Assembly (NCBI GenBank): GCA_024102725.1
Contig: JAGFJL010000102.1
Coordinates: forward strand, 1-64,000
From: Nitrococcus mobilis
GTDB taxonomy: Bacteria > Pseudomonadota > Gammaproteobacteria > Nitrococcales > Nitrococcaceae
Length of the DNA stretch: 64,000 nt
Direction of reading: 5' to 3'
In this document: positions 1-64,000 of the stretch, in pieces
Layout: each line of letters starts with the position of its first letter
Position numbering within the stretch: the stretch's first letter is position 1
The notes under the pieces: generated by a model
What the model saw: the letters and a program-made list of their open reading frames with translations, nothing else
Databases searched by the model: none
What the model was told of the DNA's origin: nothing
Translations under genes and position numbers: made by a program

Positions 1-20
1 CTCTTGCTGGAGGGAGCGCG

Positions 21-1199
21 ATGAGAGCGACAGAGCTGCTACAGGAGATCCGGAAGATGCGATTTGAAGAAGCGTACACGGGCTGGCAGGCACGCCGGCT
101 GACGCAGGAGGAGGCGGCTCGGCTGCTTGGAGTCCACGAGCGGACGTTCCGCCGGTATATCGACCGCTACGAGGAGGACGGGCTCGATGGGCTGATCGAC
201 AAGCGCCTGAGCCAGCTCTCCCATCGGCGCGCGCCGGTCGATGAGGTTGCTCGGCTCGAGGTGCTCTACCGCAAGCGCTACGAGGGCTGGAACGTCAAGC
301 ATTTCTACAGTTTCTACCGTCGTCGCCACGGCGGCGAGCGCAGCTACAGCTGGGTGAAGAACCGACTCCAGGCCGCCGGGCTGGTCGTTCGGGCGCCGGG
401 CCGGGGCAAGCACCGCAAGCGCCGCGAGCGCGCACCGCTGCCCGGCATGATGGTTCACCAAGACGGCAGCACCCATCAGTGGGTGGACGGGCAGTACTGG
501 GATCTCATCGTGACCATGGACGATGCCACCGGCGAGCACTACTCGATGTTCTTCGTCGAGGAGGAAGGCACCGCATCGAGCTTTCGGGGGGTGCGCGAGA
601 CCATCGCTGAGAAGGGGCTGTTCTGCTCGCTCTACACTGACCGGGGCAGTCACTACTGGTACACCCCCGAGGCGGGCGGCAAGGTCGACAAGCGCCGGCC
701 TACGCAGTTCGGCCGCGCTATGGCCCAGCTCGGCATCGAGATGATCCCGGCCTACTCCCCCGAGGCCCGGGGCCGCTCCGAGCGTGCCTTTGCCACGCAC
801 CAAGGGCGCCTGCCCCGGGAGCTCGCCGCCGAGGGCATTACGAGCATTGAGGCGGCCAACCGCTATCTCGCCGAGACCTATCAGCCCGCCTTCAACGAGG
901 AGTTCATGGTTGAGGCGCAGGAGAGCGGCTCGGCCTTTGTGCCCTTGATGGGCGTCGAAGTCGATGATGTGCTCTGCGAGCAATTTGAGCGCACCGTCGG
1001 CGCCGACAACTGTGTGGCCTTCGAGGGCCGCACGCTACAAATCCCGGCCACCGGTCAGCGTATGCACTACGTTCGGGTTAAGGTGCGCGTGCACCGCTAC
1101 GGCGACGGTTCGCTGGTGATCTTCCACGGCCCCCGGAAGTTGGCCGAATACGAGGCCGCGTCAGGGCGTGATCAACCCAGAATCCAGGCCGCGGCGTAG
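21..1199 (+). CDS. ISNCY family transposase
   Basis: DDE-type transposase of 392 residues that would cut and join the ends of its own insertion sequence. The N-terminal quarter is a helix-turn-helix region (around EEAARLLGVHERTFRRY, residues 30-50). An RNase H-fold catalytic core follows, with candidate acidic residues in HQDGSTH (about residue 148), YTDRGSHYW (about 207) and GRSERAF (about 250). The start is supported by a GGAGGG ribosome site a few bases upstream. Length and the ungapped frame suggest an intact enzyme. Family assignment rests on recalled similarity to the ISNCY/IS1202 group; a general IS481-like integrase core is the alternative. Confidence 0.85.
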   Translation: MRATELLQEIRKMRFEEAYTGWQARRLTQEEAARLLGVHERTFRRYIDRYEEDGLDGLIDKRLSQLSHRRAPVDEVARLEVLYRKRYEGWNVKHFYSFYRRRHGGERSYSWVKNRLQAAGLVVRAPGRGKHRKRRERAPLPGMMVHQDGSTHQWVDGQYWDLIVTMDDATGEHYSMFFVEEEGTASSFRGVRETIAEKGLFCSLYTDRGSHYWYTPEAGGKVDKRRPTQFGRAMAQLGIEMIPAYSPEARGRSERAFATHQGRLPRELAAEGITSIEAANRYLAETYQPAFNEEFMVEAQESGSAFVPLMGVEVDDVLCEQFERTVGADNCVAFEGRTLQIPATGQRMHYVRVKVRVHRYGDGSLVIFHGPRKLAEYEAASGRDQPRIQAAA

Positions 1200-1217
1200 G
1201 TCCGCCCGCAGCGCGCC

Positions 1218-1268
1218 GCCGTGGTTCCGGCCCCTTCGGGCTACGCCCTCCAGGGCCGGAACCACGGC
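1218..1268. repeat. Perfect 16-bp inverted repeat after the transposase gene
   Basis: Arms 1218-1233 and 1253-1268 are exact reverse complements (core CCGTGGTTCCGGCCC) with a 19-base loop. It begins 19 bases after the transposase stop. It could end transcription or shield the element, though there is no T-run after it. Confidence 0.7.
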
Positions 1269-1455
1269 CAGCACAGGCGGACAATTCATTTGCTACAAAA
1301 CCGGACAAATCTATTTGTTGCTAACAAATACAGTCTTTCCAACATAGAATGAGTCTGAAGGGCGACCCGGTTCAACGTGCCGAGGGGATCACCCGCCGCA
1401 AATGCCCGTGCCGCAGCCGTGATCGGCGAGTCCATCGAAATCCCGCCACATTTGT

Positions 1456-1905
1456 AACTCCAGTCGTTTCGACAGCCGATGTTAAGTCGATGAAGGGAGC
1501 GTCCTCGCGGGCGCCGCTTGCGAAGCTGCAGGCGTACAAGCGGCGGATGGACCGGGCCTTTCTCTGGGCTTTCTCATTCGGCAACGACTTCAACGTACGG
1601 TTCACCGAGGAGCAACAGCGCGAGGCGGTGTCGCAAGGGCACGAGGGGGCTCGGAGAGTGGCGACGAGGGAGCCGTCGTCTTGCAGCCATGCCGGGAACC
1701 GACGTGGCCACGTACACACGCGAGCGGCCGGGCATAAGCGCGTTTGCACTCGAGGACGACCTCGTCTACCATAATTTATTCCACCTCCTATGCACGCGGC
1801 CTGGACAGCCCCCTGGGGCATGTACCAGTAGTCGACCGCGCACCCCAAGGGGCGCAACGAGAGGGGCGTCCAGTGGCATCGCCACGACGAGTACAGCAAG
1901 CGGTG
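1456..1905 (+). pseudogene. Decayed DUF899 (thioredoxin-like) gene
   Basis: Pieces of a DUF899 family protein can be read in order through shifting frames. The first frame gives SRAPLAKLQAYKRRM and FLWAFSFGNDFN (about 1500-1595), matching the conserved SRAPL..KIEAYKRRMGW and FPWVSSFGSDFN blocks I recall for the family. A second frame gives RERPGISAFALEDDLVYH (1722-1775). A third gives YARGLDSPLG and later HPKGRNERGVQWHRHDEYSK (about 1790-1905), matching the family's YARGLD and LTPKGRDE..WVRHHD blocks. The N-terminal half is missing and at least two frame changes occur, so no functional protein is expected. It sits directly beside the IS right end. Confidence 0.7.
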
Positions 1906-2374
1906 AGCGGCGTCGTTTCTCGGCGTGTGAGTCGCAATGCAGTTGCCGGCACGGCCTGCGCCTCGGCCGCCACTGCAGCTACCGCTATGCCGGCCTGACG
2001 GCGACCCTCCTCTGATGCCCAACTCGTCGTGGTCCAAATCGCGGACAACTGTCTCTTCCCGTCCCACGGCGCCAGCGCCAACCGGAGTTTTGCGGGGGAG
2101 GGACATCTCTACTTTGCACAGAAAACAGAAAGGGGAGGACATTACTACACTACTTTGGGTTGACCAAGAGCTAAGGTTACTTGGGATGCCGCAGCGAAGT
2201 GCCTTCCCAATCGCCCTGACCGCGACGACCGCCGCCTCCGCCTGAGTGCGTATCCAAACCGGCCGATCGCATTCCCTCTCTCCCGCTCCTAACCCTCTGG
2301 TCTATTTCGAGCAAGCCGAGTACAAGGGCGATATGATGCGCCTCAGCAGCCTGCTTTGACCAACCGGAGAGCTC
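1906..2374. other. Non-coding stretch with an IS-end relic
   Basis: I see no convincing gene here. Two related sequences, GGACATCTCTACTTTGC (2101-2117) and GGACATTACTACACTACTTT (2137-2156), resemble the repeats at the right end of the ISNCY element at 1279-1326 and lie in the same orientation. They may be the remaining end of an older, otherwise lost copy. The rest, up to the maf start, shows nothing I recognise. Confidence 0.35.
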
Positions 2375-2953
2375 ATGCGATTGATACTCGGTTCCGCCTC
2401 GCCCTACCGCGCCGAGCTGCTGCGGCGGCTGGGATTGCCGTTCGAGCAGACACCGAGCCGGATCGACGAGACGCCCCGCTCCGGTGAAGACCCAGCCGCC
2501 TATGTCATGCGCCTGGCCATTGCCAAGGCGAAGGCGGCGGCAGCGCCGCTCGACGAGCCCGCTCTGATAATAGGCTCCGATCAAGCCGCGGTACTCGACG
2601 GTGAGATCCTCGGCAAGGCCCAAACATTTGAGCGAGCGGTCGCGCAGCTACGCCGCGCCTCGGGGCGGCGCATCGAGTTTCTCACTGGATTGGCCCTCAT
2701 CAACAATATCACCGGCGCTGTACAATCGGACATGATCCCCGCTCGGGCCTATTTTCGCCGCCTCTCCGAGACGAGCATCAAGCGCTATGTCGAATGTGAA
2801 CGTCCGCTTGATTGCGCCGGCAGCATCAAAGTCGAAGGTCTCGGAATCGTATTGTTGCAGCGGCTCGAAGGCGATGATCCCACAGCCCTGATCGGCCTAC
2901 CGCTGATCCGCCTCACTGCGATGCTCGCAGCAGAAGGCATACATCTGCCCTAG
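2375..2953 (+). CDS. Maf/YceF nucleotide pyrophosphatase
   Basis: Maf-family nucleoside triphosphate pyrophosphatase, 192 residues, the usual length. These cytoplasmic enzymes hydrolyse non-canonical or modified nucleotides; the YceF subgroup prefers m7GTP. Visible features are the opening motif LILGSASPYRAELL (residues 3-16), the substrate-side region SRIDET (27-32), the AKAKA helix and the IGSDQ motif carrying the catalytic Asp (about residue 70). The gene stands alone on the plus strand and converges on rluC. Choice of YceF over the dTTP-type YhdE is from overall similarity and is less certain than the family. Confidence 0.9.
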   Translation: MRLILGSASPYRAELLRRLGLPFEQTPSRIDETPRSGEDPAAYVMRLAIAKAKAAAAPLDEPALIIGSDQAAVLDGEILGKAQTFERAVAQLRRASGRRIEFLTGLALINNITGAVQSDMIPARAYFRRLSETSIKRYVECERPLDCAGSIKVEGLGIVLLQRLEGDDPTALIGLPLIRLTAMLAAEGIHLP

Positions 2954-3034
2954 CTGGAACGCACGGCGAGAGTGCGTATTTGCCGCGCGGTGGCTCACTT
3001 TGATCCCTTCTGAGCGTTGCCCGACTGGCATTGC

Positions 3035-3994
3035 TCATCTCGTATCTCCTTCCGCAGCGGCATTTTCGCGTAAGCACTGCAATACCGTGGCCAACTCCTC
3101 GCCGAGTGCAGCGTGCACGACCAGCTTATCCTGCCCAGGCAACGCGAAGGCCACACGGCTTGCATGCAGGAACAAGCGGCGCAAACCGAATCGGCGCAGG
3201 GTATGATTGGCCTGCGGGTCCCCATAACGCTCGTCGCCTACTACAGGATGGCCGCTGTATGCCGCATGCACCCGAATCTGATGCATCCGCCCGGTATGCA
3301 GCACCACATTGACCAGCGTCCAACCACAGTACCGCCCGATGGGACGGAACACAGTCAGGGCCCGGCGCCCTCCGCTCGATACCCGCATGGGTTGCAAAAG
3401 CCCTTGGCCTGGGCGGCGTTCAAGTGGCGCCTCTACACGCATTGCGCTCTCCAGCTTGCCCTTTAACAAAGCCAGGTAGCGCTTTTCAACCTGATTGGAA
3501 CGCATGAGCGCGTGGATTTGCTGCAGCGTCTCGCGCCGTTTGGTGATGATCAGACAACCGCTGGTATCGCGATCGAGACGGTGGGCCAAATCCAGGGAAA
3601 GGGTACCAGGACGCCGCGCGCGTATGGCTTCGATGACCCCATAGGCAAGTCCACTGCCACCATGCACGGCAAGCCCGCTTGGTTTGTCCAGGATCAGTAG
3701 CTGCTCGTTCTCATAGAGAACCGCCTGTTCGATGCGCTGGAGAATGCGCGCCGACGGTGCGCCGCCGAGTTCGCGCTCCCGTAGGCGCATCGGCGGCAAC
3801 CGCAAGCGATCACCACGGCGCAGGCGATATTCGGGCCGAACCCGCCCCCCGTTTACTCGGACTTGCCCCTGGCGCAGTAAGCGATAGAGCCGAGTTCTCG
3901 GTAAACCTTTGAGCTCCCGAAGTAGAAAATTATCCAGCCGCTGACCTTCGTATTCGCTTGCGATCTGGATGTGGCGCACTCTCGACACACGCAA
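3035..3994 (-). CDS. rluC: Ribosomal large subunit pseudouridine synthase RluC
   Basis: Isomerises specific uridines of 23S rRNA to pseudouridine (positions 955, 2504 and 2580 in E. coli). The 319-residue protein has an N-terminal S4 RNA-binding domain (YEGQRLDNFLLRELKGLPRT) and a catalytic domain with the signature HRLDRDTSG, whose second Asp is the nucleophile. RluD and other RluA-family enzymes share these domains; the LRELKG and YRLLRQGQVRVN segments and the position divergent from rne favour RluC. The start at 3994 is a TTG; in-frame GTG codons at 3988 and 3979 are alternatives. A leader of about 420 bases separates it from rne on the other strand. Confidence 0.9.
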   Translation of the reverse strand: MRVSRVRHIQIASEYEGQRLDNFLLRELKGLPRTRLYRLLRQGQVRVNGGRVRPEYRLRRGDRLRLPPMRLRERELGGAPSARILQRIEQAVLYENEQLLILDKPSGLAVHGGSGLAYGVIEAIRARRPGTLSLDLAHRLDRDTSGCLIITKRRETLQQIHALMRSNQVEKRYLALLKGKLESAMRVEAPLERRPGQGLLQPMRVSSGGRRALTVFRPIGRYCGWTLVNVVLHTGRMHQIRVHAAYSGHPVVGDERYGDPQANHTLRRFGLRRLFLHASRVAFALPGQDKLVVHAALGEELATVLQCLRENAAAEGDTR

Positions 3995-4413
3995 CTCTTC
4001 AAACCAAATTCAACAGACTACGGCATAATAGCCGTCCACGGGGCATTTGAAGCATTCTTTCAACGCTGCTAGAGTACGTTGGGAGTTTCAAAATATGCAC
4101 TCCGTGAAACGAAAACTCAGCTGGGAACGCTCGCTGCAAGACGTAGCGAAGCGGTTAACGAGCGCCAAGTTTTTCCCAAGGTTTATTATTCAGGCATCAC
4201 GCCTATCCATATGCGCCCAATCGGCTGCGCCCACCCGGGCCCTCGTCTTTGATCACCGCATGGCGGGCATGCTTGTCTCGCAACTGATCCCCGTGACCCA
4301 CGGATTGTTGACCGAGCAGGCCGCGCCGTTGCCGCTCACCTATCAGGGTCGGAGCGCCGGCACCCCGCGTGGTACGACGAGCATTCAGGTCGAGCGCTGG
4401 AGAAAAGGACCCA
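3995..4413. promoter_or_regulatory. Divergent rluC/rne intergenic region, probable rne leader
   Basis: 419 bases without a convincing gene. In E. coli the long rne 5' leader folds and mediates autoregulation by RNase E, so a long leader here is expected. A dyad GTTTCA-N14-TGAAAC (4085-4110) is visible. I could not fix a promoter by eye. Confidence 0.4.
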
Positions 4414-7149
4414 ATGAAGAGGATGTTAATCAATGCAACCCAGCCCGAAGAGCTGCGTGTTGCGCTAGTGGATGGCCAGTCACTCTACGACCTAGACATT
4501 GAGACACCCGCACGGGAGCGAAAAAAGGCCAACATCTACAAAGGCAAAATAACGCGTGTTGAGCCAAGTTTGGAGGCCGCCTTCGTCCAGTATGGCGCCG
4601 AACGGCACGGTTTTCTTCCCTTCAAAGAAATCGCGCGTGGTTACTTCCAGACCGAAGAAGACGCCGATCTGACCAAGGTCAGCATCAAGGAGGCCATCCG
4701 AGAAGGGCAAGAGCTTGTCGTTCAGGTCGACAAAGAGGAGCGCGGTAATAAAGATGCAGCGCTCACCACATTCTTCAGCTTGGCTGGGCGCTATCTTGTA
4801 CTGATGCCGAATAATCCACGGGCCGGCGGCGTTTCCCGGCGCATCGAGGGGCAGGATCGCAATGAGGTCCGCGATGCGCTGCGCTCGCTGGATGTGCCTG
4901 AGGGCATGGGACTGATCGTGCGCACCGCGGGCGTTGGACGCAGCGTTGAGGAACTGCAATGGGATCTGGACTATCTGTTGAACCTCTGGGCGAGTATCCA
5001 GAAAGCCGCGGCCGAACGAAGTGCACCGCTGCTTATCTATCAGGAAAGCAACGTCATCATCCGGGCGTTGCGTGACTACCTGCGCAACGATATTGCCGAA
5101 ATTCTGGTCGACGATCCCGAGGTGTACGAACAGGCAAAAGGCTTCATTCAACAGGTAATGCCCCACAATCTGGCCAAGCTCAAGCTCTACCAGGACAACG
5201 TCCCGTTGTTTACCCGCTATCAGCTCGAGAGCCAGATCGAATCGGCCTTCCAACGCGAAATCCGCCTTCCGAGCGGGGGTGCCATCGTCATCGATCGCAC
5301 CGAAGCGTTGATCTCGATCGACATCAACTCCTCACGTGCCACCAAAGGCGCAGATATCGAAGAAACCGCGCTGCAAACCAACAACGAGGCAGCCGACGAA
5401 ATTGCCCGGCAACTCCGCCTGCGGGATTTGGGCGGCCTCATCGTGGTCGATTTCATCGATATGGGCGCCAATCGCAACCAGCGTGAAGTTGAAAATCGGT
5501 TACGCGAAGCCGTCAAGATGGACCGGGCGCGGGTCCAAGTCGGCCGCATCTCCCGCTTCGGATTGCTCGAGATGTCACGCCAACGGCTGCATACTTCGCT
5601 TGGCGAATCCAGCCAGGAGGTATGCTCCCGCTGTGGTGGGCGTGGCACCGTGCGCGGAGTTGAATCACTGGCGCTGTCGATTCTACGCATCATCGAAGAA
5701 GAAGCGATGAAGGAGAAAACGCACAAGGTATTGGCACAACTGCCCATCGAAGTGGCTGCTTTCCTCCTCAACGAAAAACGCTCCGTGTTATCAGCCACAG
5801 AGCAACGCAACGATGTCGAAATCACGCTGATCCCCAATAAAACGTTGGAAACCCCCCACTATGAAATCCAGCGAATTCGCATGGACGACCGCGCAGTCGA
5901 AGGTTCCAGCTACCGACTGGTAGCCAAGACACCACAGGGTAAGCTCGCCGAGCAACTGGTGGTTGCAGGTACCCAAAAACCGCGTCTGGAGGAGCCGGTA
6001 GTAAAGCCTTTGAAGCCGCTGACCCCCGCACCGCTGCCGTTGCAGATGAAAAACTCGACGCTGCACGACCCCATCCCTATGAGTAAAGGGCTCAGCAGCT
6101 TTTTTGGCTGGCTGCGAAAATTAGTATCGGGCAGCGAACACGGCTCGGGGCTAGAGATGGCTGCGGACCGTGATAATGAGCATACCCGCACTCAGAACTC
6201 GCGTGGCGGTAATGCGCGCAGCGACGATGCAACCCAAAGGCGCGCGCTAGCCGATAATTCTCAAGCCATAACGACGGCAGACCAAGAAGCGATCTCGGTT
6301 GAGGGCAAAACCGAGTCAAACGAGGATGACCAAACGCACGGCAGCAGTCGACGGACCAACCGCCGTGGCCGTCGCGGCGGGCGCCGGCGCCGGCGTAGCA
6401 GTGACAAAAGCCAGCCGCCAGGCACACTGCCGGAGGCTATTCCCGGAGAAGCAACAACCCAAGCACCTCCCCTGCCCGGGGCCGAACACGAGTCGGCGCA
6501 ACCTGAACCCGACTCGACACCGGACAGCCCTGTGGAACCACCCCCGGCTACACCAGCGTACGCCAGTTCCTCCAAGACCGACGTGGTAGATGCTACTGAG
6601 AGTAGCATAGGTGGCGATCCACGCCGCTGGCCCGGTCGACCACGGATTCCCCGTGGTGAGGCAGCTACAGAGCAAAATATCGCCACGCCACAAATGGCGC
6701 TACAGCCAGAATTAGAGCATACAAGCCCAGTCGCGCCCTGCGGAGAAGCGGCAAGCGACACCGCTGCCGCGGCGAAGCCGGAGGTACCAGCCCTGACTGC
6801 ACCGACATCATCGACCCCCGTCGAACCGGCGCAAATTCGGGGGCAGCAAACGGGCGACCCGCCCGCTCGAGAGGATGACTCGGCCAAGCTACCGGTAGCG
6901 TTAGAGCCAGACGGCGGCAAGCTGGAGTCGACGGATAAGGCGAGCACTGCTGCGGCACCAGCAAAACCAAAGACGCGCAAAGCCGCGGCTAATAGCAACA
7001 GCAAGAAAGCACCCAGTCGCACCCGGCGAAGTAAGGAGCCGCAAACACGGCGCCGTAAACGAGCCAGCCCGGAAAGCGAGGGAGAGACGGACTCCGAATC
7101 AGATGGGGGACGGGCCGTGGCCAGCGGCGACGAATCCCTGACTCGTTGA
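4414..7149 (+). CDS. rne: Ribonuclease E
   Basis: Essential endoribonuclease that starts mRNA decay, matures rRNA and tRNA and scaffolds the degradosome at the inner membrane. The 911-residue protein has the catalytic N-terminal half: the start [19 protein letters not shown], an S1 domain (about residues 35-120, [19 protein letters not shown]), the DNase I-like catalytic part with [11 protein letters not shown] and VVDFIDMG carrying the metal-binding Asp residues, and the Zn-link CSRCGG (Cys 405 and 408). The C-terminal half is low-complexity, with Arg-rich patches such as [14 protein letters not shown], as in degradosome scaffolds. I chose ATG 4414 because homologues begin MKRMLINAT; the frame is open from 4369. 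Confidence 0.97.
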
Positions 7150-7299
7150 GATCGACCGGATGCGCGCGGCGACGGCAATGAATGGCAGCTCGCCTATTCG
7201 CGCTGTGCTCGCCCCTGTCCCAAACCATGGCACGGGGATCGATGTAGTAACCGACGCACCTCGCACGGTCGCGCTGGGCCGGTCGATCAGCACCTGTTC

Positions 7300-7324
7300 G
7301 GAAAGGGTTCTTGTAACCCTTTCC
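7300..7324. terminator. Hairpin between convergent rne and ptp
   Basis: Perfect 10-bp inverted repeat GGAAAGGGTT/AACCCTTTCC with a 5-base loop, in the 204-base gap between two converging genes. No long T-run follows on either strand, so termination is inferred from position. Confidence 0.45.
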
Positions 7325-7353
7325 ACAATCGCCGCAACAAAGGTCGACAAACA

Positions 7354-7830
7354 CTAAATATGATGTCGATCACGGATTGCCTGAAGCAATCCCCGAGCGG
7401 CCTCATCCACCAGATCAAGGACATACTCGAAACCATCACGGCTTCCAAAGTAAGGATCCGGGACTTCGTATTCCACACGCGCAGGCGCAAATTCCAACAA
7501 ACTGTGGATACGTTCATGGCACTCGGCAGGCGCCTTCGCCTGCAGCCAGGCCAGATTGCTGCGGTCCATGGCGAGAATCCAGTCGAACGCATTGAAGTCG
7601 AATTCGTCGACCGCTCTTGCGCGTAAGTCACTGATGTCAATACCGCGCCGCGCCGCGGCCTCCGTGGCCCGCAGATCAGGCGGGCGTCCCACATGAAAAT
7701 CGTGCGTTCCCGCCGAATCCGTTTCGATCAACTGCGCCAGGCCCTCGGCCTTGACAAGATTACGAAAAATCCCCTCTGCCGTGGGCGAGCGGCAAATGTT
7801 GCCCATACAAACGAACAATACGCGAATCAT
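7354..7830 (-). CDS. Low molecular weight protein-tyrosine phosphatase
   Basis: Cytoplasmic tyrosine phosphatase of the Wzb/Ptp type, 158 residues. The phosphate-binding loop CMGNICRS (residues 8-15) gives the C-X5-R-S signature with the nucleophilic Cys at residue 8. The general acid is in VPDPYFG (about residue 120). In this gene order such phosphatases often follow kdsB; they can act on bacterial tyrosine kinases that control polysaccharide export, though no kinase is in the window. It is the last gene of the minus-strand envelope block, 76 bases after kdsB. Confidence 0.92.
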   Translation of the reverse strand: MIRVLFVCMGNICRSPTAEGIFRNLVKAEGLAQLIETDSAGTHDFHVGRPPDLRATEAAARRGIDISDLRARAVDEFDFNAFDWILAMDRSNLAWLQAKAPAECHERIHSLLEFAPARVEYEVPDPYFGSRDGFEYVLDLVDEAARGLLQAIRDRHHI

Positions 7831-7906
7831 GCTTCCCGATCTCCGGGATCGATGAATGGATTATGGACCACTGTGGCACCGTGTACTAAACGTGACGATT
7901 GCACGA

Positions 7907-8677
7907 TCAATGGGACAGGCCGCTCAGTTGGCGCTCGGCAAACGATAGATCCGCTTCTGTATCCACGCCCGGCCCGGACGGTTCCCACGCATCCTCCACT
8001 TGGATCGACTCCCCATGCCAGAGCATCTTGAGCTGCTCGAGTTGTTCGTGTTGTGCCAACTCACAGGGAGACAGACTCTGATAGCGACGTAGAAAAGCCG
8101 CGCGGTAAGCATAAATCCCCAGATGACGTCGATACATACCGGTTTTTGCCAGCACGCTGGGCGCGTGGCTACAGGCCTCGCGATCCCAGGGAATTGGCGC
8201 ACGAGAGAAATACAGTGCGCGCCGATCGGCGGCCACGACCACCTTGACCACATGGGGGCTGACAAGCTCTGCCGGATCATGAAGGGGAGTGGCCAATGTC
8301 GCGATCGCCACGCCAGGACACCGATCGAGGACCTCGGCTACCTGCTGTAACAGTCGCGGCGGCATCAACGGCTCATCGCCTTGGAGATTAACCACGATGG
8401 TCTCATCGGGAAACCGCTCACGACACACCACCTCGGCTAAGCGATCGGTGCCGGTAGCGTGCGCCGGATCGGTCATCAACGCCTCGGCCCCAAAGGCCTG
8501 GCAGGTCGCGACAATACGCCGATCGTCGGTCGCCACTAGAATGCGTGCCGCACCGCTTGCAACGGCACGCCGATATACATGCTCAATCATCGGCCGACCG
8601 GCGAGCGAGCGCAACGGTTTGCCGGGCAGCCGCGTGGAACCGTAGCGAGCAGGTATGATTACAATAAACTCGGTCAC
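7907..8677 (-). CDS. kdsB: 3-deoxy-manno-octulosonate cytidylyltransferase KdsB
   Basis: Activates Kdo with CTP to give CMP-Kdo, the donor for the inner core of lipopolysaccharide. The 256-residue protein shows the nucleotide-binding start IIPARYGSTRLPGKPL, the VATDD motif, NLQGDEPLMP and GIYAYR, all characteristic of KdsB. The start is a GTG at 8677 that overlaps the stop codon of lpxK (GTGA), so the two genes are likely translationally coupled. It lies in the operon-like run that makes and exports lipid A. Confidence 0.96.
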   Translation of the reverse strand: MTEFIVIIPARYGSTRLPGKPLRSLAGRPMIEHVYRRAVASGAARILVATDDRRIVATCQAFGAEALMTDPAHATGTDRLAEVVCRERFPDETIVVNLQGDEPLMPPRLLQQVAEVLDRCPGVAIATLATPLHDPAELVSPHVVKVVVAADRRALYFSRAPIPWDREACSHAPSVLAKTGMYRRHLGIYAYRAAFLRRYQSLSPCELAQHEQLEQLKMLWHGESIQVEDAWEPSGPGVDTEADLSFAERQLSGLSH

Positions 8678-9675
8678 GGTCGATTACCGGCTGTTCGTGG
8701 AAGAAAGCGTAGAAGCAGGGAATCCAAAGCATTCTGCGTCCGGCCATCCGGCTGCGCGGCCACCGGCAGGTACCACAAGCCATCCACGGCCATTCGCCGA
8801 CACTTAACCGCATCCTTTTCGGTCATTATGATCGGCAGAGGTTCGGCATATTGCAGGTCTTTCAGCCGAAACGCATGATGGTCCGGAAACGGCTGTGGTA
8901 CGACACGATAGCCCAGCGTCTGCAGGAGGCGGAAAAAACGCTCGGGGTGACCGATGCCGGTTACCGCCCGAATACGCGAGCCGGTCACGGGGGGCACAAC
9001 CGAGGGTGAGTCACACCCGAGCGCAACAAGTCGACCCGGCACCAAGTGAAAGATATATCCCGCACCATCTACGGCACCGCCGTTACCCACCACAAGATCG
9101 ACTCGCCGCAGGCGCGACAACGGTTCACGCAACGGCCCGGCAGGAAAACAGCGTGCGTTTCCCACCCCCCGCTCAGCATCGAACACCGCGATCTCGGCAT
9201 CACGTTTTAGGCGATAATGTTGTAGCCCGTCATCGCTGATGACAAAATCACAGCGCCCATCCCTGACAAGACATTCCGCCGCCGCCACCCGGTCTGCAGC
9301 CACGGCCACCGGTGCTCCTGTGCGCGCGGCAATCAGCACCGGCTCATCCCCCAGATACACCGGATCGTCACCCGCCTTTACTAGTCTGGGTTTGCCGCCC
9401 GAACAGCCGCCATAACCTCGAGACACTACGCCTGGTCGCCAACCGCTGGCGCGCAGCCGCTCCACGAGCCAGATGACCAGCGGCGTCTTACCGCTGCCAC
9501 CGACGAACAGATTCCCGACCACGATCACCGGCGCTCTGATCCGGTAACTTCGCAGCCAGCCACGACGATAGGCGGACGCACGCACTTGAACCGCACCGCT
9601 GAAACAGGCCGCCAGCGGCTGCAAAACGCGAGCCGGCCACCCCTGCTCGAGCCAGAACTGGGGCAGATCCGGCAT
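8674..9675 (-). CDS. lpxK: Tetraacyldisaccharide 4'-kinase LpxK
   Basis: Phosphorylates the 4' position of the disaccharide precursor to form lipid IVA, at the inner face of the inner membrane. It is 333 residues, the normal length. Visible marks are an N-terminal hydrophobic helix region, VVGNLFVGGSGKTPLVIWL with the Walker-A-like P-loop (GGSGKT), RGYGG and DDGLQHY. It follows msbA by 15 bases and overlaps kdsB by 4, a typical msbA-lpxK-kdsB order. Confidence 0.96.
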   Translation of the reverse strand: MPDLPQFWLEQGWPARVLQPLAACFSGAVQVRASAYRRGWLRSYRIRAPVIVVGNLFVGGSGKTPLVIWLVERLRASGWRPGVVSRGYGGCSGGKPRLVKAGDDPVYLGDEPVLIAARTGAPVAVAADRVAAAECLVRDGRCDFVISDDGLQHYRLKRDAEIAVFDAERGVGNARCFPAGPLREPLSRLRRVDLVVGNGGAVDGAGYIFHLVPGRLVALGCDSPSVVPPVTGSRIRAVTGIGHPERFFRLLQTLGYRVVPQPFPDHHAFRLKDLQYAEPLPIIMTEKDAVKCRRMAVDGLWYLPVAAQPDGRTQNALDSLLLRFLPRTAGNRP

Positions 9676-9690
9676 GGTCGCTTCGATGGC

Positions 9691-11454
9691 TCAACCGGTC
9701 CGAATGCCAAGCAGCGATGTTTGCGGCCTGTACCGGCGGTGCAACTCGGCATAGAGACCGCCGCGGGCCAACAGTTCGCTGTGGGTACCCATCTCGATCA
9801 GACGCCCCTCGTCGAGGACGATGATCCGATCGGCATTTTCCACAGTAGACAAGCGATGGCTAATGACCAGCGTGGTGCGGCCACGCATGAGTGCGTCTAG
9901 CGCATGTTGGATCAAACGCTCGGACTGGGTATCCAACGCGGAGGTGGCCTCATCAAGGATGAGAATGGGTGCATCTTTGAGGAGCGCCCGCGCAATGGCG
10001 ATCCGTTGGCGCTGCCCTCCGGAGAGCCGCACCCCGTTTTCGCCGACCAACGTTTCGAACCCCTGAGGCAACTGTTCGATGAATACGCGCGCATTGGCAA
10101 GCTCGGCGACTCGCCGCACCTCGTCTATGCCCACCTCACCTAGGCGCCCATAAGCGATATTACTAGCGATCGTGCCATTGAACAGCATGACCTGCTGACC
10201 CACGAGAGCGATTTGAGAGCGTAAGGCGGCCAGCCGATAATCGCCGATTGGCACACCATCCAGCAAAATTCGTCCCGCCGACGGTTCATAGAAGCGCGGC
10301 AGCAAATTAGCGAGCGTGGTCTTGCCGCTGCCGGACGGTCCGACGATGGCTACCGTCTCCCCAGGCTCGATGTGGATATCAATTCCACACAACACCTCAT
10401 GGCGGCCGTTGCGGTAGGCGAACCGCACACCCTGATACTCGATGCGGCCACACGCCCGGCCAAGATCCAAGCTGCCGCAATCCGCTTCAGGAAGCTCGTC
10501 GATGATCTCGAATAGACTCTCCCCTGCGGCAACCCCCTTTTGGATCAAGGCTTGTACTTGGGTCAATCGCTTGAGCGGCGGCTGCAGCAGCAGCATTGCG
10601 GTAATGAATGAGACGAATGCACCGACGGTAATCGTCGTGAAATTTCCATCCAAGGTAGCCAAGTAGATAACGACGGTCAGCGCGATCGCAGCCACGAATT
10701 GCACCACCGGTGTGCTCAGCGCCTTGATCGCGACGAACTTCATGAACTGCCGACGATTGCGCTCGTTAACTTGCTCGAAGCGATGCCGCTCGTGAGGCTG
10801 AGCGCCGAAAATCTTGATCACCTCGTGGCCCTCGATGGCCTCTTCGGCGACGTAGGCCACCCCGCCGACGCTTTTTTGTATCCTATGGCTGATGCGCCGG
10901 AAGCGCTTGCTGATATACCAGATCACCAGCGCCATCACCGGGCCCAGGATCAGCAAGCTCAATGCCAGCTGCCAGCTGATAAAAAACATGTAGCCCATCA
11001 GAAATACGGCCGTGGCCGTATCGCGCACCACCGTAATCAAAGCATCGGAGCCGGCACTTGCGACTTGCTCGACGTTGAACGTCAGTTTCGAGAGCAGCCG
11101 TCCTGAAGAGGCATCGTCGTAGAAGCGCTTGGGCAGAGTCAGCAACCGCTCGAACACCTCTGAGCGCAACCGCTTGATGACTCTACGACTAATCCAGGCC
11201 GTACCGTAGCTGGCACCAAAATTAGCCAACCCCCGCAACACGAACAGCCCGAGCAGCCCAAGCGGAATCAGCCGCATTATTACGGGATCCCGAGCGACGA
11301 AGCCGGCATCCAACATGGGCTTGATCAACCACGCGAATACTGCCTGGCTCGCACCGCTCAATACCATGGCGATCAAAGAGAGAATCCCTATCAGCCAGTA
11401 GTCTCGTACGTAGCTGAACAAACGCCGGTAGATACCGAACCGGCCTGTATTCAT
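9691..11454 (-). CDS. msbA: Lipid A export ABC transporter MsbA
   Basis: Homodimeric ABC exporter that flips lipid A-core across the inner membrane. The first 320 residues or so form six membrane helices (starting YRRLFSYVRDYWLIGILSL). The nucleotide-binding domain has Walker A GPSGSGKTTLA, signature LSGGQRQRIAIARAL, Walker B PILILDEATSALD and the switch His in VISHRLST. I use ATG 11454; an in-frame TTG at 11475 would add seven residues. Neither has a strong ribosome site, fitting coupling to exbD, which ends at 11482. Confidence 0.95.
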   Translation of the reverse strand: MNTGRFGIYRRLFSYVRDYWLIGILSLIAMVLSGASQAVFAWLIKPMLDAGFVARDPVIMRLIPLGLLGLFVLRGLANFGASYGTAWISRRVIKRLRSEVFERLLTLPKRFYDDASSGRLLSKLTFNVEQVASAGSDALITVVRDTATAVFLMGYMFFISWQLALSLLILGPVMALVIWYISKRFRRISHRIQKSVGGVAYVAEEAIEGHEVIKIFGAQPHERHRFEQVNERNRRQFMKFVAIKALSTPVVQFVAAIALTVVIYLATLDGNFTTITVGAFVSFITAMLLLQPPLKRLTQVQALIQKGVAAGESLFEIIDELPEADCGSLDLGRACGRIEYQGVRFAYRNGRHEVLCGIDIHIEPGETVAIVGPSGSGKTTLANLLPRFYEPSAGRILLDGVPIGDYRLAALRSQIALVGQQVMLFNGTIASNIAYGRLGEVGIDEVRRVAELANARVFIEQLPQGFETLVGENGVRLSGGQRQRIAIARALLKDAPILILDEATSALDTQSERLIQHALDALMRGRTTLVISHRLSTVENADRIIVLDEGRLIEMGTHSELLARGGLYAELHRRYRPQTSLLGIRTG

Positions 11455-11481
11455 CGTATCGTTCCAGGCAGTCAAGACTAC

Positions 11482-11904
11482 TCATTGCCCCCGCGGTATC
11501 GTTGCGATTGCAACACGTTGAAATCCGGCACGGCCGGCGGCATCCAACGCGGTGACGATATGCAGATGCTCGGTGCGCCCATCCGCCCGGATAACCAGTT
11601 GAGTGAGCCGCGGATCGCTCCCGCTGAGTCGTTGCGTGAGCGCCCGGCGCAGGGTCTCTTCCCGATTATCTGGCAAGGACTGATCATCCAGGAAGTAGCG
11701 GCCCTGCTGATTGATCGTAACCTCAATTGGCTCATGTGGGCGCACGACCGGCTGAGCACTCGCCTGTGGCAGAGAGACCTGGAGTTTGGCCTCCTTGATG
11801 AAGGTAGTGCTCACCATGAAAAAAATCAGCATCAGAAAAACGACATCGATCAAGGGAGCCAGATTGATCTCCGGCTCATCGCGCCGGCGCGGGCGCAAAT
11901 TCAT
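11482..11904 (-). CDS. exbD: ExbD/TolR biopolymer transport protein
   Basis: Inner-membrane protein of 140 residues that with ExbB uses the proton gradient to energise outer-membrane processes. It has the short N-terminal cytoplasmic stretch, a single membrane helix INLAPLIDVVFLMLIFFMV with the essential proton-carrying Asp (LIDVV), and a periplasmic domain. Its ATG overlaps the exbB stop (ATGA at 11901-11904). ExbBD pairs in front of msbA occur in many gammaproteobacteria; no TonB is in the window, so the partner is unknown. Confidence 0.93.
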   Translation of the reverse strand: MNLRPRRRDEPEINLAPLIDVVFLMLIFFMVSTTFIKEAKLQVSLPQASAQPVVRPHEPIEVTINQQGRYFLDDQSLPDNREETLRRALTQRLSGSDPRLTQLVIRADGRTEHLHIVTALDAAGRAGFQRVAIATIPRGQ

Positions 11905-12536
11905 GATTGGCTCCCTACATCGCCGACTGGCACGCGCCGATTGTGAACCACCTCCACGAGCTTGAGCGACTCCTGTTCCAGGTCCACCACTAACGCCTCC
12001 ACCTTACCGCGGAAATAGCGATAAGCCATCAGAGTCGGAATTGCGACCACGAGGCCCGCTGCCGTGGTGATCAGGGCCTGCGAGATTCCGCCGGCGAGCG
12101 CAGTTGCATTACCCACGCCAGCTGCACTGATGCTGCTGAACACCTCGATCATGCCGATAACCGTACCCAACAGTCCGAGCAAAGGGCTGATTGCCGCGAT
12201 CGTACCCAGCGTGTTGAGATAGCGCTCGAGGCCATGGGCCTCATGGCGGCCTCGGTCCTCGATGCTCTCCAACACGATCTCGCGGCCGTAATGAATGTTC
12301 ATGAGACCGGCGGCGAGCATGCGGCCCAACGGCGATCCCGCGCGGAGCTCGCGTAATTGCGTCGGCTCAAGGGTATTGCTCTTCACCGAATGCCATACTT
12401 GGGCCACCAAGTGCTTCGGTATAACCCGAGAACGCCGCAACGCCCAGCAGCGCTCGATCGTGAACGTCAACGCCACGACGGAACAGGCCAATAGAGGCAG
12501 CATGACCCAGCCTCCCGCCTCGATCAATTTCCACAC
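11901..12536 (-). CDS. exbB: ExbB/TolQ/MotA proton channel protein
   Basis: Partner of the downstream ExbD, 211 residues, with three membrane segments: near residues 8-28 (GGWVMLPLLACSVVALTF), about 110-130 (ISPLLGLLGTVIGMI) and about 150-175 (ITTAAGLVVAIPTLMAYRYF). The GLLGTVIGM and GLVVAIP blocks are the family signatures lining the channel. The start is GTG 12536, consistent with homologues beginning with a Trp-rich VW.LI.AGGW segment. It is 78 bases downstream of comEC on the same strand. Confidence 0.93.
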   Translation of the reverse strand: MWKLIEAGGWVMLPLLACSVVALTFTIERCWALRRSRVIPKHLVAQVWHSVKSNTLEPTQLRELRAGSPLGRMLAAGLMNIHYGREIVLESIEDRGRHEAHGLERYLNTLGTIAAISPLLGLLGTVIGMIEVFSSISAAGVGNATALAGGISQALITTAAGLVVAIPTLMAYRYFRGKVEALVVDLEQESLKLVEVVHNRRVPVGDVGSQS

Positions 12537-12614
12537 AGTGCGCCGTCCACTCGCTATCGACCCCCGAATGTGTCGATGATACTGGATTTCCGAGAACAGC
12601 CGAAATGATCCTGT

Positions 12615-14906
12615 TCACGGTTGCGCGCGATAATAACGTGGCCGATCCCGCCGTAGCTCGGCACGTATGCGATAGCCGTCGACTCCTAAAGCCAGCTGTA
12701 TGGCGCCGGCGCGATCGGTTCGCAACACCCGCACGCCGCGCATTTGATAGCGATTGATGATCTCCTCGGCGGGCAGTCCATACGAATTGTTGCGACCGAC
12801 GCTTATCAGCGCAAGACTGGGCTGGACTCGCCGGATGAACTCGGCGCTGGAAGAACTGCGGCTGCCATGGTGCGGCACCATCAGTACATCCGTCGAAAGG
12901 CTCCCAGGCTGCTCCAACAGTTCCAGCTCGCCGGCACGCTCCAAATCACCCGGCAGCAATAGGGCCGCACCCGCGCTCGCAACCCGAATGACGCAGGAGG
13001 CATCATTGCCGCGTAGGCCGGGTACGCGGGGAGCAAGCACGCGGAAACGCACGCCGTCCCACCGCCAAGCTTGGCCACGCTGGCACAGCCGCGCACCGAC
13101 TGGAGCGGCCCTGAACGGCTCGCCGATCACCACGTCGGCGACCGGCAGTGCTGCAAGCAGTGCGGCCAAACCACCGGAATGATCGTCGTCCGCGTGGCTC
13201 ACCACCACACGATCCACAAACGTAATTCCCTGAGAACGGAGAAAGGGCAACAATGACACGCTCGCTGCTGAGGCATTGCCGCCTCCCCAGGTCGGACCGG
13301 TGTCGTAAACTAAAATATGCCTTGCCGTGCGCACGACCACGCTGCTGCCTTGCCCAACGTCCAACATCGTCACCCAAGCCGTCCCCAGGCTCGGACCCGT
13401 TCGGACACCCACCAGCAGCGGAACACAAAGCGGCACCGCCAAAACCCGGCCGGGAAAGCCCGCCGGCAACAATAGCAAGATGGCACCCAGCGCGGCCAAG
13501 GCAAGCGTCCAAAGCTCGGGGGCGGGCAACAAAACGAGCGGTTGCACCGCCTGCACTAAGTGCCCGAGACCGCCCAACAGACCCTGGATCAGCCAGGCTA
13601 GCCCCTGCAGCAACAGCAAGCCGAGCCCCGGGTGCAGCCAAAGCGCTGCGGCGCCCAGCAAGGCCCCTGGCACCAATAACGTACCGGCAAGCGGAATCGC
13701 CACCAGATTGATGAAGGGCGCGATCAGGGAGCAGCGCTGGAACCAGGCTGACATGATCGGCAACAGACCCACGGCGAGGGCGAACTGCAAACCAACCATC
13801 TCCTGCCGACGACTCGAGCTGGGCCGGCGCCGCACGACTAGCAGGATCACAGCGACGGCCGTAAAAGAAAGCCAGAAACCGGGACCAAGCGGAGCAAACG
13901 GGTCGCAGACCAACACGGCGGCCATGGCGCCCCACCACGCCTGCAGAGGTCCGATTCGACGCCGCGCCAGCCGTGCGCTTGCCAGCACCATGAGCATAAC
14001 CAGAGCGCGCTGAGTGGGCACCGAGAAACCTGCCAGGGTGGCATAACCCGCTGCCGCCAGTGTGCCGGTGAGGGCTTGGACAAGCGGTGTCGGCAGCCAA
14101 AGCGGCACCTGCGGCAAGCACCGCCATAAGCCTCCAGCCAACCAATAGACCAAGCCCGCCACCAGTCCGATATGCAATCCTGATATGGCGATCAAATGAG
14201 TGATGCCGGCGGCGTCGAGATCGCGCCAGGTGGCCGGATCGATCCCGCGCCGATCTCCGGTAACCAGCGCCGTGAGCACGCCCGCCGCGGCGCTTGACCC
14301 CTCCAACGCCGTGGCGAGACTCCGGGAAACACGCTCGCGTACGGCATCTAAGCTCCAAGCCGTACCGAGCCGCCGCGCCTTCGCCGTATCCCGCACGTAG
14401 CCGGTAGCATCAATACGGTTTTGAAACAGCCAGCGCTCATAGTCAAAGCCGATTGGGTTCATCAAGCCGCGCGGCTGCCTGAGCTTTACCCGCCAACGCC
14501 AACGCTCGCCAGGATGGACCGTCGGAGCTCGGCCGTACCAAGCGAGGCGGATTTGCCGGGGTAATGGACGTTTAGCAGGATAATCGTCGATCCGGATGGG
14601 CCGAACCAGAAAACTCTGCCGCACCGCCGTGCGCTCCGGCAGTCCGACCACTACGCCTTCCAGTGTTAGGTTCCGGCCATCGAGCGAGTTGGGCAGCCGA
14701 CACTCCAAAGCCCAGGCGGCTGCCGCCGCGGCCCAAGCAATGCCCAGGGTGAACAGACCGAGCTGGCGCGCTCGAGCGCGGGCCAGCAACAGCGCCAACA
14801 ACGGCATGGCAGCCAATGCCAACCAACCGGCCAGCGGCCAAGGCAATAGCTGAAAGCCAATCACACCAATCGCAAACGCCGCCATCCCTGCGCTGCCCCC
14901 CCTCAT
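12615..14906 (-). CDS. comEC: DNA internalization protein ComEC/Rec2
   Basis: Inner-membrane channel that carries single-stranded DNA into the cell during natural transformation. The 763-residue protein has an N-terminal hydrophobic region and DUF4131-like part, a competence domain with many helices (motif HLIAISGLHIGL, about residue 235), and a C-terminal metallo-beta-lactamase-like domain (MLDVGQGSS, VSHADDDHSGG, VPHHGSRSS). All three parts are present and unbroken. An internal Met at 14885 is a possible alternative start. Being full length it may be functional, but no pilus or dprA genes are in view. Confidence 0.95.
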   Translation of the reverse strand: MRGGSAGMAAFAIGVIGFQLLPWPLAGWLALAAMPLLALLLARARARQLGLFTLGIAWAAAAAAWALECRLPNSLDGRNLTLEGVVVGLPERTAVRQSFLVRPIRIDDYPAKRPLPRQIRLAWYGRAPTVHPGERWRWRVKLRQPRGLMNPIGFDYERWLFQNRIDATGYVRDTAKARRLGTAWSLDAVRERVSRSLATALEGSSAAAGVLTALVTGDRRGIDPATWRDLDAAGITHLIAISGLHIGLVAGLVYWLAGGLWRCLPQVPLWLPTPLVQALTGTLAAAGYATLAGFSVPTQRALVMLMVLASARLARRRIGPLQAWWGAMAAVLVCDPFAPLGPGFWLSFTAVAVILLVVRRRPSSSRRQEMVGLQFALAVGLLPIMSAWFQRCSLIAPFINLVAIPLAGTLLVPGALLGAAALWLHPGLGLLLLQGLAWLIQGLLGGLGHLVQAVQPLVLLPAPELWTLALAALGAILLLLPAGFPGRVLAVPLCVPLLVGVRTGPSLGTAWVTMLDVGQGSSVVVRTARHILVYDTGPTWGGGNASAASVSLLPFLRSQGITFVDRVVVSHADDDHSGGLAALLAALPVADVVIGEPFRAAPVGARLCQRGQAWRWDGVRFRVLAPRVPGLRGNDASCVIRVASAGAALLLPGDLERAGELELLEQPGSLSTDVLMVPHHGSRSSSSAEFIRRVQPSLALISVGRNNSYGLPAEEIINRYQMRGVRVLRTDRAGAIQLALGVDGYRIRAELRRDRPRYYRAQP

Positions 14907-14974
14907 CCCTCTGCGAGCTACGCAAGCTATGCTAGATTAGCAATGCTAAGTGCAGCCGCGGATGAGAATGCTAA

Positions 14975-15529
14975 ATGCCCAGGCGGTTCCTCAAGCACTA
15001 TCTCCCAGATTTCCATACGCTTCGAACCCGCTGGGAGATCCGCTGGCTAGGTCGTCTGCTTGAGAATCCTTATCTCTTGCACTTCAACCGCCGATCCGTT
15101 GCCGGCGGCGTCGCATGCGGACTTTTCGTGGCGTTCATCCCGCTACCGGGGCAGATGCCGCTCGCCGCCGTGCTCGCTGTCTTGCTGCGCGCAAATCTCC
15201 TGCTCGCGGTCGCTTTGGTGTGGATCACCAACCCACTCACCATGCCGGCCGTCTTTTATTTCACCTACGTGGTCGGAACATGGATCATCGGCTCACCCGT
15301 GGCCGCCCATGCCGGTTTCGAGCCCAGTCTGCATTGGTTCTGGGAACAATTCGAGCGCATCTGGAAACCATTGATGGTGGGCTCTCTCAGCGTTGGTTTC
15401 GTGCTCGCCCTAGCCGGTTACGGTGCCGTTCACTGGCTGTGGCGCCTGCACGTCATCCGCCGGCTCAGGCTTCGGCGTAACCGCCGAGCTGCCCGCCCGC
15501 ATCCCGCCATGGAAGACCGTCAGGGCTAA
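14975..15529 (+). CDS. DUF2062 membrane protein
   Basis: Membrane protein of 184 residues with the DUF2062 pattern: SVAGGVACGLFVAFIPLPGQM (residues 40-60), a second hydrophobic stretch (LAAVLAVLLRANLLLAVALVWITNP) and a helix near residues 140-155. The biochemical role of the family is unknown. It is divergent from comEC by 68 bases and convergent with lolD, a neighbourhood I recognise from other gammaproteobacteria. The C-terminus is Arg-rich (RRLRLRRNRRAAR), probably cytoplasmic. Confidence 0.88.
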   Translation: MPRRFLKHYLPDFHTLRTRWEIRWLGRLLENPYLLHFNRRSVAGGVACGLFVAFIPLPGQMPLAAVLAVLLRANLLLAVALVWITNPLTMPAVFYFTYVVGTWIIGSPVAAHAGFEPSLHWFWEQFERIWKPLMVGSLSVGFVLALAGYGAVHWLWRLHVIRRLRLRRNRRAARPHPAMEDRQG

Positions 15530-15577
15530 CCGCGGGTCCCAAAAACCTGGGACGGACAGATCTTCGCGCTACCCCTT

Positions 15578-16315
15578 TCAATTGCGGGCCTGGCGAGGCG
15601 CCTCATCGATAGTCACCTCTGCCAACACGCCATCATCCAAAGCCAAAATACGGTCCATGCGCGCCGCAAGCGAGTGATCGTGGGTAACCATGACGATACT
15701 GGTCTTGAGCTCTCGATTGAGCTCCAGCAACAAATCGAAAACCCGTTCCTCGGCCTGCCGATCCAAATTGCCGGTCGGCTCGTCAGCGAGCACACAAGCG
15801 GGCCGGGTAACCAATGCCCGCGCAATCGCCACCCGCTGACGCTCGCCACCCGAGAGTTCTCCCGGTTTGTGGGCAAACCGCTCCCGCAGTCCAACTCGGA
15901 CGAGGAGCGCCTCGGCCTCTTTGACCGCACGACGCGGTTGTGTGCCGCGAATGAGCAACGGCATGGCCACATTTTCCACCGCAGTGAACTCGGCCAATAG
16001 ATGATGGAACTGATAGATGAAGCCCAAGGCCCGGTTGCGCAACCTCCCGCGCGCGGCTGCGCCCAAGGCGGTCATCGGCTCTCCCACCACTTCCACCGCA
16101 CCTTCCGACGGCTCGTCCAGGCCACCCAAGATATGCAGTAAGGTGCTCTTGCCGGCACCGGAGCGGCCGACGATTGCAATCTGCTCACCCTCATACACAC
16201 TTAGGTCGATCCCGCGCAGGACATCGACATTGAGCGCCCCTTCCCGAAACACCTTGGAGAGCCGGCGGCAGTGGAGAATTGGCGCGCCCCGTGCAGGTGG
16301 CAGCGAATCATTCAT
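15578..16315 (-). CDS. lolD: Lipoprotein-releasing ABC transporter ATPase LolD
   Basis: ATPase of the LolCDE complex, which extracts outer-membrane lipoproteins from the inner membrane and passes them to LolA. The 245-residue protein has Walker [10 protein letters not shown], signature [15 protein letters not shown], Walker [12 protein letters not shown] and H-loop VTHDHSLA. I chose ATG 16315, which overlaps the lolC stop (TATGAATGA), rather than the longer open frame to 16375 that would run into lolC. The [18 protein letters not shown] spacing is typical of LolD/MacB-type ATPases. Confidence 0.95.
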
Positions 16316-17555
16316 AACGCAAAGCTTCCGCAGGTACCGTGCGTGCCGCCCGCCAAGCCGGGTAGAGTGTTGCAAGCAACGACAATATCAAGGCGGTAAT
16401 GGTGATATGCACGACGTCCGTCGGCTGCAGCTTCGAAGGCAAGTCGCTAATCAAATAAACATCAGCCGGCAGGAACTGGACGTGGAACAAATGTTCGATC
16501 GCCGGCACGATCGTCTCCACATTGAGGGCAAGCCCCACGCCCCCAAGGGCACCAAGCACCGTTCCGGTCACCCCGATCAACGCGCCCTGCACGATAAACA
16601 CACCCATGATCGTCTGCGGGGCCGCTCCCAGCGTACGCAAAATGGCGATATCGGCCTGCTTGTCGGTGACCACCATAACCAGCGTGGAGATGATATTGAA
16701 GGCCGCCACCCCCACGATGAGCAGCAAAATGATAAACATCACGGTCTTCTCCGTGCTCACTGCCCGAAAAAAGTTGCGATTTTGCTGGGTCCAATCACTC
16801 ACCCGATAGAACCCGGGCAGGCTCGCGGCCGCTTCGCGCGCCAAACGCGGTGCCGCCAATAGGTCATCGAAGCGCAGCCGAATCCCGCTGACGCCCTTAC
16901 CGGTGCGAAAGAGCAAGCGCGCGTCGTCAAGGTGCATCAGGGCAAGCGAGCGATCATACTGACTCATATCCACCTCGAACAGAGCGATGACGTGGAAGCG
17001 TCGGATCCGAGGCAGAATGCCAGCCACAGAGATCCGGGCCTCGGGGGTGACTACGGTGATATCATCACCAACCTCCACACCAAGCACCCTCGCCAGTCCG
17101 CCGCCAAGTATGATGCCGAACGCGCCCGGCTTGAGATCGGAGGCACGGCCGGCCACCACTTTGTCGAGCACCTGGGATACGCCGGGCTCCTCAGCCGGCA
17201 GGATACCCCGCACCAACGCTCCGGTGACCGCTGAACCGCGGGTCATCATAACCTCACCAGAGATATACGGCGCCGCACCTTCTACATGAGGCTGCTCGCG
17301 CAGCTCGCGCGTAAGCGCTCGCCAGCCCTCGAGCGGCCCGGCAAAAGAGGTCACGGTGGCGTGCGAAACCATCCCCAAAATGCGCTCCCGCAGCTCATGC
17401 TCAAAGCCGTTCATTACGGACAATACCGTAATCAGCGCCGTCACACCGATGGCAATGCCGAGCATCGAGGTCAAAGAAATAAAGGATACGAAGTGGTTGC
17501 GCCGCTTCGCCTTGGTATAGCGCAGGCCGATATATAGCTGCAGAGGTCTGAACAC
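16308..17555 (-). CDS. lolC: Lipoprotein-releasing system permease LolC/E
   Basis: Permease of the lipoprotein-sorting exporter, 415 residues. It has an N-terminal helix after [20 protein letters not shown], a periplasmic domain (about residues 50-270), and three C-terminal helices ([55 protein letters not shown]). GTG 17555 is the start. There is one permease gene here with lolD and no separate lolE, so the protein could work as a LolF-type homodimer, as in many bacteria; a second copy elsewhere cannot be excluded. Confidence 0.93.
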
Positions 17556-17758
17556 GTCCCGTCACTCTCGCTGGAGGCACGCACAGGGCTGATAAACTCG
17601 CAATGGCGGCTCACAGGGTAGCAGGAAATGATCGCGATATCGCATAGCACTGACACAAGGCCTTGACATACGCAGCGCTGGATAGAAAGTGTGAACCATT
17701 CGATGGTTTATTTGAGCTGGAGGCTTCATGGTTAGAGCGAAATAGGGAGCAGATCACC

Positions 17759-18091
17759 ATGAACCGAACTGCTTTTGTCTTAGGCGCATTGCTAGGGGTT
17801 CTCAGCCAGCTGAGCGCCGCCCATGCCGAACGATTGCTGGTCAGCACAGCCGAGCAGCTTCGCTCCGACCCGCTCGTCGCCCCCGCCCGTGGCGCCAGCA
17901 TGGCTCAAGTAAAACAGCGCTTGGGAAGGCCTGAGCGGATTTTCCCCGCGGTCGGCAAGCCGCCTATCACGCGCTGGGTCTATCCCCAATTCGTCGTCTA
18001 CTTCGAACGAGAGCGGGTGATCCATTCCGTGGAAGCGGCCACTCGGTTCAACGGGAAAACCCCGCTGCAAAATACCGCGCGCAATCCGTAA
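17759..18091 (+). CDS. Small secreted protein, BamE/SmpA-like pattern
   Basis: 110-residue protein with a signal peptide (MNRTAFVLGALLGVLSQLSAAHA) for export. The mature part holds SMAQVKQRLGRPERIFPAVGKPPITRW followed by two beta-strand-like segments (QFVVYFERERVIHSVE), a layout resembling the small BLIP/SmpA-type fold, where V..RLG.P is the helical part. I cannot name a function. ATG 17759 is preferred over an upstream open frame because of the signal peptide and an AGGGAG ribosome site. Its 3' end overlaps the converging amidohydrolase gene by 44 bases. Confidence 0.7.
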   Translation: MNRTAFVLGALLGVLSQLSAAHAERLLVSTAEQLRSDPLVAPARGASMAQVKQRLGRPERIFPAVGKPPITRWVYPQFVVYFERERVIHSVEAATRFNGKTPLQNTARNP

Positions 18092-19049
18092 GCCCGTTCA
18101 GGTCGTAGCCGCCCTCGAGCACGATTGCCAGGCGTGGGCGCAGATCGGTCAGTGCCCGGCCGATCGCAAAATAGTCCTCGGGGCGCAATCTCACGGGATC
18201 GTCCTGAATAGGATCCGTCGCCGCGGTATCAAAGCCCAGCGAGAGAACCAGAAAATCCAGGCCGAGGACATCGAGGCGTGCCAGCATGCCTCGCAGCCGC
18301 TCCAGGTAGCCCCGGCCGTCCACACCCGCCGGTAGGGACTCGAGATCCACGAAGGCCGCCTCTGGATGCATACCTGCATCCAGGTATGGATAATTGCGCC
18401 ACGGATCGGCGTGCAGCGAAAAATACGGCGCCCGTTCGCTCGCCAACTCCGCGCTGCCCTCCCCCAGGTGATAATCCAGATCCAACACCGCACACCGCCC
18501 GGCGGCCGCGAGAACTGCTGCCGCGACGTAGGCGTTATTGAAAAAACAGTAGCCGCCGTAACGGCGCCAGCCCGCATGATGACCGGGAGGGCGGCAAAGC
18601 GCTACGGCGTCGCGGCCGGTTTCGAGTATTGCCCGGGCTGCCCACTCGGCGGCCGCAGCGGACGAAAGCGCCGCGCGCAGCGTAGCGGCACCCAGCGGCG
18701 TACCGGTTTCGCGGCAATACATGCCGCCGCGCAACCGCAGCGGCGCCGCCGAAAGATCCGGCTGGAAAATTGAGGGGATATACTCCTCTCCTTCCTGCAG
18801 AAGATCGCTCAGCTCTCCTAGGAAACGTACGTACCCCGGGTCGTGGAGCGCAGTCACGGCGCCCCATGCCAGATGCTCAACCGTCTGGACAGCAACTTCC
18901 CAGACGGCGGCAAATCCCTCGAGCACGCAATCAACCCGGCTCGGCACCTCCGGATGGCCCACCCCGGGGTAACCATCGGAGAGGTCTTGCGTCGGCCGAT
19001 GCAGCGCATGCAGGGCCGGCACATACAGTGGAATGGAGCCCGTTCGCAT
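18048..19049 (-). CDS. Histone deacetylase family amidohydrolase
   Basis: Zinc hydrolase of the histone deacetylase/acetylpolyamine amidohydrolase superfamily, about 333 residues. Visible are the opening HPEVPSR, the His pair in CRPPGHHAGW (active-site region), CFFNNAYVAAA, the zinc-binding DLDYH and LGFDTAATDP with the third ligand Asp. In bacteria these enzymes likely deacylate polyamines, acetoin-pathway proteins or related amides; the substrate here is unknown. The usual HHGNG after the zinc ligands reads HLGEG. ATG 19049 is used; GTG 19058 is possible. Confidence 0.88.
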   Translation of the reverse strand: MRTGSIPLYVPALHALHRPTQDLSDGYPGVGHPEVPSRVDCVLEGFAAVWEVAVQTVEHLAWGAVTALHDPGYVRFLGELSDLLQEGEEYIPSIFQPDLSAAPLRLRGGMYCRETGTPLGAATLRAALSSAAAAEWAARAILETGRDAVALCRPPGHHAGWRRYGGYCFFNNAYVAAAVLAAAGRCAVLDLDYHLGEGSAELASERAPYFSLHADPWRNYPYLDAGMHPEAAFVDLESLPAGVDGRGYLERLRGMLARLDVLGLDFLVLSLGFDTAATDPIQDDPVRLRPEDYFAIGRALTDLRPRLAIVLEGGYDLNGLTDCARYFAAGFSR

Positions 19050-19278
19050 GGCACGCACCCGGTACGGCTGAAATCATCGAAATTCTATTCACTGCCGGGT
19101 TCAGGGCATAGCCCGGCGTCGCATTTCAATGCTACGAGGGACACCCGAGATGCTTTGTCGATGGTCATGCCCGCCCTAGACTATCTCCTGGATCGAACTT
19201 TAACGTCCGTACCGTAAGTACTGTGTCAAGACCTATTAGCGGCTGAGTCATCTCACAGCCAACAATTTGGAGATCGCC

Positions 19279-19666
19279 ATGAGAACGCATCCGGTAACGT
19301 CGATAATCGCGACCTCGTTTGCGTGCGCCGTAGCGGCTTGCAGCGGAGCCGGTGCGGCCGGCCTCGACCGACCGGCCATCGCCGTTGCCGCCGGCCGCGG
19401 GCCTGGGCTCCTGGGTCGCGTTCAAACCGAGCGGTGAGGGCGACGACGCCCTGGTCATGGGCGACACCGTAGTCTTTCAAGACGAGGTGGATGCCGCGAT
19501 GGACGCGGCGTTTGCCCACGGACTCGAGGTCACCGCCCTGCACAACCACATGCTCGGCGAGCAACCCGCATACTATTTCACCCGCTTCTGGGGCAAGGGC
19601 TCGGCCGCAGAACTGGCGCGGGGCTTCAAGGCGGCGCTCGAAGCGCAGGCCCGGACGAGCAACTAA
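19279..19666 (+). pseudogene. DUF1259 (LppY/LpqO family) gene with internal deletion
   Basis: The start codon at 19279 opens a signal-peptide-like sequence (MRTHPVTSIIATSFACAVAA, with a Cys that could be a lipobox) that runs into a stop. In another frame from about 19380 comes the C-terminal part of a DUF1259 protein: LGSWVAFKPSGEGDDALVMG, FQDEVDAAMDAAF and GLEVTALHNHMLGEQPAYYF. Family members are normally about twice this length, so the middle is missing and the junction is out of frame. The downstream part alone could start at GTG 19352 but would lack an export signal. Confidence 0.7.
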
Positions 19667-19716
19667 CGGCAATCTCGGTAATCACACCGTATAGCGGTGC
19701 CAACTTGCGCCTACCA

Positions 19717-19757
19717 AAAAATAAAGGGGTTACCCATTAGAAAGCCCCTTTATTTTT
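19717..19757. terminator. Bidirectional intrinsic terminator
   Basis: Perfect 13-bp inverted repeat AAAAATAAAGGGG (19717-19729) / CCCCTTTATTTTT (19745-19757). Its A- and T-rich ends make it a good terminator for both the DUF1259 gene on the plus strand and the coiled-coil gene on the minus strand. Confidence 0.85.
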
Positions 19758-19841
19758 CGGGCGGATAGGAACGGCTATTTGGGCTATATAGCAAAAAGCC
19801 TAGTCAAGAATGCGGGATTCCGGCGAGATAAAAAGCTGGAC

Positions 19842-20171
19842 TCAACGCCGCATTTCTTTGTCATGCTTGCGGCGCTCCCGTTCCATCTCCTCCAGATGTT
19901 TACGTTCTTCCCGCTCCAGCTCTTCGCTGTGCTTGCGTTGCTCCCGCTGCATTTCCTCGTAGCGTTTGCGCTCCTCCCGTTCAGCCTCTTCGTATTTTTT
20001 GCGATCTTCCCTCTCGAATTCATGCTGGCGCTTCATCCGTTCGCGTTCACCTTTCATCTGCTCTTGGTATGCTCCCTTCCGTTCTTTGTCCGGCGGATCA
20101 GCAAAGGCTGCTGGCGCCGTGACGACGGAAGCGATGGCGCACGCCATGATGATTGTTTGGGCTGTTTTCAT
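19842..20171 (-). CDS. Secreted charged coiled-coil protein
   Basis: 109-residue protein with a clear signal peptide (cleavage expected after APAAFA, about residue 24). The mature part is almost wholly Glu, Arg and Lys with a repeating pattern of about eight residues (EEREERKRYEEMQREQRKHSEE), predicting one long, highly charged single helix or coiled coil in the periplasm. No cysteine, enzyme motif or membrane anchor is visible. No function can be assigned. It stands alone, with a terminator downstream. Confidence 0.7.
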   Translation of the reverse strand: MKTAQTIIMACAIASVVTAPAAFADPPDKERKGAYQEQMKGERERMKRQHEFEREDRKKYEEAEREERKRYEEMQREQRKHSEELEREERKHLEEMERERRKHDKEMRR

Positions 20172-20632
20172 TGTTAACCTCTGTGTACCGCCGGCCTGAG
20201 TTGAAATCAGAAAGATTATGCTAGGCCATCGTGGTTGAACAGAAGCTGAACGATAACCGCGTCACAAGTCGGAGTACACGAAAGCAAAAATAGACTGAAC
20301 CACTCCGGCTTTACCGAAAACTCGGTTGTTTGAGTCAAGCCCCCGGCTAACTCTTGCCCGTAGCACTCTGCCTCGACTTCGAATGGCGGGCGATGCCCGA
20401 TTGGTTCCCAGCAGCCGCCAGAGGTTAAACGAGGCAACCCATGCCAGGATTGCCGGCTACGTAATATCCCGGATATTCGAGGTGAGAGCTTGGAACGCAG
20501 ACTAGCGGTCAACGAAAGTACGCCTATGCAACACTCGCAACGAACCGTGACGCAGTATTTTTTCCTGCTTCTGCTATCCCCTTATCGTCGATTTGGCACA
20601 GCGCCTCTGCTTCGCAGGAGTAAACAGCCACC
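20172..20632. other. Intergenic region before the radical SAM operon
   Basis: 461 bases without a convincing gene; a 98-codon minus-strand frame has no coding character. A perfect dyad AATATCC-C-GGATATT (20463-20477) lies about 155 bases before the operon and could be a regulator site. It should contain the promoters for the coiled-coil gene and the radical SAM operon. Confidence 0.4.
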
Positions 20633-21592
20633 ATGCACGATGCCGCAATCACGAAGACACCTCCGCTGGACCCGCGCAAGTTCCGTGACCCGGAAGTCAC
20701 TGTTAACGGCGAGCGCCGCGCGCGGGTAAGACTCCAGCAGCTCGCTACCCTATGGTTCAATACCGGCACATTGTGTAACCTCGCCTGCCGCAACTGCTAC
20801 ATCGAGTCCTCACCCCGCAACGACGCACTTGTCTACCTCAGCCACGCCGAAGTGCGTTCTTACTTGGACGAAATCGGGCGCGAGGGCTACGGCACACAAC
20901 TGATCGGCTTTACCGGCGGTGAGCCGTTCATGAACCCGGCTCTACCGGCGATGCTCGAAGAAGCGCTCGCGCGCGGCTTCGAGGCACTGGTACTGACCAA
21001 TGCCATGAAGCCCATGATGAAAGTGGGCACGCGGCTTCTGGATATCCATTCACGCCACGGCGATCGCCTGACGATGCGCGTGTCCATCGACCATTACACG
21101 AAAGGCCTGCACGAACTGGAGCGGGGCGCCAAGTCTTGGGAGCCGGCGCTGGCAGGCCTGCGCTGGCTCATCGACAACGGCTTCATCGTAAAACTCGCTG
21201 GGCGGCTGTTCTCCGGAGAGCTGGAAACAGCCGTGCGAGAAGGGTTCGCACGGCTGTTTGAGCGCGAGGGAATCCAGCTCGACGCCCACGATCCGACCGC
21301 ACTGGTGTTGTTTCCGGAGATGGACGCGCGGCTCGATATCCCGGAGATTACCGAGGCGTGCTGGGCAAAGCTCGGTACCGCGCCGGAGGCAATGATGTGC
21401 GCGAGCTCACGCATGGTGGTCAAACGAAAAGGCGCGCAGCGACCGGCGGTCGTCGCCTGTACACTGCTACCCTACGACCCGCGGTTCGAACTCGGCCATA
21501 CCCTCGTGGAAGCCACTGTCGAAGTGAAGCTGAATCACCCGCACTGCGCCAAGTTCTGCGTGCTCGGCGGCGCGAGTTGCAGTACACAGTAG
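20633..21592 (+). CDS. Radical SAM protein
   Basis: 319-residue radical SAM enzyme. The [4Fe-4S] cluster ligands are in CNLACRNCYIES (C-X3-C-X2-C, about residue 48), followed by FTGGEPFMNP, the SAM-binding GGE motif. The C-terminal part has further cysteines (VVACTLLPYD and HCAKFCVLGGASC) that may bind a second cluster. The reaction and substrate are unknown. It is the first gene of a probable three-gene operon, 20 bases before the DUF3047 gene. Confidence 0.88.
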   Translation: MHDAAITKTPPLDPRKFRDPEVTVNGERRARVRLQQLATLWFNTGTLCNLACRNCYIESSPRNDALVYLSHAEVRSYLDEIGREGYGTQLIGFTGGEPFMNPALPAMLEEALARGFEALVLTNAMKPMMKVGTRLLDIHSRHGDRLTMRVSIDHYTKGLHELERGAKSWEPALAGLRWLIDNGFIVKLAGRLFSGELETAVREGFARLFEREGIQLDAHDPTALVLFPEMDARLDIPEITEACWAKLGTAPEAMMCASSRMVVKRKGAQRPAVVACTLLPYDPRFELGHTLVEATVEVKLNHPHCAKFCVLGGASCSTQ

Positions 21593-21612
21593 GCGCAAGG
21601 CTGGTGATTGCA

Positions 21613-22335
21613 ATGAAGATGTTGAGATCCATTCGGGCCACCCGAGCCGGCCGTTACTACCGCACAGTCCTTCATGATGTGTGCCGATTGCTCGCCGCTG
21701 CTGCCTTCGTTCGCACGAGCGTAGGCACGCCGACCCACGCGGAAGCCTTGAGGGGTTTCTCCAACGGCGACCTGAACGGTTGGGAGGAGAAATCGTTTCA
21801 GGGTCACACAGACTACACATTGGTCAACCTGGATGGTGAGACGGTGCTGCACGCCCGCTGCGACGCCACTGCCTCCGTACTCTACCTCGAGCGCCACATC
21901 GACCTACGGCAGACACCCTGGTTGCGTTGGCGCTGGCGGGTGAACCGCACCTTCACGAATGTCGACGAACGCAGCAAACAGGGCGATGACTACCCGGCTC
22001 GAGTGTACGTGGTAGTAGACGACGGGCTGCTGCCCTGGCGCACCCTTGCAGTGAACTACGTTTGGGCAAGCCGCGAGCCCAAGGGCTCCGACTGGCCCAA
22101 CGCCTACACCGGTAACGCCCACATGGTCGCACTGCGCTCCGGCAGCGCCGATACCAAACACTGGGAAGTGGAGGCCCGTAACGTTCGGCAGGACTTCAAG
22201 CGCTTCTACGGCAAGGACGTGGAGCGCATCGACGGTGTCGCCCTCATGACCGATTGCGACAACACCGGCGGCCGCGCGGAAGCCTGGTACGGGGATATCG
22301 AATTTCTCAGACAAGCGCCCAAGGGAAAGCGATGA
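21613..22335 (+). CDS. DUF3047 protein
   Basis: 240-residue secreted or membrane-anchored protein with a hydrophobic N-terminus (LHDVCRLLAAAAFVRTSVG). The DUF3047 domain follows: FSNGDLNGWEEKSFQGHT near residue 50, LRWRWRVN, DDYPARVYVVVD, NYVWAS and a C-terminal DCDNTGGRAEAWYGDIEF. The beta-rich pattern suggests a carbohydrate-binding-like sandwich, but the role is unknown. ATG 21613 is used; GTG 21604 is three codons upstream. Its stop overlaps the next start (ATGA), indicating coupling. Confidence 0.82.
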   Translation: MKMLRSIRATRAGRYYRTVLHDVCRLLAAAAFVRTSVGTPTHAEALRGFSNGDLNGWEEKSFQGHTDYTLVNLDGETVLHARCDATASVLYLERHIDLRQTPWLRWRWRVNRTFTNVDERSKQGDDYPARVYVVVDDGLLPWRTLAVNYVWASREPKGSDWPNAYTGNAHMVALRSGSADTKHWEVEARNVRQDFKRFYGKDVERIDGVALMTDCDNTGGRAEAWYGDIEFLRQAPKGKR

Positions 22336-24518
22336 AATCCCGCAAGTGGTTTCTGCTCGGACTGCTCGTCCTAATCATCGGTGCCTTCTATGTGCTCGAC
22401 CTGGGCCGCTTCCTGACCTTCGCCTATCTCAAGGAACAACACTCGGTCCTGCAGGCAACGGTAGCCGCGCACTGGCTAACGGCCGCCGGGGCTTATTTCC
22501 TGATCTACGTCGCCGTGACCGCTTTCTCCCTGCCCGGCGCGGCGGCGATGACCTTGGCAGGCGGTGCAGTCTTTGGACTTCTGGGGGGCACGTTGCTCGT
22601 CTCCTTCGCCTCCACCTTGGGCGCCACGCTGGCCTTTTTGATCTCCCGCTTTGTGCTGCGTGAGGCGATCAGCCGCCGCTTCGGCGCGCGGCTGGCGGCC
22701 ATCGATCGCGGCATAGCCAAGGACGGAGCTTTCTACCTCTTCACCCTACGGCTGGTGCCGGTGTTCCCGTTTTTCGTGATCAACCTATTGATGGGGCTGA
22801 CGGCGCTTAAAACGGTCACCTTCTGGTGGGTAAGCCAACTGGGTATGTTGCCAGGCACGCTCGTCTACGTAAACGCCGGCACTCAGCTCGCCCGTCTGGA
22901 CTCCGCCGCCGGCATCTTCTCCCCCGGTCTGCTGTTCGCGTTCGCCCTGCTGGGAGTGTTTCCACTGCTTGCCAAAAAGGGAGTAACTCTCATGCAATCA
23001 CGCAAAACCCTGCGCGCCTTTACCAAGCCGCGGCGCTTTGATCGCAACCTCATCGTGATCGGCGCCGGCTCCTCCGGCCTGGTCAGCGCCTACATCGCCG
23101 CCGCCGTGAAGGCCAAAGTGACGTTGATCGAAAAGCACAAAATGGGCGGCGACTGCCTCAATACCGGCTGCGTTCCTTCCAAGGCGCTGCTGCGCTCGGC
23201 CAAGTTCGTCTCTCATGTACGCCGGGCGCAAGAGTTCGGCATGCGTTCGGCGGATGTGGACTGCGATTTCGCCCAAGTCATGGAGCGCGTGCAGCGGGTG
23301 GTGCAACGCATCGAGCCGCACGACTCGGTGGCGCGTTATACGGAACTGGGCGTGGAAGTGCTCGAGGGCGCGGCCAAGATCACCTCCCCCTATACCGTCG
23401 AGGTGAACGGTCGCACCCTCACCACACGGCGTATCATCATCGCCGCCGGCGCCTCGCCTCTCGTGCCCCCCATTCCAGGCCTGGAGGAGACCGGCTATCT
23501 CACCTCGGATACGCTCTGGGATCTGCGCGCGCGACCTAAGCGTTTGGTGGTGCTCGGCGGCGGCCCCATCGGCAGCGAACTGGCTCAGGCCTTTGCCCGA
23601 CTGGGCTGTGCGGTGACTCAGGTGGAAATGGAAGATCGTCTGCTACCGCGCGAGGATCCCGAGATCGCCGCCCTCGTGCTGGAGCGCTTCCAAACCGAGG
23701 GCATCGATGTGCGCCTCGCTCACAAGGCCAAGGCGACCCGCCGGGAGGCGGACCACAAGGTGTTGGTGTGCGAGTACGCGGGCCAGGACGTTGAGTTTGC
23801 CTGTGACGAAATCCTGGTGGCCGTGGGCCGAACCGCCAACGTCAAAGATTACGGCCTGGAGGAGCTGGGAGTGGAACTGAGCGAGCGGCGCACGGTGGCC
23901 GTGAATCCCTTCCTGCAAACCAACTATCCCACCATCTATGCCTGCGGCGATGTGGCCGGCCCCTATCAGTTCACCCACACGGCCGCCCACCAGGCATGGT
24001 ATGCCGTGGCCAATGCCCTGTTCGGCAGCCCGCTCAAGCGCTTCAAAGTGGATTATTCCGTGATCCCCTGGGCGACCTTTACCGAGCCGGAAGTGGCTAC
24101 GGTAGGACTCAATGAGCGCGCGGCCGAGCAACGAGGCATCCCCTACCAGATCACGACCTACGGCATCGACGATCTGGACCGGGCCATCGCCGATTCCGAA
24201 GCTCACGGTTTGGTGAAAGTACTCACCGTGCCGGGCAAAGACAAAATCCTGGGGGCAACCATCGTCGGCGAGCATGCCGGGGATCTGATCGCCGAGTTCG
24301 TGCTGGCCATGCGCTGGAAGCTGGGGCTCAACAAAATCCTGAGCACCATCCACATCTACCCTACCCTCGCGGAAGCCAACAAATACGCCGCCGGTGCCTG
24401 GCGCCGAGCCAACACCTCGCCCCGAACGCTGGCCTGGCTGGAGCGTTTCCATAGCTGGCGCCGCGGGAATATTCGGGCTGAACCACCGTCGGCTCGCTCT
24501 CAGCGTAGGACTGCATGA
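22332..24518 (+). CDS. TVP38/TMEM64 membrane domain fused to FAD disulfide oxidoreductase
   Basis: 728-residue fusion. Residues 1-220 form a TVP38/TMEM64 (DedA-like) membrane domain, with GAAAMTLAGGAVFGLLGGTL, SFASTLGATLAFLISRF and FPFFVINLLMGLT. Residues 235-710 are a class I pyridine nucleotide-disulfide oxidoreductase resembling mercuric reductase and dihydrolipoamide dehydrogenase: FAD fold IGAGSSGLVSA, redox-active pair GGDCLNTGCVPSK, NAD(P) fold VVLGGGPIGSELA, second FAD motif YACGDV, and the C-terminal HIYPTLAE with the active-site His. The fusion would tether the flavoprotein to the inner membrane. ATG 22332 overlaps the DUF3047 stop. Confidence 0.88.
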   Translation: MKSRKWFLLGLLVLIIGAFYVLDLGRFLTFAYLKEQHSVLQATVAAHWLTAAGAYFLIYVAVTAFSLPGAAAMTLAGGAVFGLLGGTLLVSFASTLGATLAFLISRFVLREAISRRFGARLAAIDRGIAKDGAFYLFTLRLVPVFPFFVINLLMGLTALKTVTFWWVSQLGMLPGTLVYVNAGTQLARLDSAAGIFSPGLLFAFALLGVFPLLAKKGVTLMQSRKTLRAFTKPRRFDRNLIVIGAGSSGLVSAYIAAAVKAKVTLIEKHKMGGDCLNTGCVPSKALLRSAKFVSHVRRAQEFGMRSADVDCDFAQVMERVQRVVQRIEPHDSVARYTELGVEVLEGAAKITSPYTVEVNGRTLTTRRIIIAAGASPLVPPIPGLEETGYLTSDTLWDLRARPKRLVVLGGGPIGSELAQAFARLGCAVTQVEMEDRLLPREDPEIAALVLERFQTEGIDVRLAHKAKATRREADHKVLVCEYAGQDVEFACDEILVAVGRTANVKDYGLEELGVELSERRTVAVNPFLQTNYPTIYACGDVAGPYQFTHTAAHQAWYAVANALFGSPLKRFKVDYSVIPWATFTEPEVATVGLNERAAEQRGIPYQITTYGIDDLDRAIADSEAHGLVKVLTVPGKDKILGATIVGEHAGDLIAEFVLAMRWKLGLNKILSTIHIYPTLAEANKYAAGAWRRANTSPRTLAWLERFHSWRRGNIRAEPPSARSQRRTA

Positions 24519-24562
24519 TCCGCTGTACATGGCCAATCCACAGGTGCTGCGGCCTCGTGAAC

Positions 24563-26020
24563 TCAAAAACGCCTCAGGAGCGAACCCAGTACACCGCGGA
24601 CGATCTGGCGGCCAAGCTGGGTACCAATCGTTCGCGTAACGCTTTTGACGAAGGCCTCGCCGACGCTCTGGCGGCTGTTGCGGGCCCGGCTCAAACGCCC
24701 TGCAGCCGGTTCGACCGATACCGCCGCGGCCTGCTCGGCGGCGGCACGCTGGCTCAAGAGTTCGTAAGCCGATTCACGGTCAAGCGGTTGATCATAACGC
24801 CCGAGAAGCGGGCTCGCGCGCAGGATTGCCGCGCGCTCGGTGGCATTCACAGGGCCGATGCGGGAGGCGGGCGGGCGGATCAAGGTGCGCTGCACGACAC
24901 TGGGTATGCCCTGCTCCTCGAGCACGGATACCAACGCCTCGCCGACACCAAGCTCGGTGATCACACGCGCAGTCTCGAGCTCGGGGTTGGCGCGAAAGGT
25001 ATCGGCAGCCGCCCGCACGGCCTTCTGGTCCTTCGGGGTAAAGGCACGCAGCGCGTGTTGAATGCGGTTGCCGAGCTGGCCCAACACGTCCTCGGGGATA
25101 TCGAGCGGGCTCTGGGTGATGAAATAAACGCCGACGCCCTTGGAGCGGATGAGTCGCACGACCTGCTCGACCTTGTCGCGCACGACCTTGGGAGCGTTGT
25201 CGAAGAGCAAATGCGCCTCGTCGAAGAAAAACACGAGCCGCGGCTTATCCAGATCCCCCACCTCGGGCAAGCGCTCGAACAGCTCCGAGAGCAACCAGAG
25301 CAGGAAGGTGGCATAAAGGCTCGGGCTGTGCACGAGTCGGGCCGCCGCCAACACATGGACCCGGCCACGGCCATCGGGCTCCACCTGCAGAAAATCGTCG
25401 ATCTCGAGGGAAGGCTCGCCGAAGAACCGCTCACCACCTTCACGCTCGATGTTGAGCAACCGCCTGAGGATCGCGCCGACCGAGGCCGGGCTGACGTTGC
25501 CGTAGCGCATGCTGAACTCCTTGGCATGCTCGGCGATATACTGCAGCGTCGCGCGCAAATCCTTCAGATCGAGCAGCAGCAGGCCTTCCTCATCGGCAAA
25601 CTCGAAGGCGATGTTCAGCACCCCCTCCTGGGTATCATTGAGCTCCAACAGGCGCGCGATGAGCAACGGCCCGAGCTCCGAAATCGTCGTACGCACCGGA
25701 TGGCCCTGCTCACCGAATACATCCCAGAATACCGTTGGCACACCGCCGAACGCGAAGTCATCAATACCGATGCGTTCGATGCGCTCAGCGAGCTTCGGGC
25801 TCGGTGTGCCGGGCTGTGAAATACCTGACAGATCGCCCTTCACATCGGCGAGAAACACCGGCACACCGAGGTTTGCAAACCCTTCGGCAAGCACCTGCAA
25901 GGTCACGGTCTTGCCCGTTCCGGTCGCCCCCGCGATCAACCCGTGGCGATTGGCGTAACGTAGGTTCAGGCAAACCCGCGACGGCCCCAGGCCAATGAGG
26001 AGGCCGGTATGGTCAGACAT
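24563..26020 (-). CDS. HerA-like ATPase (DUF853/YjgR)
   Basis: 485-residue P-loop ATPase of the FtsK/HerA superfamily, DUF853 branch (YjgR of E. coli). Walker A is GATGTGKTVTLQ (residue about 32-43) and Walker B is LVFFFDEAHLLF (about 260-271); the FITQSPLDIPEDVLGQLGNRIQHALRAFTPKDQ segment contains the sensor and arginine-finger-like parts. The enzymes are thought to move or unwind nucleic acid, but the role is not settled. It faces the NYN gene divergently, with 254 bases between. Confidence 0.9.
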   Translation of the reverse strand: MSDHTGLLIGLGPSRVCLNLRYANRHGLIAGATGTGKTVTLQVLAEGFANLGVPVFLADVKGDLSGISQPGTPSPKLAERIERIGIDDFAFGGVPTVFWDVFGEQGHPVRTTISELGPLLIARLLELNDTQEGVLNIAFEFADEEGLLLLDLKDLRATLQYIAEHAKEFSMRYGNVSPASVGAILRRLLNIEREGGERFFGEPSLEIDDFLQVEPDGRGRVHVLAAARLVHSPSLYATFLLWLLSELFERLPEVGDLDKPRLVFFFDEAHLLFDNAPKVVRDKVEQVVRLIRSKGVGVYFITQSPLDIPEDVLGQLGNRIQHALRAFTPKDQKAVRAAADTFRANPELETARVITELGVGEALVSVLEEQGIPSVVQRTLIRPPASRIGPVNATERAAILRASPLLGRYDQPLDRESAYELLSQRAAAEQAAAVSVEPAAGRLSRARNSRQSVGEAFVKSVTRTIGTQLGRQIVRGVLGSLLRRF

Positions 26021-26274
26021 GTTTGTCTCCCGTGGTTGCGTCTACTTGCCCGGCTAAGGAAATACGCTCACTCTGACTCAACTCTTAACTTGCCATAGCC
26101 GGCCATGGTTGGTATCGATAAAAAGTAGGCGCGTCAGCGATCCGGCACCAGCCGGCAGCGGTAAACGCTGGATCACGGAGGAGCGCATCTTTTCGCGCCG
26201 CCGCACTCACCGACGGCCAACAAGGTTTCAGACCGCTCATAAACACCCTGACACCACTACCAGCGGACCACCTC

Positions 26275-26865
26275 ATGAAACGCCTTTGGCTCATTGATGG
26301 AAGCTACATTCACGCCAATAACATTCAACGCTTCGGCGCCCATACCCGGGTTGACTACTTGAGACTGCGGCGGTTGATCGAAGAGCACCTCGGCGTACTG
26401 TGGCGCGGCTACTACCTCAACAGCGTGCAAAGCGATGCGCACAGTGCCCGCGAGCGTTTTCATAGCTGGTTGCAAAGCGCAGCCCCCAACGGCCCGCATC
26501 TCATCGTGAAGCTCTATGGGCTCAAGAACGAGCGAGTCGAAAACGCTTTCTGCGTCGATTGTGGCACAAAAATCGAAGTCTGCTGCCCGCATGGCGGACC
26601 GGACCATCATCTGGTCAACCAGCGCCAGATGGGCGTAGACGTCGGACTCGCCACGCTGGCGCTCGCCCATAAGGAGCGCTACGACTGCCTCGTGCTCTCC
26701 TCGGGTGACGGGGATCTGTTGGACGCGGTGGAACACCTCTGCGAGAACGGCAAGCGTATTGAGCTCGCCGTATTCTCCACGGGCGTTTCAACGGATCTGC
26801 AGGCCCGGGCCGATCGCGTGCTTTGGATCGATGACCACATGGACGAGCTGGCGGCGCCCAGCTGA
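26275..26865 (+). CDS. NYN domain protein
   Basis: 196-residue protein of the NYN (PIN-like) nuclease superfamily. The acidic residues expected at the metal site are visible: LIDGSYIH near the N-terminus (Asp 8), GVDVGLATLAL (Asp about 122) and VLSSGDGDLLDAVE (Asp about 142 and 144). Two Cys pairs (CVDCGTKIEVCC) lie between, perhaps an added metal-binding insert. NYN proteins often cut RNA; the target here is unknown. The ATG follows an ACCACCT stretch rather than a strong ribosome site. Confidence 0.82.
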   Translation: MKRLWLIDGSYIHANNIQRFGAHTRVDYLRLRRLIEEHLGVLWRGYYLNSVQSDAHSARERFHSWLQSAAPNGPHLIVKLYGLKNERVENAFCVDCGTKIEVCCPHGGPDHHLVNQRQMGVDVGLATLALAHKERYDCLVLSSGDGDLLDAVEHLCENGKRIELAVFSTGVSTDLQARADRVLWIDDHMDELAAPS

Positions 26866-27199
26866 GCCAAACTCTCATCCATCTTCGCCGCTATTGGCAC
26901 AGACCTCGGCGTAGGCGCGCATAGGCAGATTGCTCACGGACACGCCACCGTCTGCAAGCGCACGGTTCGTTGGATTGCAGGCGGGACTCTTGACCAATTC
27001 GGGCTCGAGAAGGGCCCCGCGCATTGGCTATCCTCGCTGGCCGTCTCCCAGGCTTGCAACTCGACAGCCGGCTAGGTTGCATCGCTCGACCGTGGGAACG
27101 TAACGGTTTAGGGCAATCTACCTTCCGACCGGTTGACCAAGGTGATATCGCCGCCGTTACCGTTTTCCGAGAACACACGGGCCCCCGGAGAAAACCGAG
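26866..27199. other. Gap with no recognisable gene
   Basis: 334 bases. A 49-codon minus-strand frame (27024 to 26875) ends VSNLPMRAYAEVCANSGEDG but matches nothing I know. Longer frames here lack coding character. Confidence 0.3.
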
Positions 27200-27343
27200 A
27201 TGATCAAAGAGGAAACCCGCATTCGGGCTGTGCTCGATGACCTCACCCGCGCAATCCCCAACAAGGATTCGCCCGCCGCTGCGTCTGGGGGCGGACGAGA
27301 CCCGCGATCCGGCCGGATGCCCTCGAAGATGACACCTACATGA
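27200..27343 (+). pseudogene. Remnant of a SnoaL-like (SgcJ/EcaC) gene
   Basis: A GGAG ribosome site precedes ATG 27200. The first residues MIKEETRIRAVLDDLTRAI read like the N-terminal helix of small SnoaL-fold proteins, which are normally 120-150 residues. After about 23 residues the sequence loses the pattern and stops at residue 47. Proteins of this fold are frequent companions of ECF sigma and YCII/VOC genes, which start just after on the other strand. Confidence 0.45.
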
Positions 27344-27460
27344 AGAGGTTCCCATTGCGGATCAAGATAAGCAGCGTGCTGGTCGACGATCAGGCGCAAG
27401 CGTTGCACCTCTATACGGAAGTTCTGGGATTCAAAAAGAAACAAGATATCCCGGCCGTAT
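27340..27460 (+). pseudogene. Truncated VOC family gene
   Basis: ATG 27340 overlaps the previous stop (ATGA). The sequence MKRFPLRIKISSVLVDDQAQ then ALHLYTEVLGFKKKQDIP is the first beta-alpha-beta unit of a glyoxalase-type VOC domain. The match ends near 27460, and the frame runs on without homology into the end of the sigma factor gene. Only about a third of a normal VOC gene remains. Confidence 0.55.
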
Positions 27461-27517
27461 CTCTTTCCAGGATGGAAAATGCGCTCGCCTGCAAATCACA
27501 CCCGGTTGAAGTGGCCA

Positions 27518-28819
27518 CTAAAGCGTGTCCGCTGATGCGGTCTTGCATTTCGTGCACGCCGCAACGCGCGCCAGCAGCAACGCCCGTTCGCGCGCGTTGC
27601 GGGTGAGCGTCGCGGCGCGTTCGAACTCGGCGCGCGCCTCGGGCATCCGATCGAGCTTGGCCAGCAGGTCGCCGCGCACGCTGGGCAGCAGGTGATAGTG
27701 CGTCAATGCGGGGTCCTCAAGCAAGGCATCGACCAGTTCCAATCCCGCGGCCGGGCCAAAGGCCATACCGACCGCGACGGCGCGGTTGAGTGCGACGACC
27801 GGGGATGGCGCGATGGCCGCGAGCGCGTCGTAGAGTGCGGCGATGCGGGGCCAGTCGGTGTCACCAGCCGTTGCGGCGCGGGCATGGCAGGCCGCGATCG
27901 CGGCCTGCAGGGTGTAGGGGCCGAGCGCGCCGGGCAGGCGCTCAGCGCGCCCGAGCGCACTCAGACCGCGGCGGATCAACAGCCGGTCCCAGCGGGTACG
28001 GTCCTGGTCGAGCAACAGGATGGGTTCACCCTTCGCGTCCACGCGAGCAGGCAGGCGCGAGGCTTGGATTTCCATGAGGGCCGCCAGGCCGTGCACTTCG
28101 GACTCTTCGGGCATCAGCCCGGCCAATATCCGACCCAGTCGCAGCGCCTCATTGCACAGCTCGGGCCGCATCCAGCAATCGCCGGCGGTGGCGGCATAGC
28201 CCTCGTTGAAGATCAGATAGATGACCTCGAGCACGGAAGCGAGCCGTGGGGCCAATTCCGCGCCGCGCGGTACCTCGAAAGGCACGTGTGCCTCGGTCAG
28301 CGTGCGCTTGGCGCGCACGATGCGTTGCGCGATCGTCGGCTCGGACTTGAGATAGGCACGCGCGATCTCTTCAGTACTCAAGCCGCCGACGACCTTCAGT
28401 GTCAGGGCAGCGCGCGCATCCGCCGACAATACCGGGTGGCAGGCGGTGAATATCAGCCGCAGGACATCGTCGCCGATATCGTCGTCGAGCGCGACGTCGA
28501 TTTGCTCGGTGAACACCTGCTCGGCCAGAGCGTGGTGGGTATCCAACTCGCGGCTCAGTTCGACGTGCTTGATTGTGGCCATCGTTTTATGGCGCAAATG
28601 ATCGAGCGCGCGGCGTTTGGCTGCGGTCATCAGCCAGGCGCCGGGATTATCAGGGAGGCCCGCACCGGACCAGACCTCCAGAGCGGCGACCAGGGCATCC
28701 TGGGCGAAGTCCTCGGCCAGGGCCAGGTCGCTGGTCAGGCGGGCGACGCCGGCGACGACCCGAGCCGACTCGATACGCCAAATCGCTTCGATGTCCGCGG
28801 CAACTCCCGGGTTTTTCAT
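27518..28819 (-). CDS. ECF42-type RNA polymerase sigma factor
   Basis: 433-residue sigma factor. The N-terminal 170 residues hold region 2 (DLALAEDFAQDALVAALEVW, PGAWLMTAAKRRALDHLR) and region 4 (LTLKVVGGLSTEEIARAYLKSEPTIAQRIVRAKRTL). The remaining 250 residues form the long helical, TPR-like extension that defines the ECF42 group (VIYLIFNEGYAA, ELCNEALRLGRIL, RAVAVGMAFGP). ECF42 factors lack an anti-sigma gene and are usually encoded with DGPF/YCII proteins, as here. The start overlaps the stop of the VOC gene upstream (ATGA), placing it third in a unit transcribed from the promoter-like site at 29770-29796. Confidence 0.92.
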   Translation of the reverse strand: MKNPGVAADIEAIWRIESARVVAGVARLTSDLALAEDFAQDALVAALEVWSGAGLPDNPGAWLMTAAKRRALDHLRHKTMATIKHVELSRELDTHHALAEQVFTEQIDVALDDDIGDDVLRLIFTACHPVLSADARAALTLKVVGGLSTEEIARAYLKSEPTIAQRIVRAKRTLTEAHVPFEVPRGAELAPRLASVLEVIYLIFNEGYAATAGDCWMRPELCNEALRLGRILAGLMPEESEVHGLAALMEIQASRLPARVDAKGEPILLLDQDRTRWDRLLIRRGLSALGRAERLPGALGPYTLQAAIAACHARAATAGDTDWPRIAALYDALAAIAPSPVVALNRAVAVGMAFGPAAGLELVDALLEDPALTHYHLLPSVRGDLLAKLDRMPEARAEFERAATLTRNARERALLLARVAACTKCKTASADTL

Positions 28820-29223
28820 GGTGTGCTCGAGGGCGGTCCCGTCATGTGCACCAATTCCCAGATATGCCCGTCGAGATCCTGGAAACCATGGCCATACATG
28901 AAACCGTGATCCTGCGGATCATTGTAGATTGAACCGCCGGCCGCGGCCGCCTTGCGCACCATGGTGTCGACCGCCTCGCGGCTCTCCAGCGTGAGCGCCA
29001 CCAGCACCTCGGTGGCGGCACGCGCATCGCTCACCGGCAGCGGCGTGAACTCGGCGAAGCGCTCACGGGTGAGCAGCATCGCGAAGATGTTGTCGCCGAT
29101 GATCATGCAGGTCGCCGTATCGTCGGTATACTCGGGATTGAAGTGAAAGCCGAGCCGGGCAAAAAAGGCGATCGAAGCCTGCAGATCGGCGACCGGCAGG
29201 TTGACGAAGATCTGTCTGGCCAT
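28816..29223 (-). CDS. VOC family protein
   Basis: 135-residue VOC (glyoxalase/bleomycin resistance fold) protein. It opens IFVNLPVADLQASIAFFARLGF, has a middle AMLLTRERFAEFTP and closes with FQDLDGHIWELVHM, the typical last strand with a metal-ligand Glu. The frame is open further upstream, but ATG 29223 has a GGAG ribosome site and fits homologues. It lies between the PhnB-like gene (10 bases upstream) and the sigma factor (4-base overlap). Substrate unknown. Confidence 0.88.
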   Translation of the reverse strand: MARQIFVNLPVADLQASIAFFARLGFHFNPEYTDDTATCMIIGDNIFAMLLTRERFAEFTPLPVSDARAATEVLVALTLESREAVDTMVRKAAAAGGSIYNDPQDHGFMYGHGFQDLDGHIWELVHMTGPPSSTP

Positions 29224-29233
29224 AGTGATCTCC

Positions 29234-29704
29234 TCACCCCCCGGGGCAGGCGGTCTTAGCGGCGGCCTGGATCTCTTCCGGGCTGACATCGCGGATGTGG
29301 GTGGCCACCGACCACTCGTGGCCGAAGGGGTCGACGAGCTTGCCGTAGCGGTCGCCCCGGAACATCTCCTCAGCCGGCATGGTGACGCGGGCACCGGCCG
29401 CCACGGCCCGCGCGATCGTGGCGTCGACGTCGTCCACGTACAGATACATGGTGACCGGCGAGCCGTTCAGCGACAAGGGGCTGTGCATGCCCCAGTCCGG
29501 ATTCTCGTCGACCAGCATCAACACCGAATCACCGATGCGCAGATGGCCGTGCATGAGCTTGCCGTCCGGCCCCCGCACTCGGCCGCCCTCAGTGGCGCCG
29601 AAGGCTTTGATGTAAAAGTCCATCGCCGCGTTGGCGTCGCGACAGATCAAATGCGGGGTGAGGCTGTGCATTCCCGCGGGGATCGGCTTGACCTTGGTGT
29701 CCAT
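29234..29704 (-). CDS. PhnB-like VOC family protein
   Basis: 156-residue VOC protein of the PhnB/YdhR-like subgroup. Marks are MHSLTPHLICRDANAAMDFYIKAFGA, the GHLRIGDSVLMLVDE strand and FGDRYG-like FRGDRYGKLVDPFGHEWSVATH at the C-terminal half. Proteins of this subgroup often accompany ECF42 factors. It is the first gene of the unit PhnB-like/VOC/sigma. A TGTCGA-N17-CGTC site lies 66-92 bases upstream of the start codon. Confidence 0.88.
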   Translation of the reverse strand: MDTKVKPIPAGMHSLTPHLICRDANAAMDFYIKAFGATEGGRVRGPDGKLMHGHLRIGDSVLMLVDENPDWGMHSPLSLNGSPVTMYLYVDDVDATIARAVAAGARVTMPAEEMFRGDRYGKLVDPFGHEWSVATHIRDVSPEEIQAAAKTACPGG

Positions 29705-29769
29705 AGAACGCTCCTGTAAGTCGAGAATACTATGGGGGCATCACCCAATTGCTGCGGGCTTGTTTCAAC

Positions 29770-29796
29770 GACGCGCGGCGAGACGCAAAATCGACA
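29770..29796 (-). promoter_or_regulatory. Predicted ECF42 promoter P2
   Basis: On the minus strand TGTCGA (29796-29791), 17 bases, then CGTC (29773-29770). It matches the -35 TGTCGA and -10 CGTC elements I recall for ECF42 factors and has the same spacing as the two other copies in this locus. Sequence similarity to P1 continues downstream (AAGCCCGCA.CAAT). It would drive the unit that contains the sigma gene, implying autoregulation. Confidence 0.72.
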
Positions 29797-29804
29797 TCTG
29801 TCGC

Positions 29805-30224
29805 CTAGCATCGGACATCGCCCGGTTTTCGATAGGAAACCGACTCAGCGGCGCTATTCGGCTGGGTGAGTATTTCCAGAAGATGACCGTCCGAGTCTTG
29901 AAAATACAGGCCGCGACCGCCGTTATGCAGATAAATCTCAGCGGGCCGCTGCCGGCCGGGGTCGGCCCAGTACGGGAGGTGGCGATCGCCTAGGTGAGCG
30001 AAAATCTGATCGAAATCTTCCTCGGCGACCAGAAAAGCATAGTGCTGCATGGCGATATCGCCATCGCGTTCATAGAAATCGAGCGAGACGCCATTGTCGA
30101 GTCTCACCACCAGCATCGGACCGAAAGGCTCAAGCGATGGCAGTTGCAGAATTTCCGCGAGGAAGGCCGCGGAGCGGTGTTTGTCGCGGCACCAGACGAT
30201 CGTATGGTTGAGCTGCGCGGTCAT
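29805..30224 (-). CDS. VOC family protein
   Basis: 139-residue VOC protein: NHTIVWCRDKHRSAAFLAEIL, then LVVRLDNGVSLDFYE, HYAFLVAEEDFDQIFAHL and the closing YFQDSDGHLLEILTQ with a metal-ligand Glu. It resembles the glyoxalase-like members with a HTIV start. It is the last gene of the P3 unit, 18 bases after a YCII gene. The start ATG 30224 fits the family. Substrate unknown. Confidence 0.87.
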   Translation of the reverse strand: MTAQLNHTIVWCRDKHRSAAFLAEILQLPSLEPFGPMLVVRLDNGVSLDFYERDGDIAMQHYAFLVAEEDFDQIFAHLGDRHLPYWADPGRQRPAEIYLHNGGRGLYFQDSDGHLLEILTQPNSAAESVSYRKPGDVRC

Positions 30225-30242
30225 TGCGGGTATACACTTCGG

Positions 30243-30599
30243 TCAGCCGACGTAGCAGGGCGCGCATTCGCGCACCTCGACCGTGGCGAAACGCGCCGCC
30301 GGACACTGCCTGGCGATCGCGAGGGCCTCCGTCCGGTCGGCACAGTCGATCAGGTAGAAACCGCCGATCATTTCTTTCGACTCGGCGAACGGGCCGTCAC
30401 GCAATAGCGGCTTGCCGCCACGCTGTTGCAGTCTCGTACCGTGCTTGTCGGGGCGCAACGACCGGCTGGCCAACAGTTGGCCGCGCGCGGCGAGGTTTTC
30501 GCCGAAGCGGACCATCTCGTCATACAGCGCCCGACCTTCGTCCGCGCTGCGGGACTCACGATCCTCACGTGCCTCAACGATCAGCAGCAGATACTCCAT
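30243..30599 (-). CDS. YCII (DGPF) family protein
   Basis: 118-residue YCII-domain protein. It starts MEYLLLIVEAREDRESRS and carries the signature RDGPFAESKEMIGGFYLIDC, where the DGPF element names the family. YCII proteins have a ferredoxin-like fold with a conserved His/Asp pair, and their reaction is mostly unknown; the set linked to ECF42 is the commonest genomic companion of that sigma group. It sits 25 bases after a VOC gene on the same strand. Confidence 0.9.
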   Translation of the reverse strand: MEYLLLIVEAREDRESRSADEGRALYDEMVRFGENLAARGQLLASRSLRPDKHGTRLQQRGGKPLLRDGPFAESKEMIGGFYLIDCADRTEALAIARQCPAARFATVEVRECAPCYVG

Positions 30600-30624
30600 G
30601 GCGTTTCTCCGTAACGATTGCCGA

Positions 30625-30993
30625 TCATCGCATTGAATGCAAACCGATCAAGTTGCCTTCTGTGTCGTTGACGAGTGCGATATGACCGCACTCGCCGATG
30701 GAAAACTTTTCCCGCTGCACGCGGCCGCCGGCCTCGAGCGCACGCGCCGCCTCGACAGCGCAGTCTTCGCAGGCGAAATACACCAGCGTGTTGTTACCGC
30801 CGGGTTCTACGCCGTCCATCTTCACCAGTGCGCCAGCGGCCCCGACCAATTGCTGGTCCATCGGAAAGGCCCACAGCTCCAGCTCGGGTGAGTTCAGCTT
30901 CTCCAGCGTACGCTCGAAAACGGTTTCATAAAAACGCTTGGCGCGCGGCATATCCTGTACATAGATTTCGAACCAGATCGCGGGATTGGACAT
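30625..30993 (-). CDS. VOC family protein
   Basis: 122-residue VOC protein: AIWFEIYVQDMPRAKRFYETVF at the start, NNTLVYFACEDCAVEAARAL in the middle, FSIGECGHIALVNDTEGNLIGLHS at the end. The last block (GHIALV.DTEGN.IGLHS) is typical of the YaeR-like group. ATG 30993 is chosen over an upstream in-frame ATG at 31029, because homologues start at SNP.IWFEI. It lies 41 bases after the first YCII gene. Confidence 0.88.
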   Translation of the reverse strand: MSNPAIWFEIYVQDMPRAKRFYETVFERTLEKLNSPELELWAFPMDQQLVGAAGALVKMDGVEPGGNNTLVYFACEDCAVEAARALEAGGRVQREKFSIGECGHIALVNDTEGNLIGLHSMR

Positions 30994-31034
30994 TGAGATA
31001 GTCCTCAGATAAATATGCCAATTCTGCATCGCCG

Positions 31035-31457
31035 TCAGCTTGACGGCTCGCCGCCCATACCCAAGGACTTGAAGCGATCGACGGCCTCCGATTCGCCGAA
31101 GTCCTCGAGCTCGAACAAACGGCGGACCTCGATCTCGGCCTCGCCGCCCTCACCGGCCGGGTTCGGAAAACGCCGAACCCATTCGGCCGCCTCTGCGCGG
31201 CTTTTGACCTGGATGAGCGTATAGCCAGCGATAAGTTCCTTGGATTCAGTGAACGGGCCATCGATCACGGTGCGCTTCTCGCCCGCATAACGGACCCGCC
31301 AACCCGTCGAGCTAGGCTGCAGGCCCGAGCCATCGAGCAATACGCCGGCACCGGCCAGCGCCTCATGATAGTCCGCCATTTGGGCTAGCAGCGCCCCACT
31401 CGGCATGACGCCGGCCTCCGAGTCTTTGGTCGCCTTGACGATGATCATGTAACGCAT
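31035..31457 (-). CDS. YCII (DGPF) family protein
   Basis: 140-residue YCII-domain protein, starting MRYMIIVKATKDSEAGVMP, with the family signature VIDGPFTESKELIAGYTLIQV and a C-terminal extension (EIEVRRLFELEDFGES) common in the ECF-linked subgroup. It is the first gene after the promoter-like site at 31507-31533, so it probably heads the unit YCII-VOC-YCII-VOC (31457 down to 29805). Confidence 0.9.
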   Translation of the reverse strand: MRYMIIVKATKDSEAGVMPSGALLAQMADYHEALAGAGVLLDGSGLQPSSTGWRVRYAGEKRTVIDGPFTESKELIAGYTLIQVKSRAEAAEWVRRFPNPAGEGGEAEIEVRRLFELEDFGESEAVDRFKSLGMGGEPSS

Positions 31458-31506
31458 GCGGTTCTCCTCGAATCGGCCGGAACGAGTTGCCCGGCTTCAC
31501 TGTGGC

Positions 31507-31533
31507 GACGGATGACGAGGCGGTAGATCGACA
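31507..31533 (-). promoter_or_regulatory. Predicted ECF42 promoter P3
   Basis: Minus strand TGTCGA (31533-31528), 17 bases, CGTC (31510-31507), 50 bases before the start codon of the YCII gene at 31457. Element sequence and spacing are identical to those of P1 and P2. Confidence 0.72.
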
Positions 31534-31613
31534 ATCGATGCAGTTGTTTTCGCTCCACCTCGTCCATCCAGGGCGGCCCACTCAATGTCGGCGGCGCATC
31601 GGGCGGGTGCTCA

Positions 31614-31964
31614 TCAATCGACGATGACTTCAAACCCGCCATAGATCAGTCGCTTGCCGTCAAAAGGCATGGGGTTCGACTCGGGTTGCATGCGCGGATC
31701 GGACATGACTTTCTCCATGCCTTGATTTCTGATTTCACGCGACGGCCACGTGATCCAGGCGAAAACCACAGTTTCGTCCGGCTGGCGCTGCACTGCCATC
31801 GGGAATGATGTGACCTCACCTTCGGGCACATCGTCTCCCCAACATTCAACAACCTGCAAGGCGCCATGTTCCTTGAACACGGCAGCCGCTTGTTTGGCAT
31901 GATGCACGTACCGTTCTTTATTTTGGGTAGGTACTGCAGCAACGAATCCGTCGACGTAAGTCAT
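31614..31964 (-). CDS. DUF1428 family protein
   Basis: 116-residue DUF1428 protein with a dimeric alpha/beta-barrel pattern: YVDGFVAAVPTQNKERYVHHA, VVECWGDDVPEGEVTSFP, VVFAWITWPSREIRNQGMEKVMSDPRM, and FDGKRLIYGGFEVIVD. Length and order of the blocks are normal. The function is unknown. It lies inside the VOC/YCII locus and no TGTCGA-N17-CGTC site precedes it, so it may be read from P1 further upstream or have its own promoter. Confidence 0.9.
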   Translation of the reverse strand: MTYVDGFVAAVPTQNKERYVHHAKQAAAVFKEHGALQVVECWGDDVPEGEVTSFPMAVQRQPDETVVFAWITWPSREIRNQGMEKVMSDPRMQPESNPMPFDGKRLIYGGFEVIVD

Positions 31965-32239
31965 CGTTTCTCTCCTTCAACTGTTTGATTGAGCGGCACC
32001 AGTGAGAATCGTCTTTGGGATGAATGGCACTTAACTTTAAGTGATCGGGTTTCGCGATATTCGATCTGAGGGCCGCCGTAAATCCATCCTTGGAGGCTCG
32101 CTTGGCGCATCCATCCGGCAAACGCTCTCGGATCGAACACCACGAAACCCTTTCAGCCCGCTGCAAGTCGGTAAAGTAAGTGCCATTCGCCTTTGGCGAT
32201 CGTCCTTTCTCGCGGTGCACCTTTTGCCGAGTGGCTCTG

Positions 32240-32337
32240 GTGGTCTGTTGCGCTTGCCGGCGCATCCCTACGACGGATGAGCCGCCGATCATCCCGCCAC
32301 GGCCGTAGATCACGGTGTTTTTGCCGGCAAGCAGCAT
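32240..32337 (-). pseudogene. Possible remnant of a short-chain dehydrogenase N-terminus
   Basis: ATG 32337 opens MLLAGKNTVIYGRGGMIGGS, which resembles the first strand and glycine-rich loop of an SDR Rossmann fold. After about 25 residues the resemblance ends. The frame stays open to 31918 but that part has no recognisable motif and overlaps the DUF1428 gene. The rest of an SDR gene (about 220 residues) is absent. This is a low-confidence reading. Confidence 0.35.
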
Positions 32338-32352
32338 TTCCAGGCCTCTTTT

Positions 32353-32850
32353 TCACACCGCCGGTCCGGTAGCCGCACGCTCGAGCGCCGCGATGTCGAG
32401 CTTTTTCATCGGCAGCATGGCCTGCATCACACGGTCAGCTGTTGCCGGGTCGGGATCGGCCAGCAGTTCGATCAGCCGCCTCGGTACGATTTGCCACGCC
32501 AGGCCGTAGCGGTCTTTGAGCCAGCCACACTGCTGCGCCGCCGGATCACCGCCCTCGCCCAGCCGCTGCCAATAATAGTCGACCTCGGCCTGAGTCGCGC
32601 AGTCCACGACGAAGGATATCGCCTGGTTGAATTCGAATACCGGTCCGCCGTTCAGCGCGGTGAACGCCTGACCGTCGAGCTCGAACGCGACCGTCATCAC
32701 GGTGCCGGGCGGTTGTCGGTGTCGTTCCTCGCCGACGTTGCCATAACGCAATACCCGGCTGATGCGCGAGCTCGGGAATACCGAGACATAAAATTGCGCG
32801 GCCTCTTCGGCGTCGCCGTCGAACCATAGGAACGGAGTGATTTTTTGCAT
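32353..32850 (-). CDS. VOC family protein, PhnB/3-dmu-9_3-mt type
   Basis: 165-residue protein of the 3-demethylubiquinone-methyltransferase-like VOC subgroup: ITPFLWFDGDAEEAAQFYVSVF, VMTVAFELDGQAFTALNGGP, FNQAISFVVDC and WQIVPRRLIELL.DPD. Despite the subgroup name these are not methyltransferases. Its activity is unknown. It is the distal gene of the ECF42 locus, and has its own TGTCGA-N17-CGTC site 53-79 bases upstream of the start codon. Confidence 0.9.
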   Translation of the reverse strand: MQKITPFLWFDGDAEEAAQFYVSVFPSSRISRVLRYGNVGEERHRQPPGTVMTVAFELDGQAFTALNGGPVFEFNQAISFVVDCATQAEVDYYWQRLGEGGDPAAQQCGWLKDRYGLAWQIVPRRLIELLADPDPATADRVMQAMLPMKKLDIAALERAATGPAV

Positions 32851-32902
32851 GCATGCCTCCGGGATGCTGGAAAATCGCTGATTGTTGCGGGCTTATTGGG
32901 AC

Positions 32903-32929
32903 GACGGATGGACCGATGTCAAATCGACA
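32903..32929 (-). promoter_or_regulatory. Predicted ECF42 promoter P1
   Basis: Minus strand TGTCGA (32929-32924), 17 bases, CGTC (32906-32903), upstream of the VOC gene at 32850. Shares TGTCGATTT, CGTCGT and the downstream AAGCCCGCA.CAAT with P2, so the two upstream regions are clearly related. Confidence 0.72.
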
Positions 32930-33604
32930 AGCCTAACGAGCGCGTGCCTGTGCTGCTCTTGGCCACAAAACGGCGAGGCTTGCCTGCCCACCGAGGGTAC
33001 CGGCATCGACCGAGCTTTTAATCCGTATCGCCGCCTGTCGAGGCAGTACGCAACGGGTACCCATCAAAAGGCAAATGGCCGGTGCTTGACCGCCGAAATC
33101 GGGGGCATGGCGCATGGTAGAGATTCAATAGCAGGTTGTATGACTTGGGCATGATGATCGATGGGACTTGCAGGATCGGGGGAGCAGTCCTCGGTCAGCC
33201 AGGCATCACCAAAGGCCCGGCTTTCCACCTCGTCGAACGCGACCGCTGGACCGTCTTTGACCCACCCGGTAGAAACGCAGCGACTGCCTGGGTTCGTTCG
33301 GAGGCCATGGCGATGCCCTGTTTGGCAAGACGCCTTCACCCTATCAGCATGTTGCCAAGCAGGAACACTGCCTGACAGCGGGCGACATTGCAGGCCTTAG
33401 CTGCGGTCCAATGGCACCATCCTATACCGAACCTACCTGGCCACTCGAACGGGGCTCAAATCATTGCGAATGACTGGGGGGAAAGGGACAATACCACCCC
33501 ACCGACGACCTCGATGTCCTCTGCAGGAACACGCTAAAACCCCACGTCTCGCCGGCATGATCCTTGAGCCGACACCAAGTACCACAATACTGAGGAAAAC
33601 TTTT
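32930..33604. other. Gap between the ECF42 locus and the SYLF gene
   Basis: About 675 bases in which I see no gene with coding character; the frames present are short or interrupted. It should contain the SYLF promoter at its right end, where CTGAGGAAAAC forms the ribosome site. Confidence 0.4.
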
Positions 33605-34189
33605 ATGAAAACAAAATACTTGTGGCATCTCCCGGTCTTGCTGTGTGCGTTGCTCCTGGCGAACACCGCTTGGGCAGACAAGGACAGCGATAGCTACGAG
33701 AAGACGGTCAAGGCCTTCAAGGAAGCTGGGGAAAGCGGCAAGTTTTTCGATTCTGCCTATGGCTATGCCGTCTTCCCGACCGTCGGCAAGGGCGGCGTGG
33801 GCATCGGTGGCGCGCTCGGCAAGGGCCGCGTCTACAAACAAGGCGAATGGGTCGGCAATTCCTCGATGGTCCAACTGAGCATCGGCTTCCAGCTCGGCGG
33901 TCAGGCCTACAGCATGATCATCTTTTTCAAGGACGAACGCGCCTTCAACGAGTTCACCACGGGTGAGTTCGAGTTCTCCGCCCAGGCGAGCGCCGTAGCG
34001 ATCACCGCCGGGGCATCTGCTCAGGCTTCGACCCAGGGCACCTCCGGAGGCGTCAGCGGCGGCCGGGGCGATGCCAAGACGGCCGGCGACTATACCAAGG
34101 GCATGGCGGTCTTCACCATAGCCCGTGGCGGTCTGATGTACGAAGCCGCCATCGCCGGCATGAAGTTCAGCTATACGCCCAAGCAGTAA
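33605..34189 (+). CDS. Secreted SYLF (Ysc84) domain lipid-binding protein
   Basis: 194-residue exported protein: signal peptide MKTKYLWHLPVLLCALLLAN..AWA (about 24 residues), then a SYLF domain. Marks are AFKEAGESGKFFDSAYGYAVFPTVGKGGVGIGGALGKGRVY and SIGFQLGGQAYSMIIFF, with a Ser/Thr/Gly-rich loop near residue 150 and the closing GLMYEAAIAGMKFSYTP. SYLF domains bind phosphoinositides in eukaryotes; the bacterial role is unclear. ATG 33605 has a GAGGAAAA site; the upstream open frame lacks a signal peptide. A terminator-like hairpin follows. Confidence 0.88.
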   Translation: MKTKYLWHLPVLLCALLLANTAWADKDSDSYEKTVKAFKEAGESGKFFDSAYGYAVFPTVGKGGVGIGGALGKGRVYKQGEWVGNSSMVQLSIGFQLGGQAYSMIIFFKDERAFNEFTTGEFEFSAQASAVAITAGASAQASTQGTSGGVSGGRGDAKTAGDYTKGMAVFTIARGGLMYEAAIAGMKFSYTPKQ

Positions 34190-34197
34190 CGAGTCGA

Positions 34198-34237
34198 GCC
34201 GGATAGACCCAGCCTCTCGGAGGTGGGCCTATCCGGC
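34198..34237 (+). terminator. Hairpin after the SYLF gene
   Basis: Arms 34198-34211 and 34224-34237 pair at 13 of 14 positions (GCCGGATAGACCCA / TGGGCCTATCCGGC). It begins 8 bases after the stop codon. The downstream run is CCCAAATTT rather than a clean T-run, so efficiency is uncertain. Confidence 0.55.
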
Positions 34238-34293
34238 CCAAATTTGGTTGATTTCGGAGCCAAGACAAAAGACTCCTTGGCAGTCGGCGGTTA

Positions 34294-34677
34294 CTACGCC
34301 TGAGACCGCTTTGGCATGAGGTGCCACAGAACAATCGCCACCAGAAATAGAGCAGGCACATCGCCCAAAAGATTTATGCGATCCGTTTCATCGACAAGCG
34401 CTTGACCGAGCATTATTCCGCCGTGAACGATGCTCGACCAGATCGTGAACCATATAAGGCTTGCATTAGCCATGGGGTCTTTCGCAGCTAAAATCAAAAA
34501 GACACCCAACGTCGCGTATACTCCCATAATCATTTGTTCGTATTCGTACTGAGGCGGCGTCCAGCCCCAACCAGCAGGCCAGATCCATATCATCATTGCT
34601 GGAACGCCCACGATGAAAATGACCCCAATCACATAAAGCGCGGCTTTGAGGTATTTGAGATTCTCTTCGTGCTTCAT
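34294..34677 (-). CDS. DUF6632-type four-helix membrane protein
   Basis: 127-residue membrane protein with four hydrophobic segments: YVIGVIFIVGVPAMMIWIW, MGVYATLGVFLILAA, IWFTIWSSIVHGGIM and VPALFLVAIVLWHL. The pattern fits the DUF6632 family, of unknown function. ATG 34677 matches the family start (MKHEENLKYLK); the frame is open to 34719. It may be the last cassette of the array or the flanking chromosome, since the attC end beside its stop codon is not clear. Confidence 0.7.
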   Translation of the reverse strand: MKHEENLKYLKAALYVIGVIFIVGVPAMMIWIWPAGWGWTPPQYEYEQMIMGVYATLGVFLILAAKDPMANASLIWFTIWSSIVHGGIMLGQALVDETDRINLLGDVPALFLVAIVLWHLMPKRSQA

Positions 34678-34685
34678 GATATTGC

Positions 34686-34792
34686 TCCTAACCTGGGTGT
34701 CGAGACCGCCAACGCCCAAGCTAATCTGCCGTCGGAGCAGCCGAAGTCTGCGGAGGGAACTTTGTCTGCGCCAGCGGGTAAAGCGGTTAGGT
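34686..34792 (-). repeat. Possible attC-like site, degenerate
   Basis: The ends CCTAACC (34687-34693) and GGTTAGG (34785-34791) are exact inverted copies, read on the minus strand as ACCTAAC ... GTTAGGA. The span of 107 bases suits an attC, but the inner stem is not obvious. Confidence 0.4.
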
Positions 34793-34839
34793 TGATTGCT
34801 ATGTTTTAGACATTTATAGCCGCTTTTCGCAAACGTGCT

Positions 34840-34898
34840 GACAAACCGTTCAGATCGTGGCTCACTTCGCTCACACGATTTAACCTTATTCGTTAGGT
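34840..34898 (-). repeat. attC-like site of the HigBA cassette
   Basis: On the minus strand the site opens with R'' ACCTAAC overlapping the higA stop codon, then a stem GTTAAATCGTG pairing with CACGATCTGAAC around a TGAGCGAAGTGAGC loop, with one extra base on one arm as attC stems have. The closing box GTTTGTC is degenerate. Length is 59 bases, in the usual attC range. Confidence 0.6.
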
Positions 34899-35174
34899 GC
34901 CAATAGGCTCAACATGAACTTTAGGACGGTGAGATGAAAGCTCATACGCCGCCTGCAGATTAAGCCAGAACTCCGGCGAAGTTTTGAATGCCTCGGACAA
35001 TAACCAGGCGGTATTTGGGGAGATACCTCGTTTGCCACGAATTATTTCATTGACCCGTTGAAGCGGGATGCCGATATGCCCCGCCAATGCTTTTTGCGTG
35101 AGCCCCATGGGCTCCAAAAACTCTCTAAGCAGGATGATGCCAGGGTGCGTTGCAGTTCGATTTGTAGGAATCAT
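34893..35174 (-). CDS. higA: HigA family antitoxin
   Basis: 93-residue helix-turn-helix antitoxin of the HigA type. It shows the family start NRTATHPGIILLREFLEPMGLTQ, the HTH (LAGHIGIPLQRVNEIIRGKRGISPNTAWLLSEAF) and a C-terminal FWLNLQAAYEL. HigA binds and neutralises HigB and represses their promoter. It follows higB by 19 bases, the toxin-first order typical of higBA. The stop codon lies in the first box of an attC-like site. Confidence 0.93.
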   Translation of the reverse strand: MIPTNRTATHPGIILLREFLEPMGLTQKALAGHIGIPLQRVNEIIRGKRGISPNTAWLLSEAFKTSPEFWLNLQAAYELSSHRPKVHVEPIGT

Positions 35175-35193
35175 TTCATTACCTCAATCTTTA

Positions 35194-35487
35194 TCAGTCG
35201 TGGTAATTCACCACCGCCACTTTATGGGCGTTCGAGCCTTGCCACTGGAATACGATTCGCCACTGGGCATTAATACGAATGCTGTGATACCCAGCATAGT
35301 CCCCGCTTAATGCCTCGAGTCGGTTGCCCGGAGGTGACCGAAGATCATCCAGTGATTCAGCAGCGTTCAGGACATCGAGCTTATACAAAGCCGAATCCAA
35401 TATTTGAGATGGCAGTCGGCGAACTTTACTACTCGAAATACCGTGATATAAATCGGAGGTTGCACGGTTGCCAAAAGACTCGATCAT
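35194..35487 (-). CDS. higB: HigB family toxin (RelE-like)
   Basis: 97-residue toxin of the HigB/RelE group, which cuts mRNA at the ribosome. Marks are MIESFGNRATSDLYHG, LRSPPGNRLEALSGDYAGYHSIRINAQWRIVFQW and VAVVNYHD, the final His being part of the active-site region. Length is normal for an active toxin. It lies first in the pair, inside a cassette that starts at GTTAGGC (35544-35538). Toxin-antitoxin pairs are common stabilising cassettes in large integrons. Confidence 0.93.
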   Translation of the reverse strand: MIESFGNRATSDLYHGISSSKVRRLPSQILDSALYKLDVLNAAESLDDLRSPPGNRLEALSGDYAGYHSIRINAQWRIVFQWQGSNAHKVAVVNYHD

Positions 35488-35537
35488 GTGCCGATATTAA
35501 CGGATACACGGCATCCATGCAATAATACCCTCTTGGC

Positions 35538-35799
35538 GCCTAACGGGGTTGGCGATGAGCGGCCCCCGTGCGTCGGGGCTCAATGTCCCGGCGCATAGGG
35601 GGCTTGATCGCCAGTTCGGCGGCGCTTCGCGCCGGCACTGAATCGAACGAAGGGAGCACGAGATTAGGCATCAAGCCCGCCCTCCCGCTTGTTGGTGCCC
35701 CAGTCAGCCTTGATGCCTAATCTCGCGCTTCCCGCGCTCATCGCCAACTCCGTTCAGCGGCGTGGCAAAGCGGCACGCCGCTGCAACCAAATGTTCGGC
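35538..35799 (-). repeat. attC-like site of the VOC cassette with nested palindromes
   Basis: Minus strand: R'' GCCGAAC (35799-35793), a 10-bp stem CAGCGGCGTG/CACGCCGCTG, and a closing R' GTTAGGC (35544-35538). Between them are two more perfect inverted repeats: 14 bp (35548-35561 with 35735-35748) and 17 bp (35659-35675 with 35709-35725, CGAGATTAGGCATCAAG). At 262 bases the site is far longer than a usual attC of 57-140 bases. The inner arms may be a small inverted-repeat element inserted in an attC. Confidence 0.6.
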
Positions 35800-35802
35800 G
35801 TC

Positions 35803-36438
35803 TTATAAGTACTCGCCAAATAACAGCAGATTGCCATCGGGGTCGCGAATGACAAAGTCCTGTACTCCCCAAGGTTGTCGCTTCAGACTTTGCTGAAACT
35901 CCGCTCCTGCAGCCTTAAACTTGCCATAGAGATCCTTAACCCCCGATACGTCAATGTAGGCGGAAAGCAGGCTCTCTCGCTCCCGCATCTCGCCATCGAA
36001 GACCGTATCACAAACATATCTAAGATTCAGACGGATTCCGTCCCGTTCGACCTGGCCATAAAAGGGGGGCTCACCGTGAATAAACGAAATCTTGAATCCG
36101 AGCACGCCGGTATAAAATTCACATGAACGACGGATATCGGAAACGAAGAACTGGGGGTATACAGCAACAAGCTGCGAAGCTTCATGCTTTGATGATTTTC
36201 TGCTGGACATTTCACTGACTCCTGACTTCAGCGCCGCCCAGCACAAGAAACCTGATTCTTTGGCGATGACCTCCTGAGCCATGCTGAGTGTGAATTTCAT
36301 GGTCAAGAGCTCGACGTCGGTCAAATCTCGATAACGCGGAAATGCAGCCCTGATACGGCCACCGACAGAGTAGTTGTGCTCACGGTGCCAGCGAACCAAC
36401 TGCTTGGCCTGTTTCTTCAGGTTTTCTAGACTCGACAT
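35803..36438 (-). CDS. VOC protein with N-terminal helical domain
   Basis: 211-residue protein. Residues 1-70 are a helical domain (SSLENLKKQAKQLVRWHREHNYSVGGRIR then FTLSMAQEVIAKESGFLCWAALK) that I recall joined to VOC domains or alone in small cassette-type genes. Residues 90-211 are a VOC domain (FFVSDIRRSCEFYTGVLGFKI, VERDGIRLNLRYV, FVIRDPDGNLLLFGEY) of the bleomycin-resistance type. Whether it binds a drug is unknown. The cassette starts at GTTCGGC (36588-36582) and ends at GCCGAAC (35799-35793). Confidence 0.88.
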   Translation of the reverse strand: MSSLENLKKQAKQLVRWHREHNYSVGGRIRAAFPRYRDLTDVELLTMKFTLSMAQEVIAKESGFLCWAALKSGVSEMSSRKSSKHEASQLVAVYPQFFVSDIRRSCEFYTGVLGFKISFIHGEPPFYGQVERDGIRLNLRYVCDTVFDGEMRERESLLSAYIDVSGVKDLYGKFKAAGAEFQQSLKRQPWGVQDFVIRDPDGNLLLFGEYL

Positions 36439-36581
36439 GGGCGCAGGTGTACCTGATTGTTGTAGGTGGGCTTCGCCCTTCCGGCATGGTGCCGCTGCGC
36501 CCTACGGGGACGCCTGAATGATCGATCGCGCCCTCGCCGCTGTCAAGAGAGTGACGTGGAGACCGTGGCGCCAGCTTTGTC

Positions 36582-36670
36582 GCCGAACGCTGTGCATAAG
36601 CCGCGCGGGCCAAGGCGGCATGAGCAAAGAACATGCGGTCCCCGCGTCGGTCTCGATGCGCTGGTTATCC
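36582..36670 (-). repeat. attC-like site of the GNAT-A cassette
   Basis: Minus strand: R'' GGATAAC (36670-36664, overlapping the gene's stop codon), CCAGCGCATCGAGACCGACGCG, and a 3' part CGCGCGGCTTATGCACAGC then R' GTTCGGC (36588-36582). The 3' part closely resembles the classical CGCGGCTTA..TCA.GCGTT end of attC sites. Length is 89 bases. R' departs from GTTRRRY at one base. Confidence 0.6.
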
Positions 36671-37231
36671 GGTATGCGCCGAGGCCAAACTCTTCTCGAG
36701 ATGTAGGACAACATCATCGTTTAGAGTGATCTCTTGCCCTTCACGCACTGCAACCTCACCGACAGTGATACCGTTTCCGTCTGGGACATAGCCCAACTGG
36801 ACGTAAAGCCGCTGTGCCGCGTTGTACCCAGGGTGAAGGCCGACTGCGATGCCGATCCGGTCGGAATGTGTTTTCACGAGATCCTCTGCCGCCCTAACCA
36901 AGCCGGTTCCGATGCCCCGGCGGCGAAAGTTTGGCAGGACGTTGAGATCCTGCAGCTCTGAAACCCCGACAGCAGCGAGCGGCTCATACGACGGCTTCCA
37001 TTTCACGGTGATATAGCCTGCGAATTCGTTCTCCACGAATGCGACGAGAACTTCGCGAGCCCCTTCATTCTGCTCGGCGAGATAACGCTCGAAAAGGTCG
37101 CTCGATTTAGAGCGCCAGCCGATAGCCTCGAAACACGCTGCCATCACCTTTGTGTCGTCGGCGTGAATGCTGCGAATGTCGAGCTTAATGAGCCGCGTTG
37201 TCTTCACGCCGGATAACGCCTTGTTGGGCAT
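36665..37231 (-). CDS. GNAT family N-acetyltransferase
   Basis: 188-residue GNAT protein. The acetyl-CoA-binding loop is NVLPNFRRRGIGTGLVRAAE (motif A, about residues 97-116), followed by VGLHPGYNAAQRLYVQLGYVPDGNG (motif B). The substrate is unknown; related cassette proteins modify small molecules. The ATG at 37231 overlaps the previous stop (ATGA), but lies inside the cassette boundary box of its neighbour, so a start further in (near residues 11-16) is also possible. Confidence 0.87.
   Translation of the reverse strand: MPNKALSGVKTTRLIKLDIRSIHADDTKVMAACFEAIGWRSKSSDLFERYLAEQNEGAREVLVAFVENEFAGYITVKWKPSYEPLAAVGVSELQDLNVLPNFRRRGIGTGLVRAAEDLVKTHSDRIGIAVGLHPGYNAAQRLYVQLGYVPDGNGITVGEVAVREGQEITLNDDVVLHLEKSLASAHTG
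37211..37229 (-). repeat. Mini attC-like junction of the SnoaL cassette
   Basis: Minus strand GCCCAAC (37229-37223), five bases AAGGC, then GTTATCC (37217-37211). The two outer boxes of an attC are present but the whole stem between them is missing. GCCCAAC is the exact complement of the box that opens the same cassette (GTTGGGC at 37662-37656). Confidence 0.55.
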
Positions 37232-37635
37232 CAGTCGTTATCTGTTGGCGCAGGAGCCAACATGTTGGCATCACGCGCAAGAATCCATTTGCCATTCTGC
37301 TTCTTGAAAATCGTCAACGTATGCCCCGCTCGGGTTGTTGGTTGAGAGCCGGCGGGCAGAGTGGCCACGACTTTCAACTTTTGCCACATGAAGGCCCAGT
37401 CACCGAGAATCTTGATCTCTTGAATCTCGCTTGACCCATCAAATTTCGGCGCGCCTGCACCAGTTTGAGCCCGTGCAGCAGCGGCAAAGTCGTCCTTTCG
37501 CATGGGCGGCTGGCCGGTCACGAGGAAGACGACATCATCTGCCATCAATGAGAGCACTGTTTCGACATCGCCAGATTTCGTGGCAGTCATCCAAGTGGAC
37601 ACGAGCTGCCGGATCTGTTCTTCATCGCTTTGCAT
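37231..37635 (-). CDS. SnoaL-like (SgcJ/EcaC family) protein
   Basis: 134-residue protein with the cystatin-like SnoaL/NTF2 fold: DEEQIRQLVSTWMTATKSGDVETVLSLMADDVVFLVTG, the KILGDWAFMWQKLKVVA strands and GHTLTIFKKQNGKWILARDANML. SgcJ/EcaC family proteins are often associated with oxidoreductase or lyase activity but most are uncharacterised. ATG 37635 is chosen because homologues begin about four residues before EEQIRQL; the frame is open to 37674 across an attC box. It is a cassette in the array. Confidence 0.87.
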   Translation of the reverse strand: MQSDEEQIRQLVSTWMTATKSGDVETVLSLMADDVVFLVTGQPPMRKDDFAAAARAQTGAGAPKFDGSSEIQEIKILGDWAFMWQKLKVVATLPAGSQPTTRAGHTLTIFKKQNGKWILARDANMLAPAPTDND

Positions 37636-37655
37636 GTGAACTCCTCGGTCTTGAT

Positions 37656-37749
37656 GCCCAACGCCTCGCTTCACCGGGGCGGCGAAGCCGATCTCCGGTA
37701 CAAGCGTTTGTTCGATAGCACTGCCGCCGACACAGACTCGTTGTTGAAT
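37656..37749 (-). repeat. attC-like site of the GNAT-B cassette
   Basis: Minus strand: R'' ATTCAAC (37749-37743), GGCGGC...GCCGCC partial stem, GTGAAGCGAGGC and R' GTTGGGC (37662-37656). Both outer boxes fit the consensus RYYYAAC and GTTRRRY. Length is 94 bases. Confidence 0.65.
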
Positions 37750-37752
37750 TAC

Positions 37753-38198
37753 TCATTGGGCGCCATGAAATTGGCGTACGCGCTTTTGTAAAAAGTATCG
37801 CGTATGGCCCGTCGGAAAGCTCTCCAAAGCCCCAAACACTTGATAACCCAACTTTTGATAAAAGCCGAGCGCCTGTGGAAATCATAGGTGTCCACATAGG
37901 CGTGCTGACAACCTCGCTTGACCGCCTCGTGCTCAGCACGCGCCACAAGTTCAGTGCCATAGCCCTGACCCCGAAGTAGCTCCGCCACCCACAATTGACT
38001 TATAAACAGCCAACCCCAATGGGTATAACCGATTAAGCCCCCCACTATTTCGCCTTGATCATTCCGAATGAAAGCCGCCAAGCGTTGCCAGTTTTCTCTC
38101 TCCACTTGCGTGTCATTGTAGGAGACCAAACTTCGGATCAGAAGGCGGATGTCTGCCTCGGAAGGCGGATCATCCATCGAAATTTTATAGTCGGCCAT
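37753..38198 (-). pseudogene. Frameshifted GNAT acetyltransferase gene
   Basis: The first 110 residues are a normal GNAT: ERENWQRLAAFIRND, GGLIGYTHWGWLFISQLWV and LLRGQGYGTELVARAEHEA. After VDTYDF (near 37876) the frame changes. The other frame continues the domain as QALGFYQKLGYQVFGALESF and ends RYFLQKRVRQFHGAQ with a stop at 37753. Two extra bases (CA within TTCCACAGG) explain the shift. Read without correction, the product is 149 residues (stop at 37749) with a wrong C-terminus lacking motif B, so activity is unlikely. Confidence 0.75.
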
Positions 38199-38613
38199 CT
38201 CCTGTTCCTTTTGTTCGTGTGCCTAAATCTTGTTGGGTGAGCTTCGCTCAAGAAGTGACGGCAGTAATTCTGCGTGAGCCAGCGAACGGAGATGGCGACC
38301 CCACATACGTCCAGTTGTCCGCGGACAGGTGTGCCCGATATTCTTGATCTATCCTGTCTATGGTATTGAGGCACATGGAGATGTGTCTGGCAACTTACAC
38401 AATAACCACGGCTGGAGAACGAACAGGCAGGAACAGACTTTTTTTGTTGAACCAAGTTTGCGCTGGCCTTCGGTCCAAGCAGTGCTGCATTCGAGCTGAA
38501 ACAAGACGAGCGCCATTACCGCTTCGTCTGGCAAAAGCTCATAGCGCTGGACCTTCTTCCAATGGCTGTCGGGGCACTCCACCGTCAGGAGATCGGGCGC
38601 GGCGAGCGGTTGT
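38199..38613. other. Gap at the start of the cassette array
   Basis: 415 bases. Near 38222-38239 the minus strand reads ACCCAAC, a few bases, then TTTAGGC, similar in layout to the mini attC at 37211-37229 and a possible first boundary. No integrase or attI is visible. A minus-strand frame starting at 38582 (MECPDSHWKKVQRYELLPDE) matches nothing I know. Confidence 0.35.
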
Positions 38614-39291
38614 TCAGAAGAGCCTTAGCACAGGCTCCAAAATGGCCCAGCATTGCTGGGGGTGCGAGAACGGCAGCGCATGCCCGGCCCCTTCGATTTC
38701 GTGGTACCGCGCCTGTGGCTGTAGCGTGTCGAACAGCGCTCGGCCTTGTGAGCTAGGCACGATCCGGTCCTCGCTGCCGTGCAATACAATCACGCGTCGT
38801 GCCTTCTCGAGCGTGGCCGCCGCCATCCTGCTGTGGCCCAACAAACGCAAATCCTCGGCCAATCGATCCCGGTCGAATTCCCTGTTTAGATGATCCTCGT
38901 AGCGGGCGGGCGCATAGCAACGCTGCATGAAACGGCGCATAACAGCCCCTGGCTCGAGTGCAAATTGCTTCTGCATGCGTTGCAGGATGAGGCGCGATTT
39001 TCCTTGTAGCCGCAGCGTTTCCGAATGAAAGTGCAGGAAGCCGCTGAATACGACCAGCAGATCACAGGATTCCAATTGCTGCTGTGGACAAAGATGCAGC
39101 CCGTAGGAATGGGTGAAGATGATTTTTCGAGCGTTTGGATCGCTGAATACCGGATCGTAGGGCTTGCCGTAATAACCCCGGTCGAACGCCTGCAGCCGCC
39201 AGGAAGATGCAAGATAAGGCGGCCACACACTCCAAGCATTCCGGTCGAATCCCCAGCCGTGAAAGGCCAGTATTTCAGCCGTTAGCCCCAT
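38614..39291 (-). CDS. Alpha/beta hydrolase, candidate pimeloyl-ACP methyl ester esterase
   Basis: 225-residue alpha/beta hydrolase immediately after bioF. Elements are ILAFHGWGFDRNAW (oxyanion region), IFTHSYGLHL with the nucleophilic Ser in H-S-Y-G, VIVLHGSEDRIVP with the acidic residue and IEGAGHALPFSHP with the catalytic His. In biotin synthesis BioH or an unrelated substitute removes the methyl ester of pimeloyl-ACP; position suggests this job. The nucleophile box HSYG differs from the usual GXSXG of BioH, so it may be a different replacement type. ATG 39291 overlaps bioF by 17 bases. Confidence 0.65.
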   Translation of the reverse strand: MGLTAEILAFHGWGFDRNAWSVWPPYLASSWRLQAFDRGYYGKPYDPVFSDPNARKIIFTHSYGLHLCPQQQLESCDLLVVFSGFLHFHSETLRLQGKSRLILQRMQKQFALEPGAVMRRFMQRCYAPARYEDHLNREFDRDRLAEDLRLLGHSRMAAATLEKARRVIVLHGSEDRIVPSSQGRALFDTLQPQARYHEIEGAGHALPFSHPQQCWAILEPVLRLF

Positions 39292-40450
39292 TCCAACCCC
39301 GCAAAGTCCGCAAAAAATAGTCGACGTATGCAGGCGTGTGGCAGCTGGATAGCGCAATGCGGATCCGCGACCGGCCCGGTTCCACCGTGGGCGGGCGAAT
39401 AGCCGTTGCCAATATCCCGTTTTGCTCGAGCCATCGGGACAGGTTCAAGGTCAGATTTTCATCGCCGAGCAAAATGGGGATGATCTGGGTGGTCGAGCTG
39501 TGCGTGTCGAACCCCATCCCGCGTAGCCTGCTCCGCACCCGCTCGGAGAGCCGATGCAGGTAGTCCCGCTCTCGATCCAATGCGGGGACGAGCTCGAGGG
39601 CGGCTTCGATTGATCCGATGAGCGGTGGCGGCAAAGCCGTGGTGTAGATGAATCCGGGGCAGAAGTTGATCAGATAATCCTTGATGGGCTCGGCGCAGAG
39701 CACAAAGGCGCCGAAGCTGCCGTAGGCCTTGCCGAAGGTCCCGATCACCAGATCGATGCCCTCTTGCCGCGCCGTCAAACCCAGGCCCTGCTCACCCCAG
39801 ACCCCGACCGCATGGGCCTCGTCGATGATCAAAAACGCGTTATACTCGCCCGCCAGCGCCACGAGCCGGTCCACATCACTGCGGTCGCCGTCCATGCTGA
39901 AGATGGATTCCGTTACGATCAGAATCCGCTCGTAGCAACCGGCCGCGGCTCGCAGCCGCCGCTCGAGCTCCGTTAGATCGCGGTGCCGGTAGCGCCTGAA
40001 GGTGGCCCGACTGAGCAACGCGCCCTGAATCAGGCTATTGTGGCTGAGCTTATCGGTGAGCATGAGCGTGCCACGTCCGGCGAGCGCGCCAAGCAGCGTG
40101 CTGTTGGCCTGGAAACCCGAATTGAAAAGCACAGCGGCTTCACGCCCATACAGGCGCGCCAGCTTTTCCTCCACCCGGGCATGAATATCGAGCGTCCCGC
40201 ACACGAGCCGGGAGCCGGTCGCACCGGTGCCGTGACTGCTCGCATAGTCGGCGGCGCGCTCCCTCAGCTTGGAATGGCGCGACAAGCCGAGGTAATCGTT
40301 GGAGAAAAAGTTCAACATACGCCGGCCGTCCTTGTAGACGACTGCGGGATCGCTCGGATCGGGTACCAGCGACTGCAGGGAGCGGAATTGGTTGCTGCCT
40401 TTACGTTCCGCCAGCGCCCGCTCGATGAATGCGTACTTATCTATGGGCAT
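39275..40450 (-). CDS. bioF: 8-amino-7-oxononanoate synthase BioF
   Basis: PLP-dependent alpha-oxoamine synthase that condenses pimeloyl-ACP/CoA and alanine in biotin synthesis. The 391-residue protein shows NFFSNDYLGLSRH, GTGATGSRLVCG, DKLSHNSLIQGA, ESIFSMDGD, DEAHAVGVWGEQG and the PLP-binding Lys in GTFGKAYG. ATG 40450 fits homologues; the longer frame to 40666 has no similarity. 2-amino-3-ketobutyrate ligase is the main look-alike; the BioF-type GEQGLGLT block and the hydrolase neighbour favour BioF. Confidence 0.93.
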   Translation of the reverse strand: MPIDKYAFIERALAERKGSNQFRSLQSLVPDPSDPAVVYKDGRRMLNFFSNDYLGLSRHSKLRERAADYASSHGTGATGSRLVCGTLDIHARVEEKLARLYGREAAVLFNSGFQANSTLLGALAGRGTLMLTDKLSHNSLIQGALLSRATFRRYRHRDLTELERRLRAAAGCYERILIVTESIFSMDGDRSDVDRLVALAGEYNAFLIIDEAHAVGVWGEQGLGLTARQEGIDLVIGTFGKAYGSFGAFVLCAEPIKDYLINFCPGFIYTTALPPPLIGSIEAALELVPALDRERDYLHRLSERVRSRLRGMGFDTHSSTTQIIPILLGDENLTLNLSRWLEQNGILATAIRPPTVEPGRSRIRIALSSCHTPAYVDYFLRTLRGWNGANG

Positions 40451-40569
40451 GTTTTGCCTCGTTGGGGCACGCGGGGTTGCCGAGAACATGGGCCGCCGGG
40501 ATGACGGCCTGCGAGACCTCCCGGACTGTATTCCGGCGTGTCCCGACAAGCCGCCTGCCCCAATCCCGA

Positions 40570-41391
40570 TCACGATTCCACTGCGCGCGCTTCGATCGCC
40601 TCGACCAACGGTCTTGTTACCGGACCGAGCGGATAGCGCCGCCGCTGCAAGGCGACAACCGGCCAAATCCCGACCACGGAATTGCAGACGAAGATCTCCT
40701 CGGCCGGCGCCAGATCCGTCAAGGAAAGCGTCGTCACTTGGCAGGAGAGCGACCTCTGCACCGCCGTTTCCAGGATGATCTCCCGCATCACGCCGGCCAC
40801 ACCGCTCGCGCTCAAATCCGGCGTCAGCAGATATCCGGAGCGCACGATGAAGAGATTGGTCATCGTGCCTTCGATCACGCGGTCCTGGTAATCGAGCATC
40901 AAACCTTCTTGGTAGCGGCTGTCGTCATCCCATTCCAGACGCGCTAACACCTGCTCGAGGCGGTTGAGGTGTTTGAGCCCGGCCAATGCCGGATTGCTCG
41001 CCAACCGCGTCCGGCAAACCCGCAGCCGGATACCCTCCCGAACGTAGCGCTGCGCATGCACCGGCCAAGGGTGGCGCATGAGGATGTGGCGGCTAGGGGC
41101 GTCGGGGTCGGGCCGATAACCGCGCCCCCCTACCCCGCGGGTCACGATCAGTTTGATGATCGCTCGTGACTGGCCAACCGCCAATGCGGCGATCTCTCGG
41201 CGCAGCCCGGCCGTCTCGGGCGGTGTGATGCGCAGCCGAGCGCAGCCGCTTCGCAGACGACGCAGATGATAGGCCAGCCAGGGAATGCGGCCGTCGCGCA
41301 CGGCCATGGTCTCGAACAACCCATCGCCGTATTGCAGCCCGCGATCGCGCGGATCGAGCAAATCCGGACCCTGGTATCCGGCCTCACTCAC
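40570..41391 (-). CDS. pabC: Aminodeoxychorismate lyase PabC
   Basis: Fold-type IV PLP enzyme that releases pyruvate from aminodeoxychorismate to give p-aminobenzoate for folate. The 273-residue protein shows DRGLQYGDGLFETMAV, LKLIVTRG-like IKLIVTRGVGGRGY, the PLP-binding Lys in LKHLNRLEQVLA, and EGTMTNLFIV. GTG 41391 overlaps the pabB stop (GTGAGTGA), which supports it; TTG 41418 would add nine residues. Branched-chain aminotransferases share the fold, but linkage to pabB decides the call. Confidence 0.92.
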   Translation of the reverse strand: MSEAGYQGPDLLDPRDRGLQYGDGLFETMAVRDGRIPWLAYHLRRLRSGCARLRITPPETAGLRREIAALAVGQSRAIIKLIVTRGVGGRGYRPDPDAPSRHILMRHPWPVHAQRYVREGIRLRVCRTRLASNPALAGLKHLNRLEQVLARLEWDDDSRYQEGLMLDYQDRVIEGTMTNLFIVRSGYLLTPDLSASGVAGVMREIILETAVQRSLSCQVTTLSLTDLAPAEEIFVCNSVVGIWPVVALQRRRYPLGPVTRPLVEAIEARAVES

Positions 41392-42787
41392 CGCTACGCC
41401 GGTCCCCGGTCGGTTCAAGCGCGAGAATGAGACCGCGGGCCTTGGCCCGGGTCTCCGCCAACTCCCTGTTCGGCACGGAATCGACCACGATGCCGCCGCC
41501 GGCCCGGAAGCTCAGTGCCTCACCGCAGCGCTGCATCGTACGGATCAAGATATTGAGATCCATACTGCCATCGTGGTTGAGATAGCCCATCGAGCCGGTG
41601 TACGCACCGCGTGCGGCCTGCTCCAGCTCGGCCAGGATTTCCATGCAACGCACCTTCGGGCAGCCCGTGATGGTCCCGCCAGGGAAAACGGCACGGATGA
41701 CCGCGCCGGGTGATACCGTCTCCACGAGACGCCCCCGCACATTGGAGACGATATGATGGACGTGCGCATAGGATTCCAAGCTCATCAGCTCATCGACCAC
41801 GATCGAGCCGGGCTTGCAGATACGGCCCAGATCGTTGCGCTCGAGATCGATCAGCATGACATGTTCCGCGCGCTCCTTGGGGTGCGCGAGCAGCACCCGC
41901 CGGCTGTCCCGGTCCCGGCTGGGATCGGGGTGGCGCGGCCGGGTACCGGCGATCGGACGCGTTTCCACCGTTTGGTCACGCACTCTCACCAACCGCTCCG
42001 GGGAGGAACTGATCACCGCCCGATCGCCCCAGGTGGCCAAACCCGAAAACGGCCCGGGATTGGCCCGCCGCAGCCGCCGGTACAGCTCGCTCGATAGCGT
42101 ATCCGGTTGCAACTGCCCGGACCAGCGCCGCGACAGGTTCACCTGGAATACATCCCCGTCGCGAATGTAACGCTCGATGCGGCGCACGGCATCGAGATAT
42201 CGCAGCCCCGGCTCCTCCGCCAAGGCACCGCTCAGCACCCTGGAGCGGCCCGATGAGCGAGGGCGGCTGGCCAACGCCCGGATATCGGCCTCAATGCACT
42301 CGAGCAGAGCGGCGTGCTCGGCCTCAGCGACCAGCCAGGTCCGGGCTTGTTCGTGGTCGCGAATAACAGCGGCGGGGATGCGGGTCGCCACCGCAACCGG
42401 CAGCGCCGGATCGCTCGGCAACTGCAACACCGGCTCGATCTCGGCCGCGAGCTCGTAGCCGAGGAACAGGAACCAACCACCGGCAAACGGCAGCGGACAA
42501 GCCTCCGGCGAGCCGAGCGAACGGGCCGTGCGCGTCCACCAGGCATCCAAATTGGGCAGGAACCCCAGATCGGGGGCCATGACCGGGCCGGATAGCTGCC
42601 CGTTCGCGCCGAGCTCGAGGGTTTCGCCCGGAAACGCGAATAGCATATCGTAACGCCCCTGAGCGGTGCCAAAAGCGGCGCTCTCCAATAGATGGGGGTA
42701 GCGCTCGGGACGGTAGGCGTGCAGATCCAGCAGATCCACCGCCTCATGGCACGACCGAATGGAAGCGCGTGCTGCAGCAACCTTCAT
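41384..42787 (-). CDS. pabB: Aminodeoxychorismate synthase component I PabB
   Basis: Converts chorismate with ammonia from PabA to aminodeoxychorismate. The 467-residue protein is of normal length, with the chorismate-binding core IRDGDVFQVNLSRRW, NPGPFSGLATWGDRAVISSSPERLV, ETRPIAGTRPRH, HVMLIDLERNDLGRI and FPGGTITGCPK...GAYTGSMGY. The Pro-Ile-Ala-Gly-Thr box marks PabB rather than TrpE. ATG 42787 is chosen; the frame is open to 42922. PabC follows with an 8-base overlap; pabA is not in view. Confidence 0.94.
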   Translation of the reverse strand: MKVAAARASIRSCHEAVDLLDLHAYRPERYPHLLESAAFGTAQGRYDMLFAFPGETLELGANGQLSGPVMAPDLGFLPNLDAWWTRTARSLGSPEACPLPFAGGWFLFLGYELAAEIEPVLQLPSDPALPVAVATRIPAAVIRDHEQARTWLVAEAEHAALLECIEADIRALASRPRSSGRSRVLSGALAEEPGLRYLDAVRRIERYIRDGDVFQVNLSRRWSGQLQPDTLSSELYRRLRRANPGPFSGLATWGDRAVISSSPERLVRVRDQTVETRPIAGTRPRHPDPSRDRDSRRVLLAHPKERAEHVMLIDLERNDLGRICKPGSIVVDELMSLESYAHVHHIVSNVRGRLVETVSPGAVIRAVFPGGTITGCPKVRCMEILAELEQAARGAYTGSMGYLNHDGSMDLNILIRTMQRCGEALSFRAGGGIVVDSVPNRELAETRAKARGLILALEPTGDRRSGE

Positions 42788-42990
42788 CACCACGAATCCT
42801 TTGCACGAAACCACACGCCAGCAGCTTACCAGGCTCAAGGCCGCGCACTTACAAAGCGTACAGCCATAGAGCCACGCCCGTGACCAGAGATGAGCTGGTG
42901 GCGATGAGCAATGTCTTGGCAAAAATCGCCCTTACACGCTGCGTTACTCATGGTCAAATACGGAGTGAGACAAAACATCCGGAGGCCGGA

Positions 42991-43629
42991 ATGAGCGAGC
43001 CGCGCAAACAGATCCCCGTCGAGGTTTATTTCGATTATATCTGTCCCTTCTGCTACGTCGGCAACGCCCGCCTCCAGCGCATCGCCCGGCGCTATCCCGT
43101 CACCATCCAGTATCGCTTCGTGGAGATCCATCCGGACAACCCGCCCCAAGGTCGCCCGCTCTCCGAGCTCGGCTACCCGCCCGAGCAATGGCGGCGCATG
43201 ATGGAGAACCTCAACGCGATGGTAAGCCAGGAAGGCCTGCCCATAGCCGAGCGAACCTTCACCACCAACTCGCGCAAAGCCCTGCTACTGGCGCAGGCGA
43301 CCCTCGATGAGCGCCCGGCGGCCTTCCCGGCCCTCAATGATACGCTTTTCCACGCTTACTTTGCCGAGGGCCGAAATATCGGTGAGGAGGCCGTGCTGCG
43401 CGAGCTGGCGCAGCGCCACGGGGTCGAGGACCTGCTCATGCCGGCCTGGCAGACCGCACAGTATCGCCGGCGCCTGCTCGAGCACGTCGAGGCGGCGCAG
43501 CGCATCAGGCTCACCGGGGTTCCTACGCTTGTGGTGGCGGGGCACCCTTTCGCCGGCGCGGTGTCCATGGATACCCTTGCCGCAGCTTTACGTCGAGAAG
43601 GAATGGGCCAACCAGCCGATGAATCCTAA
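42991..43629 (+). CDS. DsbA family oxidoreductase (FrnE-like)
   Basis: 212-residue DsbA/thioredoxin-fold protein without a signal peptide, so cytoplasmic. It starts VEVYFDYICPFCYVGNARL with the active-site C-P-F-C (residues 17-20), and ends with the cis-Pro loop LTGVPTLVVAGHPFAGAVS. The family includes FrnE and 2-hydroxychromene-2-carboxylate isomerases; the CPFC pair favours a disulfide oxidoreductase. ATG 42991 has a GGAGG site eight bases upstream. A 34-codon frame overlaps its stop (43619-43723); its reality is doubtful. Confidence 0.88.
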   Translation: MSEPRKQIPVEVYFDYICPFCYVGNARLQRIARRYPVTIQYRFVEIHPDNPPQGRPLSELGYPPEQWRRMMENLNAMVSQEGLPIAERTFTTNSRKALLLAQATLDERPAAFPALNDTLFHAYFAEGRNIGEEAVLRELAQRHGVEDLLMPAWQTAQYRRRLLEHVEAAQRIRLTGVPTLVVAGHPFAGAVSMDTLAAALRREGMGQPADES

Positions 43630-43745
43630 CAAGGGAAAAGCGGCAAACAAGACCTCGACCGGCACGCCAAGACACGGGGCCCGGGCCGCGCCGGCGGCCG
43701 GTGCCACAACGGCTCAGCTTTAGCTGCAAGGATTGATGCAGGCAC

Positions 43746-43786
43746 GGTTTGGCGCCCGATTGGATGGCGGGCGCCAAACCTTTTTT
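43746..43786 (+). terminator. Intrinsic terminator of the DsbA-like gene
   Basis: Perfect 13-bp arms GGTTTGGCGCCCG (43746-43758) and CGGGCGCCAAACC (43768-43780) followed by TTTTTT (43781-43786). A textbook rho-independent terminator on the plus strand, 117 bases after the stop. Confidence 0.93.
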
Positions 43787-43794
43787 ACCAGCGC

Positions 43795-44454
43795 TCATTT
43801 GGGCTGCGGCACAATGCGGATATACGGCTTCGGCGCCTTCCAGCCCTCGGGATACCGCTTGTGGGCCTCCTCGTCGGACACCGTGGGCACGATGATGACG
43901 TCCTCGCCCTGCTTCCAGTTGACGGGGGTCGCCACCTGATGCTTCGCGGTGAGCTGACAGGCGTCCAACAAGCGCAGCACTTCGTCGAAGTTGCGCCCCG
44001 TGCTCATGGGATAGGTGAGCGAGGCCTTGATTTTCTTGTCCGGACCGACGACGAACACCGAACGTACGGTAGCGTTGTCCGCTGGGGTGCGACCTTTCGA
44101 GGTATCGCCAGTCTCGGCCGGCAGCATGTCGTAGAGCTTGGCCACCTTCAGCTCGGGGTCGCCGATCAACGGATAAGTGACCGCATGACCCTGGGTTTCC
44201 TCGATGTCCTTCAACCACTCCCGGTGATCGCTCACCGGGTCGACGCTCAGGCCGATGATCTTGCAATTGCGTTTTTCGAACTCCGACTTCAATCCCGCCA
44301 TGTAACCGAGCTCGGTGGTGCACACGGGAGTGAAATCCTTGGGATGGGAGAACAGGATCGCCCAGCCGTCGCCGATCCATTCATGAAAGTTGAGCACCCC
44401 TTCCGTCGTCTCGGCTGTGAAATTGGGGGCTTCGTCATTGATACGTAGTGACAT
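43795..44454 (-). CDS. 1-Cys type peroxiredoxin
   Basis: 219-residue Prx6-like peroxiredoxin that reduces peroxides. The peroxidatic Cys is in HPKDFTPVCTTELG (Cys about 45). The C-terminal domain has LRLLDACQLTAKHQVATPVNWKQGEDVIIVP, typical of the Prx6/AhpC-TSA group. A second cysteine at residue 61 (KRNCKI) is common and does not make a 2-Cys enzyme. ATG 44454 fits the family start MSLRINDEAPNF, with AGGTGCTCC upstream. Confidence 0.93.
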   Translation of the reverse strand: MSLRINDEAPNFTAETTEGVLNFHEWIGDGWAILFSHPKDFTPVCTTELGYMAGLKSEFEKRNCKIIGLSVDPVSDHREWLKDIEETQGHAVTYPLIGDPELKVAKLYDMLPAETGDTSKGRTPADNATVRSVFVVGPDKKIKASLTYPMSTGRNFDEVLRLLDACQLTAKHQVATPVNWKQGEDVIIVPTVSDEEAHKRYPEGWKAPKPYIRIVPQPK

Positions 44455-44725
44455 GGAGCACCTCCCATTGCTCGCCAGATGACGCTGATCCACCGGCTTC
44501 AGACTGAAATGGGGCGGCCGCAGGACAACGACACCATCCCACCCCTTCGCGCGAACCCATCTAAATTAAGATGGCTTCCAGAAGGAGTGCATGAAGTATA
44601 GCGTTCGCATGCGAAATTGCGTGGTGGAGCGGCCACCCGCCGGCCGCTACGCTGGCCGCATAGCGCTGGCTGGTGGGGCTAAAAACTCGGTGGCGGGAGC
44701 CCTCTGATCCGAGGAGTAAACCGCC

Positions 44726-45547
44726 TTACTGCGCAACCTCGACACGCAGCTCGACCCGTTGCCGAGCCGAGTCGGCGCTGCGGGTACTGTAGACGATGCC
44801 GGAACCCTCGCGTGCCGCACCTTCCCGAACCACACCGATCGGAATCCATGCTCCCAGCGCGCCGGAGACGGTGCTGACGATGCGGCGGCTTGGAATCGCG
44901 CCTTCGACAGTGCCGGCGCTGTCCGCCACGCTGATGTCGATGACGGCGCGACCGGCGGCGAGCCGCGCGGTAGCGTAAAAGCCTTCCGGCCAATGGTGGT
45001 AGCGCCGACGCTCGGCATAGGCCTCGCCGCCTCTCCGATTCAGCGCTACGAAACGATCCGTTATCGGTATGATTTCCCCGGTATCGATGAAGGCGGGTCG
45101 GCCCGGCATGGCCGTCACCGTCTGGACCAGGCGAGTGTCTTCCGCCGATCGGCTCCTGAACACTTCGGCGCCTTTTCGACCGACACCAAGGCCTTCACCG
45201 CCAGCCGCGGCGGCGCTGATACGGCGCACGCTGATCTGCAGCGATTGCATGGGGGTATCCAACTTTCGCACCAGCTCCCGCGTCCGCTCGATGGCCGCCG
45301 GGCTGCCACGCACGATCAGCCGTGCGCCGGCGGCCCGGACGGCCACATCCGCGCCCGCCACCGCGGAGAGTGTGGGTAGCAGCACTTCGGCGAGTTGGTG
45401 ACGTAGCTCGATGACCTCGATCTCCGCCGCCGACGCCAAACCCACCAGCAAGATCAGTAACAGGCCAGCCGCAAGAGAACCGCGCCGCCCGGCCCCTCTC
45501 AGAGATGCAGCCGACGTAGCTCGGGATCGGAACTGGCTGTCTCCCAT
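44726..45547 (-). CDS. Secretin N-domain-like secreted protein
   Basis: About 273 residues. A basic and hydrophobic N-terminus (GSLAAGLLLILLVGLASAA) is a signal peptide, followed by EIEVIELRHQLAEVLLPTLSAVAGADVAV and ARLIVRGSPAAIERTRELVRKLD. This is the repeat found in secretin N1/N2-type domains, where it builds rings in outer-membrane channels. No secretin pore domain follows, so it is not a secretin itself. The remaining part is beta-rich without a known match. The start overlaps the DUF7931 gene by 49 bases. Confidence 0.65.
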   Translation of the reverse strand: MGDSQFRSRATSAASLRGAGRRGSLAAGLLLILLVGLASAAEIEVIELRHQLAEVLLPTLSAVAGADVAVRAAGARLIVRGSPAAIERTRELVRKLDTPMQSLQISVRRISAAAAGGEGLGVGRKGAEVFRSRSAEDTRLVQTVTAMPGRPAFIDTGEIIPITDRFVALNRRGGEAYAERRRYHHWPEGFYATARLAAGRAVIDISVADSAGTVEGAIPSRRIVSTVSGALGAWIPIGVVREGAAREGSGIVYSTRSADSARQRVELRVEVAQ

Positions 45548-45984
45548 AACGCATCGAACTCCTTGACTAGCGCGCGTGCCAGCACCGGATCGTCCGGGCT
45601 GGCTGTTCCTTGATAGCTCGTCCAATGCAGACGATGAACCACGGCGCGACGGTCCACCACGAGAAAGGCATCCAGACGCTCTCGGCTATCCTCCGCCAGC
45701 CGGCGTATCTCGATGAACGATGTCAGCTGCCGGGCAAGCTCGATGAGGCGATGCCCCCGGCTCACCGCCGGGGCACTGTCGCGCACCAGGATATGAATCC
45801 GGGCCGCTCGTCCTCCGGAGACGGCCAGCGCGCGCAGCGCGCTCAAAAAGGGCGGGTAATCGTAGAGGCGCGGCTCTAGATCGGGGCTGTAGAGGTGGAG
45901 CTCACGCCGGGCGCTCATTGTCAGCTCGACGGTGGCCTGCTGCACCGCGTCCAACGAATCCAGCGTGCTCGAAGCGGTATTCAT
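45499..45984 (-). CDS. DUF7931 domain protein
   Basis: 161-residue cytoplasmic protein with LHLYSPDLEPRLYDYPPFLSAL and ARIHILVRDSAPAVSRGHRLIELARQLTS then DAFLVVDRRAVVHR, the pattern I associate with the DUF7931 group. The HILVRD and FLVVD strands recall a phospholipase D-like half domain, but the HKD motif is absent. Function unknown. ATG 45984 is chosen since the upstream extension has no similarity; the gene overlaps the secretin-like gene and is probably co-expressed. Confidence 0.65.
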   Translation of the reverse strand: MNTASSTLDSLDAVQQATVELTMSARRELHLYSPDLEPRLYDYPPFLSALRALAVSGGRAARIHILVRDSAPAVSRGHRLIELARQLTSFIEIRRLAEDSRERLDAFLVVDRRAVVHRLHWTSYQGTASPDDPVLARALVKEFDALWETASSDPELRRLHL

Positions 45985-46377
45985 CGCGCCTCCTGCTGCC
46001 CTCGCCGCATGCACTTGGGCATGCCGGTATGTCTGGATCCCGACTATAGGAAATACCAGCCCTCGGCCTCTACCACCCGCGTCACACTCCCTTAATCTTG
46101 AAGATCTCCTGCGGCTCAGCCGAGCAGGGCCCTTAACGGCCGTGAGCGCCGCCGGTATCCTTCCATCCAGCCGCGCGGAAATTCTCGCTGCCCTTATCAT
46201 TCAAGCCCAGACCGCCGCCACGCCGAGTGATACCGGAATGCTGGCGAGAATGCGCAGACCGTCGCGAATCGTCACCACAGCATGCTGCACGAGACTGCAA
46301 GTGATAGTAGCCTTCTGCCAGGCAATGCCAATAACACAAACAAGCGGCCCTGTGATCCCATGCCGAGGTTATGATTT
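45985..46377. other. Gap before the amino acid permease
   Basis: 393 bases between divergent genes, expected to hold both promoters. I see no gene and no clear operator. Confidence 0.3.
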
Positions 46378-47820
46378 ATGGATTTGCTTCGTACCAAACC
46401 GATTGACACCGATCTCACCAAAGATACCGGCTTAAAGCGGGTGCTGGGTCCCGTACACCTCACCCTGATGGGTATCGGCGCCATTATCGGCACCGGCATT
46501 TTCGTGCTCACCGGCATCGGCGCGGCCAATTACGCCGGCCCGGCGCTGGTCTTGTCCTTCCTGCTGGCTGGCACGGTCTGTACCTGCGCCGCGTTGGCCT
46601 ACGCCGAACTGGCCGCCTCCATCGGCGGCAGCGGCAGCGCGTATACCTACGGCTATGCGGGTCTTGGCGAATTCCCCGCCTGGATCATCGGCTGGATGCT
46701 GATTCTGGAATACACCATCGCCATTTCCGCCGTCTCGCTCGGCTGGTCGGGCTATGTGAACAACGCGCTACAAGCCATGGACTGTGGCCTGCCGAGCAGA
46801 CTGCTGCACTCGCCGTTCGATGCGGACACCCCCGGCCTCATCAACCTGCCGGCTTCCCTGGTCATTCTTGCACTGGGCGGGCTGCTGCTCTCCGGTGCCA
46901 AAATAAGCGCCTTATTCAACGCCGTCGTGGTATGCATTAAGGTGAGTGTGGTGCTGCTGTTCATCGCCGTGGCGGCGTTTCATGTGGACCCGAGCAACTG
47001 GGTTCCGTTCATTCCGGAGCCGGCCTTGAACGTGCGCGGTGAAGCGGCTTTCGGTTGGCGCGGCATTGCCGCTGGTGCCGCGATCGTGTTTTTCGCTTAC
47101 ATTGGTTTTGATGCAGTTTCCACCGCGGCCGAGGAAACCGCCAAGCCCCAGCGCGATCTACCGATCGGCATTCTCGCCTCGCTCGGCATTTGCACGGTAT
47201 TGTACATCATGGTATCCGGCTTGCTGACCGGTATCATGAATTACACACTGCTCAACACGCCCTCGCCGATCTCCGATGCCCTACTCCACGTAGGCGTAAA
47301 CTGGGCCGCAGGCATCATCGCGCTGGGCGCCATCGCCGGCTTGACCACCGTGATGCTGGTGCTCTACTACGCCCTTACCCGCATCCTGTTCGCCATTGCG
47401 CGTGACGGCCTGCTGCCGCGCTTTTTCGCCCACATCAGCCCGCACACCAAAAGCCCGGTGCGCGCCATCATACTGATGGGTGTCATCATGGCGCTGATTA
47501 GCGGGCTTGTGCCGTTGGGTGACCTCGCCGAGCTCACCAACATCGGCACCCTCGGCGCCTTCGCTGTAGTGTGCGCCGGGGTGCTGGTGCTGCGCCGCGC
47601 CCGCCCCGAACTGCCGCGCCCGTTCAAGGTGCCGGGCGGTCCTGTGCTGCCGGTACTCGGCATCCTCGGCTGTCTCTATCTGATGATCAATCTGCAGCAC
47701 ACGACTTGGCTTGCCTTCCTACTCTGGAACGGTATTGGTCTTTTGATTTACTTCGGATATTCGTATCGCGGCAGCCTGCTCAACAGTGGCTCGGTAGCGG
47801 AATCAACCAACTCCGGCTGA
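46378..47820 (+). CDS. APC family amino acid permease
   Basis: 480-residue inner-membrane transporter of the amino acid-polyamine-organocation superfamily, cationic amino acid transporter branch. The first helix contains GIGAIIGTGIFVLTGIGAANYAGPAL, the substrate and Na+-site region of the LeuT-fold. About 12 helices can be counted, with FFAYIGFDAVSTAAEE at the sixth and ARDGLLPRFFAHI after the eighth. Related proteins are called YhdG or YfnA. Likely substrates are neutral or cationic amino acids; none can be read from sequence. It stands alone, convergent with the thiolase gene. Confidence 0.92.
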   Translation: MDLLRTKPIDTDLTKDTGLKRVLGPVHLTLMGIGAIIGTGIFVLTGIGAANYAGPALVLSFLLAGTVCTCAALAYAELAASIGGSGSAYTYGYAGLGEFPAWIIGWMLILEYTIAISAVSLGWSGYVNNALQAMDCGLPSRLLHSPFDADTPGLINLPASLVILALGGLLLSGAKISALFNAVVVCIKVSVVLLFIAVAAFHVDPSNWVPFIPEPALNVRGEAAFGWRGIAAGAAIVFFAYIGFDAVSTAAEETAKPQRDLPIGILASLGICTVLYIMVSGLLTGIMNYTLLNTPSPISDALLHVGVNWAAGIIALGAIAGLTTVMLVLYYALTRILFAIARDGLLPRFFAHISPHTKSPVRAIILMGVIMALISGLVPLGDLAELTNIGTLGAFAVVCAGVLVLRRARPELPRPFKVPGGPVLPVLGILGCLYLMINLQHTTWLAFLLWNGIGLLIYFGYSYRGSLLNSGSVAESTNSG

Positions 47821-47914
47821 GCCGATTTTGCAAGAATCCTCACCACCCTACGGGGCACAAAGAGGGCCGCAGCGCGACAGACAAACCGCGCGAGTGCGAG
47901 CCTTTGCACCCCCG

Positions 47915-49114
47915 CTACACCGCCTCGAAAATTCCCGCCGCCCCCATGCCACTGCCAACGCACATGGTCACCATCCCGTAGCGCAGGCCGCGCCGGCGCA
48001 TGCCGTGCAGCAAGGTGGCCGTGCGGATGGCGCCGGTGGCACCGAGCGGATGGCCGAGCGCGATGGCTCCGCCCAGGGGATTGACCTGCTCCGGATTGAG
48101 CTCCAACTTGCGGATCACCGCCAAGCTCTGGGCCGCGAACGCCTCGTTGAGCTCGATCCATTCGAGCTGATTCTGGGACAGGCCCGCCCACTCGAGCGCC
48201 CGAGGAATCGCGAGCTGCGGACCGATCCCCATGATCTGCGGCGGCACCCCGACCACGCTGTAGGAAACCCAGCGGCCTAACGGCCGGACGCCGAGGCGCT
48301 TGATCATTCGCTCGCTCATGACCACGACCGCCCCGGCTCCGTCACTGGTCTGCGAGCTGTTGCCCGCCGTCACCGACCCCTGCGCCGCGAACACCGGGCG
48401 CAGCTTGGCCAGAGCCTCCTGGTTGGTGCCGCGTCTTGGTCCCTCGTCGGTGTCCACGACCCGCTCGTGCACCGCTACGGTCTGGCCGTCCGCGGAAGGT
48501 GCCCGGTGGCGTACGGTATAGGGCAGAATCTCAGCACTGAACTCGCCGGTCTCGATGGCGTGCAAGGCGCGCTGGTGGCTTTGCACGGCGAAAGCATCCT
48601 GATCCTCGCGCGAGACCTGCCAGCGCTCAGCCACCTTCTCGGCGGTGAGCCCCATGCCGAAGGCGATGCCGACATCCTCGTCGCGCTCGAAAATCGATGG
48701 GTTGAATGAGGGCTTGTTACCCATCCAAGGAATGGCGCTCATGCTCTCGGTACCACCGGCGATGATGCAATCGGCTTCGCCGAGTCGTACTCGATCCGCA
48801 GCCATGGCAATGGTCTGCAGCCCGGAAGCGCAGAACCGGTTGACGGTAGCGCCCGGCACGGAATCCGGCAGACCGGCGAGCAAGGCCCCCATGCGGGCCA
48901 CGTTGAGCCCCTGCTCGGCCTCGGGCATGGCGCAGCCGATGAGTACATCTTCGATCGCCGCCGGCTCCAAACCGGGGACCGCGTCGACTACCCCGCGCAA
49001 CACATGGACCAGCAGGTCATCCGGCCGGGTAGCCCGGAATACACCACGTGGCGCCTTGCCCACGGGCGTACGTACGGCCGCTACGATGAAAGCGTCCTGA
49101 ATCTGTGCCGCCAT
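47915..49114 (-). CDS. fadA: Acetyl-CoA C-acyltransferase (thiolase) FadA
   Basis: 399-residue thiolase that cleaves 3-ketoacyl-CoA in beta-oxidation. The nucleophilic Cys is in NRFCASGLQTI (about residue 90), the His in NPLGGAIALGHPLG (about 355) and the second Cys in TMCVGSGMGAAG (about 385). ATG 49114 gives the conventional start (QDAFIVAAVRTPVGKA). It follows the fused dehydrogenase/hydratase gene by 14 bases and closes the operon. An acetyl-CoA acetyltransferase role is less likely given these neighbours. Confidence 0.94.
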   Translation of the reverse strand: MAAQIQDAFIVAAVRTPVGKAPRGVFRATRPDDLLVHVLRGVVDAVPGLEPAAIEDVLIGCAMPEAEQGLNVARMGALLAGLPDSVPGATVNRFCASGLQTIAMAADRVRLGEADCIIAGGTESMSAIPWMGNKPSFNPSIFERDEDVGIAFGMGLTAEKVAERWQVSREDQDAFAVQSHQRALHAIETGEFSAEILPYTVRHRAPSADGQTVAVHERVVDTDEGPRRGTNQEALAKLRPVFAAQGSVTAGNSSQTSDGAGAVVVMSERMIKRLGVRPLGRWVSYSVVGVPPQIMGIGPQLAIPRALEWAGLSQNQLEWIELNEAFAAQSLAVIRKLELNPEQVNPLGGAIALGHPLGATGAIRTATLLHGMRRRGLRYGMVTMCVGSGMGAAGIFEAV

Positions 49115-49128
49115 GGCCTCCTCCTGCA

Positions 49129-51495
49129 TCAATTACGCAACGGCTTACCGGTCTTGAGCATGTGGGCAATGCGATCCTGAGTTTTCTGGTTACGCAGCAG
49201 CGCCATGAAGCCCTCACGCTCGAGGTGCAGCAGCCAGTCTTCGGATACGCTGAGCCCGGCATCCACCTCGCCACCGCAAAGCGCGGTGACCAAGTGCGCG
49301 GCGACCTCATAGTCGTACGCCGAGATGAAGCCGCCGCAGCGCAAGTTGACCAAAAAGGCCTCGAGCGTCGCAACGCCATCCCGCCCCGCAACGCGAAAAG
49401 GCCGCTGCAAAGGCGCACGATAGCCGGCCTCGGCCAGCGCGATGGCCTGCTGCTGCGCCACATGCAACACCTCGTCGGGATGCAAAATGACCGTGCTATT
49501 CGGACCAAGAAAACCGAGCGTTTGCGCCTCGCGCGCGCTCTTCGCCACGGTGGCCTTGGCAACCGTCTCGAAGTAGCCTCGCAGGAAGGGAAACGGATCG
49601 CCGTCCGGGGCGCGCTGCGCGGCTCGCAACGCGAGTTCCTTGCAACCGCCACCGGCCGGAATGAGTCCCACCCCTGCCTCGACCAACCCGATATAGCTCT
49701 CGAGCGCGGCCACGACATGATCGCAGTGCATAAGAAATTCGCAGCCGCCGCCCAGCGCCATTCCGCGCACACCGGCAACCACCGGAATCGAGGCCCCGCG
49801 CAGGCAAGCGGTGGCCTGCTGGAACCGTCCTACCATCCGCTCCAGGCCATCGTAGTCCTCGCCCTGGAGGGCCTCGACCACTTGCTTGAGGTCGGCGCCG
49901 ACCGAAAACGGCTCGGAATCCTGCCACAGCACGAGCGCCCGGGACCGGCGCTCGGCGATGCCCACGGCCTCGATGACCCCGTCCAAAACGTCACCACCGA
50001 TCGCGTGCTGCCGCGACTTGAAGCTTAGGATCGCGATCCCGGACTCGCGGCTCCACAGACGCACCGCTTCGGTTTCGAACAACGTCTCGCCGCGGGCAAC
50101 CGGCCGTTCGCCCAGGACTTGATCGGGGAAATATTGCCGCTGATAGACTGGCAGAGTGGAACGGGGACGATACAGCCGGTCCGACGGAGCGTAGGAACCC
50201 TCCGGTGTGTGCACCGCCTCGATTCGGTGCACCCAATCGGGCAATGCCACCTCCGCCAGTGTCTCGCCTGCCTCGATATCCGTTTGGATCGCCGCCGCCG
50301 TCTCATGCCAGCCGGCGCCCTGCCAAAGCTCGAATGGGCCACGTTGCCAGCCGAAACCCCAGCGTATGGCCAAGTCGACATCGCGCGCATTATCGGCAAT
50401 CGAGGCAAGTAGATAGGCCGCGTAATGGAACGTATCCCGGTGGATACACCAGAGGAACCGCGCCTGCGGATGCTCGGACTGGCGCAGCCGCTCGAGCAAG
50501 GCGGCCGGACCGCCCTGGCCAAGAATCTCCTGGAGCTCCGGGGCGGCCTCTTGCCGAGCCGGCCGGTAGTCGGCCCGCTCGGTGTCCAACACCTGGATCT
50601 CCTTGCCCACCTTACGGTAGACGCCGGCACCCGATTTCTGCCCCAACGCCCCCTTCTCGATGAGCCGGCCCATCCACTTGGGTAGCTTCAGGCAATCCAC
50701 CCAGGGATCGTCGCTTAACCGCTCGATCGAGCCTTCGACCACATGCTGCAAGGTATCCAGCCCCACCACGTCGGCCGTTCGAAAAGTGGCGCTCTTGGGT
50801 CGGCCGATGGCCGGACCGGTCAGCGCATCCACCACATCGAACGGCAAGCCGAGCCGATCGGCATGATGGATCGCCGCCAGCAACGCGAACACCCCGATTC
50901 GGTTGCCAATGAAATTCGGCGTATCGCGCGCCCGGACGACGCTCTTGCCCAGGGTGGTGGTAAGAAAACTTTCCAGCTGGTCAAGCACCCAAGTCGCAGT
51001 CTGATCGCTTGGGATCAGCTCCACCAAACGCATGTAGCGCGGCGGGTTGAAAAAGTGAACGCCGCAAAAGCGCTCGCGTACGGCTTCGGGAAGCACCTCG
51101 GCCAGTTGGCTGATCGACAGCCCCGAAGTGTTGCTACCGATTAGGGCATGCGGTGCGATGTAAGGCGCGATGCGGGTATACAGATCGCGCTTGATCTCGA
51201 GCCGCTCGGCCACCGCCTCGATCAGCAAATCGCAGTCGCGCAACGCCGCCAGATCCTGCTCATAGTTGGCCGGCACGATCAGCTCGGCGTGCGCCGCAGT
51301 GGCGAGCGGACTAGGCTGGAGCTTGCGCAGCCGCTCGATAGCCTTTTGCACATGCGCATTCGGCTCGGCACCCTCGGCCGACAACTCGAACAACACCGCT
51401 TGCACACCGGCATTCGTCAAGTGGGCCGCGATCTGCGCACCCATAACCCCGGCGCCGAGGACGGCGGCGCGGCGTACGTGAATGACTTCGCTCAT
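49129..51495 (-). CDS. 3-hydroxyacyl-CoA dehydrogenase/enoyl-CoA hydratase, FadN order
   Basis: 788-residue bifunctional beta-oxidation enzyme. The N-terminal half is the NAD-dependent dehydrogenase: AAVLGAGVMGAQIAAHL, NTSGLSISQLAEVLP, GVHFFNPPRYM and NFIGNRIGVF. The C-terminal half is a crotonase-type hydratase: LVLWQDSEPFSVGADLKQV and GGGCEFLMHCDHVVAALESYIGLVEAGVGLIPAGGGCKEL. This order is the reverse of E. coli FadB and matches the FadN/YusL type of Bacillus. It lies between fadE (27 bases upstream) and fadA. Confidence 0.93.
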   Translation of the reverse strand: MSEVIHVRRAAVLGAGVMGAQIAAHLTNAGVQAVLFELSAEGAEPNAHVQKAIERLRKLQPSPLATAAHAELIVPANYEQDLAALRDCDLLIEAVAERLEIKRDLYTRIAPYIAPHALIGSNTSGLSISQLAEVLPEAVRERFCGVHFFNPPRYMRLVELIPSDQTATWVLDQLESFLTTTLGKSVVRARDTPNFIGNRIGVFALLAAIHHADRLGLPFDVVDALTGPAIGRPKSATFRTADVVGLDTLQHVVEGSIERLSDDPWVDCLKLPKWMGRLIEKGALGQKSGAGVYRKVGKEIQVLDTERADYRPARQEAAPELQEILGQGGPAALLERLRQSEHPQARFLWCIHRDTFHYAAYLLASIADNARDVDLAIRWGFGWQRGPFELWQGAGWHETAAAIQTDIEAGETLAEVALPDWVHRIEAVHTPEGSYAPSDRLYRPRSTLPVYQRQYFPDQVLGERPVARGETLFETEAVRLWSRESGIAILSFKSRQHAIGGDVLDGVIEAVGIAERRSRALVLWQDSEPFSVGADLKQVVEALQGEDYDGLERMVGRFQQATACLRGASIPVVAGVRGMALGGGCEFLMHCDHVVAALESYIGLVEAGVGLIPAGGGCKELALRAAQRAPDGDPFPFLRGYFETVAKATVAKSAREAQTLGFLGPNSTVILHPDEVLHVAQQQAIALAEAGYRAPLQRPFRVAGRDGVATLEAFLVNLRCGGFISAYDYEVAAHLVTALCGGEVDAGLSVSEDWLLHLEREGFMALLRNQKTQDRIAHMLKTGKPLRN

Positions 51496-51522
51496 CCTTA
51501 TGCTCTCCTCAGCGACCTGTGC

Positions 51523-54024
51523 TCATGGGAGCCGATCGGCGGCCCGCCGGGGCCAGGCGGCCTCCTGCTGCGCGCTCGGTTCTTGGCGCTCCTCTTCCGG
51601 TGCCAGCTCGGCCGGGTCGAAAGCATCGGTCTGGATGGCATCCCAGCGCAGCCGCTCGTATTCACGGACCAACTCCGCCTGCTCGCGGTCCAGCACTCCC
51701 TGTTCCAAACAAGAGGCGAGTTGCTCCTCGAAGGTATAGCCCTTAATCGTTCCCTCGCCGAGCGCCTTGGTGAACCGCTGATACGGCCGCTGCGCCCGCC
51801 GCAGTAGATTAAACGCGGCCTCCATGCGGCCGACGGGGTCGTCGGCGGAACGACCTAGGTAGACGTGCCGGGTAATGCGATCGCGCACCCCGCCGGCCTC
51901 CATCATCTGCCGAGCAAGGCGGGCACTGATCCGGTCGCTCGGCGCTTTGTAGGGTCGACCCAAAGGAAATACCACAAACCGCAGGACGCGCCCCAAACCG
52001 ATGGTCGGGAAATTATCGAAAAACCCGTCAAAGGCCTCGTAGATTGCGTTCAGACAGAACTCGACCGTCCACTGCACCGAGGCCAGTTCCTGTTCGGGCT
52101 GGCCGGCATCGGCATGGTATTTGAGCACCGCCGAGGCAAGATAGAGGTTGCTCAACACATCGCCTAGGCGCGCGGAGAGGCGTTCCTTGCGCTTGAGTTC
52201 ACCGCCGAGCACGCCCAACGTCACATCGGTAACGAACGCCAAGGCAGCGCTCATACGCGTGAGCTCACGGTAGTAGCGTGCCGTCGGGCCGGCGACTGGG
52301 ACCGCGGCAAGCCGCGCGCCGGTCAAAGCATGGGTAAAGGCGCGCACGCCGCAGCTGCTGGTATAGCTGATATGGGCGAACAGCAACCGATCAAAGCGCT
52401 CCATCCCTCGGCGCGGATCAGCCTCGTGCACCGCCGCCATTTCATCGAGCACGTACGGATGGCAGCGAATGGCACCCTGGCCAAAGATCATCAGACTCCG
52501 CGTGAGAATATTCGCGCCCTCGACGGTGATGGCCACTGGGATGGACTGGTAAACATAGCCCAAGTAGTTGCGCGGGCCATAAATAATGGTTCGCCCGCCG
52601 TGAACATCCATGGCGTCGTTGACGCTCAGGCGCATGTGCTCGGTCATGTGATATTTGGCTATGGCGGAGACCACTGCCGGCTTGATGCCCATATCGGCGG
52701 CGCTGGCCGTCAGCACCCGAGTGGCCTCCAGCAAGTAAGTGCGACCGGCGATGCGTGCCAGGGCTTCCTGCACGCCCTCGAACTCGCCGATCGGCAGCTT
52801 GAACTGTTGGCGTATGCGGGCATAGGCGCCGGTCATACGATAGCTGAGCTTGCTCGCCGCCGCGCCCAGTGCCGGCAGCGAGATGGCCCGTCCCACCGCA
52901 AGGCATTCCACCAACATCCGCCAACCCTTGCCGGCCATGGACTGGCCGCCGATAATCCAGTCGAGGGGAATGAACACATCCTCACCCTCGACCGGTCCGT
53001 TCATGAACGCTAGCCCCATGGGGAAATGACGCCGGCCGAGGCGCACCCCGGGGTGGTTCGCCGGAATCAGCGCACAGGTAATCCCGAGTTGCACCTCGCC
53101 GCCGAGCAAGCCTTGCGGATCGTAGAGCTTGAACGCCAATCCGAGCACGGTGGCAACCGGAGCCAAGGTGATGTAGCGCTTGCAGAAACTCAAACGGATA
53201 CCGAGCACTTCTTGACCGCGGTGTGCGCCCTTGCAGACGATCCCATAGTCGGGCATGGAACCGGCGTCCGAGCCCACATCCGGGCCGGTCAAAGCGAAGC
53301 AAGGAATCTCGCGGCCGTCGGCGAGCCTCGGCAGCCAATAATCCTTCTGCTGTTGGGTACCGTACTTCATCAGCAGCTCGCCCGGGCCGAGCGAATTCGG
53401 AACCATCACGGTTACCGCGGCATCGAGGCTGCGCGTTGAAATCTTGGAAACGACGGTGGACTGTGCCAAGCTGGAAAAAGCTCGGCCACCGTACTCTTTG
53501 GGGATGATCAGGCTGAAAAAGCGCTCCCGCTTCAGGTAGTCCCAAACTTCCGGCGCTAGATCGTGATCCTTGCGCACGATGCGATCCTGATCGAGCATTT
53601 CACAGAGCGTCTCCACCTGATGGTCGAGAAACGCCTGCTCCTCGGGCGTGAACTGCGTCACTTGAAAGCCAAGCAGCTGGGACCAGTTCGGCCGACCCCG
53701 AAGCAGCTCCGCCTCCCACCAGATATCGCCGGCCTCCAGCGCCTCTTGCTCGGTCGCGCTCAGGGCGGGCAGCGCCGCGCGAAACAGATCGAACACGGGG
53801 CGCGAGATCAACCGACGGCGGATCTCCCCGACATTGAGCGCCACCGCCGCCGGAATGAAAAGCAGCGCCGCGATGAGCGCTCCCAGCACACCCAAGCCCC
53901 CCGTGGCAACCAGAACCAACAGGTAAGCTGTGATGGCCGCGGTCCAAATCATCCGAGACACACCCGCGTAGGCCAGCATCCAAACACCGGCAATCCCGAT
54001 CAAGGTCGCAACCAGGGCGTACAT
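51523..54024 (-). CDS. fadE: Acyl-CoA dehydrogenase FadE
   Basis: 833-residue FadE-type acyl-CoA dehydrogenase, the first step of fatty acid beta-oxidation. The N-terminus has two membrane segments (MYALVATLIGIAGVWMLAY; LLVLVATGGLGVLGALIAALLFIPAAVAL). The FAD-binding part includes CFALTGPDVGSDAGSMPDYG and the C-terminal helical domain AKYHMTEHMRLSVNDAMDVHGGR, followed by the DUF1974 extension that makes this class long. It is the first gene of fadE-fadN-type-fadA, 221 bases after tetR. I see no TetR-type palindrome in that gap, so it may rely on read-through or its own promoter. Confidence 0.95.
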   Translation of the reverse strand: MYALVATLIGIAGVWMLAYAGVSRMIWTAAITAYLLVLVATGGLGVLGALIAALLFIPAAVALNVGEIRRRLISRPVFDLFRAALPALSATEQEALEAGDIWWEAELLRGRPNWSQLLGFQVTQFTPEEQAFLDHQVETLCEMLDQDRIVRKDHDLAPEVWDYLKRERFFSLIIPKEYGGRAFSSLAQSTVVSKISTRSLDAAVTVMVPNSLGPGELLMKYGTQQQKDYWLPRLADGREIPCFALTGPDVGSDAGSMPDYGIVCKGAHRGQEVLGIRLSFCKRYITLAPVATVLGLAFKLYDPQGLLGGEVQLGITCALIPANHPGVRLGRRHFPMGLAFMNGPVEGEDVFIPLDWIIGGQSMAGKGWRMLVECLAVGRAISLPALGAAASKLSYRMTGAYARIRQQFKLPIGEFEGVQEALARIAGRTYLLEATRVLTASAADMGIKPAVVSAIAKYHMTEHMRLSVNDAMDVHGGRTIIYGPRNYLGYVYQSIPVAITVEGANILTRSLMIFGQGAIRCHPYVLDEMAAVHEADPRRGMERFDRLLFAHISYTSSCGVRAFTHALTGARLAAVPVAGPTARYYRELTRMSAALAFVTDVTLGVLGGELKRKERLSARLGDVLSNLYLASAVLKYHADAGQPEQELASVQWTVEFCLNAIYEAFDGFFDNFPTIGLGRVLRFVVFPLGRPYKAPSDRISARLARQMMEAGGVRDRITRHVYLGRSADDPVGRMEAAFNLLRRAQRPYQRFTKALGEGTIKGYTFEEQLASCLEQGVLDREQAELVREYERLRWDAIQTDAFDPAELAPEEERQEPSAQQEAAWPRRAADRLP

Positions 54025-54245
54025 AAACTCCTCCCTTAGTGCTGCCGGTCAGGCGGCGCGCCGGCTCCCACCGGCGGCCAACCCGACTGCTGAGGATCCC
54101 AAAAGCCGCGTTTCGCATCGTCTCATCCCGAAGCCGCCCAAAATCCATGGCCTTTTTCATTTCAAGGGGACTCCTTAAAAAGGAAACAGGCTCCGATCTG
54201 TCCCCCAATGGTGGAGCTCGAGAATTATCCTAGGCTGCCTGCCTG

Positions 54246-54857
54246 CTATGATTTGGTGGATCCGTCCGCTCGCATGAGCTCCCGAGTGTATCCTGGGATG
54301 AGCGCCTCTCCGATGAAATGCATATATTCGTGGAACTCGTCATCGGCGGGAATGACCTCCGGGGCATCGCGGCGCAACTGCAGAGTCCCGAGAAACACCG
54401 AGTAGGCCAATATCGCGCGCTGCCCGGCTTCACTCGCCGAAAGCCCCATGGCCACGTAACACTCGCGCAGAAACTCGACTCGATGGTCCATCACACGCCG
54501 CACCACGATCTGAATCGGGCGGTTTTCCATAGCACCGGTAAGCGCTAGATAGAGCCGTCCCGCGCGCCGACTGCCGTCTGCCTCACGAAACAAACGTGCC
54601 AGTCGCTTGCGTGGATCCCGCTCCTGCGCGACCCGCGCGAGCACCTCGTCGGTCTCGCGGCGCTCCCATTGCTCGAGCGCCGCCTGAACCAGCGCTTGGC
54701 GGTTGGCAAAATGCCAGTAAAAACTTCCCTTGGTAACGCCGAGTCGACGTGCCAAAGGCTCCACTGCGACCGTATCGAAACCGGACTCGGCAATGATCTC
54801 CAGCGCGGCTTCGGCCCAAGCATCGGCTGTTAATGACTGCCTCGTGTTTCCCTGCAT
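54246..54857 (-). CDS. TetR family transcriptional regulator
   Basis: 203-residue TetR regulator. The N-terminal helix-turn-helix is ALEIIAESGFDTVAVEPLARRLGVTKGSFYWHFANRQALVQAAL (residues 18-61). The C-terminal ligand domain is not assigned. Position before fadE-hydratase-thiolase suggests it senses acyl-CoA and represses beta-oxidation, as FadR or PsrA do elsewhere; that is inference. Two palindromes with identical centres lie 18-46 bases upstream of its start, so self-repression is likely. Confidence 0.9.
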   Translation of the reverse strand: MQGNTRQSLTADAWAEAALEIIAESGFDTVAVEPLARRLGVTKGSFYWHFANRQALVQAALEQWERRETDEVLARVAQERDPRKRLARLFREADGSRRAGRLYLALTGAMENRPIQIVVRRVMDHRVEFLRECYVAMGLSASEAGQRAILAYSVFLGTLQLRRDAPEVIPADDEFHEYMHFIGEALIPGYTRELMRADGSTKS

Positions 54858-54874
54858 GTCTGCAATCTAGACCA

Positions 54875-54909
54875 TACGCAAGCGTACGGCAAACGCAAGC
54901 GTACGGCAA
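54875..54909. promoter_or_regulatory. Two tandem TetR operator-like palindromes
   Basis: The 17-base sequence ACGCAAGCGTACGGCAA occurs twice in tandem (54876-54892 and 54893-54909). Each copy contains the dyad ACGC-AA-GCGT, extended to TACGC-AA-GCGTA in the first (54875-54886) and AACGC-AA-GCGTA in the second (54892-54903). Centres are 17 bases apart, under two helical turns. They sit 18-52 bases before the tetR start, the expected place for an autoregulatory operator. Confidence 0.7.
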
Positions 54910-55582
54910 CTTTCCCAACTACCGCGCTCAGCCGCCTTGCGTGCGCCACAGCCCAACCCTTGGTCAGCTCTCACAGTGAGGCAGCCCTGTTACCGTAGCC
55001 CTTTTACCCGTTACTCTGCGCGGCGCCGCATGGACCGCGCGGACGAGTCTGCGCCACAGACGGCCTGTGGCGACAACCATCCGCTCCGGACAAGAGCTGG
55101 CCACCCGCCGCACCGTCGCCTTCTCACACGCCGCGATTACCGGGGGTTGGAACGCGACGCGATCGATAACTGATGCGCACGGATTTATCCGGCTTGCCCT
55201 GGGCTTCGGTCTCACCGCCAGGAGCCACTTCAGGGGGATGAGGGGGGGGTGGTATATTACGTGAACGCCTGCGCTTCACACGTGGCGGCCAGCGCCGGAA
55301 CTTCTTATTCGCGTCCTCTGTACGCATGACCTTACCTTCGATCGTAGTCGGATTTGCAAATAGAATTTAGGAGCGCCTCGATTCGACCTCCCTATACATT
55401 TAATAGGCTAATAGGGCGCTCTCTTCCAGTTTGCAAGTTCTATTGGGAACAGCTCGGCTGGCCTGGAATTACCGATGCCGGCGCACGGCACGCCGCCGTT
55501 ACGCGCCCCACGCGGGCGCACAGTCGATGCTTTAACCCGCGCAGCGGTGCTTGTTATACGCAGCATGGAAAGGTGCGCTGAC
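54910..55582. other. Gap between tetR and the IscR-like gene
   Basis: About 670 bases after the operators. I see no gene with coding character; several short frames run across without motifs. A G-rich run (about 55239-55252) is followed by GGTATATTACG. Confidence 0.35.
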
Positions 55583-56053
55583 TCAACACCCCTGGGGGTC
55601 AGACAACGCGCCGCTTGCCCGCTGCGCAGCTTCGCTACGAGCCAGAACGCGGATGGAGGATTCGCCGGCTAGCTCCGCCAACGTGATTCCATTCAGGAAG
55701 TCATAGATCTGAGCGCTAAGCTCACTCCAAAGATCGTGCGTGAGGCAGCGCGCACCATTGAGCTTGCCCTCGCATTGGCCCTCGAGCGCATCGCTATTAT
55801 CGTCCACCGCCACGATGATGTCCGCTACCGTAATAGCCTGCGCCGGTCTCGCTAGACGGTAACCCCCACCGGGACCCCGAACGCCGGTCACCAGCTGAGC
55901 GCGACGCAAGCGAGCGAAGAGTTGCTCCAGATAGGACAAGGAGATGCCTTGACCTTGGGATATATCTGCCAAGATGACCGGTCCGCGATTCTGATGCAGT
56001 GCCAAATCCAGCATGGCCGTTACTGCATATCGCCCTTTGGTGGAGAGTTTCAT
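55583..56053 (-). CDS. Rrf2/IscR-like transcriptional regulator
   Basis: 156-residue Rrf2-family regulator close to Isc[22 protein letters not shown], a winged helix with [34 protein letters not shown], and [28 protein letters not shown]. coli IscR ligates a [2Fe-2S] cluster with three Cys and a His in C-X5-C-X5-C-X2-H. Here only two Cys are found (GQC-X8-C-LTH), so the middle Cys is missing. No iscS or iscU follows. ATG 56053 matches the family start; the upstream frame to 56335 overlaps the DUF1249 gene. Confidence 0.88.
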
Positions 56054-56102
56054 GCCGCCTCTCGACCGAGCCTGTACTGCAGGCCCACTTACCGAAGACC
56101 AA

Positions 56103-56606
56103 TCAGCCGGCCCACCGCCGGGCCTGTGGCCGCAGCGCGGGCTGCGCTGCCCAGTCAATTGCAAAGGCGTGTCCCTCACCCAAACAGTAACGCAGCCAGC
56201 GGTTGAGAAACCGATTGACCTCCCAGCGCCAGGCCAACGCGCCCACGGGCGGGAGCTCGCGCAACGACCAATAGCGAAAGCCGCGTAGCCATGACTCAGG
56301 CAAGACTTCGGCCACGCGCGCATCGTGATAGACACGGAGCATGAGATTCGGGATCACCTCCGGCTCATCGGCGTAGCTGAAGCGATGCGTGAGCCGTAAG
56401 CTGGTCGTATAGGCGTGGCGGTCCAGAACTTCCATATGCAAATCCACCGCCCCAACCACCTTGGAGGTAACCGCATCCTGCGAGCGATCGAGGTCAGGAA
56501 CCAACCGGCGCAGGTAGATGTAGTTGTTCTCGTACAACTCCATCAACCCGGCGAAGCTACGGGTCGCGTCTGACTGTAACGCGCTTACAGGGGTATCGAA
56601 CATCAT
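56103..56606 (-). CDS. DUF1249 family protein
   Basis: 167-residue DUF1249 protein (YqiB of E. coli). Marks are [52 protein letters not shown] and the closing [18 protein letters not shown]. The function is not known. It lies between ppsR (44 bases upstream) and the IscR-like gene (50 bases downstream), all on the minus strand, and could be co-transcribed. The C-terminus is longer than usual ([11 protein letters not shown]). Confidence 0.88.
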
Positions 56607-56649
56607 AGCCGAATCATATCACAGCGCCGCCTTTGCACAGGGGGCCGCC

Positions 56650-57468
56650 CTAGAGCCGCCGCTGCAGCTTACGCTCGTGCACGAGCGTGCTCGCAATCTC
56701 CTCGATCGACATAGTGGTGGTATCGCTCATCGGCACTTTTGTCCGCTCCATAAGGCCCATGGCCCGGCTTACTTCATATTGGCACTGTCGCAACGAGGCA
56801 TAACGGGTGTTGGGACGCCGCTCGGAGCGGATTCGAGCCAGTCTTTCCGCTTGAATGGTCAATGCATAGAGCTTACGCCGATGCGCGCGCAGTGGCTCGG
56901 GAAGACGTCCGCTGAGTAAATCCTCCTCCGTGAGTGGGTAGTTTGCTGCGTAAATACCGTACTGCAATGCCAGGTAGATACAAGTCGGTGTCTTACCGCA
57001 ACGCGACACACCAATCAGTATGATGTCAGCTTGATCGTAACGATGGGTGTTGCCGCCGTCGTCATGGCGTAACGCGTAATTCATGGCATCGATTCGCACG
57101 TCATACAGCTTGCTATTGCCCATCCCGTGAGAGCGACCGATGGCATGGCTGGAGCGCACCATGAGCTCCTGCTCCAGTGGACCGATGAACGTTTCGAAAA
57201 AATCGAACACGACGGCATCGGCCGTATGCACCACCGCGCGGACCTCGTCGTTGATAATTGTGCTGAAAACAATCGAGCGTGCGCTATTGGCCTGGTTAAT
57301 GTGGTTGATTTGCTGGACTGCAGCGCAGGCGCGCGCGATGCTGTCGGTAAAAGGTAACGTGTGCTGCTCGAAGTCGAGATCGAATTGAGTCAAAAGGCTA
57401 TGCCCTAAAGTCTCAACCGTGATACCGGTGCGATCGGAGATGAAGAAGACGGCTCGTTTTCCTACCAT
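56650..57468 (-). CDS. ppsR: PEP synthase regulatory protein PpsR
   Basis: 272-residue DUF299 protein, a bifunctional kinase/pyrophosphorylase that switches PEP synthase off and on by phosphorylating a Thr next to its catalytic His. It shows FFISDRTGITVETLGHSLL, VFDFFETFIGPLEQEL and the P-loop LIGVSRCGKTPTCIYLA (about residue 152). ATG 57468 gives the standard start. It is divergent from ppsA, its target, with about 100-160 bases between, the usual arrangement. Confidence 0.94.
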   Translation of the reverse strand: MVGKRAVFFISDRTGITVETLGHSLLTQFDLDFEQHTLPFTDSIARACAAVQQINHINQANSARSIVFSTIINDEVRAVVHTADAVVFDFFETFIGPLEQELMVRSSHAIGRSHGMGNSKLYDVRIDAMNYALRHDDGGNTHRYDQADIILIGVSRCGKTPTCIYLALQYGIYAANYPLTEEDLLSGRLPEPLRAHRRKLYALTIQAERLARIRSERRPNTRYASLRQCQYEVSRAMGLMERTKVPMSDTTTMSIEEIASTLVHERKLQRRL

Positions 57469-57566
57469 GGAAGCACATACCATGTCGGTTGAAATTGGAG
57501 CACGGACGGTGGCAAGAGCGAGTTGCATCGTAGCAGACTCGGAACCGGCCATGCGCAAGGTGCGGT

Positions 57567-60011
57567 ATGGATCCGGGCACGGATTCTCTGGTGCCAAGCG
57601 ATCGCTCGGCCCTGGCTAGGGAGGCAAGGACATTGCAAGACTATGTGGTTTGGTTTCAGTCCATAGGTAAAGAGGATATTCCTCGGGTAGGCGGTAAAAA
57701 TGCTTCCCTCGGTGAGATGATCCACGAACTCGGCCGGGCTGGCGTGCGGGTACCGGGTGGTTTTGCAACGACCGCCGCCGCTTACTGGGACTTCCTGGAC
57801 GCAGCGGATTTACGCGAGCGGATCAACGCCGAGCTTGCCGAGCTCGATGTCGATGACGTAGCGGCGCTCAGGCACAGCGGTGCGAAGATACGCCAGATGA
57901 TCGTGGAGGCGCCTTTTACGCAGAGCCTCTCTGAGGCAATCGCCAAGGCGTACTACGAACTCGAACAGCAAGCTGGCGCCGAGCCTTCTTTCGCCGTGCG
58001 ATCGTCCGCTACCGCCGAGGACTTGCCCAACGCCTCCTTTGCGGGACAGCAGGAGACCATTCTCAATGTCCGCGGACTGGACAATGTGCTGCGATCGATC
58101 AAAACCGTTTTTGCCTCGCTGTACAACGACCGAGCGATTGCCTACCGCGTCCATCACGGGTTCGAGCATGCCCAGGTGGCTTTGTCGGCGGGTGTGCAGC
58201 AGATGGTGCGCAGCGATCGGGGCGCGGCGGGTGTAATGTTCACGATGGATACGGAGTCAGGCTTTCGCGACGTGGTATTCATCACCTCCGCTTATGGTCT
58301 GGGTGAGACAGTCGTCCAAGGCGCAGTCAATCCGGACGAGTTCTATGTATACAAGCCGGCGCTGGAAGCCGGGCGGCCGGCGGTCCTACGGCGCAGCCTG
58401 GGCGAGAAAGCAGTCAAGATGGTCTATGATCCTGCCGGAGAATCCGGCAAAACGGTGCAGACCGTCGAGGTAGCATCGACCGAGCGGCTGCAGTTCTCCC
58501 TCACCGATGCCGAGATCGAGCGCTTGGCACGACAGGCGCTCATCATCGAACGCCACTATGGCCAACCGATGGACATCGAGTGGGGCAAGGATGGTGAAGC
58601 GGGGGAGCTCTATATCCTCCAGGCCCGCCCCGAGACGGTGAAGAGCCGCGATAACGCCCAGGTGCTGAAGCGCTACCATCTCAAGCAACGCGGCCGAATC
58701 CTGAGCTCCGGACGCGCCATCGGCCAGCGTATTGGCGCAGGTCGGTCCCGGGTCATCGACGACGTCAAGCACATGCATCGGATCCAGTCGGGCGATGTAC
58801 TCATAACCGACATGACCGACCCTGACTGGGAGCCCATCATGAAACGGGCCGCCGCCATCGTCACCAACCGCGGTGGACGTACCTGCCATGCGGCAATCAT
58901 CGCCCGCGAGCTCGGCATCCCGGCGGTGGTGGGCACCGGCGATGCGACCGAGGCCATTGGCGACGGCCTCGAGGTCACCGTCTCCTGCGCCGAGGGCGAC
59001 ATCGGCAACATCTATGAAGGGCGGCAGGATTTCGAGGTGCGCGAAATCAGCCTCGAGCGCATGCCCGAGCTGCCCTTCAAGATCATGCTCAACGTAGGTA
59101 ATCCGGACCGAGCGTTCGATTTCGCTCAGCTACCGAATGCCGGTGTTGGATTGGCTCGGCTGGAGTTCATCATCAATCGAATGATCGGCATCCACCCACG
59201 GGCCCTCCTCGAATTCGACCGTCAGTCCGACGACCTGAAGGCCACCATTCGCGGCCAGATCGCCGGCTACGCCGACCCGGTCGCTTTCTATGTGGACAGG
59301 CTGGCCGAAGGCATTTCGATGCTCGCGGCCGCCTTTGCACCCAAACCGGTGATCGTTCGCACTTCGGATTTCAAGAGCAACGAGTATGCGAATCTGATCG
59401 GCGGCACACAATACGAGCCCGACGAGGAAAACCCGATGCTCGGGCTGCGCGGAGCCGCGCGCTATCTTTCAGCCGAGTTCGCTGAATGCTTCAAGCTCGA
59501 ATGCCGTGCGCTCAGCAAAGTGCGCGACGCGATGGGGCTGACCAACGTCTGGATCATGATTCCCTTCGTACGCACCTTGGATGAAGCCCGCGCGGTCATC
59601 GAGCTGCTCGCTGCGAACGGCCTCAAGCAAGGCGAACAAGGGCTCAAGCTTGTCATGATGTGTGAACTGCCGTCCAATGCGCTATTAGCCAAGGAGTTTC
59701 TGCAGATCTTCGACGGCTTTTCCATCGGCTCAAACGATCTCACCCAACTCACCCTGGGGCTTGACCGCGACTCCGGACTGGTGGCGCATCTTTTCGACGA
59801 GCGCGACCCGGCGGTCAAAGCCCTGCTGCATCTGGCCATCCAGGCCGCGCGAGACACCGGCAAATACGTCGGCATCTGCGGTCAAGGGCCCTCGGACCAC
59901 CCAGATTTGGCGCGCTGGCTCATGGAAGAAGGCATCGAGAGCGTCTCGCTCAACCCGGACTCCGTGGTGGAAACTTGGTTGTATCTGGCGGGCATGGAAT
60001 CGCCTGGGTAA
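57567..60011 (+). CDS. ppsA: Phosphoenolpyruvate synthase PpsA
   Basis: Makes PEP from pyruvate and ATP for growth on three-carbon compounds. The 814-residue frame has the ATP-grasp part ([43 protein letters not shown]), the phosphohistidine domain [23 protein letters not shown] with the catalytic His, and the PEP-binding part [20 protein letters not shown] ... [20 protein letters not shown]. Homologues start near VVWF, so TTG 57633, with AGGGAGG ten bases upstream, may be the true start; ATG 57567 is the conservative choice. The Thr two residues before the His is the PpsR target. Confidence 0.96.
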
Positions 60012-60122
60012 AACAACCACAGCCGCCCGCCCTTGCCAGGCAATAGTGAGAATTCGCTTGTCCACTGTCCCGGAAGGGCTGCGTCACTCAATGCTTGCTG
60101 AGGCGAAAAGGGTTTTCGAATT

Positions 60123-61232
60123 ATGACATCGATACATCAGCCCGAGCCGCCGAAGCCGTCGGAACCGCCCGAGCCGCTGTGGTTCAGCGGCCCCATCAAC
60201 ATCCGCTCGGTAGCGCTGACCGGCATCTTCGTGCTGATGGTCATGTACACGCTGTATCTGGCTGCACCGCTGTTCATGCCGCTCACGGTGGCCTTCCTGG
60301 TCAGTATGATGTTCGCACCGATTATCCGTTGGCTTAGAAGCATTAAAATCCCCTCGCCGATCAGTGCCGCCGTCGTACTGGCGAGCCTCCTCGCGCTTGG
60401 ATTCGGGGCCGTATACGGACTGTCCGTACCCGCCGCCCAGTGGATCCAAAAGGCGCCGCAAGAGCTACGCAAGATTGACTACAAATTATATGAATTGGTG
60501 GGGCCAATCGATAAGCTCAAGGAAGTCAAAAAAGAAATCGAAAAGGCCGTGCCGGGGGAAAGTAACGGCCCTGCCGATAGCATGGCGCCGATGCGATGGA
60601 ATCCGATTCAATGGCTGCTCACCAGCACTTGGGCCGTCGTCTATGGCCTAGGCGTGAGTGTCATCTTGCTATATTTCCTGCTGGCATCCGGAGACACTTT
60701 CCTCAGAAAGCTCGTCCGCCTCTTGCCGCGCTTTGAGGACAAACGCAACGCGGTGGAGACCGTTCAGCACATCCAGCGCAGCATCGCCATTTTCCTGGGT
60801 ACAATTACGCTGATCAATATTGGTCTCGGCGCGGTTGCCGCAGCGGCACTTTATGCGATCGGTATGCCCAACCCGCTACTCTTCGGCGTCATGGTCGGAC
60901 TGTTCAACTTCGCACCCTACATTGGGCCGCTCGTAAGCAGTGTGGTACTGCTCTTCGTGGCACTGCTAAGTCTCGATGATATCTCACGGATCCTGTTGGC
61001 GCCCGGGTTGGTACTCGCGCTCAATGCTCTAGAAGGGCAACTGATAACGCCGATCTTGACCGGGCACCGATTGGATCTCAGCCCCGTCGCGGTATTCGTA
61101 TCCATCACGCTCTGGGGTTGGATGTGGGGCGTCGTCGGCATCTTGATCGCAGTTCCCTTGGTCGCAAGCGCGAAGATCGTGTGCGACCGCATCGAACCAT
61201 TGCAACCGATAGGGACATTTTTAGGGCATTGA
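60123..61232 (+). CDS. AI-2E family transporter
   Basis: 369-residue membrane protein of the AI-2E (TqsA/PerM) family. Eight hydrophobic segments fit the family; the conserved C-terminal half includes PLLFGVMVGLFNFAPYIGPLVSSVV and GQLITPILTGHRLDLSPVAVFVSITLWGWMWGVVGILIAVP. Members export diverse small solutes, and only TqsA has a proven link to AI-2, so substrate is open. The N-terminus is Pro-rich (HQPEPPKPSEPPEP). It follows ppsA by 111 bases. Confidence 0.92.
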   Translation: MTSIHQPEPPKPSEPPEPLWFSGPINIRSVALTGIFVLMVMYTLYLAAPLFMPLTVAFLVSMMFAPIIRWLRSIKIPSPISAAVVLASLLALGFGAVYGLSVPAAQWIQKAPQELRKIDYKLYELVGPIDKLKEVKKEIEKAVPGESNGPADSMAPMRWNPIQWLLTSTWAVVYGLGVSVILLYFLLASGDTFLRKLVRLLPRFEDKRNAVETVQHIQRSIAIFLGTITLINIGLGAVAAAALYAIGMPNPLLFGVMVGLFNFAPYIGPLVSSVVLLFVALLSLDDISRILLAPGLVLALNALEGQLITPILTGHRLDLSPVAVFVSITLWGWMWGVVGILIAVPLVASAKIVCDRIEPLQPIGTFLGH

Positions 61233-61439
61233 CTTGGCATGCTCAACGCTCAACACCCAGCGCAAAACTCTTGGTTCCCTTCGAACAGGAAACGCCGAAA
61301 ACGATAAAGGTGGCAATGCACCTAATACAGGAGGTGAAAACCCACGCGGAGTCCGCCATGCTTGGAGGCGATAAACGCTAACGACTTGGCCAGCCGCTGC
61401 GGCCACGACACGGCCCGTTACCCACAAATCGGCTGGCAC

Positions 61440-61800
61440 TCAGGAGGAAGGGACGCTCGTCAGCCGCCGCAGGCCGTGGTCGTCGCGATCACGCGGCCAG
61501 GCCTGCACGTCGATGAGCCCCAGCCGCGTGCTCGCGGGAGTAAACGCCATCGTGTCGTGGACGATCAGCCCCTGGGCGCCGTCGCGGCGAGTGCCGATGG
61601 GGCCGAGCCCTGCGATGGCGACGCGCGCCGAATAGCTCAGCGAGGTGGTATCCTGCACGGCCAGCACCACCTCGTATCGCCGACAGCGCCCAGTGGTGGC
61701 CTGGTAGTGGGAGCGAAGCAGTGCGTCCATGGTGACCTTCGGGTGAGCCAAAACCCGATAGGCTGCCTTGGTGTGCGCCCGAGTGCCACAGACTCAGTCG
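61440..61800 (-). pseudogene. Fragment of an IS4 family transposase
   Basis: The minus strand reads CGTRAHTKAAYRVLAHPKVTMDALL, then VLAVQDTTSLSYSA, GPIGTRRDGAQGLIVHDTMAF and STRLGLIDVQAWPRD, which are the start of the catalytic domain of IS4 transposases (DT.LDY region). The N-terminus is cut by a stop near 61790 and the C-terminal two-thirds are missing after about residue 100. The longest open frame alone starts at 61751. It is a relic between the transporter and the PRC-barrel genes. Confidence 0.75.
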
Positions 61801-62027
61801 GGGGTGGGGTACGTGCGCCGTACTGCGGGTGGTAAATCCATAAAAAACCAACACCCTTGACACCGGCCTTCGCCGGTGCGACGAGCAAATCAGATGCTCC
61901 CTTGGGAACGCCTAATGAGTTTCGATACCTTGTCAGGGTTGAACTCTCAATAAGTGCCCTCACAGTTGCTCACGTGTATGTAGTAACGGCTCGAAACGAA
62001 TATCTATATTAAGGAGTGAAGAGAAAA
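61801..62027. other. Gap with a REP-like palindrome
   Basis: A small hairpin CACCGGC-CTTC-GCCGGTG (61861-61878) resembles a REP sequence. The ribosome site AAGGAG (62011-62016) of the next gene lies at the right end. Nothing else seen. Confidence 0.4.
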
Positions 62028-62606
62028 ATGGCCCAGCATACATCATTCAACAAAGCTCTACTCGCTGCATTCATGGCCGCTGGATTCGTTATCGGCAGCA
62101 ATGCTATGGCTGAGCCACAGGGGCTCTATTCCGCTGATGAGCTCTCTGATGCCAACGTCTTCAGCAAAAGCAATCCGGATAAAAAAATTGGTGAAGTTGA
62201 AGACATACTGCTCGACGATGCAATGCGCGTTCGCGCGCTAGTAGTCGAAACGGGCGGCCTGCTCGACATGGGTAGCAAAGAGTATGTGATCAACGCGGGT
62301 AAGTTTACCCTCGAGACCCGCAATGCCGATAACCTCGAAAAGTTGGAGTATATCGTCCACCTTGACATGACCAAGGAAGAGCTCGAACAGCAGCCGGAAT
62401 ACACCAACGACTGGTGGACTCAGACCAAGGCTGCCGCCCGCCAAGCCTGGCAGAATACCAAGGAAGGCGCGGCAAGCGCTTGGGAGAGCACCAAGGCAGC
62501 CGCATCCAACGCTCTGGACAACATTGGCGGGGCACTGGAGAGCCCCGGCGATGAGGTCGAACAGGGCACCGATCAGAGAGAAGACAAAATGGGCACTGAA
62601 CAGTGA
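62028..62606 (+). CDS. Secreted PRC-barrel protein with helical tail
   Basis: 192-residue exported protein. The signal peptide is KALLAAFMAAGFVIGSNAMA (about residues 9-28). A PRC-barrel domain follows (YSADELSDANVFSKSN, KIGEVEDILLDDAMRVRALVVETGGLLDMGSKEYVINAGKF). The tail has repeating WWTQTKAAARQAWQNTKEGAASAWESTKAAASNALD, an 11-residue-type amphipathic helix as in LEA or apolipoprotein-like proteins, suggesting stress or membrane binding. ATG 62028 has AAGGAG 12 bases upstream; GTG 62016 is in frame but lies within that site. Confidence 0.83.
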   Translation: MAQHTSFNKALLAAFMAAGFVIGSNAMAEPQGLYSADELSDANVFSKSNPDKKIGEVEDILLDDAMRVRALVVETGGLLDMGSKEYVINAGKFTLETRNADNLEKLEYIVHLDMTKEELEQQPEYTNDWWTQTKAAARQAWQNTKEGAASAWESTKAAASNALDNIGGALESPGDEVEQGTDQREDKMGTEQ

Positions 62607-63093
62607 TCTCTGGGCCTGTTTCAGACACGAATCCTAGTTGCTCATTATACGCGTGATCTCTCCGATAGTGCGCGTATTCAAATTGGCTAGTGTCTTGGCA
62701 AATTTGTAACTTTGTGATGAAAGGCGCTAGAGGGATCTTAGCGCTTCCCTCTAGTGCCTTAATAGGTAGCATAGGAAGCCATTAACGTAGCCCATCGCGA
62801 TCGAAAACTTTTCTTGTGGTGCGCAATTGGTCTTTTCTCCTCCAAGGTAGCCCAACATTCATCGGTCGATGTGATCGAAGAGGGAATAACCCATGCCTTT
62901 ACACAAAAGTCTGAAAATCTCCGTAAAATCAGACAGATGGGTTTTTTCTCATGTAGTTGTTTTTATTATATTTTTTCGACTTATGTGTAAGGCGATGGGA
63001 ATAACCTGCTGCTGTCTCCGACCGAGGCACTGCAGAGGCGGCCGGTAAGCATGCGGGGTCCAAGGCCGATACCTAAGAGATTAAGAAAACAGT
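62607..63093. other. Gap before the antiporter gene
   Basis: 487 bases with no gene seen. A hairpin with arms 62721-62735 and 62746-62760 (14 of 15 pairs) may end transcription of the PRC-barrel gene. The right part is AT-rich (about 62940-62990, TTTTTATTATATTTTTTCG), unlike the surrounding GC-rich DNA. Confidence 0.45.
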
Positions 63094-64000
63094 ATGAACC
63101 TGTTCGAGCTGATCGCTCTGCTACTCGGTCTTTCTGCAGCCTTCGCCTACTTCAACGCACGACTTCTGCATTTACCCACAACAATTGGCGTGATGGCCAT
63201 CGCACTGGCCTTCTCGCTGGCGCTTGTGGCAACGCAGTCACTGGGGCTACCTGGACTGACCGAATGGGCCGAGCAGCCGTAACGGCTGTGGATTTCGATC
63301 GCACATTGCTCGATGCGATGCTCGCGATGCTGCTCTTCGCCGGCGCATTGCATATACCTCTGGATGAACTCGGACGGCAATGGCGCGTGATCGCCCTGCT
63401 CGCCACGGTGGGCGTAATGTTGTGCACCATGCTGATCGGCGCGGCGATCTATGCAGTACAGCCACTGCTCGATCTGGAGCTTCCATTTATCTACTGCCTG
63501 CTCTTCGGGGCAGTGATCGCGCCGACCGATCCGGTCGCCGTGCTCGGTATCGTCCAGAAGCTCGGACTGCCTGGCGCAATCCAGGCCAAAATCGCCGGTG
63601 AGTCCCTGTTCAACGATGGCTTCGCGGTAGTGGTCTTCCTCGGCATCGCCGGGATCGCATCCGGCGCGACCAGTGATTGTCACGGACGTAGCGATTCTCT
63701 TCCTTGAGGAGGTCTTTGGCGGCATAGCCCTCGGGCTTGTACTCGGGGCGATAGGATATTGGCTGCTGCGCTCACTCGACGAGTACGTTGTCGAGGCTCT
63801 GATTACCTTGGCCCTGGTGACCGGCGGTTATGCGCTCGCACTACGATTGCACTTCTCCGGGCCGCTGGCGATGGTCGTTGCCGGCCTGCTGCTCGGCAAC
63901 CACGGCCGGCGGTTTGCCATGTCGGAGACGACCCGCATTCACCTGGATACATTCTGGGAATTGGCCGATGAGCTGCTCAACATCATACTTTTTCAGCTCA
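63094..64000 (+). pseudogene. Frameshifted CPA1 Na+/H+ antiporter gene, cut by window end
   Basis: A monovalent cation/proton antiporter (NhaP-like) reads through three frames. Frame 1 (63094-63282) gives LIALLLGLSAAFAYFNARLLHLPTTIGVM and stops after GLPGLTEWAEQP. Frame 2 (about 63285-63665) continues VDFDRTLLDAMLAMLLFAGALHIPLDEL, LPFIYCLLFGAVIAPTDPVAVLGIV and IAGESLFNDGFAVVVF. The third frame (from about 63670, open to the window end) gives VAILFLEEVFGGIALGLVLG and GPLAMVVAGLLLGNHGRRFAMS. The catalytic TDP and the ND motif are intact within frame 2. Two frame changes in one gene mean a pseudogene, or sequencing errors. Confidence 0.8.

Follow-up and report, generated by a model that had tools for sequence, protein, structure and literature searches.

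A palindromic gene-less cassette as the probable basis of a 262-base attC-like site in Nitrococcus

Cassettes that carry no gene and occur in many copies have been described from Vibrio, where Boucher and colleagues (PMC1382264, in the available part of that report) found paralogous non-coding cassettes with as many as 45 copies per array (V. vulnificus CMCP6) and proposed selfish or regulatory roles for them. Whether such multi-copy cassettes are selfish or useful has been a question since that 2006 report. Gene-less Vibrio cassettes often carry promoters, according to excerpts of PMC11014356, and attC sites are given as 57–142 nt long, with spacer and extrahelical bases, in the accessible text of PMC2727003. 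The 64,000-nt stretch analysed here, called the window below, comes from a Nitrococcus MAG with a genome of 3.25 Mb, in which it is contig C79; those of its closest relatives that gave matches belong to the same genus. A first-pass annotation marked positions 35538–35799 as one attC-like site with nested perfect palindromes and offered two readings, an attC with a MITE-like insertion or a new class of long attC. The relatedness to attC and the presence of a repeated element inside the segment stand, but neither reading is the best fit. We consider it probable that the segment has at its core a small integron cassette without a gene, about 220–236 bp when whole, that is moved by Nitrococcus integrases via an 83-nt attC of its own and that in the window is joined to the attC of a neighbour.

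The Nitrococcus unit is a palindromic variant of the multi-copy gene-less cassettes known from Vibrio. With those cassettes, as portrayed in the part of PMC1382264 at hand, it shares the lack of an ORF, an attC of its own, many near-identical copies in arrays, limitation to one genus and 80–90% identity; it differs from them in belonging to another genus, in alternating with gene cassettes and in having one copy fused to a neighbour. The foldback start discussed below is a feature of the Nitrococcus unit, the Vibrio families being compared by their description in that text only. Like the Vibrionaceae promoter cassettes, as PMC11014356 presents them in excerpt, the unit has no annotated gene or ORF over 210 bp; unlike them, it is strongly palindromic and yields no promoter in a consensus scan. 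Its longest ORF wholly inside 35538–35758 has 50 aa including the start (153 bp with the stop codon), at the 150-bp limit of PMC1382264 and below the 210-bp limit of PMC11014356 as these are given in the parts seen, and we accordingly call the unit gene-less. We found no report of Nitrococcus gene-less cassettes in the open-access literature searched, and none of foldback cassette starts. The family described here lies outside Vibrio and comprises at least two sequence types, and its palindromic start provides a concrete, testable structural hypothesis.

Both boxes that delimit the segment are present on the minus strand (GCCGAAC at 35793–35799 and GTTAGGC at 35538–35544), as are the three inverted repeats between them. 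The 17-bp perfect repeat (35659–35675/35709–35725) is embedded in 31-nt arms with 84% complementarity, the 14-bp repeat (35548–35561/35735–35748) in 25-nt arms with 88% complementarity, and the 10-bp repeat lies at 35755–35764/35774–35783. The 17-bp pair does lie inside the 14-bp pair; the 10-bp repeat is found outside it, as the stem belonging to another, short attC-like site. The symmetric placing of the 17-bp pair was an error, since by coordinates 97 nt flank it on one side and 9 nt on the other. The 301-nt region 35520–35820 folds at -94.8 kcal/mol (z -8.3), whereas 100 dinucleotide shuffles gave -61.8 +/- 4.0 and none of them folded equally well; the inverted repeats are genuine and far beyond chance. 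We read the nested palindromes as what are probably three things: a 10-bp stem in the attC of a glyoxalase cassette, an internal hairpin whose 20–31-nt stem contains the 17 bp, and a pair of 25-nt outer arms that contain the 14 bp.

The genes around the segment are read on the minus strand, and their products are of the kinds that cassettes typically carry. Upstream of it lies a gene for a glyoxalase/bleomycin-resistance superfamily protein (35803–36438; Pfam PF00903), and downstream lie a gene for a HigB-like toxin of a type II toxin–antitoxin pair (35194–35487; Pfam PF05015) and one for a helix–turn–helix protein (34893–35174; Pfam PF01381) that is HigA-like antitoxin by its position; two GNAT acetyltransferases and a SnoaL/DUF4440 protein are also encoded here. 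A canonical 61-nt attC-like site at 37656–37716 on the minus strand separates the acetyltransferase and SnoaL/DUF4440 cassettes. Another canonical attC-like site (34840–34898) is on the plus strand, opposite to the cassettes and directly after the HigA-like gene, and a copy of it with 84% identity is found on contig C182 of genome G004, about 460 bp beyond intI fragments. No integron integrase was found within the window; a fragment of intI is on another contig of the same genome, and the gene is complete in N. mobilis (G001) and in G003. The cassette-like genes at 34690–38570, between a DUF6632 gene and bioH, were not found beside bioH in G001, G004 or G003, the last of which has other genes there, and this comparison yielded no clean empty site for the window copy.

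The segment is not unique and has no ORF longer than 50 aa wholly inside it, so neither of the refuting outcomes named in the first-pass annotation occurred; BLAST finds it in multiple copies in Nitrococcus genomes. Many of these are in N. mobilis at 84–92% identity; BLAST places occur in G001 and G004 and modules in G002 and G003, the matches in G002, G003 and G004 being in pieces. The copies that were checked lie mostly within cassette arrays. A covariance model of the last 83 nt of the unit (R1) identifies 22 sites on the sense strand, opposite-strand echoes being left out of this count, in all five Nitrococcus genomes (1 in the window genome, 11 in G001, 1 in G002, 2 in G003 and 7 in G004) and none in the other 49 of the 54 genomes of the order. 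Fifteen of these sites possess the outer 5' arm (AACGGAGTTGGCGATGAGCG; 35735–35754 in the window, minus strand), an inverted copy of the right half of the attC: one in the window, nine in G001, one in G002 and four in G004. The stretch 35538–35758 is thus one of 15 copies of a unit that occurs in four of the five Nitrococcus genomes, and with nine outer-arm copies in a single genome the unit constitutes a multi-copy (paralogous) family. Two sequence types can be told apart by the right arm (CGCTCATCGCC or CGCATATCGCT), in addition to two mixed copies, N410 and G4C3, whose outer arms do not match each other; type names, unit nicknames and the term hairpin A are labels coined for the present analysis. 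An exact 17-mer scan of the genome contigs returned 13 stretches, five in N. mobilis and one in a Nitrococcus MAG, and the other seven, which share just 17–22 bp with the segment, are taken as chance. No match to the segment was found in the plasmid collection or, in a scan by one exact 17-mer, in the viral collection.

The boundaries of the unit suggest how it moves. On the 3' side the copies stop at G|TT within the R' box, after which four bases vary: among eight type 1 copies, the mean pairwise difference is 0.036 in the 20 bases through GTT vs 0.49 in the following four, which read RRRY in most copies (G4C3, N489 and G3C69 are among the exceptions). On the 5' side, a canonical short attC lies directly upstream of 8 of 12 testable units, and its R' box supplies the first bases of the unit; an example is GCCCAAC-AAAGC-GCTgCAGCCG...CGGCTGAGC-TTGAGC-G|TTCGGT, with 170 nt upstream being read. 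These R' boxes are GTTC, GTAC or GCTC rather than GTTR. The upstream scan, which required an R'' box and a bulged L stem with a score of at least 6 and was designed after the pattern had been noticed, detected such a site at 8 of 12 units and at 7 of the 266 other GTTCRG positions that served as controls (Fisher p 4e-9); one of the seven control matches is a further attC that ends in GTTCGG and runs into an assembly gap. The scan left out the window copy, which has no R' box at this end, and N0 and G4C378, which lie at contig ends. No attC was found upstream of three of the 12 testable units (N408, N489 and G4C11), and a partial one precedes G2C382. G|TT therefore borders the unit on both sides, on the 3' side in the aligned copies and on the 5' side in 8 of 12 testable ones, the window's own 5' boundary being missing. 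Seven cassettes with a readable start and end measure 220–236 bp. We infer that IntI moved the copies; the boundaries suggest that it would act on the 83-nt site in folded form and recombine it at G|TT, in the way usual for cassettes.

The surroundings of the copies are consistent with this. Several units stand between typical cassette genes, and one is beside the full intI of G001; the intI of N. mobilis is mentioned in PMC2426708 and PMC3108266, as far as their available text goes. In N. mobilis, the first cassette next to intI codes for an HNH endonuclease, and its attC is followed by a unit interrupted by an IS. Unit N2849 comes after the second cassette, and the third, Mrr-like cassette has an attC that runs into an assembly gap. 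Elsewhere, units come after a TIR-domain cassette, a TSCPD-domain gene and an AAA_15 ATPase cassette. Other cassettes at the same places have a canonical attC with no unit (L020:8620-8754 and L023:954-1025); a first, looser attC scan (cut-off 11) returned few sites and was used just to point to candidates. Some model sites have no array context or no outer arm. The site on contig C69 of G003 adjoins a gene that, from reading its translation, we take to be hypB.

The last 83 nt of the unit (35538–35620, minus strand) resemble an attC in most respects. They match model R1 with 95.3 bits, and their order is an R'' box (GCCGAAC, 35614–35620), an L'' with an extrahelical base, a terminal hairpin, L' and an R' box (GTTAGGC, 35538–35544), of which the bases TTAGGC are part of the next cassette. 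The boxes conform to the inverted pair of GTTRRRY and a sequence ending in AAC, in the window and in the 12-row alignment A1, and the extrahelical base is on the R''–L'' arm of the L''/L' stem (column 15 of A1 is unpaired and helix 2 covaries). In A1, both partners vary in 9 of 32 pairs, a count reached in 0 of 500 shuffles; with 10 rows the count is 7 of 32. The bottom strand folds better than the top strand in all 14 cores compared, which represent 14 of the 15 outer-arm units, the IS-split copy being left out. The site thus has the R''–L''–L'–R' layout, the extrahelical base on the R''–L'' arm and the bottom-strand fold of the canonical attC described in the part of PMC2727003 available, but differs from it in that the spacer is unpaired on one side and an alternative 5' arm competes for the right half. 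We use the term attC-like given that the central spacer is 0 nt long on the R''–L'' side and 5–6 nt long on the L'–R' side, and so is unpaired on one arm only. The right half (L', spacer and GTT; 35542–35561) is predicted to pair either with the L'' of this site or with the outer 5' arm. We predict that this attC-like site is the unit's own attC, the evidence for recombination by IntI being the variable bases after G|TT.

The window copy appears to be a unit fused to the tail of the neighbouring glyoxalase cassette. The attC-like site of that cassette (35752–35799, minus strand) has the layout of the intact attC upstream of eight relatives, with R'' GCCGAAC at 35793–35799, a spacer ATTTG, L'' GTTgCAGCGGCGTG at 35774–35787 and L' CACGCCGCTGAAC at 35752–35764; it has no R' box and runs directly into the unit. 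The seven bases GCTGAAC (35752–35758) are at once the last seven of the glyoxalase L' and the R''-like box of the unit. The R' box of the upstream attC and the start hairpin of the unit are present in relatives and missing here; judging from this single copy, both were presumably lost in a short deletion, for which the GCTGAAC match between the glyoxalase L' and the unit offers a possible route. What remains is a 5'-truncated type 1 unit (35544–35758, minus strand) with its 5' end at 35758 and its 3' end at 35544, the first base (G) of the R' box, as delimited by the repeat copies, alignment A2 and the G|TT boundary. The 262-bp composite is therefore an attC remnant plus a truncated unit with a single R' box (35538–35544), and given that the glyoxalase cassette and the unit share this box, they would be excised together. 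GTTGGCG (35742–35748) was considered as the R' box of the glyoxalase attC and rejected as a general solution because type 2 units have no GTT at that place. We are cautious about giant attC sites in general, as an attC adjoining a gene-less cassette, or a fusion of the two, can mimic one, and attC models tuned to 57–142 nt may call just part of such pairs or fusions.

A single giant attC was the reading we held first, and we demoted it once the flanks upstream of the copies showed canonical attC sites. It would pair an R'' box at 35752–35758 (or 35793–35799) with the R' box at 35538–35544, with a branched terminal structure between them, and would make the whole 221–262 nt the recombination site. 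Three observations favour it. For the integrated unit, folds that include the outer stem are more stable than those without it by about 5–25 kcal/mol, on both strands and in each of the 14 units folded; no stretch of the unit is more conserved than the outer 5' arm (mean pairwise difference 0.013 in eight type 1 units); and a permutation test on the 15 outer-arm units among the 22 sites finds that own arms fit each other better than permuted ones (p 0.0005; p 0.002 with 11 distinct units). However, the permutation result derives largely from the split between types 1 and 2 (type 2 alone, in n=4 units, gives p 0.09), and none of the 20 outer-stem pairs has a compensatory change across 10 type 1 and mixed units, with 500 of 500 shuffles as high; alignment A2 holds 10 of the 15 outer-arm units and A3 holds four, the IS-split copy being in neither. 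Matched changes in the outer arms do occur in N489 and G4C409b. The spacer would be fully paired with no extrahelical base, in contrast to the attC of 57–142 nt in PMC2727003, as that source describes them in the portion available. Moreover, seven of the 22 model sites have no outer arm, and six of these have readable flanks, the seventh lying at a contig edge. Given also that 8 of 12 testable units already have a canonical attC upstream and that an attC-like site occupies the last 83 nt, we regard the giant attC as improbable, and the long-attC class suggested by the first-pass annotation does not hold in its simple form. Still less probable, and in our judgement very unlikely, is a MITE-like transposon moved by a transposase via terminal inverted repeats: the unit is indeed small, non-coding and multi-copy, with near-perfect terminal inverted repeats, but by eye no target-site duplication is seen in the flanks of the copies, the ends coincide with R boxes and with G|TT, the integron crossover points, and the right end is itself attC-like. 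The G|TT at the 3' end and an upstream attC whose R' box begins the unit are the features by which we assign it to cassettes, as opposed to giant attC sites or MITEs flanked by duplications.

Given that the unit encodes no protein, it would spread either because it is recombined well, as a selfish element, or because it helps the array. The latter possibility, a gene-less cassette kept for a service such as a promoter, small RNA, terminator or insulator for its neighbours, seems to us doubtful but worth considering. The internal hairpin A (5' arm 35709–35728; 3' arm 35656–35675, which includes the 17-bp repeat; both on the minus strand and identified by the inverted repeat and the alignment) speaks for it, with conserved arms (mean pairwise difference 0.025) around a fast-changing loop (0.253) and weak covariation, two pairs, for which 8 of 500 shuffles were as high in covariation score and 144 of 500 in pairs changed on both sides. 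Against it, there is no sigma-70-like promoter in the unit by consensus scan, no intrinsic terminator within 35480–35860 and no Rfam family in the window; the promoter argument is a weak one, because such promoters are not predictable in silico according to the text seen of PMC11014356. Our preference is for a selfish mini-cassette that lives off the integrase, and this is the least certain step of our account.

The proposed gene-less cassette begins with an inverted copy of the right half of its own attC. In the circle predicted to form on excision, the two would therefore make up a long, near-perfect palindrome that spans the crossover point. The outer arms would join there in a hairpin of 26–29 bp per arm. 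In the seven units with a readable start, which were used for the junction analyses, the predicted hairpin has -33 to -44 kcal/mol in six cassettes and -20.9 in the seventh, compared with shuffle means of -10 to -15. In N2587 the hairpin has no mismatch over 29 bp per arm; it has few mismatches in N2591, N2849, G4C409b and N489 and is weaker in G4C3 and G2C382. The longest exact match between the right end of the attC and the cassette start is 18–20 in five of the seven units and 10 and 5 in the other two; in six of six gene cassettes of the same arrays it is 0–5. The foldback may thus affect the excised circle, and we tentatively speculate, with less confidence than in the cassette itself, that it is a working part: in the circle, the right half of the attC would pair with the first ~45 bases instead of with R''–L'', and the resulting strand-symmetric hairpin would act on reintegration, by locking or redirecting it, or would make extrusion from double-stranded DNA easier, the mini-cassette spreading as a parasite of the integrase. 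If true, this would be a kind of integron satellite that has no description in the literature consulted.

Several minor observations concern the same arrays. Three assembly gaps of N. mobilis (L020:12242-12341, L022:8495-8594 and L021:7155-8772) lie inside or directly after unit-start hairpins, as if the palindrome had stopped sequencing or assembly there. In one unit, the terminal hairpin loop is occupied by an IS (L021:10117-11520) whose transposase is of the Tn5 type (Pfam: Dimer_Tnp_Tn5); this IS is flanked on both sides by GGGCTCAATGC. In the window, a row of small genes on the minus strand at 27500–31500 encodes enzymes of uncertain role and a sigma factor, several of the products being VOC-like or YCII-like by reading of the ORF translations. 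Finally, a stretch before intI (L017:690-730 and L021:12490-12540, the region of TACTTGTAG / GCAAGGCGTC) is common to the window's genome and N. mobilis and is a candidate attI.
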